Source: an uncultured Eubacterium sp. (GTDB lineage Bacteria > Bacillota > Clostridia > Lachnospirales > Lachnospiraceae). From it: a stretch of DNA of 64,000 bases. The stretch is taken from the NCBI GenBank assembly GCA_947642745.1, contig CANRTU010000001.1:1-64000 (forward strand). The letters run 5' to 3'. Numbering within the stretch: position 1 is the stretch's first letter; the number at the start of each line of letters is the position of its first letter. This document shows positions 1 through 64,000 of the stretch, in pieces. Both the position numbers and the translations under genes were made by a program. The notes beneath the pieces are model-generated. The model made no database searches and was not told where the DNA came from. It saw only the letters and a program-made list of their open reading frames with translations.

Positions 1-61
1 AAAAGAATAAGCCTGTAAGCTGTTTTTCTTGCTTACAAACTTATTATACGAGGAAGTATTT

Positions 62-802
62 ATGAGAAAAAAAAAGAAACCGTTTTCCATGCTCCTGGAA
101 GATCTGCGCAGGGACCTGGAAACATTCAGATCTCTCCGTGGCGGAGCCAGAATACAGTTTGTATGGGATTATTACCGGTGGCGCATCCTTGCCTGTCTCT
201 TCGCCATTATAACGGTCTGTACATTCGCCCATATGTTCTGGGAAGGCCAGCGGCCCTGCCGGCTCCGGGTATGCGTCGTATTAAACACGGAAGATGACTG
301 CGGCCAGTGGTTTGACGCATTTACAGAAAAGCTGCAGAAAGACGGAAAACCGGGTCTTGTGGATATCAACCAGGACCAGCCCTTTGATTACGATAACCAG
401 TATTACTATGTCCAGGAACTGGAGGTCATGACCACTGTTTCCTCCGGACGTATGGACGTGGCCATCTGCGGGGAAGATATGTACAGTTATCTGCTGGCCC
501 TGAACGCCTGCCTGCCCCTGGACCAGTCGCTTTCTGAAGATCTTTCGAATGCGCTGTCACAGCAGGGAAGGCTTGTATATGATACCGCAAATCTTAAATT
601 AGATAAAAACGGACAGGTAAACCCCGCAGACGGCATCGACGGTTTTTATGCCGCTGACCTGACGGGAACAGCGTTTGAACAGACTTATAACCAGACGGAA
701 CAGGCGGACGAGCCGCTCTATGCCGTTGTGATTTCCAATACCAGTCACCTGGAAGACAGCGAGGCGCTGCTTTGGGAGCTGCTGGAACTTTCAGACAACT
801 AA
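62..802 (+). CDS. Hypothetical membrane-anchored protein (one N-terminal TM segment)
   Basis: ORF 29..802; internal ATG at 62 (MRKKKKPFSMLLEDL) is the likelier start; hydrophobic ILACLFAIITVCTFAHMF segment. Confidence 0.6.
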   Translation: MRKKKKPFSMLLEDLRRDLETFRSLRGGARIQFVWDYYRWRILACLFAIITVCTFAHMFWEGQRPCRLRVCVVLNTEDDCGQWFDAFTEKLQKDGKPGLVDINQDQPFDYDNQYYYVQELEVMTTVSSGRMDVAICGEDMYSYLLALNACLPLDQSLSEDLSNALSQQGRLVYDTANLKLDKNGQVNPADGIDGFYAADLTGTAFEQTYNQTEQADEPLYAVVISNTSHLEDSEALLWELLELSDN

Positions 803-832
803 TAATGTAAAAAAGACAATTTTTCCTATTAT

Positions 833-962
833 AAAAAGTATCCGGCTTTGCCGGATACGCCGCCTGCGGCGGGCTGCCCCCGGCAGCATTTTCTTTTCCG
901 GCGCATGGCGATCCTGCCCGGAGGGCTTTTATCTTACAGGGCGATCTTTCCTGTAAAATAAA
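833..962 (+). repeat. Family A interspersed palindromic repeat, long copy
   Basis: aaaaagtatccggctttgccggatacgccgcctgcggcgggctgcccccggcagcattttcttttccggcgcatggcgatcctgcccggagggcttttat; lies between convergent gene ends; near-identical to 34507..34633. Confidence 0.85.
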
Positions 963-1014
963 AAGAGCGCTCTGGCCGCCGCACAAGGCCTGCCAGGCGC
1001 TTACTGTTTTTTGT

Positions 1015-1992
1015 TCATGTGGATTCCCGCTCGACCAGATATACCGGCATCACCGTTCTGCGTGGCACCATTTTTCCGGCAATGGAATCGCTTAGCAGAT
1101 TAAGGGCTATCTCCGCCATCTCTTCCACCGGCTGGTGTATGGACGTCAGCTGCGGCGTGGTCAGTACCGCAACATTCACATCATCAAAACCGATAATTTT
1201 CATCTGCTCCGGCACCGCAATCTGCAGTTTGCGGCATACCTGCAGCGTCTGTGCCGCAATTACGTCGCTATTGGCAAAGATTCCGTCCGTTTCCGGATTT
1301 TCCCGCAGCACCCGCTCCAGTTTCTCACCGTAATGCATACTGGAATATTCACTGTGATCTGTCAGCACTTCCACAAAAGGGATATTCTCCCGTTCGCATA
1401 CTTCCCGGAATCCTTCTGTACGCAGATCCGCCGGCATGGAAAATATACCGATATTTCCCACATGCAGCAGATTCTTACAGCCGCACGCAATCAGTTTTTC
1501 AGCAGCCAGCGCCCCGCCCTGCCTGTTATCGCATTCTACCGATGCGGTTCCGTTATCCAGAAAACGTTCGATTGTAATGACCGGAATATCTATACCATCA
1601 AAAACCTCCAGTGCTACAGAACCACTGCATAGCACAATACCCGCCACATTATTATTGATACACATTTTAATATATTCTTCTTCTCTTTCATGTGTACACT
1701 GCGAATTACTCAGCAGAACCTTATAACCCTTTCCATAAGCCTGGGCTTCCAGGCAGCTGATCATTTTTCCAAAGTATGGATGATAAATATGCGGAACAAT
1801 CAGCCCGATCGTATTTGTGCTTTTGTTATGGAGGGACCTTGCCGCCTCATTCGGCTGATAGTTTAACTTTTTCATGGCATCATCTACCTTTTTGCGTGCA
1901 TTATCGCTGATGTAGCCACGGTTATTTAACACTCTGGATACCGTGCTGGTAGTCAGTCCAGCTTCCTTTGCGACATCCTTTAAGGTTGCCAT
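1015..1992 (-). CDS. LacI family transcriptional regulator
   Basis: N-term MATLKDVAKEAGLTTSTVSRVLNNRGYIS HTH plus periplasmic-binding-like domain. Confidence 0.95.
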   Translation of the reverse strand: MATLKDVAKEAGLTTSTVSRVLNNRGYISDNARKKVDDAMKKLNYQPNEAARSLHNKSTNTIGLIVPHIYHPYFGKMISCLEAQAYGKGYKVLLSNSQCTHEREEEYIKMCINNNVAGIVLCSGSVALEVFDGIDIPVITIERFLDNGTASVECDNRQGGALAAEKLIACGCKNLLHVGNIGIFSMPADLRTEGFREVCERENIPFVEVLTDHSEYSSMHYGEKLERVLRENPETDGIFANSDVIAAQTLQVCRKLQIAVPEQMKIIGFDDVNVAVLTTPQLTSIHQPVEEMAEIALNLLSDSIAGKMVPRRTVMPVYLVEREST

Positions 1993-2213
1993 TTAACTTT
2001 TCCCCATTTCTTTCTATTGATTTTACAACTGTTACCTTCTTTTGTTTGTTTTTTTCAGCTTTTACATTTTCTTTTCAGACGATCCAGAACTTTTGTTCAC
2101 AAAATCTGTAACGTCAGTTGACACTTAACCGGACATTGTTATACCCGACAGGGACTGGCATACCCTATCGGGCATAACCGCAATGCCCCGGCCCATGGCC
2201 GCCGGATTGCAAA

Positions 2214-3179
2214 TTATGATACAGAAGTAAGAAACTTCTCTACTTCTTCTTTTTGTGGCATTACCCGCAGCGCTCCTTTGCGTGTCGTTATAATAGAAGC
2301 GGCCGCATTGGCGAAAGCCAGCATTTCTTTTAATTCCTCCTGCGTATATTCCCTCCATCCATGCTCCAGCACATAATGGAGGATACATGCGCAGAACGTA
2401 TCTCCGGCTCCGGTGGTTTCTATCGTGTGTTCCTGTACGAATCCGGACTGCTGTACACAGGCGTCCTTCGTATAAGCCCGGCTGCCTTCTTTTCCCATGG
2501 ATAAGAGAATCAGCGGAATGTTATATTCCTGCTGCAGCTTTCTGATCCCGGCGTCAAAATCCTGCTCTCCGGTAAACCACTGGATCTCATTATCTGATAT
2601 TTTTAAAATCTGGCAGTGGGCCATACCGTAAGCCACCTGCTCCTTCGCCTGTTCCAGGGATTCCCACAACGGTTCCCGCAGATTCGGGTCAAAGGAACAT
2701 ACCGCTCCTGCTTCTTCCGCCAGGGCAATGGCCTTGTAAGTGGCTTTGCGGCAGGTCTCATGGGTCATGGACAGTGTGCCAAAATGAAAGATCCGGCTGT
2801 CTTTAATCAGTTCTTCATCCAGGTCCGTTTCCGAGAGCATCATATCCGCTCCCGGATTTCTATAAAACGAAAACTCCCGGTCTCCATCCGGCTGTGTATG
2901 TACAAAAGCGAGCGTGGTATGCACTGCCTGGTCTTTTTTCAGGCCTGAGGTGTGGATACCCACTTCCCGGACCGCCTGTTCGAGCTGTGCGCCGAACATA
3001 TCATTCCCGACTTTGCCAATAAACGCACTCTGATGACCCAGTCTGCACAGCATTGCCAGCACATTGCACGGCGCTCCGCCGGGATTTGCCTCAAGGATGG
3101 GATTTCCCTGCCCGCTGGTGCCATTTTCTGTAAAATCAATCAGTAATTCCCCTAAAGCTGTAACATCATATCTGCTCAT
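2214..3179 (-). CDS. PfkB family carbohydrate kinase (fructokinase-like)
   Basis: ELLIDF..., NPGGAPCNVL, TTGAGDTFCACIL motifs. Confidence 0.93.
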   Translation of the reverse strand: MSRYDVTALGELLIDFTENGTSGQGNPILEANPGGAPCNVLAMLCRLGHQSAFIGKVGNDMFGAQLEQAVREVGIHTSGLKKDQAVHTTLAFVHTQPDGDREFSFYRNPGADMMLSETDLDEELIKDSRIFHFGTLSMTHETCRKATYKAIALAEEAGAVCSFDPNLREPLWESLEQAKEQVAYGMAHCQILKISDNEIQWFTGEQDFDAGIRKLQQEYNIPLILLSMGKEGSRAYTKDACVQQSGFVQEHTIETTGAGDTFCACILHYVLEHGWREYTQEELKEMLAFANAAASIITTRKGALRVMPQKEEVEKFLTSVS

Positions 3180-3478
3180 TTTAAATCCTCCTCATCTGAC
3201 CCACGGTATATCAATCGTTTGTCATTATGTTACTACTTACGAGTCTAACACACTTTTATAAAATTGACTATATCATATGTCAATTTTATAAATTATTTAC
3301 ATACTTTTTGTTCCTGTTCATGAAAGGGTATGCCATACCGGCAGGCTCCATGGGCCGGACGATACCGGACCCGGTTATGGATATCCGCTCTTTAAAAGCA
3401 CAAAGTGCGGATGATGGATGTTTCAGATACGCTCCGGCTAAAATAAATTTCCCGGAATAAAGATAATAAAAATATAAA

Positions 3479-3639
3479 TATCCTGCCCGGTAAAGCAAAA
3501 CATGCCTGGTATATGTCCTGCGTCCAGCACTATTATCCACAAAACATATACCAGTAAATACTTACCACGCCCGAAAAGGAGATTTTGGAAGAGTTATGCC
3601 CAGACGGGTATTGCATGCCCTGCTTTACCGGGCAGGATA
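3479..3639. repeat. 161-bp inverted-repeat element (MITE-like) with a nested hairpin
   Basis: TATCCTGCCCGGTAAAGCA (3479-3497) inverted at 3621-3639; inner CTGGTATATGT/ACATATACCAG at 3506-3516/3544-3554. Confidence 0.7.
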
Positions 3640-3688
3640 AAACTATGTACTATAAAACAATATGCTATAAAGCTCTGCGCTTTATAAA

Positions 3689-4531
3689 CTATTTAACCGC
3701 TCCATTTACCACACCGTTTAAGATCTGTTTCTGGCAGACGATATAGAATACCAGAATCGGCAGCAGCGCCAGCAGATAGGACGCAAACGCCAGGTTGTAA
3801 TTCGTACCGAACTGTGTCTGGAATGTCATCTGTGCCAGCGGAAGTGTGTTAATACCACTGCCTGACATAATAACTAACGGAGTCATGACGTCGTTCCATA
3901 CGCTTAACGCTGTAATAACCGCTGCGGTAGCGTGCATTGGCTTCATAATCGGAAAAATGATTTTCCAGTATGTGGTCCATGTAGTAGCGCCGTCAATACG
4001 TGCCGCTTCTTCCAGCGCCAGCGGGATATTGGTCAGATATCCGGAATAAAGCATCAGGTTCATCGGCATATAAAATACTACGTAACAGAGAATAACACCT
4101 ACGATATTGGCAATTCCCATCTGTGCGGTCTGTTTTACCAGAGGCATCATCAGAATCGCAAACGGTACAAACATACCGCTGACAATATACAGGTATACGA
4201 AATTATAAAATTTACTCTTTGCCTTACTTCTGCCCACCGCATAACCGATCATGGAATGGAGCACGATGGAAAGTACTACGGTTACGCCGGAAATCAGGAT
4301 ACTGTTACGCAGGGAATTCCAGAAATCCGTAACCCTCATGGCTTCCGCAAAGTTGGCAAGGCTCCAGTGTTTTGGCAGGGAAAGGATGCCGGAAACCGTA
4401 GTGCTCATTTCCGACGGCTGTTTGAACGCAATGACTATCGTTAAATATAACGGAAACGCCACCGTGATCAGTCCCAGAAACAGAAGGATTGTCACCGGCC
4501 AGTTGACCTTTTCGTTTACATTTTCTTTCAT
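3689..4531 (-). CDS. Carbohydrate ABC transporter permease (MalG-like)
   Basis: EEAARIDGATTWTTYWKIIFPIMKP EAA motif, multiple TM segments. Confidence 0.95.
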   Translation of the reverse strand: MKENVNEKVNWPVTILLFLGLITVAFPLYLTIVIAFKQPSEMSTTVSGILSLPKHWSLANFAEAMRVTDFWNSLRNSILISGVTVVLSIVLHSMIGYAVGRSKAKSKFYNFVYLYIVSGMFVPFAILMMPLVKQTAQMGIANIVGVILCYVVFYMPMNLMLYSGYLTNIPLALEEAARIDGATTWTTYWKIIFPIMKPMHATAAVITALSVWNDVMTPLVIMSGSGINTLPLAQMTFQTQFGTNYNLAFASYLLALLPILVFYIVCQKQILNGVVNGAVK

Positions 4532-5397
4532 TATAACTGTTCCTCCTTTTTACTGGTAATAGTAAGCTGCGTAACTGAGAACACAACAATAATTACAAAG
4601 AACAATACAGCATTGGCGCTCTGGAAACCAAACTGTCCGCCGGACATACCATTATTATAAATCAGGTAGGAAATAGATTCCGTACTCTGCGCCGGACCAC
4701 CTTTTGTCAACGCCATGATCTGGTCGAATACCATCAGGAAGTTTTTCACACACAGTACCATGTTGATACTGAAAAACGGAATGATTAACGGGAACGTAAG
4801 ATGTTTAAACTGGGCCCATCCGGTTGCCCCGTCAATGGAACCTGCCTCGTAGACGTCTTCCGGCACGGTCTGGAGACCCGAAATGTATATGATGGTATTC
4901 ATGGCAATCGCCTGCCAGGCACATACGATCATAATACCGAACCAGGCCCATTTCTCACTGGCCAGAATACTGGTAGCCTGCCCGCCCATCATATTGATCA
5001 GCGCCGGTACAATATATGTAAAGAAATAGTTAAAGATATAGCCAACTACCAGTGCGCCCAGAATGTTCGGCACAAAATACAGGCCTCTTAATGTGCTTTT
5101 GAATTTAATCTTACTGTTTAATCCCAGCGCAAGGATCAGGCTGATCACGTTAACTACAACAGTTGTTACAAGCGCCAGTTTGATTGTAAACAGATAGGAT
5201 TTTCCTACACGGCCGTCTGTAAACAGATCCGCATAGTTTCGCAGTCCCACCCAGTCATAATCGCCATAACCACGGAAATTGGTAAAACTGAACATAAAAC
5301 CTTTGATCAAAGGCAGCGTATTAAATACAAAGAACAAAATCAGAATCGGTATTGTCATCAGCGCATATGTCCGCTGTTTGTCATTCATATTTTTCAT
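4531..5397 (-). CDS. Sugar ABC transporter permease (MalF-like)
   Basis: EAGSIDGATGWAQFKHLTFPLI EAA-like loop; adjacent to the second permease. Confidence 0.95.
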   Translation of the reverse strand: MKNMNDKQRTYALMTIPILILFFVFNTLPLIKGFMFSFTNFRGYGDYDWVGLRNYADLFTDGRVGKSYLFTIKLALVTTVVVNVISLILALGLNSKIKFKSTLRGLYFVPNILGALVVGYIFNYFFTYIVPALINMMGGQATSILASEKWAWFGIMIVCAWQAIAMNTIIYISGLQTVPEDVYEAGSIDGATGWAQFKHLTFPLIIPFFSINMVLCVKNFLMVFDQIMALTKGGPAQSTESISYLIYNNGMSGGQFGFQSANAVLFFVIIVVFSVTQLTITSKKEEQL

Positions 5398-5423
5398 CTC
5401 TCTTATCCTCTCCTTTCCGGCTG

Positions 5424-6701
5424 TTACTGTTTCGCCGCATATTCTTCCACCATGCGGATGATATCCCTGTTATACCGCTTCCAGTCTTTGTCAAATTTGG
5501 CCAGAAACGCATCCACATCCTGTTTGATTAAGAATGTCTGGATCTGTGCGTCCACTGCCATTTCTGATGGATAATAGTGATCCTGGTAATCCGTCATGTT
5601 TCCTTCTTTTATGTAACTGGTCATACCGTCCAGATTGTCAGCCAGCTTAAAATCGCCGCTCTTGCATGGCACCGCTTTCTGGTCGTCCAGGTACATCTGT
5701 ACATTTTCATCCTGCAGCAGGAAATCCAGTACTTCATAGGCCGCTTCTTTCTGTGCGCAGTCCTCTGTCACGCAAAACTGCAGGTCCACGCCGGAGTTTA
5801 ATGTATTCTGATCTGCGCTGTCTGCTCCAGGCATTACAAAAGAGTCGATATCCATATCCGGATTGGCTGATTTGATCTGCGGCACAGCGTAGCTTCCGAT
5901 GGCATACATGGCGGATTCCCCGTTTGCGAATGCGGTACACGCATCGTTGTAGCTGTAGGCAAATGGTCCTTCTTCACCGTATTTGATAAGCTCCAGCATC
6001 TTTTCCGCAACGCCCCTGTAATTGTCTGTAAATGTGGTCTCTCCACGGTTTACCTGCTGGCATACGTCTGACGGCGCAAGATCCACGGCCAGTGAGTTCC
6101 ATGGCGCAAGACAGGTCCAGGTATCTTTAAATCCAAAGTAAAACGGCAGAATTCCCTCAGACTGGATGTCTTCACACAGCTGCGTCAGTTCATCCCAGGT
6201 CGCAGGAATTTCCCATCCATGCTCCTGAAACATGGCCCGGTTGTACAGTATGCCCGCAGCATTTGCCACATACGGCACGCCGTAGGTTCCGTCCACCGGC
6301 ACAAATTCCAGCGCCTCAAGAATGTCCACATACCCCGGATTGATATCCGCAAGGCCTGCGTAATCTGAAACGTCCGCCAGAATATTGGAATCAATAAAAT
6401 AAGAATAATTAATGTCCCCACCGATTCCAATTATGTCCGGATAATCCTCACGCACAAACCTGGTCTTTAAAATTGTCATTGCATCATTTGGTGAGTCAAT
6501 GGTCAGATGAATATCGTCGTGGGTGCTGTTGAACTTTTCTTCCAGCTGCTCGAACACTTCTACTGCCTCCGGCTTATACTGTACCAGCTCAATTTCAATC
6601 TTTCCGGTGTCTTTTTCACCACAGCCGGACAGAACTGCCGCTGCCGGCAGCGCCGTGACAGCCGCCAGAAGAAATCCTGGCATTTTCCTCCTTTTTTTCA
6701 T
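5424..6701 (-). CDS. Extracellular sugar-binding lipoprotein, ABC transporter
   Basis: Signal with lipobox AAVLSGCGEK; family 1 solute-binding features; next to permeases. Confidence 0.93.
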   Translation of the reverse strand: MKKRRKMPGFLLAAVTALPAAAVLSGCGEKDTGKIEIELVQYKPEAVEVFEQLEEKFNSTHDDIHLTIDSPNDAMTILKTRFVREDYPDIIGIGGDINYSYFIDSNILADVSDYAGLADINPGYVDILEALEFVPVDGTYGVPYVANAAGILYNRAMFQEHGWEIPATWDELTQLCEDIQSEGILPFYFGFKDTWTCLAPWNSLAVDLAPSDVCQQVNRGETTFTDNYRGVAEKMLELIKYGEEGPFAYSYNDACTAFANGESAMYAIGSYAVPQIKSANPDMDIDSFVMPGADSADQNTLNSGVDLQFCVTEDCAQKEAAYEVLDFLLQDENVQMYLDDQKAVPCKSGDFKLADNLDGMTSYIKEGNMTDYQDHYYPSEMAVDAQIQTFLIKQDVDAFLAKFDKDWKRYNRDIIRMVEEYAAKQ

Positions 6702-6764
6702 CCCATTCTGCTCCTTTCTTCATTCGATAAATACTTATCGTTAACTTGTAATATGATTATAACA

Positions 6765-6859
6765 TTGCAAAATGCTAGTTTAAATAGCACGTTTTTTCTT
6801 GTTTTATGCCATTATGCCGCTTTTTTGCCATATTTAAAAAGTCATATAGCATTTTGGCA
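6765..6859. promoter_or_regulatory. Inverted repeat TGC(C)AAAATGCTA in the divergent SBP/AraC intergenic region
   Basis: tgcaaaatgcta at 6765-6776 and tagcattttggca at 6847-6859. Confidence 0.5.
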
Positions 6860-6970
6860 TATCTTCGTGTATACTATCAGGGAATCCATGTACTATTTTT
6901 GTTTATCGTGCGGACCTGGCAAATATTCAGACGCACCAGAACCGGGGAGTGATTGATTTGATAGAAATGA

Positions 6971-7831
6971 GTGATGAAAATGGATGATTTTTTATTTTCC
7001 ATATTTCCTAATGAGAATTTTGTAGATCTGAACATGTACCAGTACGGCTGGCAGCGCTGTACCCCGTCTCATTCCTACGGGCCCGCCACCAGGACCCATT
7101 ACCTGTTTCATTTTGTCTTATCCGGTACAGGCACGCTATACGCTGATGACTGTTCCGGACACACCAGCATTCACCAGATAAAAAGCGGGCAGGGATTTCT
7201 GATTTTTCCAAACCAGATAACCACATATATCGCTGACAAAAAACTACCCTGGGAGTATATCTGGATAGAATTTGACGGGCTGCGGGTCAAAGAAATCATG
7301 GAGATTGCGGGCCTTTCTCCTGATATGCCTATCTACCGCACCCATTCCCACGACCTTAGGGATGCCATGAAACAGGAAATGTTTTACATTGTTCAGCATC
7401 CGGATATGTCCGCTTTTCACCTGATCGGGCATCTGTATCTGTTTCTGGATGCTTTTTTGAATTCCATTGCTTCCAGAAAAGTACAAAAAAGCGGCACCAT
7501 CAAAGATTTTCACATCCGGGAGGCGCTTGTATTTATTGAAAGGAACTTTCAGAATGACATCTCTGTGGAAGATATCGCAGACAACTGTGGATTAAACCGC
7601 AGCTATTTCGGAAAGATTTTCCGGGAATATATCGGAAGAACCCCCCAGGCATTTCTGTTAAACTACCGCATGACGAAAGCGGCGGAACTGCTGAAACTGA
7701 CGGTTCTGCCTGTAGGAGATATCAGCAAGGCGGTAGGATATGACAATCCCCTGCATTTTTCAAGAGCGTTTAAAAACGTGTACGGAGTTTCGCCAAGAGG
7801 ATGGCGCAATGAGAATCAGATTCAGGTGTAA
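6971..7831 (+). CDS. AraC family transcriptional regulator
   Basis: C-term ISVEDIADNCGLNRSYFGKIFREYIGRTPQAFLLNYRMTKAAELL double HTH; N-term cupin-like sensor. Confidence 0.95.
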   Translation: MMKMDDFLFSIFPNENFVDLNMYQYGWQRCTPSHSYGPATRTHYLFHFVLSGTGTLYADDCSGHTSIHQIKSGQGFLIFPNQITTYIADKKLPWEYIWIEFDGLRVKEIMEIAGLSPDMPIYRTHSHDLRDAMKQEMFYIVQHPDMSAFHLIGHLYLFLDAFLNSIASRKVQKSGTIKDFHIREALVFIERNFQNDISVEDIADNCGLNRSYFGKIFREYIGRTPQAFLLNYRMTKAAELLKLTVLPVGDISKAVGYDNPLHFSRAFKNVYGVSPRGWRNENQIQV

Positions 7832-7908
7832 GCTGCCTTTGCGGGCAACCGCCAGGAACACCGGTTTCCACGGACTGGAGATGAGAACGACATAACAGGG
7901 GCGGATAA

Positions 7909-7960
7909 TAAAAAGTATCCGGCATAGCCGGATACTCCGCCTGCGGCGGCTCTTTTTTAA
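7909..7960 (+). repeat. Family A repeat, short copy
   Basis: aaaaagtatccggcatagccggatactccgcctgcggcggctctttttt; also looks like an intrinsic terminator. Confidence 0.8.
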
Positions 7961-7975
7961 TTCGCCTTTCTTAGA

Positions 7976-8330
7976 TATAAGGGACGCCGTGCGCTTTGAT
8001 ATCTTTTAACAGCGAATCGTCACATTCCTGCCGTATCCGGTAATCAGCGCCAGGGGTTCATCCTTTTGCCAGCAGATAATGTTCCCCGTCATCCTGTTCC
8101 GCAAAAATATCTATGTCACTGACCGGGGAAAATAGCGATGTCACACTGCTGTCAAAAACTATAATCCGCTTCACCGCCGGGATATCAAAAGCATTACGGA
8201 CGATCCTGGCAACTGATGTCCGGGCAGCCGGAAATATTCAATTCTGGTTCAGAAAATGATCTTCTGTCACTATGTTCCTCATGATATTTCCTTTGGGATA
8301 CCAGCTGTCATTGATCAGACGTGGCACATT
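7976..8330 (-). pseudogene. Decayed ORF, possibly the C-terminus of a BspA-type leucine-rich-repeat protein
   Basis: Minus-strand reading ...VARIVRNAFDIPAVKRIIVFDSSVTSLFSPVSDIDIFAEQDDGEHYLLAKG*TPGADYRIRQECDDSLLKDIKAHGVPYI* with in-frame stops. Confidence 0.35.
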
Positions 8331-8493
8331 ATCTTATTTTGAAGCGTTTACTGTTGTTATTTTAACATACATACTGCGGAGAGGCAGACACTATTATGAG
8401 CCTGCTGCGTGTATCCCGAAAACGGTCAGATCCCATTATCAGGCTGACGCATGATTGTATGAGAAGACAGAATGTAATGTATATCAGATATAA

Positions 8494-9159
8494 TTACAGT
8501 TTTACCAGTGGTTTATTCAGATATCGTTTCTCGCCAGCCAGCATTACCCCGGCTGTTCTTATAAAAATCCTCATATCCAGCCAGAGACTGAAATGCTCCG
8601 TATAATACACGTCCAGCCTGTACCGGCTGGCCAGTGACAGATAAATATTCCCGCTTACCTGCGCCAGTCCTGTCATACCCGGAAGCATACGCAGACGCTT
8701 CGCTATTTCCCTGTCGTAATCCACAAGTGACTCCATGCGTTCAGGTCTTGGTCCTGCCAGGCTCATATCGCCACACAATACATTCAGAAGTTGTGGTATC
8801 TCATCAATTTTACTCCTTCTCAGAATTCTGCCTACAGCGGTAACCCGTGGGTCGCCCGGCATGACTTCTTTCCCCTTTATCATTTTTCCGGAACCTTCGT
8901 ACATTGTCCGGAATTTAAGAATTTTAAATGGCTTTGCGCCATATCCTGGCCGCTCCTGGACAAAAAATACCGGGCCCGGGGATGTCAGCCTGACTGCCAG
9001 GGCTGCCAGACACCACAAAGGCAGAAACAGTACAAGAATTGCCAGGGAGACAGACACGTCAAACATTCGTTTTATGGCAAGCTGTATTTTGAGCCGCTTT
9101 GGTATCCCGGCCGTCCCTTCTTTCTTCTTTTGATTTACTCTCCGTCCCATTATTTTCAC
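8494..9159 (-). CDS. Undecaprenyl-phosphate sugar-phosphate transferase (priming sugar transferase)
   Basis: KRMFDVSVSLAILV..., KFRTMY, SKIDEIPQLLNVLCGDMSLAGPRPE. Confidence 0.95.
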   Translation of the reverse strand: MKIMGRRVNQKKKEGTAGIPKRLKIQLAIKRMFDVSVSLAILVLFLPLWCLAALAVRLTSPGPVFFVQERPGYGAKPFKILKFRTMYEGSGKMIKGKEVMPGDPRVTAVGRILRRSKIDEIPQLLNVLCGDMSLAGPRPERMESLVDYDREIAKRLRMLPGMTGLAQVSGNIYLSLASRYRLDVYYTEHFSLWLDMRIFIRTAGVMLAGEKRYLNKPLVKL

Positions 9160-10003
9160 CCTGTTCTATATGATATTCTACTGGTACCAGATATCCGTCC
9201 CTGCAGCGAAAGGAAATGTTTCCCTGTGGCGTATCTGATATTTTTGCTTTCCAGATGACAATCCGTATCCCATCCTTTTCATAAAAAGCTCCGGGATACG
9301 GATGAGTAACCGCACGGACAAGCCGCTCTGCGAAAGCCACTGTCATATCCGCTTTCAGCCTGCCGTCCTCCGGTCGCCTGGCCGGCCATTCTGTAGCGGT
9401 ATCGTCATCCTGCTTTGTCATTACAAGTGTATCATTTACCAGATCCTGCCAATACTTTCCGATCAGCTTTCTGTGTGCCTCTTCCACGGCGCTGTACAGC
9501 TCTGTGGCCGTAATATCCGGCCGCAGCGGTATAACTTCCTGACCAAGTATGTCTCCGGTATCCACACCGTCATCCAGCCGGAACATGGTAACCCCGGTCT
9601 TGTCCAGTCCCTTCAGAATCGCCCAGGGAACCGGAGCCCTGCCCCGTCCCACGGGAAGCAGTGTGGGATGCATCCCGATACAGCCCCTGCCGGGGGCGCA
9701 TAGCAGTTCCTTTTTTACAATCTGGGACCATCCGATAATAAACAGCCAGTCTATTTCGTATTTTTCTACTGTTTCCACAACTATATGCTCATTTACACTG
9801 TTTACTTTCAACAGTGGAATCCTGTGGGCTGCGGCAGTCTCATCCAGATATATACGGCCGGACTTGTTTTTTGCAAGCCCGTCTTTAAGCGTCACAAAAA
9901 ACTCAAATCTGCCTCCTGCTTCATACACTTTTTCAATTACGCCAAGTCCCAGCCGGACACAGGTAATAAATGCAAATTTCATCTTAATACTAGCTCCATA
10001 CAA
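9059..10003 (-). CDS. Formyltransferase, probably acting on a sugar amine
   Basis: GCIGMHPTLLPVGRGRAPVPWAILKG...DDGVDTGDIL; sits in a polysaccharide operon. Confidence 0.85.
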   Translation of the reverse strand: MYGASIKMKFAFITCVRLGLGVIEKVYEAGGRFEFFVTLKDGLAKNKSGRIYLDETAAAHRIPLLKVNSVNEHIVVETVEKYEIDWLFIIGWSQIVKKELLCAPGRGCIGMHPTLLPVGRGRAPVPWAILKGLDKTGVTMFRLDDGVDTGDILGQEVIPLRPDITATELYSAVEEAHRKLIGKYWQDLVNDTLVMTKQDDDTATEWPARRPEDGRLKADMTVAFAERLVRAVTHPYPGAFYEKDGIRIVIWKAKISDTPQGNISFRCRDGYLVPVEYHIEQGENNGTESKSKEERRDGRDTKAAQNTACHKTNV

Positions 10004-10014
10004 TCAATAACTGG

Positions 10015-10692
10015 TTATATGCGCCGGAACGCACTTTCAAAAGCTTCTGCGTAACTGCTGCCTGACTGACTGCCACGCCAGGCCGCAAGACCTGTCAGCG
10101 CTTCTCTGCTGCGGGGATGCGGATACTCACGCATGACGCCCCGGTACATGGAAAGCGCTTCTATTTTTTTATGTATGCCTTCTTTGCCGATTTCCACAAA
10201 CGTATTGGGACAAAATCCCCTGGATGAACTGTCCATTCCCCATTCTGTAGCGGAGGGCACTTCCATATAAAGCAATTCCCTGAATGGTTTCATTCCGCTT
10301 TTACGCTGAAACAGACGGACAGCGGCCTGACATGCGAAGGATGTGTGTACATGATCGTTATTCAGATCTGCCGGATGATGGGTAAAAACTGTATCTGCGC
10401 CAGTATCCATAATAGCCTGTTCAATAAACTGTACAAGTTCCAGATGCGGAACCGTATTGAACTGTATATTTGGAAAATCGCCAGAAATCTGGCGCTTTAC
10501 TCCCAGCAGAGCCAGACACTTTCCAGTATCCACAGCCAGTTCCTGATCAGAAGGACGATACGCCCTTGCGTCAGCTTTACCTGAAAGAATACATACACTG
10601 ACTTCTTTTTGTTGCCTGGCCAGTATATGTATGGTCCCTCCCGCACCCAGCACTTCATCATCCGGATGTGCGGCTACAATTAAAAAGGACAT
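10015..10692 (-). CDS. PIG-L family deacetylase
   Basis: AAHPDDEVLGAGGTI, DTVFTHHPADLNNDHVHT. Confidence 0.95.
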   Translation of the reverse strand: MSFLIVAAHPDDEVLGAGGTIHILARQQKEVSVCILSGKADARAYRPSDQELAVDTGKCLALLGVKRQISGDFPNIQFNTVPHLELVQFIEQAIMDTGADTVFTHHPADLNNDHVHTSFACQAAVRLFQRKSGMKPFRELLYMEVPSATEWGMDSSSRGFCPNTFVEIGKEGIHKKIEALSMYRGVMREYPHPRSREALTGLAAWRGSQSGSSYAEAFESAFRRI

Positions 10693-10782
10693 ATTCCCGC
10701 TCCTTTCAAAACAACACCATAATACCTGTCAGCTCCAGATACTGACAGCCTGCCGGAAGCAACATACATACACTGATTTATA

Positions 10783-11751
10783 TCACTTCCTGCAGAGTTT
10801 TCTTACTTTTTTATGTATTCTGCCGCCACGTGTTTCGTTATCTGTATGTACATGTCCTGCTCCGCTGTCTGTTACAATCCAGCCGTCACATGAAAATAAC
10901 TCTGCGGTTCCTGTATACGGCAGATTAGGACAAATAACTACTTTGTCCGGACCAGTATTCAGATATGCTCCCCAGAAACTAAACGTACTGTTTGTTATAA
11001 TATTATGTCTGCACAGGCTCATTAACTGCATATCCCGGAAACTGTTCTTTCCCCTGTTGCCTTTCACAAACGTAATATTTTTATAACCCCGCAGCTCTTT
11101 CTCCGCATATTCCATGTCATCTGTAAACACAAAAAACTGTGCGTCCGGATTACCATGCCTGATAATATAATCCATTGCCCGCCGGTAATAATCCATACCC
11201 GGCGTACGTATCCCGGCAGTCAGGTAATCGCCTCTGCGAATATGCAGGGAAACTGAATTTTCCTGCTGTATCCGCCCGGCATATACCAGATTATGCTCTT
11301 CACACACAGGTGGAAACCGGAACGTCTTTAATATTTCTTCTCTCATATCATCAAAATACCTGTAATTCGCAAATACACCATACAGATAATAAGAATTTTC
11401 AGGTACCAGCGAAAAGAAACGTTCTTCGTATTTTGTAAAATCTGTCTGGGCCAGAAAAGTATTCCGGTATTTTCCCGACAGAGCACCCAGCTTTCTGTAA
11501 CACCGTCTGGCCAGACGCCAGTTTTCTCCCGGAAGACACAAACCGGTCAGTTTTTTTATCTCCCGTGCGGAAGCCTGCTTTTCCTTTATTCCGAAAACAG
11601 CTTCTAATTCATACCCGTTATGGGCCGGTTCAGACACGTTGCTGATATCCAGTTTCAGTTCACAACCCGGATATACACTTTTTATTTTTGACGCAAAGGC
11701 ATATTCAAACATCTGATTGCCCAGACCGCCGCCTATGCTGATAATAATCAC
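10783..11751 (-). CDS. Alpha-1,2-fucosyltransferase (GT11)
   Basis: GGLGNQMFEYAFA, SLHIRRGDYL, TNSTFSFWGAYLN. Confidence 0.93.
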   Translation of the reverse strand: MIIISIGGGLGNQMFEYAFASKIKSVYPGCELKLDISNVSEPAHNGYELEAVFGIKEKQASAREIKKLTGLCLPGENWRLARRCYRKLGALSGKYRNTFLAQTDFTKYEERFFSLVPENSYYLYGVFANYRYFDDMREEILKTFRFPPVCEEHNLVYAGRIQQENSVSLHIRRGDYLTAGIRTPGMDYYRRAMDYIIRHGNPDAQFFVFTDDMEYAEKELRGYKNITFVKGNRGKNSFRDMQLMSLCRHNIITNSTFSFWGAYLNTGPDKVVICPNLPYTGTAELFSCDGWIVTDSGAGHVHTDNETRGGRIHKKVRKLCRK

Positions 11752-13250
11752 CGCTTACCTCCCCTGAACCGTTTAGTTATTCTCAAAAATCCCACCCATA
11801 CTTTTCTGATCACAGGACATATATCTGACATAAATATCTCATACCGGCATACCCATAAAACACCTGCGTATAATAAAGCTCCGCCGGCACACGACAGAAC
11901 AAATCCCAGCCAGAAAGACATATGTATCTGCCTTAATAATATGCACCAGACCACAATCAGGAAACATCCTGCCACCGGAGGTCCCAGATTTTCTTTCATA
12001 CTCCCGATATTTATTTCCTTTCTGACCCTGAGATACAGCATCAGAAAAATAATAAAGTGGGAAATCAGGGTAGTAACTGCTGCCAGCGCAGCTCCATACC
12101 CGGGAATCAGAAACAGGTTGAGGAAAAAATTTACAACTGCCGCCGCCATACATGCCTGTAAAAAATATTTTTCTCTTTGGGAAGGCAGCATAATTATATT
12201 TCCCAGAAACTGTCCTCCGGCCAGCCCGATCAGATGAGCTGCCATAAGAATGACAAGATACCGGGATGCACAGACATACTCTTTTCCGCCAGCAATATAC
12301 ATAATCTCTTCTGACATAACGATTGTTCCTGTGATACATGGCATTCCCAGACCCATTGTATATTGAAAATTCATCCGCAACAGACTGCTGAGCGCCGGAC
12401 CATCTTTTCCGGCAAAAGCCCTGGATACTTCCGGCAGCATTACCCACATGATAGAACAGACCAGCTGCATAATTGTACTGCTGATCTTTACAGCTGTGCT
12501 GTACAGTCCGGCTTCATAGTCGCCACGCATCATGCCAAGCATTGTGATATCCGTATTCCCAAAAATCGTCTGGGCCAGCAGCATTGCAAACATTGTAAAA
12601 ACTGGTACCCTGTGTTTTTTCCACTTCATGTCCCATGTAAATCTTACCCTGCAGTATTTTTTGCGGTAAAACAGATTCATGATATTTGCGCCACCGCCAG
12701 ATACCAGGGTAAGAACCACAGACCTGATATAATCCTGCGGCTGTCTTACAATCAGAAAAAGAGCCATAAATGAAAACAGCTGGAATATAAAGGTACGTAT
12801 CGTAATATACCGGAAGTCTCCCATTGCGTTATTCATCCAGTCCGCTCCCAGCGTCGTCAGCAAAATCCCGGCACTCTGGATTAATATAAGCGTCTGGTAC
12901 GGCCTCAGACTTTTAAACACGAAAAGCGAAGCCCACAAAAGCAGATATGAAACGGCCGTAGTACAGATATTAATGGAAAAGAGCTGCCCCGCAACAGTGC
13001 CAAACCTGTCGGGATCACCACGGACTGCCGCACATTCACGGATCGCATATGCCGGAAGACCAAGGGAAGCCACCAGCGAAAAGTAGCTGACAAAAGTACT
13101 GCTGAAATGGCATTTTCCGACATATTCCGGAGTAAGCACACGGGATAAATATGGAAATGTAAGCAGAGGAAACACAATTCCCGAACAGGTCTTAATCATA
13201 TTGTACACGGTATTTTTCCTGATATGGTTGTTCACATGGACTGATTTCAT
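11748..13250 (-). CDS. Oligosaccharide flippase (Wzx-like, MOP superfamily)
   Basis: About 500 aa polytopic; NTVYNMIKTCSGIVFPLLTFPYLSRVLTPEYVG N-terminus. Confidence 0.93.
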   Translation of the reverse strand: MKSVHVNNHIRKNTVYNMIKTCSGIVFPLLTFPYLSRVLTPEYVGKCHFSSTFVSYFSLVASLGLPAYAIRECAAVRGDPDRFGTVAGQLFSINICTTAVSYLLLWASLFVFKSLRPYQTLILIQSAGILLTTLGADWMNNAMGDFRYITIRTFIFQLFSFMALFLIVRQPQDYIRSVVLTLVSGGGANIMNLFYRKKYCRVRFTWDMKWKKHRVPVFTMFAMLLAQTIFGNTDITMLGMMRGDYEAGLYSTAVKISSTIMQLVCSIMWVMLPEVSRAFAGKDGPALSSLLRMNFQYTMGLGMPCITGTIVMSEEIMYIAGGKEYVCASRYLVILMAAHLIGLAGGQFLGNIIMLPSQREKYFLQACMAAAVVNFFLNLFLIPGYGAALAAVTTLISHFIIFLMLYLRVRKEINIGSMKENLGPPVAGCFLIVVWCILLRQIHMSFWLGFVLSCAGGALLYAGVLWVCRYEIFMSDICPVIRKVWVGFLRITKRFRGGKR

Positions 13251-13271
13251 GGACTGACCTGCCTTTTCACT

Positions 13272-14438
13272 TCAGGCATATGCCTGGCTGCGCCACTCAT
13301 ATATCCATTCCAGCCACTGATACTCATGTATTTCATCCGGTTCCAGCATCATCCCTTCTGTCCATTCATTCCAGGCATTGACCAGCACATACTCACATGC
13401 CCTGATCTGATCCATATATTCAAAGAACGTGTCTTTGCATGGCGGGGAGATTACATGTCCCCGTACGGCATAGCGGGGAGTATTGTCCCAGCTGAAAAAG
13501 ACTCCTGGTATCTCATTCCCGGCATAGCTACGGGATCTCATGTACTTATAACATCTCTCACCATCAAATCTGACCAGAAACCTGGTATATCCTGCGTTTG
13601 CCAGCGTCTGTCTGACATTTCTGACCAGACGTTCCAGTGAATACATCGTGTCCTGCCTTATCTGCCGCATACATAAATCCGGCTCCCTGTAATGAAGACA
13701 GGATTCCACACCGGGAATTTCCTCAGACGGACGGATCCCCTGTTTACATATCTGAGCCGTTTCAATCAGATAAATACCGTCAAACCCGCTTTCCCTGCAC
13801 CTTAAGTTAAAATACCCCATCATGGCTTTATAACAGGCAAAATCAGTACGAAACATCATAAATAACGGTTTATTATTTCTTTTCTCATAACGCCTGTCTT
13901 TAAAAAATGGCAGCAGATACTGAAAGTGAGCCTCCCAGTCACTGCTATCCCCATATTCCTGTTTCATCAGTATATCGTTTTTTCCATTCCAGGTCCTGGC
14001 CCAGGAATGATTTGCCCAGCAGAAAAAGAAAGGCTGGTCTATTTCTTTCCAGTTTAATAAATTTTCCGCAGGTTTTTGCAGTAACAGACGTCCGGTAAAA
14101 TAATAGTGATAATATACAAGCCCGTCAATCCGGAACCGTTTCATCAGATCCGTCTGCCATTGCACTACTTTTTTATCCAGCAGATTATAATAATTATCAT
14201 GTAATGGTTTTACCGGCTGTCTGTGTCCGGCATAATAAGAACGGGCATTTTTTGCCGTGGTCCATTCGGTAAACCCCTTTCCCCACCACAGATCGTTTTC
14301 TTTTATTGTATGAAATTGTGGCAGAAACATCGCAAATATTCTCAACCAGAAATCACCTCTTTCTTTTTCTCCAAATCTTTGCGGGATGATGCTGTCCGCA
14401 AAGTAAAAAACGACTGTATATTTTTTGATACTGTCCAT
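13272..14438 (-). CDS. WbsX-like (GH99-like) polysaccharide biosynthesis protein
   Basis: IFAMFLPQFHTIKENDLWWGKGFTEW...WANHSWARTWNG; true start probably near 14346. Confidence 0.88.
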   Translation of the reverse strand: MDSIKKYTVVFYFADSIIPQRFGEKERGDFWLRIFAMFLPQFHTIKENDLWWGKGFTEWTTAKNARSYYAGHRQPVKPLHDNYYNLLDKKVVQWQTDLMKRFRIDGLVYYHYYFTGRLLLQKPAENLLNWKEIDQPFFFCWANHSWARTWNGKNDILMKQEYGDSSDWEAHFQYLLPFFKDRRYEKRNNKPLFMMFRTDFACYKAMMGYFNLRCRESGFDGIYLIETAQICKQGIRPSEEIPGVESCLHYREPDLCMRQIRQDTMYSLERLVRNVRQTLANAGYTRFLVRFDGERCYKYMRSRSYAGNEIPGVFFSWDNTPRYAVRGHVISPPCKDTFFEYMDQIRACEYVLVNAWNEWTEGMMLEPDEIHEYQWLEWIYEWRSQAYA

Positions 14439-15426
14439 ATATTTTCTCAGGTGCGAATCTCCCTGCGTTTCTTACACCTTCTTCAACTAATCGCTGTCTC
14501 AGATCCCTGTCCTTTTCAAGTGTCACAATCGCATTCCTGATACTCTTTATATCATAAGGATCAGCATAAAAGACTGCCCGGCCCCCGATTTCCCGGATAA
14601 TTCCAATATCTCCCGCTATCACAGGCCTTTTCATTACATTCGCTTCCAGTACCGGCAGCCCGTATCCTTCATAAAACGTCGGAAAACATACCACATCACA
14701 ATCCCTGTAGGCTTTTACAACGTCTTCATATGGTATGTCCGTCCGGTTACTATAATCAATATGATACGCTTCCAGTTTCTGAATGTGTTTCTCTTTCAGT
14801 TTACCGATAATATTTAACTTCACATCCAGTCCCCGGACCGCTTCAATAGTACCCATAATATTTTTCCGGTCTGCGGTACCGATCTGCAGCACTGTAAACT
14901 TATTCCGCCCCGTTTTTTCTGCCGGCACCAGACGGTCGTCATAGGAATTATAAATTATTTTCATCCCGCCGGATCTGCATGTCCCAACATGTTCTGTATA
15001 TTCCCTGCATGTCTGTCCGGACACAAACGTAATATAATCCGCAAAATATTTAGACGGGGTAATGCCTGTGGCAATACGCACAAACCGGTATAAAGCGTTA
15101 CGACTGGCATATCTGGTCCCAAGATCGTGATAAGTAATTATCCGCTTACCGCCAGACAGAAACGGTAACAGATAGGCTTCTCCCGGAGATACAATATGAT
15201 AGACAGGCGCCCTTAATGTTCTGGCAAACCTGATATTCTCCCACAGTCCTTTGATTGTTACAGACGCACAGGGACATGTTACAATATCCACATCCAAATA
15301 TCGCTTAATCCGGTTCGCAAATTCTTCAATCGAATTTTCTCCCTCAGGTTTTTTCCTGATAATCAGCAGTGGTTTATGAAACACATTTTTCATCATAACC
15401 CCTTTCAATAAAAGAGTATCCGGCAA
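14353..15426 (-). CDS. Glycosyltransferase family 4
   Basis: FPTFYEGYGLPVLEANVMKRPVIAGD motif; start probably the internal MKNVFHKPLL. Confidence 0.9.
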   Translation of the reverse strand: MPDTLLLKGVMMKNVFHKPLLIIRKKPEGENSIEEFANRIKRYLDVDIVTCPCASVTIKGLWENIRFARTLRAPVYHIVSPGEAYLLPFLSGGKRIITYHDLGTRYASRNALYRFVRIATGITPSKYFADYITFVSGQTCREYTEHVGTCRSGGMKIIYNSYDDRLVPAEKTGRNKFTVLQIGTADRKNIMGTIEAVRGLDVKLNIIGKLKEKHIQKLEAYHIDYSNRTDIPYEDVVKAYRDCDVVCFPTFYEGYGLPVLEANVMKRPVIAGDIGIIREIGGRAVFYADPYDIKSIRNAIVTLEKDRDLRQRLVEEGVRNAGRFAPEKIYGQYQKIYSRFLLCGQHHPAKIWRKRKR

Positions 15427-15455
15427 AACAGATACTCTGCCTGCCAGAAGGCAAT
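15409..15455 (+). repeat. Family A repeat, degenerate copy
   Basis: aaaagagtatccggcaaaacagatactctgcctgccagaagg between two glycan genes. Confidence 0.5.
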
Positions 15456-15494
15456 TGCTTTATAGAACATAATTTCCTAATTAAGTAAAAAAGA

Positions 15495-16613
15495 TTAATA
15501 AATAAGGTTAATAGAATTGCCCGCATTAAAAAATACATGCCTCATAAAAATATAAGTACAAAGCAGCAGAAAAACAATCAGGCAGGCAAATCTGTTTATT
15601 TTTATATTCTGGTCTTCCAGATTCAGGGAAGCTGACAGAATAACGGACGCCAGCAGCATGGAATTAAATCTGGAAAGAACTGTCATGGAACTGAACGCTA
15701 TGATGCAAAAATAGCCTGAAATAATATAACTGTAGACAGTCAGACGGATTCTCAGATTTGTATGTTCCGTATTCCCCAAAGCTTTTATTCTGTCAATCCC
15801 CCGCAAAGACAGCCACAAAAATGGCGCATACAGTATTAAACGGCGCAATCCTGCCGGTGTACTGCCAGCATAGCTGGATGTCATTTTTAACACCCTGCCC
15901 TGCAGGGAAGGTATAATCACAGCCACAGATTCCGCCAGTCTCACCGGACCGATAACAGATACGATACAGGATAACAAAACCGCTGTTAAAAGAAATATTT
16001 TCGTATAACGTTTTCTTCCTTTGCCTGACCAGCAGATTATCAGTGGCAAAAATCCAATGCATCCGGCAGCATGAAACACAGAAGCGGCCAGCAGTGTAAT
16101 AACTGAGCGGACTATTTTTTTATTTACAATATTTCTGATATTATAAAATACCAGGGCGCAGGCCGTACCATGTCTGATGATGCATATTTCATTCAGAAAA
16201 AAATAGCATGACACATAGACAAACAGTGATAAAAACCTGTACCGTGCATACTGTAAAATCACAGACCGGTATAATACAATCGCTAATGACGCCAGAACCG
16301 CAAACATCACATGATAGGACAAATGAAATGTTTTCACAATACTCCCGATAAGAATCATACCAGGCTCATACCAGGCGTTTAGTATCTGATGGGGGCTGAT
16401 TTCCCTTAGTCCTGGAATTGTTTTAAAATACTGTATGTAATTATTAGTATCAAATGTGGTCTGTTCAGTTTTCATTGCGGCAGTCAGAATCAGAAATATA
16501 CAGATAAAATTAAACCATCTTATTTTATTTTTTTCTGAAACTCTGTCCGTAAAATCCAGACGGACCGATCCCATGGATAGTAAAAAAATAAATACAATCA
16601 AATATACCGACAT
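15495..16613 (-). CDS. EpsG family polysaccharide polymerase (Wzy-like)
   Basis: Polytopic; QTTFDTNNYIQYFKTI and HGTACALVF features of EpsG proteins. Confidence 0.85.
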   Translation of the reverse strand: MSVYLIVFIFLLSMGSVRLDFTDRVSEKNKIRWFNFICIFLILTAAMKTEQTTFDTNNYIQYFKTIPGLREISPHQILNAWYEPGMILIGSIVKTFHLSYHVMFAVLASLAIVLYRSVILQYARYRFLSLFVYVSCYFFLNEICIIRHGTACALVFYNIRNIVNKKIVRSVITLLAASVFHAAGCIGFLPLIICWSGKGRKRYTKIFLLTAVLLSCIVSVIGPVRLAESVAVIIPSLQGRVLKMTSSYAGSTPAGLRRLILYAPFLWLSLRGIDRIKALGNTEHTNLRIRLTVYSYIISGYFCIIAFSSMTVLSRFNSMLLASVILSASLNLEDQNIKINRFACLIVFLLLCTYIFMRHVFFNAGNSINLIY

Positions 16614-16652
16614 ATATCCGCTCTCCGATTTTTCAGGTTTCAGCAGCTCCGG

Positions 16653-17897
16653 TCAGTGGCCAGCCGCATCCGGTTCCCTGCCATACTTAGTCTTATCACA
16701 GAATAAAAACTCAAATAACCCGATATTACTTAATTCTATCCTGTCTTCACTGATCCGCTGCGCTATCCGCAATCTGTCCCGGTACCTGCTCCGTTCCACC
16801 GGATCTGTCATCAGATTCATTCCCCGGACAATTGAGTCTTTGGAAAACGGATTCACATAACAGGCGCATCCTCCCAGTACCTCCGGAACAGATGTCCCAT
16901 ACGCAGCTACAGACGGGCATAGCCGGAGCGCCGCCTCTAAAACAGGCAGGCCAAATCCTTCACTTTTTGAAGTATATAATAAAAACGCCGCATTCTGGTA
17001 CATACGATCCAGCTTCTGGTCATCCACATATGGCATAAAAATAAGATCATGCCGTCTCACTATCCTTTGCAGACGCAGGCATTTTACTATATTTCCTGTG
17101 ATTTCCCGTTCTGTTCCCACAACTATCAGTTTAAGTGGTTTTGGATTATACTCATAATATTTTTTGTATGCGGCCAGTGTCCTGGCCAGATTTTTTTCTT
17201 CCCGGTTTCCACTGACAAACAGCATATATGTATCTGCGCAATCCTGTTTTGTCTGCCCTGCTTTGTCGTGGTTCCATACATTCTGATACTGCAAAAATAC
17301 CGCTGGCAACTCCACTTTCAGACTGGCAAGCATACCCAGTGTATAAGCGGAAACAGTGACCACCGCATCACAATAAGACACATATTTTCTAATCCGGTAT
17401 CTGTACACCAGTCTTTTTACCGGAAGCAGTATGACAGCCTCTGTAAGGGCCATGATTTTTCCACTACAGCTCCTTTTATAAAGAAAATCATACATATCCC
17501 ATTTTGTATCCATTAACCTGAGCCCGTGGATCGTCAGTATCAGCCTTACATTCTGCTGCCTGAGTTTCTTTAACAGCGGATATTCTTTGATTCCCAATAA
17601 TGGCAGAAAGAGAACCGCACCGTTTTCAAAGCGAACACCCTCCAGGGAACGTATTTTTTTAATATGATACACGCCGTCTTTTAATATTTCTTTTTCCAGC
17701 CGGCTGTTGCCTTCATATCCGTCCGGCCACAGTATGACGACCTCATAACAGCATTCTTCTGTTTCCATATACTTTTTCAGATCCGTCAGAAATACTTTCG
17801 TATAATTTGCACCGCCGTGCGCCCGGATTCCTCCCACAGGTACAGAACGTGTATAATCAACATATAATCTCCTGACCGCAGATTTTTTATTTTTCAT
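16653..17897 (-). CDS. Glycosyltransferase family 4
   Basis: LYTSKSEGFGLPVLEAALRLCPSVAAYGTSVPEV. Confidence 0.9.
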   Translation of the reverse strand: MKNKKSAVRRLYVDYTRSVPVGGIRAHGGANYTKVFLTDLKKYMETEECCYEVVILWPDGYEGNSRLEKEILKDGVYHIKKIRSLEGVRFENGAVLFLPLLGIKEYPLLKKLRQQNVRLILTIHGLRLMDTKWDMYDFLYKRSCSGKIMALTEAVILLPVKRLVYRYRIRKYVSYCDAVVTVSAYTLGMLASLKVELPAVFLQYQNVWNHDKAGQTKQDCADTYMLFVSGNREEKNLARTLAAYKKYYEYNPKPLKLIVVGTEREITGNIVKCLRLQRIVRRHDLIFMPYVDDQKLDRMYQNAAFLLYTSKSEGFGLPVLEAALRLCPSVAAYGTSVPEVLGGCACYVNPFSKDSIVRGMNLMTDPVERSRYRDRLRIAQRISEDRIELSNIGLFEFLFCDKTKYGREPDAAGH

Positions 17898-17970
17898 ACC
17901 ATGAACCTCATATATGCTTTTGAAACACAGACTGGATAACCATTTATAATTACAGGTACCACTGACTGCT

Positions 17971-18534
17971 TTAAGGTATTCTTTTTATCGGTGCTATGTG
18001 GCTTTCCCGCTTCTGATAAAGTATATAACCGGATGGAATACGACCTTTCACCACACTCCCGGCAGCAATCACCGAATGACTGCCAATCACTGTGCCCCGC
18101 AATATAACCGTACCAGCCCCGATCCAGGACCCTTCCCCGATCCGTACCGGAGAAGTCCTGAACAACTGTTTCTTCAGTCCGCCTTTTACTTTATAATCAT
18201 GATCGTGATCGTAAATCAGCACACCCGGCCCAAACTGTACATCATCTTCAATTGTAATATTGTCATGACACACAACCATGCAGTTATGATTAATCGAAAC
18301 ATTATTTCCAATAGAAAGCGTTCCGTTTCTCCTTACCCTGATTCTGGCTCCGCCCCGCATCCTGAACCTTTTCCCGAGTCTGACCCTGGCAGATTTATCT
18401 ATAGTAAATTCTGTAAAAGGCGATACCGCACAGACCATGGAAGCCATGAATCCGCGGCCATGTATAATCCTGTTTAACATTATTTTTATCATACCGGCTG
18501 GTACACAGATACCTGCCCTGATATACCGATTCAT
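17971..18534 (-). CDS. Hexapeptide-repeat acyltransferase
   Basis: IGNNVSINHNCMVVCHDNITIEDDVQFGPGVLIYDHDHDY, IGEGSWIGAGTVILRGTVIGSHSVIAAGSVV. Confidence 0.93.
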   Translation of the reverse strand: MNRYIRAGICVPAGMIKIMLNRIIHGRGFMASMVCAVSPFTEFTIDKSARVRLGKRFRMRGGARIRVRRNGTLSIGNNVSINHNCMVVCHDNITIEDDVQFGPGVLIYDHDHDYKVKGGLKKQLFRTSPVRIGEGSWIGAGTVILRGTVIGSHSVIAAGSVVKGRIPSGYILYQKRESHIAPIKRIP

Positions 18535-20462
18535 TCATCCCGCCCCGCAATCTGTCTGATTTCCTTCATGTACGCATTTATGACAATCATTCTGTCGAAC
18601 TCCTGCTCCACTTTCCTGCGGGCAGACAGTCCCATTTCTTTTTTCCGCTCCAGAGGCAGGAGGATAAATCTTTCCAGACTGTCGTATAAGGCCCCGGCAT
18701 CCTTTACCGGAACGATCAGCCCTGTTACCCCGTCTTCCACAACATCCCTGCAACCCGCATGATCTGTGGTAATTGCCGGACGGCCGGACGCACAGGCTTC
18801 CAGCAGGACATTGGAAATGCCTTCCGGATAATAGGAAGGATGCACAATACAGTTCATATCTTCCAGAAATCCTCCTACATCATCTATCATGCCATGACAG
18901 ACTGCCACTTCTCTGTATCTGAGACTTTCAAAACGCTTCTGGTAATCCTTCTCGCAAAATCCACAGATATGGAACTCCGTATCCGGATATTTTGCCTTTA
19001 TACGTACTGCTGCCTCCAGCAGCTCTTCAATTCCCTTTTCCCGGAGAATTCTGGAAATAAACACAAATTTGCATTCCTTATGTACCGGATATTCCCGGAC
19101 ATAAAACCGTGTAAAACTGACCCCGGACCCGGGGATTCTTATCATTTTCTGATTATCCGCAATTCTGTTTTCAACCAGAAATTTCCCGTTTTCTTTATTC
19201 TGTACAAATATACGTGCAGCCCGTCTCAGACCCGCACGGTATAAACGCACCGACAGCCATCCTGACAGGCCTCCCCTGTCTGCTGCCGTGCCAAGACCTG
19301 TGACATTGGCAATATAAGGAATATGTAAAGCCGCAGCTATCATTCCTCCATACAGATTGGGCTTCATAGTAAATGTAAGCATCAGATCCGGCTTTAATTT
19401 TACAAGAATAGAGACATAATGCAAAAATAGTCCCGCTTCTTTTACCAGATTCATATTTCTGCGTTCAAACAAAGGTACATCTATAAATTCACATCCGGAT
19501 TCTTTGAGCTTCTCTACTTTCTCACCATACGGAAGAATGAGCACTACCCGGTATCCTTCCATGATAAGACTCTCTAACAGCTCTTTTCTCAAATTATAAG
19601 TCCAGTTGTGATCATTGCTCAGTACCGCAATTGTCTGTACTGTTTTCTTCTCTGTCTGAATAATACTTTCTTTCAGTCCACTTATGCATACAGTATCTGT
19701 TTTTTCATAATACAGATTTCCAAAAACATTTTTAACCAGTCTGGACGGCACTTTATTTAAGATCGCATGAAATACAGGTATAATGATGATCCGTCTGCCA
19801 TGAACCCCGGCAATTGCCCTGGCCATATCAGCTGTATTGACATACTCTGCGTTCTGTGGAAAAAACAATCCGCTCCGTCTCTTCTGAACCAGGTCTGTTG
19901 CAAAAGCGCACAAATTATCAATATAAAGCATTGACCGCCTGTTTGCCGTTTCAGGAAAAAACGGCATATGCAGTACGAACTTTCGCAGTAACTGGTATTT
20001 CCCCTTACATCCTTGTCCATAAATCATCGGCGGACGTATCACTGCGACTTTAAAATCCCGGTCCCTGATTTTCCAGACTGCCCGGTCTGCCTGCAGTTTT
20101 GATTTTCCATAATGGGTCACCGGCCCGGGCCTGGTACTTTTGCGGATCTCTTCTTCCGTCAGTCCATATACGGCCATTGTACTCAGCAGAATAAACTGCC
20201 TTACGCCTGCTTGCTTCGCTTTTCCTGCCACTGCCACTGCCAGATCACGGTTCACGGAATAACAAAGCTTTATATTTTCTTTTGTTTCTTTCTGATGCGT
20301 AATACCCGCCACAAAAAATACCACATCAAATCCGGCAAAATGTGACGATTCGGGTATCAGTCCAATGGCATCCAGTGTTTCTGTTTCAAAAATATCTTTC
20401 ACATATGCGGCAAAACTTGTGCCAATATAACTTCCCGCCCCGACAATTAATACTCTGATCAC
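18531..20462 (-). CDS. Fusion: NAD-dependent epimerase/dehydratase plus glycosyltransferase family 4
   Basis: N-term SDR domain (IVGAGSYIGTSFAAY, VTHYGKSKLQAD, IRPPMIYGQG) and C-term GT4 (HPSYYPEGISNVLLEACASGRPAITTD) in one 643-aa ORF. Confidence 0.92.
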   Translation of the reverse strand: MIRVLIVGAGSYIGTSFAAYVKDIFETETLDAIGLIPESSHFAGFDVVFFVAGITHQKETKENIKLCYSVNRDLAVAVAGKAKQAGVRQFILLSTMAVYGLTEEEIRKSTRPGPVTHYGKSKLQADRAVWKIRDRDFKVAVIRPPMIYGQGCKGKYQLLRKFVLHMPFFPETANRRSMLYIDNLCAFATDLVQKRRSGLFFPQNAEYVNTADMARAIAGVHGRRIIIIPVFHAILNKVPSRLVKNVFGNLYYEKTDTVCISGLKESIIQTEKKTVQTIAVLSNDHNWTYNLRKELLESLIMEGYRVVLILPYGEKVEKLKESGCEFIDVPLFERRNMNLVKEAGLFLHYVSILVKLKPDLMLTFTMKPNLYGGMIAAALHIPYIANVTGLGTAADRGGLSGWLSVRLYRAGLRRAARIFVQNKENGKFLVENRIADNQKMIRIPGSGVSFTRFYVREYPVHKECKFVFISRILREKGIEELLEAAVRIKAKYPDTEFHICGFCEKDYQKRFESLRYREVAVCHGMIDDVGGFLEDMNCIVHPSYYPEGISNVLLEACASGRPAITTDHAGCRDVVEDGVTGLIVPVKDAGALYDSLERFILLPLERKKEMGLSARRKVEQEFDRMIVINAYMKEIRQIAGRDE

Positions 20463-20515
20463 TTTCCCCGCACTCCTTTCATCTGACAGTTTAAATCCCC
20501 GTCAGCTGATCTCCA

Positions 20516-21034
20516 TCATTTCTGATTATCAAGATACACTCTTTTTCCATAATAATTAGCGATCGTAAAGTTCGGCCACGCATTTGCGTCTGTTGTATAT
20601 TCTGTAAAATAAAGAACGGAAGCGGACGCCTTCTCTGACAGGGGCGCCAGAAACAGCTCTGTCACCTCCGGATTCTGATAAGACGCTATTCTGGCATCCA
20701 TCTCTGTTTCAAACGCCTCCGCATTTCCATTTAATAAATCACGCAGGCAGGCCCGTCCATTGGCAGTACCGCTAAATCCCGGATTCCAGAAAATAACCAG
20801 GCAGGCTGTAACATATATCATTATTCGCTGCTTTTTGAATTGTCCAAAACACAGCTCCTCCAGACCATAATTCCTGTCCATTCTTTTTTGTATCAGGAAA
20901 ACAAGTACCAGCCATTCCAGCAGAATACTATAATATGTAAACATAATCCAGACAGCATTCGTGAGCCGGCCAGCCCCAAAACCAGAGGCGGCATAATACA
21001 CTGTACTAAACATCCCGCTCAGAGTAATATACAT
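20516..21034 (-). pseudogene. 5'-truncated DUF6056-like membrane protein
   Basis: C-terminal signature FTEYTTDANAWPNFTIANYYGKRVYL; only 172 aa; in-frame TAA just upstream of the ATG. Confidence 0.5.
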
Positions 21035-21408
21035 AAAATGTTATTCTTAAAAACAACGCCTGTCACGGCTTTCCCATAAACAAATCCCCTGAAATACAGT
21101 ATTTTAATTACACAAAACTTTAACAGACAGATGACAGATGTAACCAGATATCATTACCGGATTATGCGGATATATTTTTATCTGCCATGGTGTCAGAGCA
21201 GGATCCGGCAGAATATTTGTAAAATAATTACAATTAGTTGAAAAAATGAAAGAAAATATTTAGAACTATTAACCAATTTTAGAAATATAGTTGCAAAAAC
21301 AAAAGAAATGATATAAAATACTTATTGTTAACATTTCTATGTAAAATATTGTCATGTAGCATTAACATATGTATATCAAAACCATCTCCGGAAGAGTCTG
21401 ATCTTTCC

Positions 21409-21460
21409 AAAAAACAAAAACGGACAACTACGGATGAAATAAAACATCCGCCATTGTCCG
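21409..21460 (-). terminator. Intrinsic terminator of the 21469..22212 gene
   Basis: CGGACAActaCGGATGaaataaaaCATCCGccaTTGTCCG stem; A-run on + strand = U-run on the transcript. Confidence 0.8.
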
Positions 21461-21468
21461 CCGCATCA

Positions 21469-22212
21469 TCAATAACTGCCTTTCACACTAAATATATCAA
21501 TACTGGTACCATGTCCTAATTCATAACTGCCAAAACAGATATACACCTTTCCATCCGACAGATAAAAATTGTACTTCTTTGTCATTTTTACAGCGGTGTA
21601 ACCCGTCTGATCCCTGCCGCAGTATTTCTTTGCCGCCTTTAGAATCTCTTTTCTGGCTTTGCCCGCAACCACATCCTGAACCGTGAGCTTTTTTTCTTTG
21701 CGCATATCGTAGTTCAGGCCGTAGTCGTACCGGTTATGGACGCCTCCGGCATACCAGTTTTCTGTCATCGCAAAGCTTACGATTCCGTCCTTATTGTACG
21801 TTTCGCTGCATTCTGTTGTCCAGTAATACTGGTCCTCACTGCTTAGAAATCTGTTTTCCCTGATAGCGTACTCTGTTGAATCTCTGATGTTTTCTGCGTC
21901 TTCTGATTCCAGGACATTCTGGCTTTTCTTTTTGATCTGCTGGTTGATCTTTGTGATAAACGCAGATGTGCCTGAAAACTGCGGGTAACTAAATGATACA
22001 ATTCCCCTTACCCGGCCTTTGCTGTCTTTATATTCCAGTTTGTCTGTTTCAATCGTATACTCTACAGCCTGCTTTTTCTTTGCCATCACAGACAGACCCG
22101 CATCGGAAGGCTGCGTGCTGATACCTGCCGCTGCCTGCCGCGGCGCAAAAATACTGGCGCAGATAAGACATGCGGACAAACAGCCTGCGACAATTCTTTT
22201 ATTTATTCCCAT
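21469..22212 (-). CDS. DUF3298/RsiV-like exported protein
   Basis: Signal peptide; PQFSGTSAFITKINQQIKKKSQ...; AGGVHNRYDYGLNYDMRKEKKLTVQDVV. Confidence 0.8.
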   Translation of the reverse strand: MGINKRIVAGCLSACLICASIFAPRQAAAGISTQPSDAGLSVMAKKKQAVEYTIETDKLEYKDSKGRVRGIVSFSYPQFSGTSAFITKINQQIKKKSQNVLESEDAENIRDSTEYAIRENRFLSSEDQYYWTTECSETYNKDGIVSFAMTENWYAGGVHNRYDYGLNYDMRKEKKLTVQDVVAGKARKEILKAAKKYCGRDQTGYTAVKMTKKYNFYLSDGKVYICFGSYELGHGTSIDIFSVKGSY

Positions 22213-22256
22213 AATTTATCCTTTCTGTCACATAGGTAAAATAACCCCCGGGCCTT

Positions 22257-22436
22257 GAGCGTATTTGAAAAATTATTTCCTGCAGATGCGCTTCACAGTT
22301 TGTAGAGAATCCAGCCCAAATTGGGGAGGCATAGCGGGCTATGCTGACTAAATCCGGGCTGAATTCTCCGTATCATGCCCTTTGGGTACAAAGCGGGGAA
22401 TGCAGATGCCGGGAATGATTTTTCAAACACGCTCTA
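22257..22436. repeat. Family B MITE-like element (copy 1)
   Basis: Left GAGCGTATTTGAAAAATTATTTCCTGCAGATGC; right end reverse complement GAGCGTGTTTGAAAAATCATTCCCGGCATCTGC. Confidence 0.85.
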
Positions 22437-22589
22437 TACCTGAAACGTATCCGAAACCGCTTTATGAAGCGCCGGCGCCACGCCACGCAAAAAGCGGTTG
22501 CGTCGCATGTGCCGGCCAGCCTCCGGAAACTTTTCCCGGTCAGCCGCTTTCAGACAAAATCCGTATATGTCCGGCCTGCCAGTCGTCTG

Positions 22590-24530
22590 TTATTTGCCGC
22601 TTTTCTTTTTTTCTTTTAACAGCCAGACAAAGTCATGGGCCGGTATCAGCAGATCCTTTACGTGTACCTTTTTCCCTGTAAGCAGATTGATAAATTCCCC
22701 GGACTCTTCCATCCATGCGGTCCGCTCACTGTCCGCAAAGTTAAAAAGCCCGATAAACCGTTCCTTATCGTTTTCCCTGAGAATACCCAGCACCGAATCG
22801 TCTTTTACATCATATGTGTACACATCCGCACTGCTTTCAAAGACGCTCCTGGTCCTGCGGATTTCTTCCAGTGCCGACAGACCGCTGAATATGCGCTCCT
22901 GGGAAGTTCCTTTTTCCGTTTTCTTTTCCGCCAGATCCCACTGGAATTTTCCACGGTGGATATACCTGGAATCCACGCATTTTTCAGGATTTTCCTTATA
23001 TGTATAATCATTCAGCTGCCCGATCTCATCGCCGCTATACAGCATCGGGATACCGGACTGGGTAAACATATAGGCATGAAGCATTAAGTCCATGGTCACG
23101 GCGTTTTCCAGCTTTTCATCATTTCTTTCATATAAAGCGCTTTCCACACCGCACATGGAAGCCGTGGTACCGCAGAAGCGGGCGTCCCTGGTCACCGGAT
23201 CATCGTTGTACAGTTCGCCCCGGCTCTCACTGTTTTCCAGGCTGCCGGTGAAATAGCGGTTGAGAAACTGCTTGTGCTCCGGTTCATCCATGCCCCAGCC
23301 TTTCAGCGTCGGATAATCCAGTCCCCAGCCGATATCGTCGTGACAGCGCAGGTAATTGAGAAACAGATAATCCTTCGGCAGGCTGCTTACAATGTCCATC
23401 TGTTTTTTCAGCAGACGGATATCCCTGGTAGCCACACTGTGCCAGGTGGTAGCCATGGTCGTTACATTATACAGCATATGACATTCCGGTTTTTCTACTG
23501 TTCCAAAATAAGGCACAACTTTTTCCGGCGCCATAACTACCTCGCCAAGCAGCAGAACGCCCGGACAGACGATTTCACTGATAATACGCATCATGCGCAC
23601 AATGGTATGTACCTGGGGCAGGTTGCGGCACTGGGTACCCAGCTGCTTCCAGATATACGGTACTGCGTCGATACGGATAATATCCATGCCCTGGTTGGCC
23701 AGATACAGGAAATTATACATCATTTCATTAAATACTCTTGGATTCTGGTAATTTAAATCCCACTGATACGGATAAAACGAAGTAAGGACATAATATCCGA
23801 TATCATCCAAATATGTAAAGTTGCCAGGAGCAGTGGTTGGAAATACCTGCGGTACAGTCTGGTCGTACTGCCCCGGAACTGACGGATTGTCGTAGAAGAA
23901 ATAGCGGCTCATATACTCGCCGTCTTTTTGTCTTGCTTTCTTCGCCCATTCATGATCTTCAGACGTGTGGTTCATAACGAAATCCATGCACAGGCTGATC
24001 TTTTTCTTATGACACGCCTTTGCCAGTTCCACCAGATCCTTCATGGTTCCAAGCTCCGGCTGTACCTTACGGAAATCCGCTACCGCATATCCTCCGTCAG
24101 AACGTCCTTTTGGAGACTCTAAAAAAGGCATCAGATGAATGTAATTGACATTACAGGATTCCAGATAATCCAGTTTTTTCTTTACGCCCTGCAGATTTTC
24201 CGCAAAATTATCAATATACAGCATCATTCCAAGCATGTCGTTTTTGCGGAACCATTCCGGATTTTTTTCCCTCTGGCTGTCCAGTTTCCGGAATTCTGAT
24301 GCCCGTTCTGTGGCAAACCGGTACATCTGGTCGCATAACTCCGCAAACATATCACTGTTGCCGTACAACTCCATATACAGCCAGCGGAGTTCATCGTGGC
24401 GTTCCTGTAAACGTTTCTGAAACATCTCTTCGATTTTCATTATTTTCTCCTTTCGACAGCGCTGATCGTATTTGTCACGAGCAGCATCCCCCCTCATGTT
24501 ATCTCCTTCTGCCCTGCATTTTATCAACAT
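22590..24530 (-). CDS. GH13 alpha-amylase family protein (amylosucrase-like)
   Basis: LCMDFVMNHTSEDHEWA, GMDIIRIDAVPYIWK, LLGEVV, YLRCHDDIGWGLD; likely start MKIEEMFQKRL. Confidence 0.92.
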   Translation of the reverse strand: MLIKCRAEGDNMRGDAARDKYDQRCRKEKIMKIEEMFQKRLQERHDELRWLYMELYGNSDMFAELCDQMYRFATERASEFRKLDSQREKNPEWFRKNDMLGMMLYIDNFAENLQGVKKKLDYLESCNVNYIHLMPFLESPKGRSDGGYAVADFRKVQPELGTMKDLVELAKACHKKKISLCMDFVMNHTSEDHEWAKKARQKDGEYMSRYFFYDNPSVPGQYDQTVPQVFPTTAPGNFTYLDDIGYYVLTSFYPYQWDLNYQNPRVFNEMMYNFLYLANQGMDIIRIDAVPYIWKQLGTQCRNLPQVHTIVRMMRIISEIVCPGVLLLGEVVMAPEKVVPYFGTVEKPECHMLYNVTTMATTWHSVATRDIRLLKKQMDIVSSLPKDYLFLNYLRCHDDIGWGLDYPTLKGWGMDEPEHKQFLNRYFTGSLENSESRGELYNDDPVTRDARFCGTTASMCGVESALYERNDEKLENAVTMDLMLHAYMFTQSGIPMLYSGDEIGQLNDYTYKENPEKCVDSRYIHRGKFQWDLAEKKTEKGTSQERIFSGLSALEEIRRTRSVFESSADVYTYDVKDDSVLGILRENDKERFIGLFNFADSERTAWMEESGEFINLLTGKKVHVKDLLIPAHDFVWLLKEKKKSGK

Positions 24531-24601
24531 TATTTTATCTTATTGGCCAGAATCTGTCAATGACCGGAATGCATCTGTCAGCGGAAGGAAATGCGTTGCG
24601 G

Positions 24602-25912
24602 CTACTCCCCTGCCTTTCCGGATAAGACTTTATCCAGGATGTCCGCAAGGGGGCCCATGGCATTGACCGCTTCTTCATATGTATTGGTCTGGGCGCCGGT
24701 TTCCACCAGCAGGGATTTTGGCAGGTAATGCAGGTTATAACGGTATCCTTTCAGATAAACGCATCTGGAAAATCCCGGATAATATTCCGCCGCCGCCAGC
24801 TGCATCTGAAAAGAAAACGCCAGATTATCCGCCAGATTCGGATTGTACAGATATCCGATGTCGCCCTGGGACGTCGTATGGCTCAGCCCGTTAAAAAACA
24901 TAATGGACGCTGTGTCTTTGCCGTTAATATTCTGGACGAGCCTGGTTCCTTCTCCCACCGCATCCCGGTGCAGGTCAATGGACACCTGGATTTCCGGATT
25001 TTCCTGATACAGCCGCTCCAGCGCCGGCGCCGCCACGGAGTAGGCGCTGTCACGGTCCGGCAGATCATAGACGCCTTTGTGGTGCAGCACTGTGTAGCCG
25101 TAAGTATCCTCCAGCAGTTTCGCCAGCACGTCGCCCAGCCCGACGACAGACTGGGAGGCGTCTTTGGAATCCACAAACCGCTCCTGGGAATGGGTATGGT
25201 AAATCAGAATCTGTATCCCTTTTCTGCTTTTATCAATCCGCATATCCTTCGCCAGCATCTGCGCCGCATTCAGCTGGCTGCCATTTGTGGTGGTGGTGCT
25301 GTCCACACGGTAAAAATTCTGGATCAGATAGTCAAAATCATTGAGCTTTTCCCTGGAAAATTTTACCGCTTTTGCGCCGGCCGCTGACACAGCTGGTACG
25401 GATGTAACCGTATTATCTGTTTCCTCTGTCTGCGGCGTTTCCTGCTCCTGTTCCTGCTGCTGTCTGTATTTCCCGTTCTCCTCCATCAGCAGCCTGCCTG
25501 TCAGCGCATTGATATTATGGTCGCAGCTGTCCTCCCCGCCGGCTTCCCCGGGCAGTCCGGCGCCGCCCATGGCTACCTGGGTATTCTGGTCCCTGGCGTA
25601 GCCATAAATCGGAAGCAGCTCATCCATTCCGTCCGCCAGATATTCATAAATAGTTTTCTGACCGGACGCCGCAGCGTCGTATGCCAGCAGGGGCATACAG
25701 CTCTTTACCGCCTCACATCCCAGACTTGTCTGGATATAGTTTACCACAGCATCCAGAACCGTATCTTTTGTAACGCCATAAGAATCCGATATATAAATAC
25801 ACGCAGCAATAAAAATCAAAAAAGGAACTGTGCCGATCCATATTTTTTTCCTGTTTTTTCTTTTTAAACCCATGGTCTGTCCTCCCGTATTCTGCATATG
25901 GCCCTGGTCCAT
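24602..25912 (-). CDS. spoIIP: Stage II sporulation protein P
   Basis: ILIYHTHSQERFVDSKD, SIDLHRDAVGEGTR, LPKSLLVETGAQTNTYEEA; adjacent to gpr. Confidence 0.93.
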   Translation of the reverse strand: MDQGHMQNTGGQTMGLKRKNRKKIWIGTVPFLIFIAACIYISDSYGVTKDTVLDAVVNYIQTSLGCEAVKSCMPLLAYDAAASGQKTIYEYLADGMDELLPIYGYARDQNTQVAMGGAGLPGEAGGEDSCDHNINALTGRLLMEENGKYRQQQEQEQETPQTEETDNTVTSVPAVSAAGAKAVKFSREKLNDFDYLIQNFYRVDSTTTTNGSQLNAAQMLAKDMRIDKSRKGIQILIYHTHSQERFVDSKDASQSVVGLGDVLAKLLEDTYGYTVLHHKGVYDLPDRDSAYSVAAPALERLYQENPEIQVSIDLHRDAVGEGTRLVQNINGKDTASIMFFNGLSHTTSQGDIGYLYNPNLADNLAFSFQMQLAAAEYYPGFSRCVYLKGYRYNLHYLPKSLLVETGAQTNTYEEAVNAMGPLADILDKVLSGKAGE

Positions 25913-26157
25913 AACAGCCTGTCAGCCACGGCCGGTACGTATGACCGGATATGCGGCTGTCCGGCGGCGGGCCGGTCCTGTTGTGTTCATTGTCCTGTAT
26001 ATCCGCTGTATGCTGAAAGATTATAAAATGATACACTCTGTAACAGTATATGAGACCGGGAGGCTGATTTATGTCTATTGTTGAAAACAGACTGTTTTTA
26101 CCATATGACAGTATTCGGGCGTATGCGACCTGTGTTCTGTTTTGTCCGGATACTTTT

Positions 26158-27159
26158 TTATTCTTCCTCTTTCTTTTCGTCTTTCTGCAGCGCCATATTA
26201 ATCCCCTCTGAAATCGTAAAGCTTAATCTTTTCACCGCCTCATCCACGTCCTTTGGCGTTACGAAAAGGGTATTCAGCTGCGGGGTGAGCAGTTCGTGGA
26301 CCAGATCGTATTTTTCCACCAGGTCCAGCTCGTCATAAGAATGCCCCAGCTGCCGCAGCTGCTTTGCGTGGCACATGGCCTCCAGCAGATTATTCATGGT
26401 ATCTATGACGATGGTTGCCGCATCCACCACCGTAGGCACCCCGATGGCGATCACCGGAATTCCCATACTTTCCCCATTCAGACCGTGTCTGTGGTTCCCC
26501 ACTCCGGACCCCGGGTTGATGCCTGTGTCAGTGACCTGGATCGTACGGTTGAGCCGTCTGGTACTGCGTGCCGCCAGAGCGTCCACGGCGATAATCACAT
26601 CCGGCTTTGTCTCTTTTACGATTCCCCGGACAATTTCCATGGATTCGATGCCGGTCTGGGCCATCACGCCGGGAACAATGCTGCTGACGGATTTCTGACA
26701 ATTGTCCCCGATCACATATTTCCCAAACTCATTGATGATATGTCTGGTAATACACAGGTTATCCACCACTCTTGGCCCCAGCGAATCCGGCGTCACCGCC
26801 CGGTTGCCAAGCCCTGCCACCAGAGTGGTAAAATCCTGTTTGTCCGGAAGCAGCCGCTTTAAAATTCTGGACAGCTGGACGGAAATTTCCCTGTGATACC
26901 CTTCGTCTTCCTCCATCATATTAGAAGCTTCCAGCGTCACATAGCTGCCCTTTGGCCTTCCCATGACTTTTGCCCCGTTTTCCGTCTCAATCATCACACT
27001 GCTGATATGGATTTCCGGTGTGACCTGCTCTTCATCCAGCCGTACTCCTTTGATCTCTACATTGTCTTCTTCAAATTTTTCCCGCGCCTCCAGCGCTAAA
27101 TCTGTCCGTACCTGAAACATTTTATCAACCTCGCATATTTTTTTCATACTTCTGCCCAT
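26158..27159 (-). CDS. gpr: GPR endopeptidase (spore germination protease)
   Basis: ALEAREKFEEDNVEIKGVRLDEEQ, TLVAGLGNRAVTPDSLGPRVVDNL, VTDTGINPGSGVGNHRHGLN. Confidence 0.96.
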   Translation of the reverse strand: MGRSMKKICEVDKMFQVRTDLALEAREKFEEDNVEIKGVRLDEEQVTPEIHISSVMIETENGAKVMGRPKGSYVTLEASNMMEEDEGYHREISVQLSRILKRLLPDKQDFTTLVAGLGNRAVTPDSLGPRVVDNLCITRHIINEFGKYVIGDNCQKSVSSIVPGVMAQTGIESMEIVRGIVKETKPDVIIAVDALAARSTRRLNRTIQVTDTGINPGSGVGNHRHGLNGESMGIPVIAIGVPTVVDAATIVIDTMNNLLEAMCHAKQLRQLGHSYDELDLVEKYDLVHELLTPQLNTLFVTPKDVDEAVKRLSFTISEGINMALQKDEKKEEE

Positions 27160-27225
27160 AGTATGGACAGAGAGGCTTATTATTATTTACAGACAACTGA
27201 AAAAGAACCGCTTCCCCGGAGCAGG

Positions 27226-27255
27226 CAATACGGGATCATGCATGATCCCGTATTG
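27226..27255. promoter_or_regulatory. Perfect 30-bp palindrome between divergent gpr and rpsT
   Basis: CAATACGGGATCATGCATGATCCCGTATTG equals its own reverse complement. Confidence 0.7.
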
Positions 27256-27300
27256 TTCACTGTAATAAATCCGTTTTTTGCTAAAATATCATTTTAGGTA

Positions 27301-27329
27301 TTGACAGGACTCTCTGGTTATTTTATTAT
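27301..27329 (+). promoter_or_regulatory. rpsT sigma-A-type promoter
   Basis: TTGACA at 27301-27306, 17-bp spacer, TATTAT at 27324-27329 (overlapping TATAAT). Confidence 0.7.
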
Positions 27330-27412
27330 AATCTGGTGTTCGTTAGAACGTCCGTGTCCGCATTTAATGAGCACCAGTACATGAATTATACAGATAAATG
27401 GAGGTGTTTCGA

Positions 27413-27676
27413 TTGGCTAATATTAAATCCGCAAAGAAGAGGGTTCTTGTATCAGAAAAAAGAGCTGCCAGAAATAAGGCGATCCGTTCAAAAGTAAAAA
27501 CAGCGATTAAAAAAGTTGACGCTGCGATTGCCGCTAACGATAAAGAAGCTGCAGGCGTTGCTTTACGTGCCGCAATTTCCGAAATTGGCAAAGCTACATC
27601 CAAAGGTATTTATCACAAGAACAATTCTTCCAGAAAGATTTCAAGATTAAGTCGTGCTGTCAACCGCATGGCTTAG
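27413..27676 (+). CDS. rpsT: 30S ribosomal protein S20, TTG start
   Basis: LANIKSAKKRVLVSEKRAARNKAIRSKVKTAIKKV; GGAGGTG at about 27400 is the SD, so the ATG at 27398 overlaps the SD. Confidence 0.95.
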   Translation: MANIKSAKKRVLVSEKRAARNKAIRSKVKTAIKKVDAAIAANDKEAAGVALRAAISEIGKATSKGIYHKNNSSRKISRLSRAVNRMA

Positions 27677-27735
27677 TTTCAGGGCAGATTTGTGATATTC
27701 CACATTTCTGATATACGAGTTATTAAAATCAGAAA

Positions 27736-27776
27736 AAGACCACCGGTTTTATTTTAACCGATGGTCCTTTTTTACT
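27736..27776 (+). terminator. Intrinsic terminator of rpsT
   Basis: agaccaccggttttattttaaccgatggtccttttttac. Confidence 0.8.
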
Positions 27777-27780
27777 TTGC

Positions 27781-27884
27781 AGGAAAGATCATTTTATAAA
27801 GTAAAACCCTCCGGGAGGACCGCCATGCGGCGGAGAGGAAAATGCTGCCTGTAGCAGCCCGCCGCAGCCGGATACTTTTTTAAA
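27781..27884 (-). repeat. Family A repeat, inverted copy; supplies the holA stop codon
   Basis: Minus strand ttTAAaaaagtatccggctgcggcgggctgctacaggcagcattttcctctccgccgcatggcggtcctcccggagggttttac. Confidence 0.8.
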
Positions 27885-28863
27885 TTGCCCCGCTATAGCG
27901 CACGATTAAAAGCTCCACCGCAATCTGTTCCGCCAGCCTGCCGGTCTTAAAATCCGTTTCCAGGGAGATCCCCTCTTCCATGGCCTGCTTTAAGCCGCTT
28001 TCCGTAAATGTGTCCGCCTGTTCCAGATTCCGTTTTACCGCAAAAGGCGGAATACCCGCTTTCGCAGCCATGGTTTTCTGGTCCAGTCCGGCTTTTTTCA
28101 TGGATTTTAAATCCAGCAGAATCCTGAACTGGCGGTTAATCAGATACAGAATGCGCATGGGCGGCTCCTTTAAGGCCACCAGATCGTAATACAGCGACAG
28201 TGCCTTTTTCTGCTGCCGCTTTCCGATAGCGTTTACCATTTCAAAAATCTGGTTCGTGACCTGCGGGCTGCAGACCGCCTCCACATCCGCCTCTCCGATC
28301 ACTTCCCGCCCCAGGGTATAGCAAAGGACTTTTTCCAGTTCTTTGTCAATATAACTCATGTCCCCGCCGGTTTTTGACAAAAACAGTGACAGCACCGGCC
28401 TGGTTATTTTTTTATTCTCTTTTTTCAGACGGCCGAGAATCCAGCGGATCAGCAGATCTTCTTTCTGTTCCCCGAATTCTGTCACACTGCCCGCTTTTGC
28501 CACGGCTTTATACATTTTACTCCGTTTATCCACCTCAGATTCCACGAACAGAATACAGGCGGACGACGGCATTTGTGGCAGATACCCGGCCAGCTCGTCG
28601 CAGCCGGATTTGAAAAAGCCGCTGTCTTCGATGATAATAAGCCGGCGCATGGCAAAAAATGGCATCGTTTCCGCCAGATCAATGATTTCCAGCGGATTAA
28701 TATTTTTTCCTTCGTAGCGGGCCAGGTTCATCGTATCTTCCGGCGGCACCAGCGCCTGCCGCAGCTTTTGCTTATACTGCTGTTTTAAATAGTCTTCGCA
28801 GCCATAAAACAAATATACTTTTTGAAATGATCCGGTCTTAATATCTTCGTCTATTTTTTTCAT
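27880..28863 (-). CDS. holA: DNA polymerase III subunit delta
   Basis: YLFYGCEDYLKQQYKQKL, IRWILGRLKKENKKITRPVLSLFLSKTGGDMSYIDKELEKV. Confidence 0.94.
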   Translation of the reverse strand: MKKIDEDIKTGSFQKVYLFYGCEDYLKQQYKQKLRQALVPPEDTMNLARYEGKNINPLEIIDLAETMPFFAMRRLIIIEDSGFFKSGCDELAGYLPQMPSSACILFVESEVDKRSKMYKAVAKAGSVTEFGEQKEDLLIRWILGRLKKENKKITRPVLSLFLSKTGGDMSYIDKELEKVLCYTLGREVIGEADVEAVCSPQVTNQIFEMVNAIGKRQQKKALSLYYDLVALKEPPMRILYLINRQFRILLDLKSMKKAGLDQKTMAAKAGIPPFAVKRNLEQADTFTESGLKQAMEEGISLETDFKTGRLAEQIAVELLIVRYSGAI

Positions 28864-28878
28864 AACTTTCCTTTTCTT

Positions 28879-29820
28879 TTATGACCCTGTTTCCGACAAC
28901 GGCAGCTGTGCCAGCACGACCGCGCCAAAAATCAGCGCACAGCCTGTGATTTCCCTTCCACGCAGCTGCTCGCCCAGCAGAACCCAGCCTGCCAGCACGG
29001 AAAATACCGATTCCAGGCTCATAAGCAGCGACGCCACCGTGGGATTGACCCCCTGCTGTCCGACAATCTGCAGTGTATAAGCCACGCCGCAGGAAAGCAC
29101 GCCGGCATAACCGATGGGAATCCAGGCCTCCGGCCGCATAAGCGCCGGTAAAAGCGCCGCCATCCCTTCCGGGGAATGTCCCATATCCACAAAAAACATC
29201 GGTATGGCGGACAACAGGCCGGATACAAAAAACTGGATACAGGACATCCGCACCCCGTCCACCCGCACCGCAAAATAATCAATAATCAGAATGTGCGCCG
29301 CAAACATCAGTGCGCACAGCATCAGCAGCAGATCAGAAAACCGGATGCTGAAGTCTTCATGAATACAAAGTAAATACAGTCCGGCCACCGCAGCCACGAT
29401 GCCGGCCCATACATTCCAGCCGCATTTTTTGTGCAGAAACAGCCCCAGCACCGGTACAATAAGCATATAGCAGGACGTGAGAAACCCGGCTTTGCCTGCG
29501 GACGCCCCCAGATAGAGCCCCATCTGCTGCAGATTACTGGCCACTGCCAGCGCCACGCCGCATAAAATGCCTCCGGCAGCCAGCAGGCGCCACTGTTGTC
29601 TGTCCACCGGTCTGCGTCTGGTCATCCCCAGACTGTCCAGCAGCCGGATGACAGGCAGCAGCACGATACCGCCCGTCACACAGCGGATACAGTTGAACGT
29701 ATAAGGGCCCACCGTATCCCCTCCGGCGCTCTGGGCCACAAAGGCAATGCCCCAGATAAATGCCGTCAGTATCAGCAGAAAGGAATTGCGCCTTTTATGC
29801 CCTGTGTCAATTGTTTCCAT
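28879..29820 (-). CDS. EamA/DMT superfamily transporter
   Basis: ILTAFIWGIAFVAQSAG, about 10 TM, SLESVFSVLAGWVLLGEQL. Confidence 0.94.
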   Translation of the reverse strand: METIDTGHKRRNSFLLILTAFIWGIAFVAQSAGGDTVGPYTFNCIRCVTGGIVLLPVIRLLDSLGMTRRRPVDRQQWRLLAAGGILCGVALAVASNLQQMGLYLGASAGKAGFLTSCYMLIVPVLGLFLHKKCGWNVWAGIVAAVAGLYLLCIHEDFSIRFSDLLLMLCALMFAAHILIIDYFAVRVDGVRMSCIQFFVSGLLSAIPMFFVDMGHSPEGMAALLPALMRPEAWIPIGYAGVLSCGVAYTLQIVGQQGVNPTVASLLMSLESVFSVLAGWVLLGEQLRGREITGCALIFGAVVLAQLPLSETGS

Positions 29821-29832
29821 TGCCGCCTCCGT

Positions 29833-30231
29833 TTACGCCTGTTCCCGCAGCTGCTTTTCCAGAAATTCCGCCGCATCCCTGACACAGTCGTTGCATTCCC
29901 GCAGCACGACGCCGGTTTCAATCCCTTTTAAATCCCTGCAGGTGACCGAACCGTTGCGTTCTTTAAACGCCGTCATAATACTGCGGATATCTTGTACGGT
30001 TTTCTGGCGCTCCTTATTAGCCATACCAAGCACCAGACCCGCACCGGAAATGGCGCCGCAGCTGCCTTCCAGCGTACCAAGGCCGGTGCCAAAGGCCTGC
30101 GCCAGATGTTTCATCGTTTCTTCATCTATTCCTGCGTAGTCGCAGTATGTGCAGGCCACTGCCTGCGCACAGTTGTAACCGCACTGCTTTTTCTGTACGG
30201 CCTGTTCTGTTCTTTGTTCCATTATTTCCAC
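29833..30231 (-). CDS. C-GCAxxG-C-C family (putative redox) protein
   Basis: CGYNCAQAVACTYCDYAG...GTGLGTLEGSCGAISGAGLVLG. Confidence 0.9.
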   Translation of the reverse strand: MEIMEQRTEQAVQKKQCGYNCAQAVACTYCDYAGIDEETMKHLAQAFGTGLGTLEGSCGAISGAGLVLGMANKERQKTVQDIRSIMTAFKERNGSVTCRDLKGIETGVVLRECNDCVRDAAEFLEKQLREQA

Positions 30232-30290
30232 CTCACAGATTCATTTTTCCAAAGCCCCGCCGCTGTTTGTGCCGCTTGCGTAACGCCGGA

Positions 30291-30947
30291 CTATCTGGTT
30301 CCAAAAATCCGGTCGCCTGCGTCTCCCAGTCCCGGGCAGATATAAGCGTCCTCATTGAGACAACGGTCCAGACAGCCGCAGTAAATCTGTACGTCCGGAT
30401 GCGCCCGGTGCAGCCGCTCCACCCCTTCCGGCGCTGCGATCACGCACAGGAATTTGATTTTCTTTCCGCCCTTTGCCTTTATAAAATCCACGGCCGCCAC
30501 CGCAGAACCGCCGGTGGCCAGCATCGGGTCCAGCACAGCGATGGTACGCTCTTCAATAGGCGTAGGCAGTTTGCAGTAATATTCTTCCGGTTCGTGGGTC
30601 TCATGATCCCTGTAAAGGCCGATATGGCCTACCTTCGCACTGGGCACCAGTGTCAGAATCCCGTTTACCATTCCAAGCCCCGCCCGCAGAATCGGCACCA
30701 CGGCCAGCTTCTTTCCGCTGATTACCGGTGACTGGCAGGTTTCCAGCGGCGTCTTAATTTCCATCATTTCCACCGGCAGATCACGAAACGCCTCGTATCC
30801 TATGAAAACCGCAATCTCCTCCACCAGTTTGCGGAATTCGTTTGTACCTGTCCGGTAATCCCGCAGCATGGAAATCTTATGCTGGAGTAATGGATGACTG
30901 ATAAAATGTGCGTTTTCTATGTGTTTCATATGTTCTGTATGTTCCAT
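30291..30947 (-). CDS. upp: Uracil phosphoribosyltransferase
   Basis: [59 protein letters not shown]; start reassigned from 31070 to [10 protein letters not shown]. Confidence 0.95.
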
Positions 30948-31029
30948 GTTTTCTCCCCTTCCCGGAGCATGTCCGGAAAACGCCTGACTGACATTCCCCT
31001 GCGCTCCTTTTGTATATGTCGTATGATTT

Positions 31030-31040
31030 CCCCCCCCCCC
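31030..31040. repeat. Homopolymer C(11) (G11 on the upp strand)
   Basis: gtatgattt-ccccccccccc-gtaaac, about 83 bp upstream of the upp start. Confidence 0.9.
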
Positions 31041-31237
31041 GTAAACAACGGGCACACGGTTTTGCGCCACGCCATTGTTACCGTCATCCGGCGTATGTCC
31101 GGCGCGCCTGCCCCAATACCCTGCCGGATCGAAAATCCCGGGCGTTTATCCCCCTGTCTGCCGTGGGAATAAGATCACGTTTACAATTTTATCATACAAG
31201 GAATCACATTTCAACCAGATACCGGCAGCCGGTTCTG

Positions 31238-32932
31238 TCATGATGTTTCTGCCAGCGCCACTTTGCACTGCTTTTTATAAACCGCAATGGCATATTTCAG
31301 AATATGCTCCACGCCATCATCAGCCAGATCTTCTTCATATCTGGTAAAAGCAATCTGTCTGAGCGCCTTTTCACATGCCAGATCCAGATTTCCATCCTGT
31401 GCGTATTTTACCTCAATAATAATTCCCATGTCTCCCGTATCCGGTTCCACCAGGATATCCGCATATCCTTCCCCCATTTCACGGTTTGACGAAATACCCC
31501 ACCGTTCCTTTACTCCCAGAATTCCAACTAAAATCCCATGATAAAAATTTTCTTTCATGTCCTTTCTTATGGCAGTGTCACGGATACTGATACTCTTTCG
31601 TAAATATGCTGTAAAAATTTTCTCCGCATTTTGTGCGTCCCCGCTTTTTAGTGCGTCGCAGAAACGGTTCAGCGTTACCCCGTCTGCCCGTACATTCTCT
31701 TTAAAATATTCCATAACCTGGGTCACAAACACGTCCCGGATCTCCATATTGGGAATCGCCAGCTTCATCCGCCTTCCATTTATTTCTCCCCGTCTGGTCA
31801 GATAGCCGGTTGTATAAAGAAGACTCCACATATGGTCAATCGTCTGATAAATCTCCGGATAAGTGAGTTCCTGATGAATTTCTTTTGTAATAGCTTCTCC
31901 CGCAATCAGGCGCTCTATTTCCCTTTTTGTGGCGGCGTTTGTCGATTCCTGGATGAACCGTCTGACCGCTTCGTTACTGCCTGTATTGATCCAGTAATTT
32001 TCCGGCTCCGGACAGGGCTCACTTTTCACTCTGTCACAATAATTAATTACATCCCATGGACAATATATCCCCACATTTCCAAACTGATAGCCATCGTACC
32101 ATCTCTTTACCACATCGTAATGACCAGCCGCATCGTAATAGTCCAGAAGATCCTTCACTTCTTTGTCTGTAAATCCAAAATATTTATCAAAACGCCCGTC
32201 TGAGACAGTCAGGACTTTCAGATGATTCAGTCCGGTAAAAATACTTTCCTTTGAAATCCGCAGACAGCCGGTCAGCACAGCAAATTTCAGACTACTGTTT
32301 GTCTTGAGCACGCTTCCCAGCAGATTGCGGATCAGAGAAATCATCTGCTCATAATATCCATTTGAAAATGCCTTTGCCAGGGGCACATCATATTCATCCA
32401 TTAATACAATCACTTTTGTATTATAATGCTTTTCCAGCAGGGCTGACAGCATTTTCAGACTGCCGCAGAACACGGCTTCATTCATGTTCTCATCCAGAAG
32501 ACAGTTGTACTGCGCCTTGTCATAGTCATTGAGCCTTTCACTTTGTAAAAGAAAATAGTATCTGGCAGCCACTTCCATAATGACCCGTACCGCCATCTGA
32601 AATGCCGTCTGAAAAGTCCGCGCGTCAATCCCTTTCAGCGATACCGTTACCACCGGATATTTTCCCATATAATTTTCACAAAGCGCCCGCTCATTTGAAA
32701 TTTCCAGTCCGTCAAAAATACTTTTATCCCCCTGAATGGAAAAAAAATTTTCCAGCATACTTATATTGAGTGATTTTCCAAATCTCCGTGGGCGGGTAAA
32801 AAGATTCACCGCTCCCCAGTTATAGAGGAATTCCGCAATAAAACCCGTTTTATCCACATAGTAAAAGTCTTCTTTTACGATATCTTCAAAACTTTCAATT
32901 CCTACCGGAAGTTTCTTTTTATACATCTTCAT
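31238..32932 (-). CDS. AAA-ATPase-like plus PD-(D/E)XK nuclease-like protein (DUF1703 type)
   Basis: LPVGIESFEDIVKEDFYYVDKTGFIAEFL, VNLFTRPRRFGKSLNISMLENFF; C-term DILVEPDTGDMGIIIEVKYAQD. Confidence 0.93.
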   Translation of the reverse strand: MKMYKKKLPVGIESFEDIVKEDFYYVDKTGFIAEFLYNWGAVNLFTRPRRFGKSLNISMLENFFSIQGDKSIFDGLEISNERALCENYMGKYPVVTVSLKGIDARTFQTAFQMAVRVIMEVAARYYFLLQSERLNDYDKAQYNCLLDENMNEAVFCGSLKMLSALLEKHYNTKVIVLMDEYDVPLAKAFSNGYYEQMISLIRNLLGSVLKTNSSLKFAVLTGCLRISKESIFTGLNHLKVLTVSDGRFDKYFGFTDKEVKDLLDYYDAAGHYDVVKRWYDGYQFGNVGIYCPWDVINYCDRVKSEPCPEPENYWINTGSNEAVRRFIQESTNAATKREIERLIAGEAITKEIHQELTYPEIYQTIDHMWSLLYTTGYLTRRGEINGRRMKLAIPNMEIRDVFVTQVMEYFKENVRADGVTLNRFCDALKSGDAQNAEKIFTAYLRKSISIRDTAIRKDMKENFYHGILVGILGVKERWGISSNREMGEGYADILVEPDTGDMGIIIEVKYAQDGNLDLACEKALRQIAFTRYEEDLADDGVEHILKYAIAVYKKQCKVALAETS

Positions 32933-33193
32933 TTCCTGTCACACTCCTGTCCGCCAGCCCGTATATCCATATTTCTGGTATACATAACCTGATCCGCTTA
33001 TGTTCTGTCCGTCCTGCCTGCCTGTGTTCTGGCCCTATTATATGATTTCCCGCAGACCGGGTCAACTCTTCAGACAGTTTGCGGCGCTTAAAAACGCCAG
33101 ATATAACAGGCCCGTATCGTTTTGCGCCGCAAAAACCGCCGGAAAAGGCCCCGGACAGCCGTATCCCGGGAAATACAGGCCGCATCCGGCGCA

Positions 33194-33253
33194 TTGACAC
33201 CATACGCTTCACCGGATATAATAATGTCAGACAGACAGCCATAACTGTCTGAC
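33194..33253 (+). promoter_or_regulatory. Sigma-A-type promoter with adjacent palindromic operator or hairpin
   Basis: TTGACA (33194)-17 bp-TATAAT (33217); GTCAGACAG-N10-CTGTCTGAC at 33226-33253. Confidence 0.8.
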
Positions 33254-33302
33254 AGATCCTACAAAAGAAACGAAACAGAACGTAATAAAGAAGGAAACGA
33301 TT

Positions 33303-34211
33303 ATGAACAGACCATCTGATACCAGCACTGCCCCAACCCTCATCTCTGTCTGTGCCGGAGACAAAACCGGCATTGTCTGCTGCTCCAACGGACTGCCCGC
33401 CAGAAACAGAACACTGCTGCAACGGTTATCCGGGCTGCTGGAACAGGCCGGACTGATTCCGGTTTTCAGCCCTTATATTTATGCGAAGGACGGTGTATTC
33501 AGCGGCAGCGCCAGGGACCGGGCCCGGGCGCTGATGGATTTTTACCAGGACCCGGCTGTGACTTCCATCTTCGATGTTTCCGGCGGGGACATCGCCAATG
33601 AAATCCTGCCCTGGCTGGATTTTGATATCATTGCGTCCCATCCGAAGCTGTTTGCCGGCTACAGCGATCTGACCACTGTCATCAACGCCATTTATACAAA
33701 AACCGGACAGCCCTGCCTGCTCTATCAGCTGAAAAACCTGTTGTCTGAAAAAGAAAGCTGGCAGGCCGCTTTTTTTGACACGCTGCTGCATCACAAAACA
33801 CCCCTGTCCGTTTTCCCATACATCTTTGTACAGGGCGACAGTATGGAAGGCATTGTAACCGGCGGCAATATCCGCTGTCTGCTGAAACTGGCAGGAACGG
33901 AATATTTCCCGGACTTAAACCGGAAACTGCTGCTACTGGAAGCTTTTCACGGAGGCGTCCCACAGATGACCACCTATCTGAGCCAGCTGCAAATGATGGG
34001 CGCCTTTTCCAGGGTGAACGGAATTATCCTGGGCACGTTTACAGAAATGGAACAGGAACAGTACCAGCCGGACATCCTTTCACTGGTACAGGCATATGCC
34101 GGCAGCCTGCCGGTGATAAAGACGCCGAAAATCGGCCACGGCACAGATTCCTGCGCTATTATGATCGGGTCATACCAGAAATTCCGGCGCCAGGCGGATA
34201 CTTCCATATGA
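33303..34211 (+). CDS. LD-carboxypeptidase, S66 family (MccF/LdcA-like)
   Basis: SGSARDRARALMDFYQDPAVTSIFDVSGGDIANEILPWLDFD, FAGYSDLTTVINAIYTKTG. Confidence 0.9.
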   Translation: MNRPSDTSTAPTLISVCAGDKTGIVCCSNGLPARNRTLLQRLSGLLEQAGLIPVFSPYIYAKDGVFSGSARDRARALMDFYQDPAVTSIFDVSGGDIANEILPWLDFDIIASHPKLFAGYSDLTTVINAIYTKTGQPCLLYQLKNLLSEKESWQAAFFDTLLHHKTPLSVFPYIFVQGDSMEGIVTGGNIRCLLKLAGTEYFPDLNRKLLLLEAFHGGVPQMTTYLSQLQMMGAFSRVNGIILGTFTEMEQEQYQPDILSLVQAYAGSLPVIKTPKIGHGTDSCAIMIGSYQKFRRQADTSI

Positions 34212-34331
34212 AATATGTAACATTTTTATAACCGGATGAATATTTCTTCCTGATTGATACATACTAAAAGACAGCGCCAGCATTTTATGAAAATGCTGAA
34301 ACTATATAATTTCAGAAAGGAGACGGAAACT

Positions 34332-34508
34332 ATGAATCCGGATGAAGTCATTTGCAGCTGTCTTGATATTACAAAAGGCATGATCGAAGAAGCGGTAAAG
34401 TCCGGCGCAAAGACGCTGGAAGACGTACAGGAAATCAACAGTGTAGGTACCATCTGCGGCTCCTGCATCGAAGATGTGGAAAACCTGATTGCGGAATTAA
34501 CAAAATAA
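34332..34508 (+). CDS. BFD-like [2Fe-2S]-binding protein
   Basis: VICSCLDITKGMIEEAV...GTICGSCIEDVENLI (CxC...CxxC); start reassigned from 34254. Confidence 0.88.
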   Translation: MNPDEVICSCLDITKGMIEEAVKSGAKTLEDVQEINSVGTICGSCIEDVENLIAELTK

Positions 34509-34633
34509 AAAGTATCCGGCGAAGCCGGATACCCCGCCTGCGGCGGGCTGCCTCAGGCAGTATTTTCCCTTCCGGCGCATGGCGTTCCTGCCCGGAGGGC
34601 TTTATTGCTTTACTGGCGCTTTTTCCTGTATGG
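34507..34633 (+). repeat. Family A repeat, long copy; overlaps the stop of the BFD-like gene
   Basis: aTAAAAAGTATCCGGCgaaGCCGGATACcccgcctgcggcgggctgcctcaggcagtattttcccttccggcgcatggcgttcctgcccggagggcttt. Confidence 0.85.
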
Positions 34634-34635
34634 CG

Positions 34636-34690
34636 AAAAGTATCCGGCACTGCCGGATACCCCGCCTGCGGCGGGCTGCCTCAGGCAGCT
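34636..34690 (+). repeat. Family A repeat, short copy in tandem with the preceding one
   Basis: aaaagtatccggcactgccggataccccgcctgcggcgggctgcctcaggcagct. Confidence 0.85.
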
Positions 34691-34895
34691 TTTTCATTTC
34701 CGCCTTATAGCGGCCACATACACATATCCCTGTTCCATCACCGCCGCCATTTGTATACCAGCCATGGGTACCGCCGCATTTCCAGCACCGGTTCTTTTTC
34801 CCACAGTAAATAATCGCCTGCCAGTTTTTGCAGCGGAACATACATGGATAGATCTGCGACGGTATATTAATTTATTTTACCATAAAGGAGTACAT

Positions 34896-35624
34896 ATGAA
34901 ATACAAGGACTACTATAATGACGCTTATATTGTGGATCTTTCCCAAAAAATAAAAACTGTTATGCCGGACTTTGACGAAGAATATTTTACCCGTACGCTC
35001 ACCGGCCGGCTGGATGACAGGGAACTATCCGCCCGGCTGGACTTTATCGTGGACGCCATGCAGCAAAGCATGAGCGGCAGTTATGAAGAACATCTCGAAG
35101 CTTTTTCCAGAATGTACGGCCCCGTGCTGACAGGACCGGAAGGAATGTTTCAATACGGCTGGTGGCTCTGGCCCGTCGGCAGATATGTGGAACGCCGGGG
35201 AAATGATAACTGGCAGCTGTCATTATCTTTTCTGAAAGAACTGACCAGAAGATTTACCGGTGAATTCGCCATCCGGCCTTTACTAAAAGCCCATCCGCAG
35301 GAGGTAATGGACGAGCTGATCCAGTGGACCGCTGACGAAAATGTACATGTCCGCAGGCTTGCCAGCGAAGGTGTCAGAATCCGCCTGCCCTGGTCCCGGA
35401 AGCTGTACACCGCCCTGGATGAATTCGAACGATATACCGTTATTCTCACAAACCTGAAAGATGACCCAGAGAAATTCGTCCAGAAAAGCGTGGGCAATAA
35501 TCTGAACGACCTGTATAAAGAAGCTCCGGACAAAGCGGATTTTATTATTTCCCAGTGGGAAAAATCCGGACAAAGCAGGGCACAGGAATGGATTATTAAA
35601 CATGGCAGGCGCAATCAGAAATAA
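34896..35624 (+). CDS. DNA alkylation repair (HEAT-like) family protein
   Basis: ATG at 34896 after AAAGGAG; VHVRRLASEGVRIRLPWSRKL, FVQKSVGNNLNDLYKEAPDK. Confidence 0.85.
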   Translation: MKYKDYYNDAYIVDLSQKIKTVMPDFDEEYFTRTLTGRLDDRELSARLDFIVDAMQQSMSGSYEEHLEAFSRMYGPVLTGPEGMFQYGWWLWPVGRYVERRGNDNWQLSLSFLKELTRRFTGEFAIRPLLKAHPQEVMDELIQWTADENVHVRRLASEGVRIRLPWSRKLYTALDEFERYTVILTNLKDDPEKFVQKSVGNNLNDLYKEAPDKADFIISQWEKSGQSRAQEWIIKHGRRNQK

Positions 35625-35631
35625 GCCACGG

Positions 35632-37284
35632 CTATTCCTCAAAGTAATAACCGGCAGCCTCCCTTACCGCCTTACTGCTTCCCCTGGCAGCCACGGATAA
35701 AGGAAAATACGAAAGCAGCAGACGGTCGTTGGCGGAATTTCCAAAAACCGCCGTCTCTTTACGGCCATATCCCATTTTTTCACATATCCGCAGCACGCCC
35801 TGTAATTTTCCAGCGCCTTTTTTTGTAATCTGGATACAGCTCTCTTCCCGCAGAATCTGGCAGGAATCCGGAATCCCGAAAATACCCCGCAGCCGTTCTT
35901 CCTCTCCGCCGGCAGCTGACAGGACCTGGGACCTGCCCCGGTCCGGTATTTCTTCATTGACATATTTGTCACCGGCCTTTTCACAGGCATTTTGATCCGT
36001 CTTTTGTTTATCCGCTTTTTTCCACTGCCTGCGGCCTGCCAGCGTGACTTTATACACACAGTCTCCCTTTTTATACACATGTACGGAATAACCATGCCGG
36101 CGGGCTTTTTCCTCCGCCTGCGAAATCCAGGACGTCTCCAGTGGATACGCTTCATCCATGCCGCTTTCTCCCCGGATGATACACCTGGCGCCGCCGGCAA
36201 ATACACCGCCTGCCAGCAGCGGCCAGATTTCCCTGATTTTTATCCTGGCGGCTTCCGGCGGCAGGGAAGTCGCCGCATACAGCCTGGTATAACGGGCCAG
36301 ACGGGTCAGCTGGCGCACATACTGCTTTGGTATCTGCTTGTGCCCCTCCGGAACAAGCGTTCCGTCTATATCCATAAAAACCGCTTTGGGATATACCGGA
36401 ATGCGGAACGCCGGATAAGGCTGAAAAAAGAGCAGACGCTCCTGTCTGCGGTTGCAGTAGGCCAGATAACAGCCGCATCTTTTTCTGCCACAGGCACGAT
36501 CCTCCGCCGGTGGCTGCCCGTCTGTGGCGGATTCTCCACAATCCGGATCATAAAAATTTCCCACTACCGCTCTGGAAAGATTGCAGCGGCGCATGGCGCC
36601 ATCCGCCTCCACAAACCGGTTGTCCCCGCAGAGCCTGCCGTCCGCCCTGTGATGCATAAGCTCCAGGTCAAAATACGGATCAATCTGTGTAAAAGCGTAT
36701 ATTTCCTCCTGCGTATAACGCCGCCCGGGACCGTCCATTTTATTAATCCAGAAATATACATCCTCCGGCAGCTCTCTGCGCGCCTGCCAGAGGACGTCCA
36801 GATGATCCGGCACGCCCACGGCGCCGGCGCAGTATAAAACGCCCCGGTCTGACAGCCTGCGGCAGGTGGCCGTAAACTGCTCCACACTGGTCATTTCCGG
36901 ATGAAAAGTTCCCCACAGCCGCAGTTTTTTCAGATCCCCGCCATGTCTGTGATAAATATCCAGCATCTGATCCACAGGAAAACTAAAGTTGCTCTGGGCG
37001 CCGGCGGCTTCCACCCGTGGATTACCACTAAGAGCCCCGAGCGCTTCCCAGTAATAGTCATGGATCAGCGCTTCCCCATAAGGCGCTATCAGTACGGCTC
37101 CCCCCAGTCCTCTCTTCTGAAACTGTCTGGTAAACCGCAACAGCGCCTCTTTGTCCTGCCGCAGCTGCCGCAGCGTTTCCTGCTTTTTGGAAAAAGGACA
37201 GTAGCCGCACGTATAATTGCAGCTTTTCAGGCTTCCCCGGTAATACCATTGCCGTTTTCTATCCATATCAGTCATGTTCCGCAC
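35632..37284 (-). CDS. STM4011-family radical SAM protein fused to a C-terminal HAD-IIB (Cof-like) phosphatase
   Basis: N-term YRGSLKSCNYTCGYCPFSK (CxxxCxxC); C-term AVFMDIDGTLVPEG and AVFGNSANDRLLLSYFPLSVAA. Confidence 0.88.
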   Translation of the reverse strand: MRNMTDMDRKRQWYYRGSLKSCNYTCGYCPFSKKQETLRQLRQDKEALLRFTRQFQKRGLGGAVLIAPYGEALIHDYYWEALGALSGNPRVEAAGAQSNFSFPVDQMLDIYHRHGGDLKKLRLWGTFHPEMTSVEQFTATCRRLSDRGVLYCAGAVGVPDHLDVLWQARRELPEDVYFWINKMDGPGRRYTQEEIYAFTQIDPYFDLELMHHRADGRLCGDNRFVEADGAMRRCNLSRAVVGNFYDPDCGESATDGQPPAEDRACGRKRCGCYLAYCNRRQERLLFFQPYPAFRIPVYPKAVFMDIDGTLVPEGHKQIPKQYVRQLTRLARYTRLYAATSLPPEAARIKIREIWPLLAGGVFAGGARCIIRGESGMDEAYPLETSWISQAEEKARRHGYSVHVYKKGDCVYKVTLAGRRQWKKADKQKTDQNACEKAGDKYVNEEIPDRGRSQVLSAAGGEEERLRGIFGIPDSCQILREESCIQITKKGAGKLQGVLRICEKMGYGRKETAVFGNSANDRLLLSYFPLSVAARGSSKAVREAAGYYFEE

Positions 37285-38617
37285 CTGACTGGAAGAAGCG
37301 TTCTGACTTTTCCCTGACCCCTTGGGATATCAGCTGCGGGCCGAGATAATCGGACAGGGACATTCCTTCTTCTGTCAGAGTCACAAATTCGTCTGAGATT
37401 GTCACATACCCCGCCGTTTCCCACTGCCGCATCTGTGAAAAATCCTCCGTTACTTCTGTTGCGAAATGTGCCAGATACTCTTTTCTGCTGATTCCCCTGC
37501 CGTAGAGAATCTGGCGGATCGCATATCTTCGTTTCATCTCATCCGCTGTCAGCAGAAATCCATGAGTGATCCGCAGATAATCCCGCTGTTTCATATAGTC
37601 AGCCAGTACAGACAGACACCGGCTCTGTTTAACCGCATAAGGCGTACAGTAATGCAGATCTCCAATATAACTTCTGCCTCCGCAGCCCACTGATAATGTA
37701 TCGGAAAACCCGCAGGATGCATAAGGCGGCTCCATCTGCGGACCAGTACCCGGATTTCCGCCGCCGGACGCTTTGTTCTGACGCCCTTCAAAGGTCCGTA
37801 CAAACCGGCGCATGGAATACTGCCGGTAGCCTGCCTCCCTCAGCAGGCTGCGCATATGAAAATACATTTCCCACATATGCTCCGCCCGTTCCATTCCCTG
37901 CCGGTACAGATATGTACCAGGCTGTATATACAACGGATAGACGAACAGTTCCTCCGGCTCATATTCCAGCGCCTGCTTCAGGGAATCCGCAAGACTCTCC
38001 CTGGTCTGGCCCCTGACGCCGTAAATCAGATCCACGTTCAGACACCCGAAGTCCATATCCCGCAGCAGCCGGAGCGCCCTTCTGGCTGACGATGCCGTAT
38101 GAAACCGTCCCATTGCCGCCAGTTCCTCTTCCCGGAAACTCTGGACGCCGATGCTGACGCGGCTGACCCCGGCCTGTTTTAAAAGCGCCAGCTTTTCCGC
38201 TGTCGTCTGGTCCGGGGAAGTCTCCACCACAATTCCCCTGCCCGGGGAGCGGAATCCGAAATATGTTTCCGCCAGCCCGAATACCCGCTCCAGCTGCTCC
38301 GGGGGAAGCAGCAGCGGCGTTCCCCCGCCCAGCGTCAGATCCTGAAAACAGACCTCCTCTGGCAGAATCCGCGCCAGCTGCTGCGACTGGCGTTCCATGG
38401 CGTCCACATAGTCTCTCATCATCTGTCCGGACTGCCCAGCTACCGAAAACAGATTGCAGTAACCGCATTTATGCTGGCAGAATGGAATATGGAAATACAG
38501 GCCGCACTCCCGCAGCTGGTAAACGTAATCCCGCAGATGCACCTGATACAGCGGCCCGTATGCCGTTTTGTGCGGATAACTGTACATATACTGTATATAT
38601 GGCTGTGTAACCTGCAT
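37268..38617 (-). CDS. STM4012-family radical SAM protein (HemN/HemW-like)
   Basis: PYIQYMYSYPHKTAYGPL N-term; LYFHIPFCQHKCGYCNLF (CxxxCxxC); LTLGGGTPLLL. Confidence 0.9.
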   Translation of the reverse strand: MQVTQPYIQYMYSYPHKTAYGPLYQVHLRDYVYQLRECGLYFHIPFCQHKCGYCNLFSVAGQSGQMMRDYVDAMERQSQQLARILPEEVCFQDLTLGGGTPLLLPPEQLERVFGLAETYFGFRSPGRGIVVETSPDQTTAEKLALLKQAGVSRVSIGVQSFREEELAAMGRFHTASSARRALRLLRDMDFGCLNVDLIYGVRGQTRESLADSLKQALEYEPEELFVYPLYIQPGTYLYRQGMERAEHMWEMYFHMRSLLREAGYRQYSMRRFVRTFEGRQNKASGGGNPGTGPQMEPPYASCGFSDTLSVGCGGRSYIGDLHYCTPYAVKQSRCLSVLADYMKQRDYLRITHGFLLTADEMKRRYAIRQILYGRGISRKEYLAHFATEVTEDFSQMRQWETAGYVTISDEFVTLTEEGMSLSDYLGPQLISQGVREKSERFFQSGAEHD

Positions 38618-38686
38618 ATTGCCTCCTTATTTATGCCCTGCAGCGCCAGATTGTATCTTTTAAATTCATGCATGAAAAGCAGTTTT

Positions 38687-39544
38687 CTATAACAGAAAAT
38701 GCTTGTATGGCACGGTATATACCAGCGGATGGCCAATGCCGTGATACCACATGCCATCTTCCCCGAAACAGGTGCCATGATCCGAACAGCAGATCACAAA
38801 CACCGGCCCCAGCAGTTTAAACGCGTGGAACAGCCGTCCCAGCTGAATATCCACGGCCCGGAGGGCGGCTCCCTGGGACTGGACGCTGTCCCGCCTGGCT
38901 CCCTGTACATAATAATGCGTGGGATAATGGAGCGCCGTAAAGTTGATATACATCATAAGAAGCTGCCCCGGGGCCACATCTTCCAGCTTTCTGACCGCAC
39001 AGTCCACCTGGTGTTCCGGAGCGTCCGCCACCCTGCAGCCAAAGGACGGATGCCAGTCACTGTGCATAAAATACGAAGGCAGCACGCTGCCTGTTGCCGT
39101 GCGTTTGTCAAAAAAACTGACGCCGCCGATACAGTATGTATCATACCCTTCCCGCTCCAGCCCCTGTATCCAGGTAGTTTCCCGGAACGTCCAGGCTCCC
39201 CGGGGCGCTTTGCGTCCCATTCCCGTATCCTCTGAAAAAAACAGCGTTTCCCGCTCCTTCATACTTGCTGTGCCTTCATCCACAGGCAGAAATCCGGCAA
39301 ACATGGCCTGATGGGACGGATAGGTAAAGCTGCCGGGCGCCTGGCATTTCCTCCAGGCCCCATAGCGGTTTAAAACAGGAGTCCCGCCATTTTCCTGTTG
39401 TGCCACAGCTACATCATAGCGCAGCGCATCCAGACAGATAAATAAAATATGGGCATTTCCTACTACCCGGTTCATGTCCGGGGTCTGCCGGGGTCTTTGT
39501 TTCATCTGATTTGTCATAACTGTTTTATCATTCATATTTGTCAT
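38687..39544 (-). CDS. STM4013/SEN3800-family hydrolase (sulfatase/alkaline phosphatase superfamily)
   Basis: ILFICLDALRYDVAVAQQENGGTPVLNRYG, FTYPSHQAMFAGFLP, FVICCSDHGTCFGEDGMWYHGIGHP. Confidence 0.9.
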   Translation of the reverse strand: MTNMNDKTVMTNQMKQRPRQTPDMNRVVGNAHILFICLDALRYDVAVAQQENGGTPVLNRYGAWRKCQAPGSFTYPSHQAMFAGFLPVDEGTASMKERETLFFSEDTGMGRKAPRGAWTFRETTWIQGLEREGYDTYCIGGVSFFDKRTATGSVLPSYFMHSDWHPSFGCRVADAPEHQVDCAVRKLEDVAPGQLLMMYINFTALHYPTHYYVQGARRDSVQSQGAALRAVDIQLGRLFHAFKLLGPVFVICCSDHGTCFGEDGMWYHGIGHPLVYTVPYKHFLL

Positions 39545-39582
39545 ATTTAATGTCCGTCAGGGGCAGCGCCGGTTTTTATAAA

Positions 39583-40626
39583 TTATCCCCGGTGCATATT
39601 AGAAATTGCCATATAATACGCCTGCTCACGGTAGATCCGGTTTTCATGAAAGATATCCTGGTAAATCAGGTCCCCCTGCCCGTTCATCTCGATAACCAGC
39701 GGCCGCGGCGTGTTTTTTTCCAGTAAAATATCCAGCCCCGCCATGGACAGTCCTTCAAACGGCTCCATGGCGCTGGCACACAGCCTGTCTATCTCACGCA
39801 TCGTCTGCGGGGACAGATCCAGCGCCCCCGCATCCAGCGCCCGGTTATTCAGATGAAGATTCGTCACCGGGCCGTCGCCGCAGCGTGCCACCATATGGGC
39901 TATATGCCCAAACTGGTATACAACCCGCAAATCAAAGCTTTTTCCATGAACACGGGCTTTCGGATGCCAGCGCTCCAGCACACATTCCAGGGACAGCAGC
40001 CTTGTCAGCAGGTTTTGAATATCCTCCCGGTCCCGCATCTGGTAAAGCCGTTTCGTATTAATCAGCCGCCGCTCTTCCAGCCGGCAGGACGTATACAGCA
40101 CCATGTCCCCCCGGACCGGATGAAGCCGCAGCGCCGCTGTGCCGGCCGCCCCGGAAAAATATCTGGGTTTTATAAATACTCCATAACAGCGGTTCTCCCG
40201 CATCCAGTCCAATAATTGTGCCACACTGGCAGGCTCACTGTCAGACATCCGGGTCACCGCAATGCCCTGTTCCAGCAGACACTGTTTACTCTTTTTTTTG
40301 TCCAGCAGCCGGATCAGGGCCCCGGGCGTATTTAAAAACTGACAGTCCGACTCTTCCAGTTTCTCTAACAGCCGGATATAAGCCTCCAGCTCTGTGCGCA
40401 TCTGTTCCAGACAGACCGTGGAAAATACCGGCGGGTCAATTTTGACCGGCGTTCCCCGCAGTCTGCCGGCATCCGGTTCCCGCCTAAAGTCAGCCCAGGG
40501 AATCAGCCGCATGGAAATTCCCTGCTGGCGTGCGGCCTGCTCCATATATACCGTCCGTCTGGACGATGCTTCCCCGATCAGATACAGCGCCGGCTCTGCT
40601 GGCGCCAGTCCGCCCCCTGACTTCAC
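39583..40626 (-). CDS. STM4014-family protein (ATP-grasp fold), GTG start
   Basis: GVFIKPRYFSGAAGTAALR, SMAGLDILLEKNTPRPLVIEMNGQGDL; GTG start in TAGTG overlap. Confidence 0.88.
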   Translation of the reverse strand: MKSGGGLAPAEPALYLIGEASSRRTVYMEQAARQQGISMRLIPWADFRREPDAGRLRGTPVKIDPPVFSTVCLEQMRTELEAYIRLLEKLEESDCQFLNTPGALIRLLDKKKSKQCLLEQGIAVTRMSDSEPASVAQLLDWMRENRCYGVFIKPRYFSGAAGTAALRLHPVRGDMVLYTSCRLEERRLINTKRLYQMRDREDIQNLLTRLLSLECVLERWHPKARVHGKSFDLRVVYQFGHIAHMVARCGDGPVTNLHLNNRALDAGALDLSPQTMREIDRLCASAMEPFEGLSMAGLDILLEKNTPRPLVIEMNGQGDLIYQDIFHENRIYREQAYYMAISNMHRG

Positions 40627-41489
40627 TATTCTGTCAGCAACGGATTATAATAGACGATTCCGCCATATGAATCCGCCTCCTGCTGGTCCTCCACGTTAAC
40701 CGTAATACCGGAAAGCCCGGAGAGCTTCTCCATCATTTCATCCGACAGAAAATGGTACTCCAGGTTCAGTTCACGGATACCGGGCAGCCGCGGCAGCCGG
40801 TCCAGAAGCAGCTGTCCTCCTTCGTCTGTCAGACTGCCCATGGACAGATCCAGCGTGGTGATCTGACTGATATATTTACTGTCCAGCACCGCCTGCGTAA
40901 TCTCATTCTGAATCTCACTGTCAGTCAGCCCCAGATACGTCAGTTTTGGAAAGTCTGATTTCTCCAGCAGCTCTTTAATCGTGGATATATCCCCGTCAAA
41001 CCCGTAATCTTCCACACCGATATATAACAGCAGTGTTTCCAGATTTGGAAGCTTTGCCTCCTGCACAGACCGGATTACATCCTTACCAAGCCCGCCGCAG
41101 ATAATTTCCAGATGCCGCAGGTTTTCGTGGTTCACCGTGCCAAGATTCAGGCCGCTGCTGCCTTTGATTACCAGTTTTTCCAGCTGGGGCATGGCCTCCC
41201 ACAGTCTGGAGTAATCCGCCTGTATAATCCAGGATACTTCGCATTCCTCATAGTCCATATCCCCGATAAACAGACTTTTGATATGGGCAAATCTTTCTTT
41301 ATCCGCCACAATGCCGTCCACCAGCGGCTGTGAGCTGCCATCATCCCAGGCTTCTCCCCAGCATCCGATCACAATCTCCTCCAGATCAGGCAGTTCGGGA
41401 TCTGCCTGGATTTCCTGAAACAGCGTAACCGCATCTTTATGATTCTGCCAGTCCTCATACGTATAAGAAAACACTTTACTCCTGTACAT
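40626..41489 (-). CDS. STM4015-family protein (leucine-rich-repeat-like)
   Basis: LFIGDMDYEECEVSWIIQADYSRLWEAMPQLEKLVIKGS and LRR-like strands; last codon overlaps the STM4014-like start. Confidence 0.85.
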   Translation of the reverse strand: MYRSKVFSYTYEDWQNHKDAVTLFQEIQADPELPDLEEIVIGCWGEAWDDGSSQPLVDGIVADKERFAHIKSLFIGDMDYEECEVSWIIQADYSRLWEAMPQLEKLVIKGSSGLNLGTVNHENLRHLEIICGGLGKDVIRSVQEAKLPNLETLLLYIGVEDYGFDGDISTIKELLEKSDFPKLTYLGLTDSEIQNEITQAVLDSKYISQITTLDLSMGSLTDEGGQLLLDRLPRLPGIRELNLEYHFLSDEMMEKLSGLSGITVNVEDQQEADSYGGIVYYNPLLTE

Positions 41490-41610
41490 CTTTCTTTCCT
41501 CCCTGACTATCCCCGTTTCGAGCGGGTATCTGAAAATTTATTGTTACAACGATCATACCATAAGTTTACGATAATTTCCATGAAATTATAAAAAAGTATC
41601 CGGCCAGAAA

Positions 41611-43017
41611 TCAGGATTCCACAATCCGGCCGCTGCCCGGCCCTTCTGTCTGTCCCGCATCTGACTGCCCGTCAGATACTGCCGTTTTTCTGATACCCTG
41701 GTCTTTTGCGTACATCACGATACAAATAACCGCTAAAACTGTTTCCACAGCCGGCTGTGCGGCAATGACGCCATTTAACTGCCACAAACTGTTCAGGATA
41801 AACACTGCCGGAATAAATAATATTACATTTCTCATAATCGTAACAAGCAGGGATTTAACCGCTGCGCCCAGTGCCTGAAAATAACCTGTTATCATATTGA
41901 TAACTCCCAGCATTGGCGCTGACAGACCTAATACACTGATAAAATATCCCGCCTGGTGTATCAGAGATTCATCGTGAAGAAATACGCCTGCCAGCTGTTT
42001 CCCAAATAAGCAGAATACAGCTAAAAAGACCGCTCCCAGAATGATTCCATAAATGGTCGTTGTTTTCACTACCTGTGACATCCGGTCTCTTTTCCCGGCG
42101 CCATAATAATACCCTGCCAGTGGGGCGACGCACTGCGAAAGTCCAACTGGCAGCATAACCGGCACCATATCCACTTTATAGGCGATACCATGCGACGCCA
42201 CCGCATCGGAACCATAAATCCCGATAAAGTTGTTAAGAACGATATTGGAAACACTCAGCAGCGCAGTAATAAGCGCACCCGGTATCCCGATACCCACCAC
42301 GCTGCCAGTCATTTTTTTATGCGGGGCAAACTGTCTGACTGAAAGTGATATCAGCTGGTTTCCTTTTCTTTCCGCCTGAATCATACAGACCAGATAATAA
42401 ACCGAAGAACAGAAAAAACCAAAGGATGTGGCAAGTGCGGCGCCGGCTGTTCCCAGATCCAGCAATACGATAAAAATAAAATCAAAGACAATATTGATGG
42501 AATTGCCAGGGGCCAGCCCGATGGTGCTTTCCTTAATAAAGCCAAGTGACCGGAAAAGATGAACCAGTCCATTCGAAAGAATGATAAAGGGCGCTCCAGG
42601 GAAAATATATTTCAGATAATCGTAAGTATAAGCCATGTTTTCCGCATCGGCGCCTGATACAACCGCAACCGGTTTCATAAACAGGACACCGGCAAGCAGA
42701 ATCACAATTCCGGCGGCCACCATTGCGTACAGACAAAAATTCAGCGTACGGCTGACCTCTTTATTTTTATTTTCTCCTAAGAGCCTTGCAATCACACTGT
42801 TTCCGCCCATGCCGAAAACAGAAGCAACAGACATAATAATCAGAAGAACCGGCGTACAAAGCGTAACCGCGGCGATCATCGCAGGCTCTTTTGTCAGAGA
42901 AACAAAAAAAGTATCCGCAATGTTATAAATCAGGGTCGTAAGCTGCCCCAGCATGGCAGGCAGCCCCATACGCATAATCGCTTTTGAAATGTTTGTTTCT
43001 TCAAATACCGTGGTCAT
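41611..43017 (-). CDS. MATE family efflux transporter
   Basis: RMGLPAMLGQLTTLIYNIADTFFVSLTKEPAMIAAV; 12-TM pattern. Confidence 0.95.
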   Translation of the reverse strand: MTTVFEETNISKAIMRMGLPAMLGQLTTLIYNIADTFFVSLTKEPAMIAAVTLCTPVLLIIMSVASVFGMGGNSVIARLLGENKNKEVSRTLNFCLYAMVAAGIVILLAGVLFMKPVAVVSGADAENMAYTYDYLKYIFPGAPFIILSNGLVHLFRSLGFIKESTIGLAPGNSINIVFDFIFIVLLDLGTAGAALATSFGFFCSSVYYLVCMIQAERKGNQLISLSVRQFAPHKKMTGSVVGIGIPGALITALLSVSNIVLNNFIGIYGSDAVASHGIAYKVDMVPVMLPVGLSQCVAPLAGYYYGAGKRDRMSQVVKTTTIYGIILGAVFLAVFCLFGKQLAGVFLHDESLIHQAGYFISVLGLSAPMLGVINMITGYFQALGAAVKSLLVTIMRNVILFIPAVFILNSLWQLNGVIAAQPAVETVLAVICIVMYAKDQGIRKTAVSDGQSDAGQTEGPGSGRIVES

Positions 43018-43114
43018 ATGACAAAATCCTCCCTATCTGTTTCTTGTATTTTTTATCAGTGTACGCTATCATAAACAGAAAAACCAGGACATATGTCCTG
43101 GTGGAGGTGTTTTT

Positions 43115-43762
43115 ATGAAAAGATTTTATGAAAAATCACTCATTGAAAGCTGTCTGAAGCAGATAGAATATGAATCCGCAATGAGCAGTTTACAGAACCA
43201 TTTATTCATGGCACAATACGAAAAAGGCGAATTTGTTACCATGCCGTCACAAAAAGAACATTTATTCCAGATTATCATTCAGGGTTCTGTGAGTATTTAT
43301 TTTATCAGAGACGACGGATCCGTATACTCTCTCGCAAACAGCCAGAAGAACGATATCCTGGGGGAAATGGAAATTTTTCATCACCAGACGGGTAACGTCT
43401 ATGCCGAAGCGGACAATGACGTCGTCTGTCTTGCCCTGTCTGTCGAAACCGTCAGGGATGCGCTGATGGAAAACTGCCAGTTTTTGCGGCTGATCTGTGA
43501 ATCATTAACACAGAAAATGGAATCCATCACAACCACCGACGCTGCTCCCGCATGTTTAAAACAGCGTGTTCTGACTTACATGAAATATAAATGCGCCAAT
43601 GGAGAACTGAAAGGACTGCAGCAGGCCGCATTTCACTTAAATTGCAGCGCCCGCCAGCTCCAGCGCATCCTTAATCAGTATCAGGCTGATGGAATTATCA
43701 TCAAAACCGGAAAAGGAGCTTTTAAACTAAACGCGGCATATCCTGACTTACATAAAATATAA
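43115..43762 (+). CDS. Crp/Fnr family transcriptional regulator
   Basis: cNMP-binding-like N-term; C-term HTH GLQQAAFHLNCSARQLQRILNQYQADGIIIKTGKGAFKL; divergent from MATE. Confidence 0.93.
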   Translation: MKRFYEKSLIESCLKQIEYESAMSSLQNHLFMAQYEKGEFVTMPSQKEHLFQIIIQGSVSIYFIRDDGSVYSLANSQKNDILGEMEIFHHQTGNVYAEADNDVVCLALSVETVRDALMENCQFLRLICESLTQKMESITTTDAAPACLKQRVLTYMKYKCANGELKGLQQAAFHLNCSARQLQRILNQYQADGIIIKTGKGAFKLNAAYPDLHKI

Positions 43763-43833
43763 ATGCGCCAGCAAAGGGCCGGAAGGACTGCGGCAGGCCG
43801 CATTTTCCTTAAATCGCGGCGCCCGCCGGCCCT
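43743..43833 (+). repeat. Partial tandem duplication of the Crp HTH-coding segment (copy of 43571-43661)
   Basis: Reads LTYIKYKCASKGPEGLRQAAFSLNRGARR versus LTYMKYKCANGELKGLQQAAFHLNCSARQ. Confidence 0.85.
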
Positions 43834-43901
43834 TTCTCTCATTTCACCGGATCAGATAACATATAACTATACAGCATTCATCGCAGATCCGGCTGGCAAT
43901 G

Positions 43902-44582
43902 CTAAAACGTTTCATAGGAAACCAGTTCATCCATGGGAATTCTTGTGTGTAAATGGCGTTCCGGGTCCGCCGCTTCCCCATCCGGATACCCGGCCGCAAG
44001 AATATTGACCGGTTCCAGATGATCCGGCAGCCCGAACTCCCTGCTGATTACATCCGGCCTGAAATGGCAGATCCAGACAGAACCTGGTGTATTGTATCGT
44101 TGATATCTGTCAAAACTCCGCTGAACAGGTTTTCAGCGGCAAGGCGCCTGAACGAGGCGATGCGGTGGCATCGTTGAGTGAAGGCAACGCAGTCCGATGG
44201 AAGCCTGAGCAGGGAGGTTTGGCTGAGTATCAATGATACAATACACTAGTCCTTCTTCCGCCGCCTGCAGCATCATATGGTCTGTCAGTATGGAGGCGTC
44301 TATATCCGTAGTCTTCTTTTTATCGTACGGGCGTACCCATGCCTTTTCATGGTCAGCGCAGACGATAATCGCAAGCGGTGCGCCGTAAAGGTCCGCTGCT
44401 TTCCCAATCTTTCCAAGCCCCTCCCTGCTCTGGACTACAATCAGACGGACAGGCTGCAGATTAGCCGCTGTAGGCGCCGCATGGGCAGCTTCCAGAATCT
44501 TTTCCAGTTTTTCTTCCTCTACTTTTCTGTCCCTGTAACCGCGGACAGAATAACGTTTCTTAGCAATTTCAATAAAATCCAT
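43902..44582 (-). pseudogene. Nitroreductase family protein interrupted by a MITE-like insertion
   Basis: MDFIEIAKKRYSVRGYRDRKVEE...HMMLQAAEEGL | insertion | GSVWICHFRPDVISREFGLPDHLEPVNILAAGYPDGEAADPERHLHTRIPMDELVSYETF*. Confidence 0.9.
44087..44246. mobile_element. 160-bp MITE-like element, TIR GTGTATTGTATCRTTGATAY
   Basis: gtgtattgtatcgttgatat ... agtatcaatgatacaatacac; flanking sequence reconstitutes an intact nitroreductase frame. Confidence 0.88.
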
Positions 44583-44840
44583 AATATTAAATCCTCTCTT
44601 TCTGTCAGATACGGAACATAGGAATGAACCGTTGTCCCCATTTTAGCAGGACGCAGAAATTCCGCAAGAATGCACTTTTGAGGTACATACTTCCCCAAAA
44701 GATAGTTATGGAAAACCGGGTTTCTGAAAAAATAGTTCTGAAAATTAATTCCGAAAGGAATCGTTCTGAAAAAATACCCAGAAGAAAATTTATGAAATAA
44801 CCTGTTCCATCCGTATCGTTTTTGCGGTATCATATACCCG

Positions 44841-45064
44841 GAGCGTACATGGAAAATGCTTTCTGTCAGATATACCCTGAAGGGCATGATATACCCTGAA
44901 GGGCATAATACGGGAGATTTGCACCAGATGAAGGGCGCATACCCGGGGAACACGCCGCATCGTGCCCTCTCTGGTATAACAGGCTATGTAACCTGAATCT
45001 GGTGTAAATCTCACACGAACCTGAGAATGCGGATAGCGGAAATAATTTTTCAGAGACGCTCTGG
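44841..45064. repeat. Family B MITE-like element (copy 2)
   Basis: gagcgtacatggaaaatgctttctgtcagat ... aataatttttcagagacgctctgg; two internal ataccctgaagggcatgat units. Confidence 0.75.
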
Positions 45065-45087
45065 CATAAAGAAAGGTAAGGATAACT

Positions 45088-45366
45088 ATGTATACTGAAA
45101 AAGAAAACGAAGAACTGGTTCAGGCTCTTGTAAAAGCTGCCAGCGCAGCATTTTTGTCTTGAAAAGAAACAACAAAAGAGCATTTTTATTATTATGTATT
45201 CGTATTCGACGAGGGATTACATCCATATATCTCAGCATGGTCATATGAAGCGCTGGAAAAGTCCATTGCCAGACAGCAGATACCAGAGGAAGAGTCAGGC
45301 TGGTGGAAATGGAGTTGTCCGGATTCTCCCTACGCCGTTTACGGATTAGTTTACAGAGGTTATTGA
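45088..45366 (+). pseudogene. DUF4303-like remnant with an in-frame TGA
   Basis: MYTEKENEELVQALVKAASAAFLS*KETTKEHFYYYVFVFDEGLHPYISAWSYEALEKSIARQQIPEEESGWWKWSCPDSPYAVYGLVYRGY*. Confidence 0.55.
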
Positions 45367-45497
45367 ATCAGAACATATGAAATAAAAAACGGATGAAATC
45401 TGCCGCGGTTTTTAATCCTGTATGGCAGACAGTTTTTTATTTCTCCCTTGAACTATCAGAGCTGATTGTGTATAGTATCATTATAACACACGATTGA

Positions 45498-45575
45498 AAC
45501 GTATCTGGCAAAACCGGATACCGTGCCTGCGCCGGAACACTTTTCTTCCGGAGACACGCTTTCCTGTTAAATAAA
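45498..45575 (+). repeat. Family A repeat, degenerate copy
   Basis: aacgtatctggcaaaaccggataccgtgcctgcgccggaacacttttcttccgg. Confidence 0.5.
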
Positions 45576-45740
45576 ATCATCTGGCAGCAGGCTGCCCCCG
45601 GAAAATCCCGGCGCGGGACAGTTAAAACATCTGTACAGCCGCCGGACAAAAGATCCCTGTCAGTATCCATTGAAAAAGAATTACGAAAAATATCAAAACT
45701 GCCGGCATTGTATACAGCCAGCGACAGACGGAGACCGAAC

Positions 45741-46175
45741 ATGCAGATTTCAAGCCGCTTTACCATTGCCGTCCATGTACTCATATGCATAGAGACATTT
45801 AAAAATAACTATAAAGTAACCAGTGACTTCCTTGCCTCCAGCGTAAATGTCAACCCTGTTGTAATCCGCCGGCTGCTGCAACAGTTAAAAAAAGCCGGCA
45901 TTGTAAAAGTAATACGGGGCAGTGGCGGAACAGATGTGCAAAAGCCCCTGGATGAAATTTCACTGCTGGACATATATAACGCTGTAGCGTGTGTAGAAAA
46001 AGGCCAGCTGTTTCATTTTCATGAAAATCCAAACGGGAACTGCCCTGTAGGAAAAAATATCCATTCCATTCTGGATACCAGACTTGAAAGCATTCAGAAA
46101 GCCATGGAAAAAGAAATGGCTTCCATAACCCTGCAGGACATTGTAACCGACGCCGGAAAACTGACCAGTCTTTAA
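45741..46175 (+). CDS. Rrf2 family transcriptional regulator
   Basis: MQISSRFTIAVHVLICIETFKNNYKVTSDFLASSVNVNPVVIRRLLQQLKKAGIVKVIRGSGG. Confidence 0.92.
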   Translation: MQISSRFTIAVHVLICIETFKNNYKVTSDFLASSVNVNPVVIRRLLQQLKKAGIVKVIRGSGGTDVQKPLDEISLLDIYNAVACVEKGQLFHFHENPNGNCPVGKNIHSILDTRLESIQKAMEKEMASITLQDIVTDAGKLTSL

Positions 46176-46454
46176 ATCAGGGAAACAACTGCGATATATG
46201 AAAGCCGCTCGCCAGCGGTACCGGGCAGGATGCGGTCTGATTGCCGGAAGAAACGCCCAGAGACAATCCCTGTTCCCTGCCGGACAATACAGAAATAGTT
46301 ATACCCAGTGTTGCTGGTATAATTGCAGAGTCATCTAAAAATATTTATCACTACTGCTATCTGTCCGCAATCCACTGTCAATTGTCAACAAATGCCTCAG
46401 CTGCCCACAAGTAAATATAACGCCAGCAACCGTAATAGAAAGGGGGCTCAGACA

Positions 46455-46682
46455 ATGAGTAACCGTGACATGTGTATTTCAGTAATCAACAGCATGGAAG
46501 AATGGCAGCCGCAAAGTGCCCTTCAGATGCTGCAAACTGTAAAATGCACACGGGATAAACTGGAAACCGGCACATTAGAAACCATGCAGCTTCTTTCCAA
46601 TCCGGAATTAGCAGAAAAACTGATAAACGGTAAAAAAACCCCTCTTTCCGAATGTGTCCCGGAAAGCGGGGCTGACTGGTAA
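46455..46682 (+). CDS. Putative antitoxin of a YoeB/Txe-type TA module
   Basis: TMQLLSNPELAEKLINGKKTPLSECVPESGADW C-term; stop overlaps toxin ATG (TAATG). Confidence 0.75.
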   Translation: MSNRDMCISVINSMEEWQPQSALQMLQTVKCTRDKLETGTLETMQLLSNPELAEKLINGKKTPLSECVPESGADW

Positions 46683-46948
46683 TGTATGCAATCACTTATA
46701 CCAAAACCGCATTGAAGGATATCCCAAAACCAAAAGTCGCCCATTTAGACGATAAAGCAAAGGAATTAATCAGCATCATCCGCAGTAACCCATACCAGAT
46801 CCCACCAGATTACGAAAAACTGACAGGCGATTTATACGGCCTGTACTCCCGCAGAATCAACCGGCAGCACAGGCTTGTTTATGAAATTTTTGAAAAAGAG
46901 CATATAATCAAAGTTATTTCCCTCTGGTCCCATTACGAACACATTTAG
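46682..46948 (+). CDS. Txe/YoeB family toxin
   Basis: YTKTALKDIPKPKVAHLDDKAKELISIIRSNPYQIPPDYEKLTGDLYGLYSRRINRQHRLVYEIFEKEHIIKVISLWSHYEHI. Confidence 0.93.
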   Translation: MYAITYTKTALKDIPKPKVAHLDDKAKELISIIRSNPYQIPPDYEKLTGDLYGLYSRRINRQHRLVYEIFEKEHIIKVISLWSHYEHI

Positions 46949-47041
46949 TCCAGCAGTATAGTTTCTGCCACTCATAAAACAATGAAACTATATACAACGT
47001 AACAACCGCCCACAAGTGGCTGGCTGGTCAGAAAATGAAAT

Positions 47042-47088
47042 AGAAAAACCACCCGTCCGCCCTCCAAAGTTTACAGGGTGGTTTTTCT
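47042..47088 (+). terminator. Intrinsic (possibly bidirectional) terminator after the TA pair
   Basis: AGAAAAACCACCC-N21-GGGTGGTTTTTCT. Confidence 0.85.
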
Positions 47089-47398
47089 ATGTTAAAACAC
47101 CAGAACGTACGAAATAAATATATATATCAGCATTATAGAAATAAATAATCCAAAAGCCATAAAATCTTTTATTTTCTTTATCACCTGTACATATGTGATA
47201 TTAAAATTTGTATGATAAATAAATCCAAATCACTTATTTTTGATTCTGACCACGCAAAAAGCCCCCCATCCTTCTGACAGGATTTCCATAGTAAATAAAA
47301 TCCCCTTGTTTTTTTCGATATAACTATTGACATTACAACTAAAAAATGATATATCTATTGTTGTATCAAAAAACATTACAACAAATGGAGGTCAGATT

Positions 47399-47752
47399 AT
47401 GGCAAGTTTTAACAAAGTAAGCATCCCATCCTCACAGGCAAGAGCGGAACTGCACGACAGTCTTTCTTTAACCGGAGCAGAAATAAGCATAAACAATCTC
47501 CCAGCCGGCACAGGCGTGCCGTTTGTCCATGCCCATAAACAGAACGAGGAAATATACGCTATCCTTTCCGGCAGTGGCCGGGCTGAAATTGACGGGGAAA
47601 CAGTTTCACTTGCGGCCGGCGACTGGCTGCGCATCTCTCCGGAGGCCAGACGGCAGTTTTTCGCATCAGAAGATACCGCCCTTTCTTTTATCTGTATTCA
47701 GGTAAAGGTGCATTCTCTGGAAAGTTATACAAAAGATGACGCCATCGTCTGA
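47399..47752 (+). CDS. Cupin domain protein
   Basis: VPFVHAHKQNEEIYAILSGSGRAEIDGETVSLAAGDWLRISPEARRQF; start reassigned after TGGAGG. Confidence 0.93.
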   Translation: MASFNKVSIPSSQARAELHDSLSLTGAEISINNLPAGTGVPFVHAHKQNEEIYAILSGSGRAEIDGETVSLAAGDWLRISPEARRQFFASEDTALSFICIQVKVHSLESYTKDDAIV

Positions 47753-47856
47753 TCACAGGACGCACAAAAGAAACCTTTCTTTCCAGCATCCGCACGCCCT
47801 CTCCGGGGGCGCTGATCCCTGGCTCAGACAGAAACGGAACATGGATCTTTTTGTCA

Positions 47857-48042
47857 TAGCGTGTCTTAAACATGTTATCCATAAGATAATAAGATACAGA
47901 TATATCCTGAAAGACATGATTTACCCGGAAAATTCTGCGTATCATAGCCGTCAGGACATCTCATATCCTTCCGAATGGCTCATGTCCCTCATGGTACAAA
48001 ATGGAACGTGCGGCTCTCCGGAATAATTTTATGACACGCTCT
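47857..48042. repeat. Family B MITE-like element (copy 3, degenerate)
   Basis: tagcgtgtcttaaacatg ... ggaataattttatgacacgctcta. Confidence 0.65.
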
Positions 48043-48068
48043 ACAGCGAATGTCTTTCAGGAGGAATT

Positions 48069-48731
48069 ATGTACAATATCGGAGTCATTTCAGATACACA
48101 TGGAATATTAAGAAAAAACGTTACAGATACGCTTAGCGCCTGCCAGGCGATTCTGCATGGCGGAGATATTGGCGGCGGCGGGATTTTAAAAGAACTAAAA
48201 GAGATCGCCCCGGTATATGCGGTACGGGGAAATGTGGATGAACGGCGGGACTGCCAGCTCCCGGTGTGGCTGTCCATGGAACTGTACGGAATCCGGATCT
48301 TTCTGATCCACAACCGCCGTCAGATCCGCCGGGACATCAGCGACCGGCAGCTGATTATTTACGGCCATTCCCATAAATACGAACATATTGTCAAAGGCAC
48401 GCAGACCTGGCTGAATCCCGGTGGCTGCGGCGCCAGACGTTTTAAGCTGCCCCTGACCCTGGCAGTGATTTCCATCGAAGAGACCGGCGGCCCTTTCCAG
48501 ATCCGGCGCCTGAATCTGGAAATCCCGCCAGCCGGCTCTATGGATTTTTCCGGCAAATCCCCGGCGGAACTTGTACTTTGCATCATGAAAGACACAGACA
48601 AAGGAAAGCCGGTCCCGGCCATGGCCAGAAAATATCAGATCAGCGAAGACCTGGCCGCCAGAATCTGCCGCCTGTACGTGACCCACCCGGGCGTCAGCGC
48701 TGACTGCATTTTAAAAAAGATGGGACTCTGA
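48069..48731 (+). CDS. YfcE/MJ0936 family metallophosphoesterase
   Basis: GVISDTHGILRKNV, LHGGDIGG, AVRGNVDER, IYGHSHKYE, WLNPGGCGARR. Confidence 0.92.
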   Translation: MYNIGVISDTHGILRKNVTDTLSACQAILHGGDIGGGGILKELKEIAPVYAVRGNVDERRDCQLPVWLSMELYGIRIFLIHNRRQIRRDISDRQLIIYGHSHKYEHIVKGTQTWLNPGGCGARRFKLPLTLAVISIEETGGPFQIRRLNLEIPPAGSMDFSGKSPAELVLCIMKDTDKGKPVPAMARKYQISEDLAARICRLYVTHPGVSADCILKKMGL

Positions 48732-49773
48732 CATGCTTCATCACCGCCCGTTCCAGATGAAAAAGCAAAAAAGCGCATAGGAAAATCAGCAGACACAATA
48801 AAACAAGAAAGAAAAATGTGTTCTGATTGTTCACCATCCCGGAACAGACCTTAAAAAACAGATCTATGATCACATGATGCACCAGAAAAATAGCATAAGA
48901 ATACCTGGCAGCCACCCTGCAGACCTTTACCACAGCGGAAGGCAGTCTGATCATACTGCAGACTCCCATCAATAGCAGTACCACGCACAGGGCCGGCACA
49001 ACGGACAACAGATCATATTTCCAGGGTACCGGCAGTCTGACCGTCAGCAGAAATACCAGCGGAGGGAGACAGTAGTACCATTTCACATACCGTATCAGCG
49101 CTTCCTCGTATTTCATAACCAGCATACCCAGCCAGAACACAAACAGAAAATAGCCCGGCCACCTCCGCCCGGCAATCAGGGAAAAGTCCCACCGGGCGTC
49201 CATGATGCACAGTACCAGTAACACAGCCGTAAACAAAGGCGCCGCTTTATCTGACAAGAGTATGCGCCGCAGCACCGGAAACAGCAGATACAGCACAATA
49301 ATCACTCCCAGAAACCATTCCCCTGTCAGATAGTAATTATTCATCATACTGCGCAGATATCCGTCCATACCTGCCAGTGTCAGCAGCATCTTCACAGGAC
49401 TGCCCCCGTAAAGAAAATCCTTTTTCACAAACAGCGCATTCATAAAATAAAGCGGAACCACGCACAGATAAAACATCGGAAACAGTTTCAGCCAGCGCCT
49501 TTTATAATAGGATGCCGGCTCACAGTTTTTACTGTATCCAAGCCACAGCCCGGCGCCTGAAAGCAGAAAAAACAGATTGACGCCCAGCGTGCCCCAGTAA
49601 TTTGTGGCGTAGTGATAAAAGTAATTGGTATAACCGTTAAAATTAATTTCAATCAGCCCGCAGCTGTAATGAAAGCAGACAATGATCACCATGGATATTC
49701 CCCGGATGATATCCAGCCAGATCCTGTCCCTGTTTTTCACCTCGTTCATAGCGGCATCCCCTAACGTGGCCAC
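48694..49773 (-). CDS. Acyltransferase family 3 membrane protein
   Basis: RIWLDIIRGISMVIIVCFHYS, about 10 TM; start probably MNEVKNRDRIW near 49749. Confidence 0.9.
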   Translation of the reverse strand: MATLGDAAMNEVKNRDRIWLDIIRGISMVIIVCFHYSCGLIEINFNGYTNYFYHYATNYWGTLGVNLFFLLSGAGLWLGYSKNCEPASYYKRRWLKLFPMFYLCVVPLYFMNALFVKKDFLYGGSPVKMLLTLAGMDGYLRSMMNNYYLTGEWFLGVIIVLYLLFPVLRRILLSDKAAPLFTAVLLVLCIMDARWDFSLIAGRRWPGYFLFVFWLGMLVMKYEEALIRYVKWYYCLPPLVFLLTVRLPVPWKYDLLSVVPALCVVLLLMGVCSMIRLPSAVVKVCRVAARYSYAIFLVHHVIIDLFFKVCSGMVNNQNTFFFLVLLCLLIFLCAFLLFHLERAVMKHVRVPSFLKCSQR

Positions 49774-50897
49774 CTGTATTCTTTTCCGGGCAGCGCCTCA
49801 AACGCAGTGTGAGGCTCGCTCTGATACCAGTAAGCCACAGAAGCCACGTCGTCCTGCCGCTCAAACAGTCCGCCATGAGATACGCCGATCTGCTGCAGGG
49901 TCACCCGGATATCTGTCTCAAAGCATACCGGGTCCATCATATGCCAGCGGTAAAATCCCCGCATAGGCGGGCAGTCATCGTTGTGGTAGTCATTATGTAC
50001 CGCTTCGTCATGTCTGGAATAATATGGATATCCCAGAAACGGCGTACAGTACGTCTGCTCCACCGTCCTGCCGTTTTCCTGTGTGGCAAAGCTCCAGGCG
50101 CCGCCAAAATAGTCCTCGGTACCAGTACCGCAAATCGTAGGATATTCCTGATCGCCATCCAGGTAAAACTTCATCTCGCCTTCTCCCCACCAGTACCGCT
50201 CCAGGGTGGTAAGAGCCAGATAAGTACCCACATACTGTCCCCTGCCATGCACATGATCCAGCACCACATAGTCCTCCGCTTTACGGGTCAGACGCTGGCG
50301 GCGCCAGCTGGCGTGGAAATATCCGGTATGGGCCGGCAGCGTATCATACAGGCAGTAATCAATCTGGTAAAAAAACGCTGGCACACTGTTTTTATGCTGG
50401 TTTTCTATCGTTATCCTCGCATTTCCGTCAAAAGGCATCGGAAAATAGCAGTTAAATCCCCCGGACGGATTGACCGCCACCGGCAGGGAATTGATGACGC
50501 ATGCCCGTCCAAATCCACAGCAGAAAAAATCTCCCAGCGGACATTCCACGGAAGGATTCTCCTCCCCATTCCAGTACATACGCAGTACCAGATCACGCAG
50601 CACGAAGCAGTCCGCATCACTGGTACGGTCTGTAACCGTCATCCAGATATGTGTAATCACGCCGGTTCCTTCGATGTCCGCTAACAGGACCGTTTCCCCC
50701 GGTTTTATTTCCCCGATGCAGGGTGATCCTTTCCTGGACGGCCCCAGATGGCTGGCCGCCATACCGCCTTTTCCCTTTTCCCCTTCCGGATTTTCTGCGT
50801 TAACAGCCCTGCTCCTGCCGCCATTCAGCAGCGGAAGTGAGGCAAAACATGTAGCAAACGGATATCCTGTCATTGCGTATATCCTCCTTTCAGACAC
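49761..50897 (-). CDS. DUF2961 (GH172-type) protein
   Basis: GEIKPGETVLLADIEGTGVITHIWMTV, LRDLVLRMYWNGEENPSVECPLGDFFCCGFG, TICGTGTEDYFGGAWSF. Confidence 0.92.
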   Translation of the reverse strand: MSERRIYAMTGYPFATCFASLPLLNGGRSRAVNAENPEGEKGKGGMAASHLGPSRKGSPCIGEIKPGETVLLADIEGTGVITHIWMTVTDRTSDADCFVLRDLVLRMYWNGEENPSVECPLGDFFCCGFGRACVINSLPVAVNPSGGFNCYFPMPFDGNARITIENQHKNSVPAFFYQIDYCLYDTLPAHTGYFHASWRRQRLTRKAEDYVVLDHVHGRGQYVGTYLALTTLERYWWGEGEMKFYLDGDQEYPTICGTGTEDYFGGAWSFATQENGRTVEQTYCTPFLGYPYYSRHDEAVHNDYHNDDCPPMRGFYRWHMMDPVCFETDIRVTLQQIGVSHGGLFERQDDVASVAYWYQSEPHTAFEALPGKEYRWPR

Positions 50898-51307
50898 ATT
50901 CTGATTCCCTGCCCCGCACTCCTCTACATCCAGACATGCGCCACAGGGAATTTCTTTTCAGTTTCTGCCCCTTATCATATCACCTCTGTGTTAAAAAATC
51001 AATGACGCCGCGCAACCGCACAGGGATAAACACATAAGAAAGACACTGTATAAGCAAAGACACTGTATAAATAAAAAAACTGTGAACAGTCTGTTACCAG
51101 AACGTAACATCAGGATTATTTTCCTGTGCGTTTTGTCGTGACACTGCGTCTGGTTCATATTTGATACCGTAGTGTCTGTGCCCGTTATGAACAGACGCCG
51201 CCCACTGACAGCCTGCGCCAGACTGCCGCGGGCGCCGGAACCGGTTTTCCATAACAGAACAGGCCCCTGAAAGATGCCCCTGCATAATCCTAATATCCTC
51301 TATAATA

Positions 51308-51509
51308 CCAGAGCGTATCTGAAAAATGATTTCTGGCATATGTACCCTCCAGAGTTCCCAAGCGTGTACAGTTTATAGGAATGATTTCTCAAACACAATA
51401 CCAGGGACTAAATGGTAAGTACAGATCACAGGATTGATTTTTCATACACTCTACAGAGTTCCGGGTGACGAGTACAGATCTCAGGATTGACTTTTCATAC
51501 ACGCTCTGG
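51308..51509. repeat. Family B MITE-like element (copy 4) with iterated right end
   Basis: ccagagcgtatctgaaaaatgatttctggca ... gtacagatctcaggattgacttttcatacacgctctgg. Confidence 0.75.
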
Positions 51510-51548
51510 CTTTACAAGACACATATTTTCTGAAAACATAAAAACAGC

Positions 51549-51586
51549 AAACAGCTGACAGAGCCGCCCTGCCCTGTCAGCTGTTT
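51549..51586. terminator. Strong hairpin, likely terminator
   Basis: AAACAGCTGACAG-N12-CTGTCAGCTGTTT perfect 13-bp stem. Confidence 0.7.
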
Positions 51587-52062
51587 GTATCTGCTGCCGA
51601 AAAACCGGCGGATACAGCGTGTCCTTCTCCCGGAAATCACCGCCGTATCCGCCAGTTATAAATAATCTTTCCAAAGTGTGTCCTTAAAGCCCTGAACCAT
51701 CCGTCTGATCCGCCATTTACAGCGCTTATTCACCGGCCGGGGCGTCTGACTGCCCCTGAATGCATGACGGAAAAGACTGTTCCTCCACGCTTTCGTAAAA
51801 CAACTGGCAGATACCACGGACCTTTGATCAGGCTCCCGTCATATCTGCCAGTTTTCCTGTTTTGCATAAACCCCATTCAGATAACTCCCCCGCCACATAC
51901 CTGCAGCCAGCGAAAAGTTATTCTTCATCCTTGTTTGGTCCTTCATAAAGCGGTACATAAAACATCGGGATTTTACGCTTGCCGATTGTAAAGATAATGA
52001 TCTTATAATCGTCCAGTTCATAATATATTTTACACCGGTGAAGCATATAATTTTTGTACTTT

Positions 52063-53508
52063 TTATTCATATGCAAAATAACCTTTCGCGTTTAATGTTG
52101 TTTTCCCGTCTTTGTAGTTATTCTGGATAAACACCCGGTAACTCTTGGTTTCTGTAATTGCAAAAACATGGGATGCCGCTCCCCTGCCTGTCACATAACG
52201 GGCATGTCCGTCGTGATCCATAATTCCAAGCCAGAAATCTTTGTCATCAGGAAGCACTACGACAGCTGCATTAATACTCTGCCCTTTACTCACTTTATAC
52301 GGCCCCGTCACATGCCTGGTATTCGGATTCACAATCCAGTCAAAATTATAATGCACTCCTGCATCCACTGTCACAATGTCCTGATCCAGCGTGGACACTT
52401 CCTGCAGTCCGTCAAAATTCAGATCTTCCACGTCGCAATAATGCTCCACCATACCGTCTTCCGCCACTACCAGCTTCTCTGTTGATTCATCTGTACGTTC
52501 TTCCGTGTTCTGATAAATAATATTATGTAAATCAGCCACTGTTTTACCGGACGCATAAACCGTGGTAGTGCCAAGCAGTACAAATGCTGTGGTTAACGCT
52601 ACTGTTACCGCTTTTCCGGCGCTTTTTGCTCTTTGATACTTTTTCATAAAATCAATTCTCCTGGATAATGATTTGTCATTTTTACTTAGCGTCGAGAATA
52701 AAAATCTTCCTTTTCTGGATTTTTTGTCATTAGGAACCAGATCCACGATTTTGTTAAAGTACAGCTTTGCATCGTGTAAATGTCCGGATGCTTCCAGAGC
52801 GGATACATCCGCCATATATTCGCTCCATTCGTTCACCAGCCATAGCAGCAGGAAACAAAACGGATTGAAACAGTTAGGCATCAGAATCATGATCACAAAT
52901 ACCTTATACTGCAGATCTTTGTGCCTGTAATGCGCCAGCTCATGATAGAAAATAATCTCCAGTTCCTCCGGCGTATAATCACGCTCCGGCATAATTACCT
53001 GCGGACGCCGGATTCCCACGATCATTGGCGAATTTACAAGTACATTTTTCTGCAGTGACAGCTTACCCCTTTCGATATGCAGCGCACGGCAGACTTCTTC
53101 AAACTTTACAAGCATCTCAGGTTCCATATCACTGGTAATCTGAATATTATCCCGGAATTTCCTGCACCATCTCCGGTTGTCCAGAAACAGCGCCGCAAAA
53201 ATCGCCAGCACAAGCAGAATCCATATGTTGCCGCATATATGCAGCCGGCCCATTATATCTTCTGTTCTGGAAAATACCAGCATCCAGACATCATCCTGTC
53301 CCTGAAACCATACTCTGTAAGAAAATAGCGCCGCCACATAGCCCACCGGCAGGATATACAGAAAACAGATCCAGCGCAACAGTACATAAATCATACGGGG
53401 ATTCACCAACATAAAAAAGCCCCGTAACATCCACCAAACCAAAAGCAGGAAAGTGCTTGTTACGGAACTTGTCAGTACCGCAAAGAATAACTGATTAATC
53501 AAGTTCAT
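52063..53508 (-). CDS. M56 family metallopeptidase (BlaR1-like)
   Basis: EIIFYHELAHYRHKDLQYKV (HExxH), four N-terminal TM segments; unrelated-looking exported C-term domain. Confidence 0.93.
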   Translation of the reverse strand: MNLINQLFFAVLTSSVTSTFLLLVWWMLRGFFMLVNPRMIYVLLRWICFLYILPVGYVAALFSYRVWFQGQDDVWMLVFSRTEDIMGRLHICGNIWILLVLAIFAALFLDNRRWCRKFRDNIQITSDMEPEMLVKFEEVCRALHIERGKLSLQKNVLVNSPMIVGIRRPQVIMPERDYTPEELEIIFYHELAHYRHKDLQYKVFVIMILMPNCFNPFCFLLLWLVNEWSEYMADVSALEASGHLHDAKLYFNKIVDLVPNDKKSRKGRFLFSTLSKNDKSLSRRIDFMKKYQRAKSAGKAVTVALTTAFVLLGTTTVYASGKTVADLHNIIYQNTEERTDESTEKLVVAEDGMVEHYCDVEDLNFDGLQEVSTLDQDIVTVDAGVHYNFDWIVNPNTRHVTGPYKVSKGQSINAAVVVLPDDKDFWLGIMDHDGHARYVTGRGAASHVFAITETKSYRVFIQNNYKDGKTTLNAKGYFAYE

Positions 53509-53893
53509 CGATCTTTCTCTTTAGTTCCTCCCGATCTGACTGACTCAGCATACTTTTACCAAACAATCCGCATACAAACGCGGACATACTTCCGCCATTC
53601 CAAAACTGCACATAATCTTTCAGCACATCGTCTTTGTATTCTTCTTTGTCCACGAGCGGCTGATAATAGAAACATCTTCCTTTCCGGTACATTTTCAGAT
53701 AATCCTTTTTGACAAGTCTTGCAAGGAAAGTAGAAACGGTCTGTGTCTTCCAGTTTTTGTCATACTGCGTATTAACCATATCAGTAATTTCCTGCATGGA
53801 TAAATCCTGCGTGCTGTCCCATACACATTTCATGACAACTTTTTCACAATCTGTTATTTCCTTTGCTCTCATACTCCATCCTTTCTCAACCAC
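53495..53893 (-). CDS. BlaI/MecI/CopY family transcriptional regulator
   Basis: ITDCEKVVMKCVWDSTQDLSMQEITDMVNTQYDKNWKTQTVSTFLARLVKKDYLK; start probably internal MRAKEIT. Confidence 0.94.
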   Translation of the reverse strand: MVEKGWSMRAKEITDCEKVVMKCVWDSTQDLSMQEITDMVNTQYDKNWKTQTVSTFLARLVKKDYLKMYRKGRCFYYQPLVDKEEYKDDVLKDYVQFWNGGSMSAFVCGLFGKSMLSQSDREELKRKIDELD

Positions 53894-53897
53894 GCCA

Positions 53898-54014
53898 CTA
53901 GTTTACTACAAGCGGAGGTTGCCAGCAAGATTTAATTGCGACTATAAATTTGTTACGCATTTGCGCAACTACTGTAGAATTCAAAAAAGTATAACCAGGT
54001 GATCTACTATAGTA
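53898..54014. promoter_or_regulatory. Candidate BlaI-type operators
   Basis: TTTACTACAA (about 53898), CTACTGTAG (about 53970), TACTATAGTA (54005-54014) upstream of blaI-like gene. Confidence 0.5.
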
Positions 54015-54227
54015 TAGCTGAAAAAGTGCCGGAAAACAAGGGGATTTTCACATCTGTCATATACTTTCCAACAACGTAAAAACCCTACAGACTTAGGAAA
54101 CATTCAATTATTAACTATTATTGTATTAAAAAAAATACAATCCATATATACCTCAATGACTGGCTGATCAGGCATTCATATATATGTTATGCTTGCTTTG
54201 TTCAGAATATTATTAAAAATCATTTCA

Positions 54228-56756
54228 TTATTCAGACATTATTACATAACCGCATACCTCCGTGTTTGTTCCGTGTCTGTTCCAGCGTATCCGCAGCTGG
54301 CCGGATATCATCGTATTGCAGACACAGCCGCTGTGTTCCTCCATCCGGATCACCGCTTCCTTTCCGGGATGTCCATAGCGGTTCTTTTTCCCGCAGGAAA
54401 TTACCGATATACCGGGCCGCAGCTGTTCCAGCAGTTCGTTGGAATTAGAGTATTCTGAGCCGTGATGGGCCGCTTTGTATAAAGTAACGGCAGAAGCCGT
54501 TCCTTCACGCACCAGCTTTTGCTCTGTCCCGGAAGAAATATCCCCGGAGAAAAAGCCCCGGAACCCCGGTTCCTCATACAGAAGCACCAGACTCTGTTCA
54601 TTCCGGTCGCTTCCCGCCTGCGCCGCAGCCGGCGCCAGACAGGTAAAACGGGCGCTGCCGCCGCTAAGTGTGTCTCCTTTCTCCATATACCGGACTTCGA
54701 TCCGCTCTCTGGCCAGCAGCCCGCTCAGCCGCACATACGCTTCATCCTCCACGACGCCTGCGGCGAGCACCACCTGCCGGATGTCATAACCGCTTTCCAC
54801 CACCTCCACCAGGCCGTTGATATGGTCCTGATCCAGATGGGATACAAACCAGGCGTCCACCGCCGCCACGCCCTGCGCTTTCAAAAATGGCAGAATACGG
54901 TATGTACCAACCTGTGTCACGTCACTGCTTCCCCCGTCTATAAATATATGCTGTCCGTCGCCGGTATGGATATAAATGCCGTCTCCCTGTCCCACATCCA
55001 GTACAGACACTTCCGCCGGTGCTGGCACACGGCACAACAGCATCCCCAGGCATAGCAGGCCGGATACCGTTACAACAGGCTTTGTGCGCCGCTCCCTGAT
55101 TTCCTGATTTTTCCATATACACCATAACAGTGTCAGGAAATACAGCGCCATCACCCATATTTCCGGCTGACCGGTAACATACACCGCTCCTTTCAGCCTC
55201 AGAAAAAAACTTCCGGCCCCGGAAAAATAGCGCAGACAGCCGGCGCATAAATACAGCAGCACGTCCGCCAGCCGCCCGCACAGCCTGCCGGCCAGAGAAA
55301 ATACTGAAATCCCGGCGCCGGATATGGCCGCCGCCGCAAGTCCCAGCGCACCGCCGGCCAGTCCTGTTACCAGCACCAGTTCCATCAATGGCAGCACCAG
55401 CATATTTAACAACACGGAATATACCGGTATCTCATAATAGTACCAGGCAGTCAGCGGCAGCGTCAGCATCTGGATACCCAGACTCATATACACGTTTTCC
55501 GTCAGACGAAACGCCGGTTTGAAAATCCCGCACAGCCATCTGCCATATAAGACGCCTGCCACTGCCGCAAAAGAAAACTGAAAGCCCGCCAGAAACAGCG
55601 CCCCTGGATTTTGCAGCAGCACAAAAACCGCGGTAACAGCCAGACTGTTCATGCTGTCATAAGCCCTGCCCAGCCAGGCGGCTCCCAGATAAATGCCAAA
55701 CATGGACACTGCCCGTATGGTGGATAATCCCATGCCTGTCATAAGCCCGAACAGTAGTAACAGTCCCAGGGAAACCGCTCCCGCCATTCCAAAAGAAACG
55801 CCCCTTTTTCGGCAGAACTGATAGACCGCCATGCCAAGAATGGAAATATGCAGTCCTGAAATGGCCAGTATATGGGCAATTCCGCTTCTTTGGTACAGTT
55901 CCTTTGTATCGCCGGACAACAGGGATTTTTCTCCCAGCAGCATTGCGCTTAATGCGCCCGCTTCTTCCTCCGGCATCCTGCGTACATACTCCTTCTGAAA
56001 ATTCTGCCGCAGCCGGTAAAGAGCTTCTTTCAGGCCCTGCCTGTCTGATTTTATCATCCGGCAGGAGCCTTCTTTCCCATAGACTTTCAGCGTATAGCCC
56101 TGATTCTGGTAATAAGCACGTTCATCAAAATTGCCTTTATTACGTGCGCTTTCAAAAAATTTAATTTTTCCTTCCGCTGTGAGGATATTTCCTATGACTG
56201 GTTCATTTCTTTGAAGATTTGTAAAAAGATTCGTATCCGGATCTGTATCAGAATTTGTTTCCGGATCTGTATGAAAATATAAGATAATTGTTCCACAGGG
56301 CGAAATTCCCCGGGATGTTTTCAGATAACTGTCTGTGAGACAGACCGTCCATGAAAGTCTGGATTCGTCTGACTGCGTCTTCGTTTCCTTACACTGTTTC
56401 CAGGCAATGCGCCCCTGCACGGCTACAGGCATATCATCCCACAGCCCCGTCAGATACTGCCGCATCTGTGCGGATACCCCGTACATCCGCATGGCCGCTG
56501 TACCAAAGACAGACAGCACAAACAGCGCATGCCGCAGCTTCCTCTTTCCGGACGGCTCCCTTTTGTTCCAGACCATTGCCAGTACTGCTGCCGCCAGCGC
56601 TGCCAGCGCCGCCAGCACGCCATACAAAGGTCCTGCGCCCGCCATATATTCCAAAATCCCCTTTACAGCCAGGATGCCCGCCATACACATGATGGCCATC
56701 TGGCAGGGATATCGTCGTATCATATTTGAAACATTCCCCCTTTCTTTTCTATACAT
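54228..56756 (-). CDS. comEC: ComEC/Rec2 DNA internalization protein
   Basis: SGIAHILAISGLHISILGMAVYQFCRKRG; C-term metallo-beta-lactamase VLDVGQGDGIYIHTGDGQHIFIDGG...VSHLDQDHINGL. Confidence 0.95.
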   Translation of the reverse strand: MYRKERGNVSNMIRRYPCQMAIMCMAGILAVKGILEYMAGAGPLYGVLAALAALAAAVLAMVWNKREPSGKRKLRHALFVLSVFGTAAMRMYGVSAQMRQYLTGLWDDMPVAVQGRIAWKQCKETKTQSDESRLSWTVCLTDSYLKTSRGISPCGTIILYFHTDPETNSDTDPDTNLFTNLQRNEPVIGNILTAEGKIKFFESARNKGNFDERAYYQNQGYTLKVYGKEGSCRMIKSDRQGLKEALYRLRQNFQKEYVRRMPEEEAGALSAMLLGEKSLLSGDTKELYQRSGIAHILAISGLHISILGMAVYQFCRKRGVSFGMAGAVSLGLLLLFGLMTGMGLSTIRAVSMFGIYLGAAWLGRAYDSMNSLAVTAVFVLLQNPGALFLAGFQFSFAAVAGVLYGRWLCGIFKPAFRLTENVYMSLGIQMLTLPLTAWYYYEIPVYSVLLNMLVLPLMELVLVTGLAGGALGLAAAAISGAGISVFSLAGRLCGRLADVLLYLCAGCLRYFSGAGSFFLRLKGAVYVTGQPEIWVMALYFLTLLWCIWKNQEIRERRTKPVVTVSGLLCLGMLLCRVPAPAEVSVLDVGQGDGIYIHTGDGQHIFIDGGSSDVTQVGTYRILPFLKAQGVAAVDAWFVSHLDQDHINGLVEVVESGYDIRQVVLAAGVVEDEAYVRLSGLLARERIEVRYMEKGDTLSGGSARFTCLAPAAAQAGSDRNEQSLVLLYEEPGFRGFFSGDISSGTEQKLVREGTASAVTLYKAAHHGSEYSNSNELLEQLRPGISVISCGKKNRYGHPGKEAVIRMEEHSGCVCNTMISGQLRIRWNRHGTNTEVCGYVIMSE

Positions 56757-56861
56757 CTCCCAGAGTGTGGGTAAACAGTCATTTCCGCTGTCTGCGCTTT
56801 TTATTTTTTATCCGCCGCTATAAGCCAGCATAGCCCTTATCCCTCCGGACAGCGGCCTGTA

Positions 56862-57158
56862 CCAGAACGTGTTTGAAAATTGCTTTCTGGCAGATGTCCC
56901 CAAAGGGTATGATACATCGTACCCTTTAAGGTATGCGTCACAATTTGTACCCTGAAGGGCATGATATACCCTGAAGGGCATGATATACCCTGAAAGGCAT
57001 GATATACCCAAAAAGGCATGATATGGGAGATTTGCGCAGGATAAAAGACGCATACCCAAAGGGCACGATACTGAGGGCTATTTAAGCTGAATCTGGCGCA
57101 AATATCATGCAAAGCGGGGCGTGCAGATGTCAGGAATGAATTTTCAAACACACTCTGG
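56862..57158. repeat. Family B MITE-like element (copy 5, longest)
   Basis: ccagaacgtgtttgaaaattgctttctggcagatgt ... gcagatgtcaggaatgaattttcaaacacactctgg. Confidence 0.88.
56948..57023. repeat. Four tandem 19-bp units inside family B copy 5
   Basis: TACCCTGAAGGGCATGATA x2, then TACCCTGAAAGGCATGATA, TACCCAAAAAGGCATGATA. Confidence 0.9.
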
Positions 57159-57182
57159 TCTGATTTCCTGGTAAAACGTCTG

Positions 57183-58193
57183 TTATTCTTTGATAATTAC
57201 CGTTTTACCCACCTTTAATTCCACAAATCCGTAATCCGGCTCATACATCTTTGATAATTCCAGTTCGTCCCGGTATACGCCGCTTGTATCCCCGTTGACG
57301 GAAATCTGTACCCTGTCGATATTGGAAAGGGCGGTCAGAGAATTGACAATGGAATAGATGACCACCGGCTCCTGGATCTCATAATTCTGGTTCATGAAAT
57401 TTTCGTTCAGATTTACATAACAGGACCCGTCCACCACCGCAATATTAATCAGTTTTGTTTCATCCGGTAATGTCTTTCTGGCGTCCCTGCTCTTTGGTCC
57501 GGAAATCAGATGCTCAATCACCAGTTTTTCCATGGCGATATTGCTGTTAAAATATACTTCCTGTGTTTCTTTCAGCAGGGCGTCCCCTTCTGTATTGGAA
57601 AAATACAGATCTATCGTGGCATGCTGGTAAGAATTAATCTGTTCCCCGGGATTTTCCACAAAAGAGTCAATGGTCATGCTGCCCACAATGTCCCCTTTGC
57701 CGTCCCGCAGCGGTTCGCCCCGGACCAGAAAACTGACGCTGCTGATGCCTTCAATCTGGGTCATGGTCTGGACGATTGCCAGACGGCATAAAATCTCCGC
57801 CACTGCGTCCAGCTTGTCATACGCCCTGTTAAAATCAATATTCAGACAGTCCTGCGCCACTTCCCAGGACTGGATTTCCACTCCCCTCGGAATCGTGCGC
57901 ACGTACTCTACCGAATCCGTGTCTTTTGACAACTGTTCCAGAAATTCCTGTATCAGTCCGTCTATGGATTCATTTTCCGGCTTATAACCTACCTGGACAG
58001 TCCGTGTCTGCGCACTGTCCACATAACTGATACTGTATTTATATGTTTCCGGCTTTGAGCCACAGCCGGCCAGTGTAAGAAACGACAGGGCTGCCACAAG
58101 AAACAGTCCCGCCCCTGTGCCTGTCAGTCTTTTCATTTTCATCCTTTCTGACGCTCCTGCCTTTGTCAGGGCATTACTCTTTACGCACCACAT
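57183..58193 (-). CDS. GerMN domain lipoprotein
   Basis: Lipobox SFLTLAGCGSK; LYFSNTEGDALLKETQEVYFNSNIAMEKLVIEHLISGP repeated GerMN-like fold. Confidence 0.88.
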   Translation of the reverse strand: MWCVKSNALTKAGASERMKMKRLTGTGAGLFLVAALSFLTLAGCGSKPETYKYSISYVDSAQTRTVQVGYKPENESIDGLIQEFLEQLSKDTDSVEYVRTIPRGVEIQSWEVAQDCLNIDFNRAYDKLDAVAEILCRLAIVQTMTQIEGISSVSFLVRGEPLRDGKGDIVGSMTIDSFVENPGEQINSYQHATIDLYFSNTEGDALLKETQEVYFNSNIAMEKLVIEHLISGPKSRDARKTLPDETKLINIAVVDGSCYVNLNENFMNQNYEIQEPVVIYSIVNSLTALSNIDRVQISVNGDTSGVYRDELELSKMYEPDYGFVELKVGKTVIIKE

Positions 58194-59613
58194 AAATCAG
58201 CGGAATCCGCACATTGAAAATCGTTCCCTCGCCTTCTGTACTAAACGCCTTAATCGCTCCCCGGTGCATTAATATGACGCTTCTGGTAATGGCAAGCCCC
58301 AGTCCGGTGCCGTTGATTCCCTGGGAATGGGACTTATCCACACGGTAAAAACGCTCAAAAATACGGTCCAGGGACTCTTCCGGTATGCCCATGCCATTAT
58401 CTTCTACTTTGATGTAAAAAAACTGGTGGTCCGCATTCAAAGACACATGGACCCAGCCGTTGGCAGTATTATATTTAATGGCGTTTTCCACCAGATTGGA
58501 AATGGCAAGGGTCAGTTTCACCTCGTCCACTTCCGCACTCACCGGCCGGAAGCTTTCCAGTACCAGCTCCACATTCTGCACCTTTGCGATAGGACGCAGA
58601 CGTTTTAAAATCAGTTCCAGCAAATCGTTGATATTTAACGGCGCAATATTTAAACCGTCCGCCGCCTTATCCATTTTGACCAGAGAGAGCAGATCCGTAA
58701 TAATTTTATTTTCCCGGTCGATCTCGTTGGTAATATCCTGCATAAATTCTTTATACAGCTCCACCGGTGCGTTTTCCTGTACATTCAGTGAATCCGCCAG
58801 CACTTTCATGGATGTAAGCGGCGTCTTTAACTCATGGGAGACATTGGATACAAATTCCTTTCTGGAATCGTCCAGCACTTTCATCCGGTGCAGCAGCTCG
58901 TTGGTTCTTTCACAGATCAGCTCTGTCTCCGAATAGGAATGGATCATCAGCTCATCCTCTCCATAACCCGCCTGAATTTCATCAATGGACCTGGAGAGCT
59001 GGATAAAAGGCTGGGCCAGTAGCGACGAGAGCAGCACCGCCAGCACAATACAGACGAAGCCCGCCAGCAGCGAGACCACCAGTCCGATCTGGCTCAGATA
59101 GGCAATATGGGTCTGCGTCACATCGGTGGATACGCTCACCAGCAGTACACCCACGACTTCATCTGATACCGGATGCCTCACCGGCGCCGCAATTTCAATA
59201 AATCCATTGACAGCGTCATATTTTGACACATCCTCTCCCTGGATACACTTCACTACTTCTTCTGAAATAATGATTTTATCCCGGTCTATATCAAACGTGT
59301 CCTTACGGATACGGAAGGCCTGGTCAATGACCAGCACCCTTCCGTCATATATATTGGATAATTGTTCAAACTGCTTATTGATCGCTTCGATTGTAATATC
59401 TTCCAGATATCCATAGGCAGCAATCTGGTCCGCCAGGATTTTGGACTGGGACAGAATATCCACCATCCTTACGTTGATTGCCCGTTTTTCATAGCCCCGG
59501 ATGACAAAAAACTGCATAGTCAGCATAGGGACAATTCCAAACAGCAGCAATACAAGCAGCAGGCGGAATTTCAGACTTTTAAAATAATCACGGATTTTCT
59601 TTTTTCGCTTCAT
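58174..59613 (-). CDS. HAMP sensor histidine kinase
   Basis: FVSNVSHELKTPLTSMKVLADSL H-box, VENAIKYN, VEDNGMGIPEESLDRIFERFYRVD; start MKRKKKIRDYFK. Confidence 0.96.
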   Translation of the reverse strand: MKRKKKIRDYFKSLKFRLLLVLLLFGIVPMLTMQFFVIRGYEKRAINVRMVDILSQSKILADQIAAYGYLEDITIEAINKQFEQLSNIYDGRVLVIDQAFRIRKDTFDIDRDKIIISEEVVKCIQGEDVSKYDAVNGFIEIAAPVRHPVSDEVVGVLLVSVSTDVTQTHIAYLSQIGLVVSLLAGFVCIVLAVLLSSLLAQPFIQLSRSIDEIQAGYGEDELMIHSYSETELICERTNELLHRMKVLDDSRKEFVSNVSHELKTPLTSMKVLADSLNVQENAPVELYKEFMQDITNEIDRENKIITDLLSLVKMDKAADGLNIAPLNINDLLELILKRLRPIAKVQNVELVLESFRPVSAEVDEVKLTLAISNLVENAIKYNTANGWVHVSLNADHQFFYIKVEDNGMGIPEESLDRIFERFYRVDKSHSQGINGTGLGLAITRSVILMHRGAIKAFSTEGEGTIFNVRIPLIYVVRKE

Positions 59614-59624
59614 GATGACCCCGA

Positions 59625-60315
59625 TCAGCCGTGGTAATAATAACCCACACCCCATTTGGTATGGATATATTTTGGCTCGCTTGGATTTTTCTCGATTTTC
59701 TCACGCATACGTCTCACATGAACGTCCACGGTTCTGACATCCCCGGGATAATCCACGCCCCACACAAGATCCAGCAGCTTTTCCCTGCCGTATACTTTGT
59801 TGGGATTGCGCACCAGAAGCTCCAGCAGCTCGAACTCTTTGCCGGTGAGGTTGACTTCCCTGTCCTGAATAAACAGCCGGCGGCTTTCGCAATCCAGCCT
59901 TAAATCACCGTCCTGGATTGTATTGACCCGTTCTTCCACTACTTTTTTCCTGCCAGTCCTGCGCATAATGGCCTTGATCCTGGCCTTGACCTCCAGAATA
60001 TTAAAGGGTTTGGTAATATAGTCATCCGCACCATATTCCAGTCCGAGAATTTTATCCATATCATCCCCTTTGGCTGTGAGCATGACGACTGGTACATCAG
60101 AAAATTCACGGATCCGCTGGCAGATTTCCATACCGTCGATTTTGGGCAGCATCAGATCCAGCAATACCATATCATAACTGTTTGCCGTAACTTTCTGCCA
60201 GGCCTCTTCTCCATCGTAGGCACAGTCCACTTCCATTCCATCCTGCTCCAGACTGAAGCGGATTCCTTTTACAATCAGTTTTTCATCGTCTACAACCAGA
60301 ACCTTTTTAGCCATG
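59625..60315 (-). CDS. OmpR/PhoB family response regulator
   Basis: KKVLVVDDEKLIVKGIRFSL, VLLDLMLPKIDG, DYITKPFN, winged-helix C-term; start MAKKVLVVDD. Confidence 0.96.
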
Positions 60316-60402
60316 CCAACCTCCAATTTCTTTCGAAACAATCTATCCGAAGCAATCTGACCGAAGCATCTGCCGGAATCTTCTGGCAATATGCCTGTCA
60401 TC

Positions 60403-61131
60403 CTATTCTGTCACTGTAACCTGATCTTTTATCTGCGCATACACGCCTTCGCCAATACCGCTTACTTCCATCAGTTCCTCTGTAGACGTAAACGGTCCGT
60501 TTTCTTCCCGCCAGGCAATAATACCGGCCGCTTTCGCCTCGCCAATGCCGTTTAACGTCATAAGCGCGGCGGCTGTTGCGGTATTAATATTCACACGTCC
60601 TCCATCCGGCTGCGGACTGGCCGCCGGTGACTGCCCGCCACCTGTTTCTTTCCCGGCCCTGCGCCACTCTTTTACCGTAAGTATTTCAATCATATCGCCG
60701 TCCGCAATCTGCCGCGCCTGGTTGATACCGGCAATGGAAGCGTTTTTTTTCAGACCGCCGGCCAGGGTAAGCACTTCGTAAATCCTGCTTCCGGCAGGCA
60801 CTTCAAAGACACCCGGATGTCTGACCGCACCGCAGACATAGACGAAACAGGTATCCCCGTCTTTTCCGGATGAATTCTCATTGTCTGTATCAGCCCGGGA
60901 CTGTGGTCCCGCTTCTTTCTGACCGGATTCTTTGTGATCTGTTTTTTCCTGATCTGTTTTTTCGTGATCTGTTTGTTTCTGACCAGTTTCTTTTTGTCCC
61001 GGTTCTTCCTGTCCGGAAATATCCCGGCTCTCCGCCTTTAAATATATCCGGTCTTTGCCTGAACAGCCGCCAGTGAGACAGACCACGCATAAAAGCATGT
61101 ATGCTGTTATTTTAATTTTATTCATATGCAT
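60403..61131 (-). CDS. comEA: ComEA-like helix-hairpin-helix DNA-binding lipoprotein with repetitive linker
   Basis: Lipobox LTGGCSG; SLBB CFVYVCGAVRHPGVFEVPAGSRIYEVLTLAGG; HhH VNINTATAAALMTLNGIGEAKAAGII. Confidence 0.92.
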   Translation of the reverse strand: MHMNKIKITAYMLLCVVCLTGGCSGKDRIYLKAESRDISGQEEPGQKETGQKQTDHEKTDQEKTDHKESGQKEAGPQSRADTDNENSSGKDGDTCFVYVCGAVRHPGVFEVPAGSRIYEVLTLAGGLKKNASIAGINQARQIADGDMIEILTVKEWRRAGKETGGGQSPAASPQPDGGRVNINTATAAALMTLNGIGEAKAAGIIAWREENGPFTSTEELMEVSGIGEGVYAQIKDQVTVTE

Positions 61132-61245
61132 TCTCCTTTTTCCAGATGACTGAAAAGGAGTTCCTCAATGCCTGTCGCTTTTTTATTTTATCGGAAAATA
61201 TGAATTATTACAATAGAATTTTAGAAAATAAAATAAGTATACAAT

Positions 61246-61310
61246 TCACCGGATACTACACTGCGGCGGGCTGTCTCTGACAGCATTTTCCCTTCCGCCG
61301 CGGTACTTTA
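61246..61310 (+). repeat. Family A repeat, degenerate copy
   Basis: caccggatactacactgcggcgggctgtctctgacagcattttcccttccgccgcggtac. Confidence 0.6.
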
Positions 61311-61314
61311 ATCT

Positions 61315-62724
61315 TTAGTCAGCCGCAGCCCCTGTTTCCGGCTGTTTTGCCGCTTCCGTTTTTAACCAGTATGTCTCCCGCAGCAGCATTCCAAGCGCAA
61401 TGACAAACGCCACGCAGTCCGCCACTGGCGCCGCATACATGGCGCCGTCCAGTCCGAAAAACCGGGGCAGCACCACCAGGAGCGGCAGCAGGAACAGTAT
61501 CTGCCTGGTCAGCGACATAAACGCTCCCGCTGTGGCTTTGCCAATAGAGGTAAACATATTTGCCACAATCGGCTGAAACTGGTTTGCAAAAGTAAAGAAC
61601 ATATAAATCTTAAAATAGCGTTCCGCAAACCGGAAATATTCCTCGCTGCCTTCCCCGAACAGACCGATAATCTGCCTTGGGAACAGCTGGAAACATAAAA
61701 ACGCTACAATGGAAATAGCCGTAGCGCTGGCAATGGATTTCCACACCGCTTCCACAACACGCCGGTACTGTTTCGCCCCGTAATTAAAGCTGACAATGGG
61801 CTGCATTCCCTGGGAAATTCCGATTACGATAGAAAAAAACATCATGCCAACTTTTGAAATAATGCCCGCACAGGCCAGCGGAATATCGCCTCCGTACTCA
61901 GACCTTGCGCCATACGTTTTCAGCACGTTATTCAGTACAATCTGCACCACCATCATGGCCAGCTGGTTAATACAGGGAGACATGCCCAGCTTTGCGATAT
62001 TTCCCCAGCAGGCCGCCACCGGTCTGAAATGGGTCCGGCAAAGGCGCACCGTCTGAAACCTGGTCAGATACGCAGCCACCAGCACGGCGGACACCACCTG
62101 CCCGGTAACCGTGGCCCAGGCGGCTCCTTCGATACCCATATGAAAAGTCGTCATAAACAGTGCGTCCAGCACCGTGTTTACGATTGCGCCCGTCAATGTA
62201 CAAAACATGGAAAAGCGTGGGCTGCCGTCCGCCCGGATCAAAGCGGAGCCGCCGGTCGTAAAAATCAGAAACGGAAATCCCAGGGAAGTAATGCCCGTAT
62301 ACGAAAGGGAATAGTAAAGCGTCTGATCCGTAGCCCCAAACAGAATCATCATAGGATTCAGAAACAGTTTTGTAACAGCGCATAACAGCAGCCCTGTTAT
62401 AAAGCACATGCTGATGGCATTACCCGCATATGCGGCCGCTTTCTGTCCGTTTCCCCGGCCCATATTCAGATTAAAATTCGCCGCCCCGCCAATTCCGCAC
62501 ATTAATGAAATCGCCGTACAGCTGATCGTCAGTGGAAACGCCACGTTCGTGGCCGCATTGCCAAGCATTCCCACATACTGCCCAATGAAAAACTGGTCAA
62601 CGATATTATACAATGCGCTGACCAGCATGGCGATAATACTTGGAATCGCAAATTCCGCCAATAATTTTGAAACTGGTTTTGTGCCAAGAGGATTTGCCCC
62701 CTGTTTTATCGTTTGTTCACTCAT
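61315..62724 (-). CDS. MATE family efflux transporter
   Basis: LLAEFAIPSIIAMLVSALYNIVDQFFIGQYVGMLGNAATNVAFP. Confidence 0.95.
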   Translation of the reverse strand: MSEQTIKQGANPLGTKPVSKLLAEFAIPSIIAMLVSALYNIVDQFFIGQYVGMLGNAATNVAFPLTISCTAISLMCGIGGAANFNLNMGRGNGQKAAAYAGNAISMCFITGLLLCAVTKLFLNPMMILFGATDQTLYYSLSYTGITSLGFPFLIFTTGGSALIRADGSPRFSMFCTLTGAIVNTVLDALFMTTFHMGIEGAAWATVTGQVVSAVLVAAYLTRFQTVRLCRTHFRPVAACWGNIAKLGMSPCINQLAMMVVQIVLNNVLKTYGARSEYGGDIPLACAGIISKVGMMFFSIVIGISQGMQPIVSFNYGAKQYRRVVEAVWKSIASATAISIVAFLCFQLFPRQIIGLFGEGSEEYFRFAERYFKIYMFFTFANQFQPIVANMFTSIGKATAGAFMSLTRQILFLLPLLVVLPRFFGLDGAMYAAPVADCVAFVIALGMLLRETYWLKTEAAKQPETGAAAD

Positions 62725-62894
62725 AGCCGCCCTTCTTTCTTTTTAATATCCGGCGCACCGTTCCGCCAGAAACACACTACCATCGCACAGATCCATGCCG
62801 GTGCGCAAAGATTTCCGGCAGTTCCGGTATACCGGCTGAATAGTAAATGACTCACAATAAATGCCTGAACCTGCAAGACGCGCCGGACCGCCCG

Positions 62895-63368
62895 TTACTT
62901 ACCGGCCGGACGGCGCAAAAACGCCAGGGTTACCAGCAGGGTACCCGCAAACACGCAAAAGTCTCCCAGGTTAAACACCAGTTTGCGAAAACGTGCCGGA
63001 CCAGCGCCAAAGCTGACATAATCCACCACATATCCCTTTGTCAGACGGTCATACAGATTACTCAGACCGCCGCCTGCCAGAAGCGCCAGCCCGGTTTTTG
63101 CCATACCAGCGTCCTTTCTCCCGGAAAGCCGCAGCAGTTCAGCCATTACGCCACCCAGTACCGCCGCATGGATGCAGAGTACCTGTTCCGGTGAATCTTT
63201 TAATAAATTTCCCGCAGCTCCCGTATTATGATAGTTCTTTAAAATCACCCTGCCGCCTGCCAGCTCCCGCCGCTGTGTGGACGGTCCTGTTTCTTCCATA
63301 TGTTTTTTTACTACATACTCTGATCCGAAAATCAGTAAGATGATAAGAAAAACCGCCATATGCTCCAC
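62895..63368 (-). CDS. lspA: Signal peptidase II
   Basis: ALLAGGGLSNLYDRLTKGYVVDYVSFG...FNLGDFCVFAGTLLV catalytic Asp motifs. Confidence 0.93.
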   Translation of the reverse strand: MEHMAVFLIILLIFGSEYVVKKHMEETGPSTQRRELAGGRVILKNYHNTGAAGNLLKDSPEQVLCIHAAVLGGVMAELLRLSGRKDAGMAKTGLALLAGGGLSNLYDRLTKGYVVDYVSFGAGPARFRKLVFNLGDFCVFAGTLLVTLAFLRRPAGK

Positions 63369-63541
63369 TCCTTTCCAGTTCTTACAATCAGTATTCCCAT
63401 TTTACACCGGTCAGACAAATTTCTCAAGGAAATTTCCCAAAATAAATCTGGTTCTGTTTTGCCTTATAAGAATCTGCGGCGCCAGACAGTCATTCAGATA
63501 ACTAATCTGGCAAATCATCAGACGAATCATCAGACGAATCA

Positions 63542-64000
63542 TCAGATAGATACATCCGAATACATCCTGATATAAAAAACAGTTCCATTCCCCAGACTGC
63601 TCTCCACCCGGATCACTCCGTTTTGCCGCATGATAATCTGTCTGGACAGGGCAAGACCAATTCCCACGCTGTCTGTCTTTGCGCCGGAACCTTTATAAAA
63701 CCGTTCGAATATATGCGCCAGATCTTTTTCCGCGATTCCTTCGCCATTATCCGCAATACAGACAGAAACGGCAAAGTTGTTCTGTCTGGCGCTGACCATC
63801 ACCTTCCCGCCAGACGGCGTATGTTCGATACAGTTTTTCACAATATTGGACACCGCTTCCATGGTCCAGTGAAAGTCACAGATCATTTCCATCCGTTCAT
63901 CCGCTTCCAGCTCCAGCGTTACTCCCTTTTCCCCGGCAACCGGTTCAAATGGCGCACATGCATGGATTAACAGCTCCCGTACACTGACGTGTTCCCGGTT
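63542..64000 (-). CDS. Sensor histidine kinase, C-terminal part (runs off the window)
   Basis: FHWTMEAVSNIVKNCIEHTPSGGKV, IADNGEGIAEKDLAHIFERFYKGS, GIGLALSRQI; frame open to 64000 (NREHVSVRELLIHACAPFEP...). Confidence 0.92.
   Translation of the reverse strand, partial: NREHVSVRELLIHACAPFEPVAGEKGVTLELEADERMEMICDFHWTMEAVSNIVKNCIEHTPSGGKVMVSARQNNFAVSVCIADNGEGIAEKDLAHIFERFYKGSGAKTDSVGIGLALSRQIIMRQNGVIRVESSLGNGTVFYIRMYSDVSI

Follow-up and report, generated by a model that had tools for sequence, protein, structure and literature searches.

Five consecutive ORFs occupy positions 35632-41489 on the minus strand of the window (the whole 64,000-nucleotide stretch of DNA analysed here), in the order STM4015-STM4014-STM4013-STM4012-STM4011. 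In our HMM search of the window proteins, all five exceeded the curated NCBIfam cut-offs, with their genes adjacent: STM4015 (40626-41489, 287 aa; NF038076, 325.5 bits, cut-off 275), STM4014 (39583-40626, 347 aa; NF038074, 289.7 bits, cut-off 175), STM4013 (38687-39544, 285 aa; NF038075, 345.4 bits, cut-off 250), STM4012 (37268-38617, 449 aa; NF006067, 494.9 bits, cut-off 380) and STM4011 (35632-37284, 550 aa; NF038073, 280.8 bits, cut-off 200). The preliminary description of this DNA had named the same families in the same order and had suggested these models as a check; its ORF positions and family assignments held, but its gene list missed a HAD-IIB domain fused to STM4011. As it also noted, STM4015 and STM4014 overlap by 1 nt in TAGTG. 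The 17-nt overlap that it reported between STM4012 and STM4011 holds if STM4011 starts at GTG, but an alternative ATG at 37266 gives a 1-nt gap instead, and the start of many STM4011 homologues aligns with this ATG (alignment A4), which is therefore the better fit. Since the overlap exists for the GTG start only, the proposed translational coupling of these two genes is unproven. Upstream of STM4015, our promoter scan marked 41580-41552, although promoter-like matches exceed those in shuffled sequence only somewhat, and no Rfam match to a regulatory RNA was found within 30000-46000 of the window. Upstream on the same strand lies a MATE efflux gene (41611-43017). In Bacteroides, too, the cluster is followed by a MATE gene, but by our neighbourhood survey we rejected it as a conserved partner. 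On the plus strand downstream (33303-35624) are genes for an S66 LD-carboxypeptidase, a small protein that by eye resembles BFD-type [2Fe-2S] proteins and a DNA-alkylation-repair-like protein.

The cluster is real and widely conserved in bacteria, occurring in several phyla and including Salmonella and gut Lachnospiraceae. At loci with room on the contig, STM4015 adjoins STM4014 in 76 of 77 cases, STM4014 adjoins STM4013 in 69 of 74, STM4013 adjoins STM4012 in 64 of 70, and STM4012 adjoins STM4011 in all 65; therefore, the gene order is not due to chance. Nearly all breaks fall between STM4014 and STM4013 or between STM4013 and STM4012, and one contig (L047) has STM4015 copies with no STM4014 adjoining. 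Natural fusions of STM4014 with STM4013 (L077) and of STM4013 with STM4012 (L047) further tie the cluster enzymes together. The Salmonella cluster (L015) has the same five families above cut-off in the same order. On a Bacteroides finegoldii plasmid (L017, 8001-8394), STM4013 and STM4012 are present as fragments only.

Co-occurrence in other genomes, on which the preliminary description had staked its proposal, was also found. Of 61 genomes, 12 have STM4015, STM4014, STM4013 and STM4011 above their cut-offs, and these 12 are identical for all four families. STM4012 exceeds its cut-off in 11 of the 12 and is broken in the remaining one (G004) into two pieces that score 377 and 121 bits. Linkage is not needed for this pattern: four genomes (G003, G004, G005 and G010; seen in the flanks of L045, L063, L048 and L070) carry the cluster genes at two or three separate places and retain all of them, with STM4015 and STM4014 remaining together, and in G006 the genes lie on different contigs. 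Since 11 of the 12 positive genomes belong to one genus, these counts are not independent; the co-occurrence argues strongly for functional linkage inside the clade but carries less weight as independent evidence. G004 and Eubacterium plexicaudatum ASF492 (L063) have identical STM4015 proteins. Among 5426 E. coli genomes, 97 gave a match, none of it across most of the query; the ten matches listed cover about 3% of the query and lie in HAD genes. The invariant sixth gene or short precursor envisaged earlier did not appear in our neighbourhood survey of ORFs of at least 50 aa, nor did a conserved transporter: non-cluster neighbour families reach at most 15 loci, against 70-80 for the cluster families. 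The literature yielded two passing mentions only, with no functional paper and nothing under the STM4011-STM4015 family names, in a search that left out most subscription papers and preprints; within this coverage, the earlier statement that these families have no defined pathway stands.

STM4015, our proposed carrier or substrate, consists of an LRR domain (approximately aa 8-263), an acidic linker and a conserved C-terminal tail. It is homologous to the solved structure PDB 2RA8 (phmmer 6.5e-71; profile 1.7e-105), a Bacteroides fragilis protein (Q64V53) that it resembles across the LRR domain, and is also related to RNase-inhibitor-type LRRs. The 2RA8 protein is uncharacterized, and our literature search gave no paper on the structure. 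The net charge of the window protein is -32, the median of our set of 108 distinct ORFs. Its tail, YYNPLLTE (40629-40652), ends in the glutamate that we propose as the attachment site (codon 40629-40631). Of the 108 ORFs, 107 have this glutamate as their last residue before the stop (100 of 101 in another set), and it is invariant in alignment A1; the ORFs represent six phyla, namely Bacillota, Pseudomonadota, Bacteroidota, Actinomycetota, Deinococcota and Cyanobacteriota. The sole exception (L093) has in-frame stops, beyond which ...ALLTE is still encoded. Only 8.4% of the other genes of the same loci end in Glu, and the other four cluster proteins follow no such rule. In Bacillota, Salmonella and Bacteroides, the tail reads approximately [YW]xx[AP]MLTE; the form in Actinomycetota, Deinococcota and Cyanobacteriota is approximately R[YF]xx[VL][GSA]E. 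Position -3 is constrained to L, V or I and position -2 to T, G, S or A, being Thr in Bacillota and mostly Gly, Ser or Ala elsewhere, and aromatic residues are frequent at -8 and -6. Since the constrained residues sit behind an acidic linker that is variable in length and poorly conserved, the tail is more than a mere piece of the fold. STM4015 copies duplicated within one cluster (L019, L020, L022, L042, L047 and L074) retain the tail, as does a copy without adjoining cluster genes (L114). The Bacteroides STM4015 (L017, 5942-7015) has an extra N-terminal stretch that by eye looks WGR-domain-like.

STM4014 (39583-40626) is assigned by NF038074 and by structure matches to the ATP-grasp ligases, where it is RimK/LysX/ArgX-like. 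When its AlphaFold model (pLDDT 91.5) was searched against the whole PDB, the best match was the ArgX-LysW complex (3vpb, E 1.2e-14), followed by DcsG, RimK and LysX; the RimK-RpsF complex and the graspetide ligases PsnB and MdnC are also among the top matches, and Ddl matches as well. We had proposed the likeness to LysW ahead of this search, which then ranked ArgX-LysW first. At the sequence level, Salmonella STM4014 matches the MptN (1.3e-8), RimK (7.8e-8) and LysX (5e-5) models, all below their cut-offs (for LysX, 22.5 bits against 275.6), and it also matches CofF. The E313-M-N315 motif (39682-39690) has two residues, E313 and N315, that do not vary among 60 sequences (A2) and that, by analogy with the ATP-grasp family, are likely Mg ligands. 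Most ligases of the RimK/LysX/ArgX group couple an amine with a carboxylate. Since RimK/LysX-type folds are also found in small-molecule enzymes (DcsG, Ddl, MptN, CofF), the fold of STM4014 does not fix its acceptor.

The two radical SAM proteins both carry a CX3CX2C motif. In the HemN-like STM4012 (37268-38617), its cysteines, at aa 47-54, are invariant (A5), and the PDB relatives are HemN (1olt, 7e-57) and NocN (9p2u, 2.4e-34). Neither HemW (176.1 against a cut-off of 205.4) nor HemN itself (142.3 against 324.95) is an acceptable assignment by score. STM4011 has its radical SAM domain at aa 13-284 (36433-37248; NF038073), with the motif at aa 22-29. Cysteines 219, 234, 265, 270 and 272 resemble those of auxiliary clusters, all eight cysteines are invariant (A6), and the protein matches the C-terminal part of SkfB weakly (E 0.0098); the five extra cysteines may bind an auxiliary FeS cluster of the SPASM/twitch kind. 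The remainder of the ORF (aa 302-546; 35647-36381) is a Cof-type HAD-IIB phosphatase domain (PF08282, 8e-16; TIGR00099, 1.2e-13) that retains the DxDGT motif in the window, whereas the second Asp is missing in some fused relatives (L054 and L065; A4). Of 66 genome-contig loci with room, 50 have this STM4011-HAD fusion, as does Bacteroides (L017), and 16 have no HAD in reach; the domain is therefore a frequent but optional part. In Salmonella (L015), in contrast to the window, the Cof-type HAD is a separate gene after STM4011.

STM4013 (38687-39544) belongs to the alkaline phosphatase superfamily, as judged from NF038075 and structure matches, and is a hydrolase or phosphotransferase. The top structural matches of its model (pLDDT 91.2) are the phosphoethanolamine transferases EptC, MCR-1 and EptA as well as arylsulfatases. 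Sulfatases are marked by a Cys or Ser nucleophile in a CxPxR-type formylglycine motif. No such motif was seen in alignment A3; in its place stands T74 (39323-39325) in FTYPSH, a Thr which by analogy with the superfamily is the presumed nucleophile and which is invariant in 55 sequences together with D39, D255, H256, H268 and H272. We therefore rejected a sulfatase assignment. The earlier label "sulfatase-like" holds for the fold but not for the nucleophile, and phosphoethanolamine transferases are also among the best structural matches. Distant STM4013-like genes adjoin genes for a GTP cyclohydrolase II-like and an HPr-kinase-like protein on the Ti plasmid pTi-SAKURA (L014, 8001-11143), and, on a plasmid of Streptomyces (L021, 5863-9904), occur with radical SAM, thymidylate-kinase-like, NUDIX and lasso-peptide B2 genes.

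The conserved tail, the ligase fold, the five-gene co-occurrence, the gene order and the cysteine and metal-site motifs are direct observations, and from them we propose a mechanism. Because STM4015 has a near-invariant terminal Glu and travels with a ligase fold of the Glu-loading type, it is probably a carrier or substrate, and we lean slightly toward a model in which STM4014 joins an amine to this Glu, with the radical SAM enzymes and phosphatases acting afterwards. The acidic LRR body would serve as a docking platform, and the acidic linker would present the tail; STM4014 would activate a carboxylate of the terminal Glu with ATP and attach the amine, an amino acid or another. STM4012 and STM4011 could subsequently alter the tail or the group attached to it, while phosphate may be transferred or removed by STM4013, through its presumed Thr nucleophile, and by the HAD-IIB domain in clusters that have one. 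The ligation and its target are inferences, as are the succession of these steps and what becomes of the product, which may leave STM4015 or stay on it. Since the neighbourhood survey found no conserved release peptidase adjoining the cluster, modified STM4015 itself could be the product. The lack of such a peptidase also counts against the model, as do the STM4015 copies of L047 with no STM4014 adjoining. The preliminary description had suggested a pathway for peptide or protein modification in which the LRR protein is scaffold or substrate; this is partly supported, and it gains from the C-terminal Glu and the ArgX/LysX/RimK-like fold of STM4014.

If this model is right, the STM4015 system would resemble the amino-group carrier and pearlin systems, with an unrelated LRR protein as carrier. 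In amino-group carrier proteins, the gamma-carboxylate of the C-terminal Glu is the attachment point (PMC9303977). Like LysW, which works with LysX and ArgX, STM4015 is an acidic protein ending in Glu, and the fold of STM4014 is closest to ArgX bound to LysW. However, LysW is small, whereas STM4015 is an LRR protein of about 290 aa, far larger, of unrelated fold and without the small LysW-type globular domain; with its LRR fold and its relative 2RA8, it cannot be placed in the LysW family. The systems also differ in that the STM4011-STM4015 cluster has radical SAM and phosphatase enzymes and no release peptidase was seen, and STM4014 is below the LysX cut-off. In the pearlins (TglA/TglB and TmoA/TmoB), a building block is put on the C-terminus of a ribosomal carrier, like the role proposed for STM4015, and the tmo pathway includes a later step by a radical SAM enzyme (PMC9303977). 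Pearlins use a PEARL (LanB-like) ligase, whereas this cluster has an ATP-grasp protein; since no PEARL family member was found among the cluster proteins or the neighbours scanned, we rejected a pearlin pathway. With the tail and the ligase fold, an "unknown pathway" becomes a specific question: whether the terminal Glu of STM4015 is an attachment point and, if so, for what. Should the model hold, LRR proteins would join a small set of carriers for tethered biosynthesis, here with two radical SAM enzymes. It is possible, although we would put it somewhat below an even chance, that the cluster defines a new class of carrier-tethered biosynthesis in which an LRR protein holds an amine on its C-terminal Glu while radical SAM and phosphate enzymes build a metabolite or a protein-bound cofactor.

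The alternative that survives best, which we nevertheless consider unlikely, is a RiPP-like or protein-cofactor maturation, in which the radical SAM enzymes would modify or crosslink the STM4015 tail, as PqqE does on PqqA, and STM4014 would form an intramolecular, graspetide-like bond or cap the terminus. The frequent aromatic residues at -8 and -6, the structural matches of STM4014 to PsnB and MdnC, and the auxiliary-cluster-like cysteines of STM4011 with its weak SkfB match are in favor of this. However, the variation at -2 by phylum means that there is no fixed hydroxyl partner, the terminal Glu alone is invariant, and neither a maturation protease nor a short precursor appeared in the neighbourhood survey (ORFs of at least 50 aa). 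RimK, PsnB and MdnC act with an ATP-grasp fold on protein or peptide carboxylates, like STM4014 in our model, but at 10-18% identity and with different partners. We regard it as improbable that STM4014 extends the C-terminus of STM4015 by glutamate(s) or by other amino acids and so sets a regulatory mark, the remaining enzymes forming a separate small-molecule pathway that the LRR protein regulates or scaffolds. RimK and the RimK-RpsF complex being among the best structural matches, the RimK match of the Salmonella protein and the separability of the STM4015-STM4014 pair from the other genes (L045, L048 and L063) agree with such tailing; the all-or-none co-occurrence with STM4013, STM4012 and STM4011, even when unlinked, argues instead for one pathway. 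About as improbable, in our judgement, is an ordinary small-molecule biosynthesis or salvage pathway with STM4015 merely as scaffold or inhibitor and its tail as a docking motif. LRR domains are generic binding modules, the small-molecule ligases Ddl and DcsG also match STM4014, and the distant STM4013 relatives adjoin GTP cyclohydrolase II (L014) or thymidylate-kinase-like and NUDIX genes (L021), yet a motif used for docking has no need to run right up to the stop codon, as the tail does in nearly every ORF. An anti-phage defence system was rejected, since PADLOC gave one weak match only (STM4012, 27.3 bits).

Of additional note, a DUF6745 gene and a gene for a protein of about 100 aa adjoin the cluster in Methylobacterium, Deinococcus and actinomycetes (L018, 4489-5814; L019, 10976-12273; L020, 3183-4647; L022, 11025-12334; L111, 14025-15508; L115, 13100-14499). 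YxPxxE[TA] is the C-terminal sequence of all six DUF6745 proteins, and the accompanying proteins of about 100 aa end in Asp.
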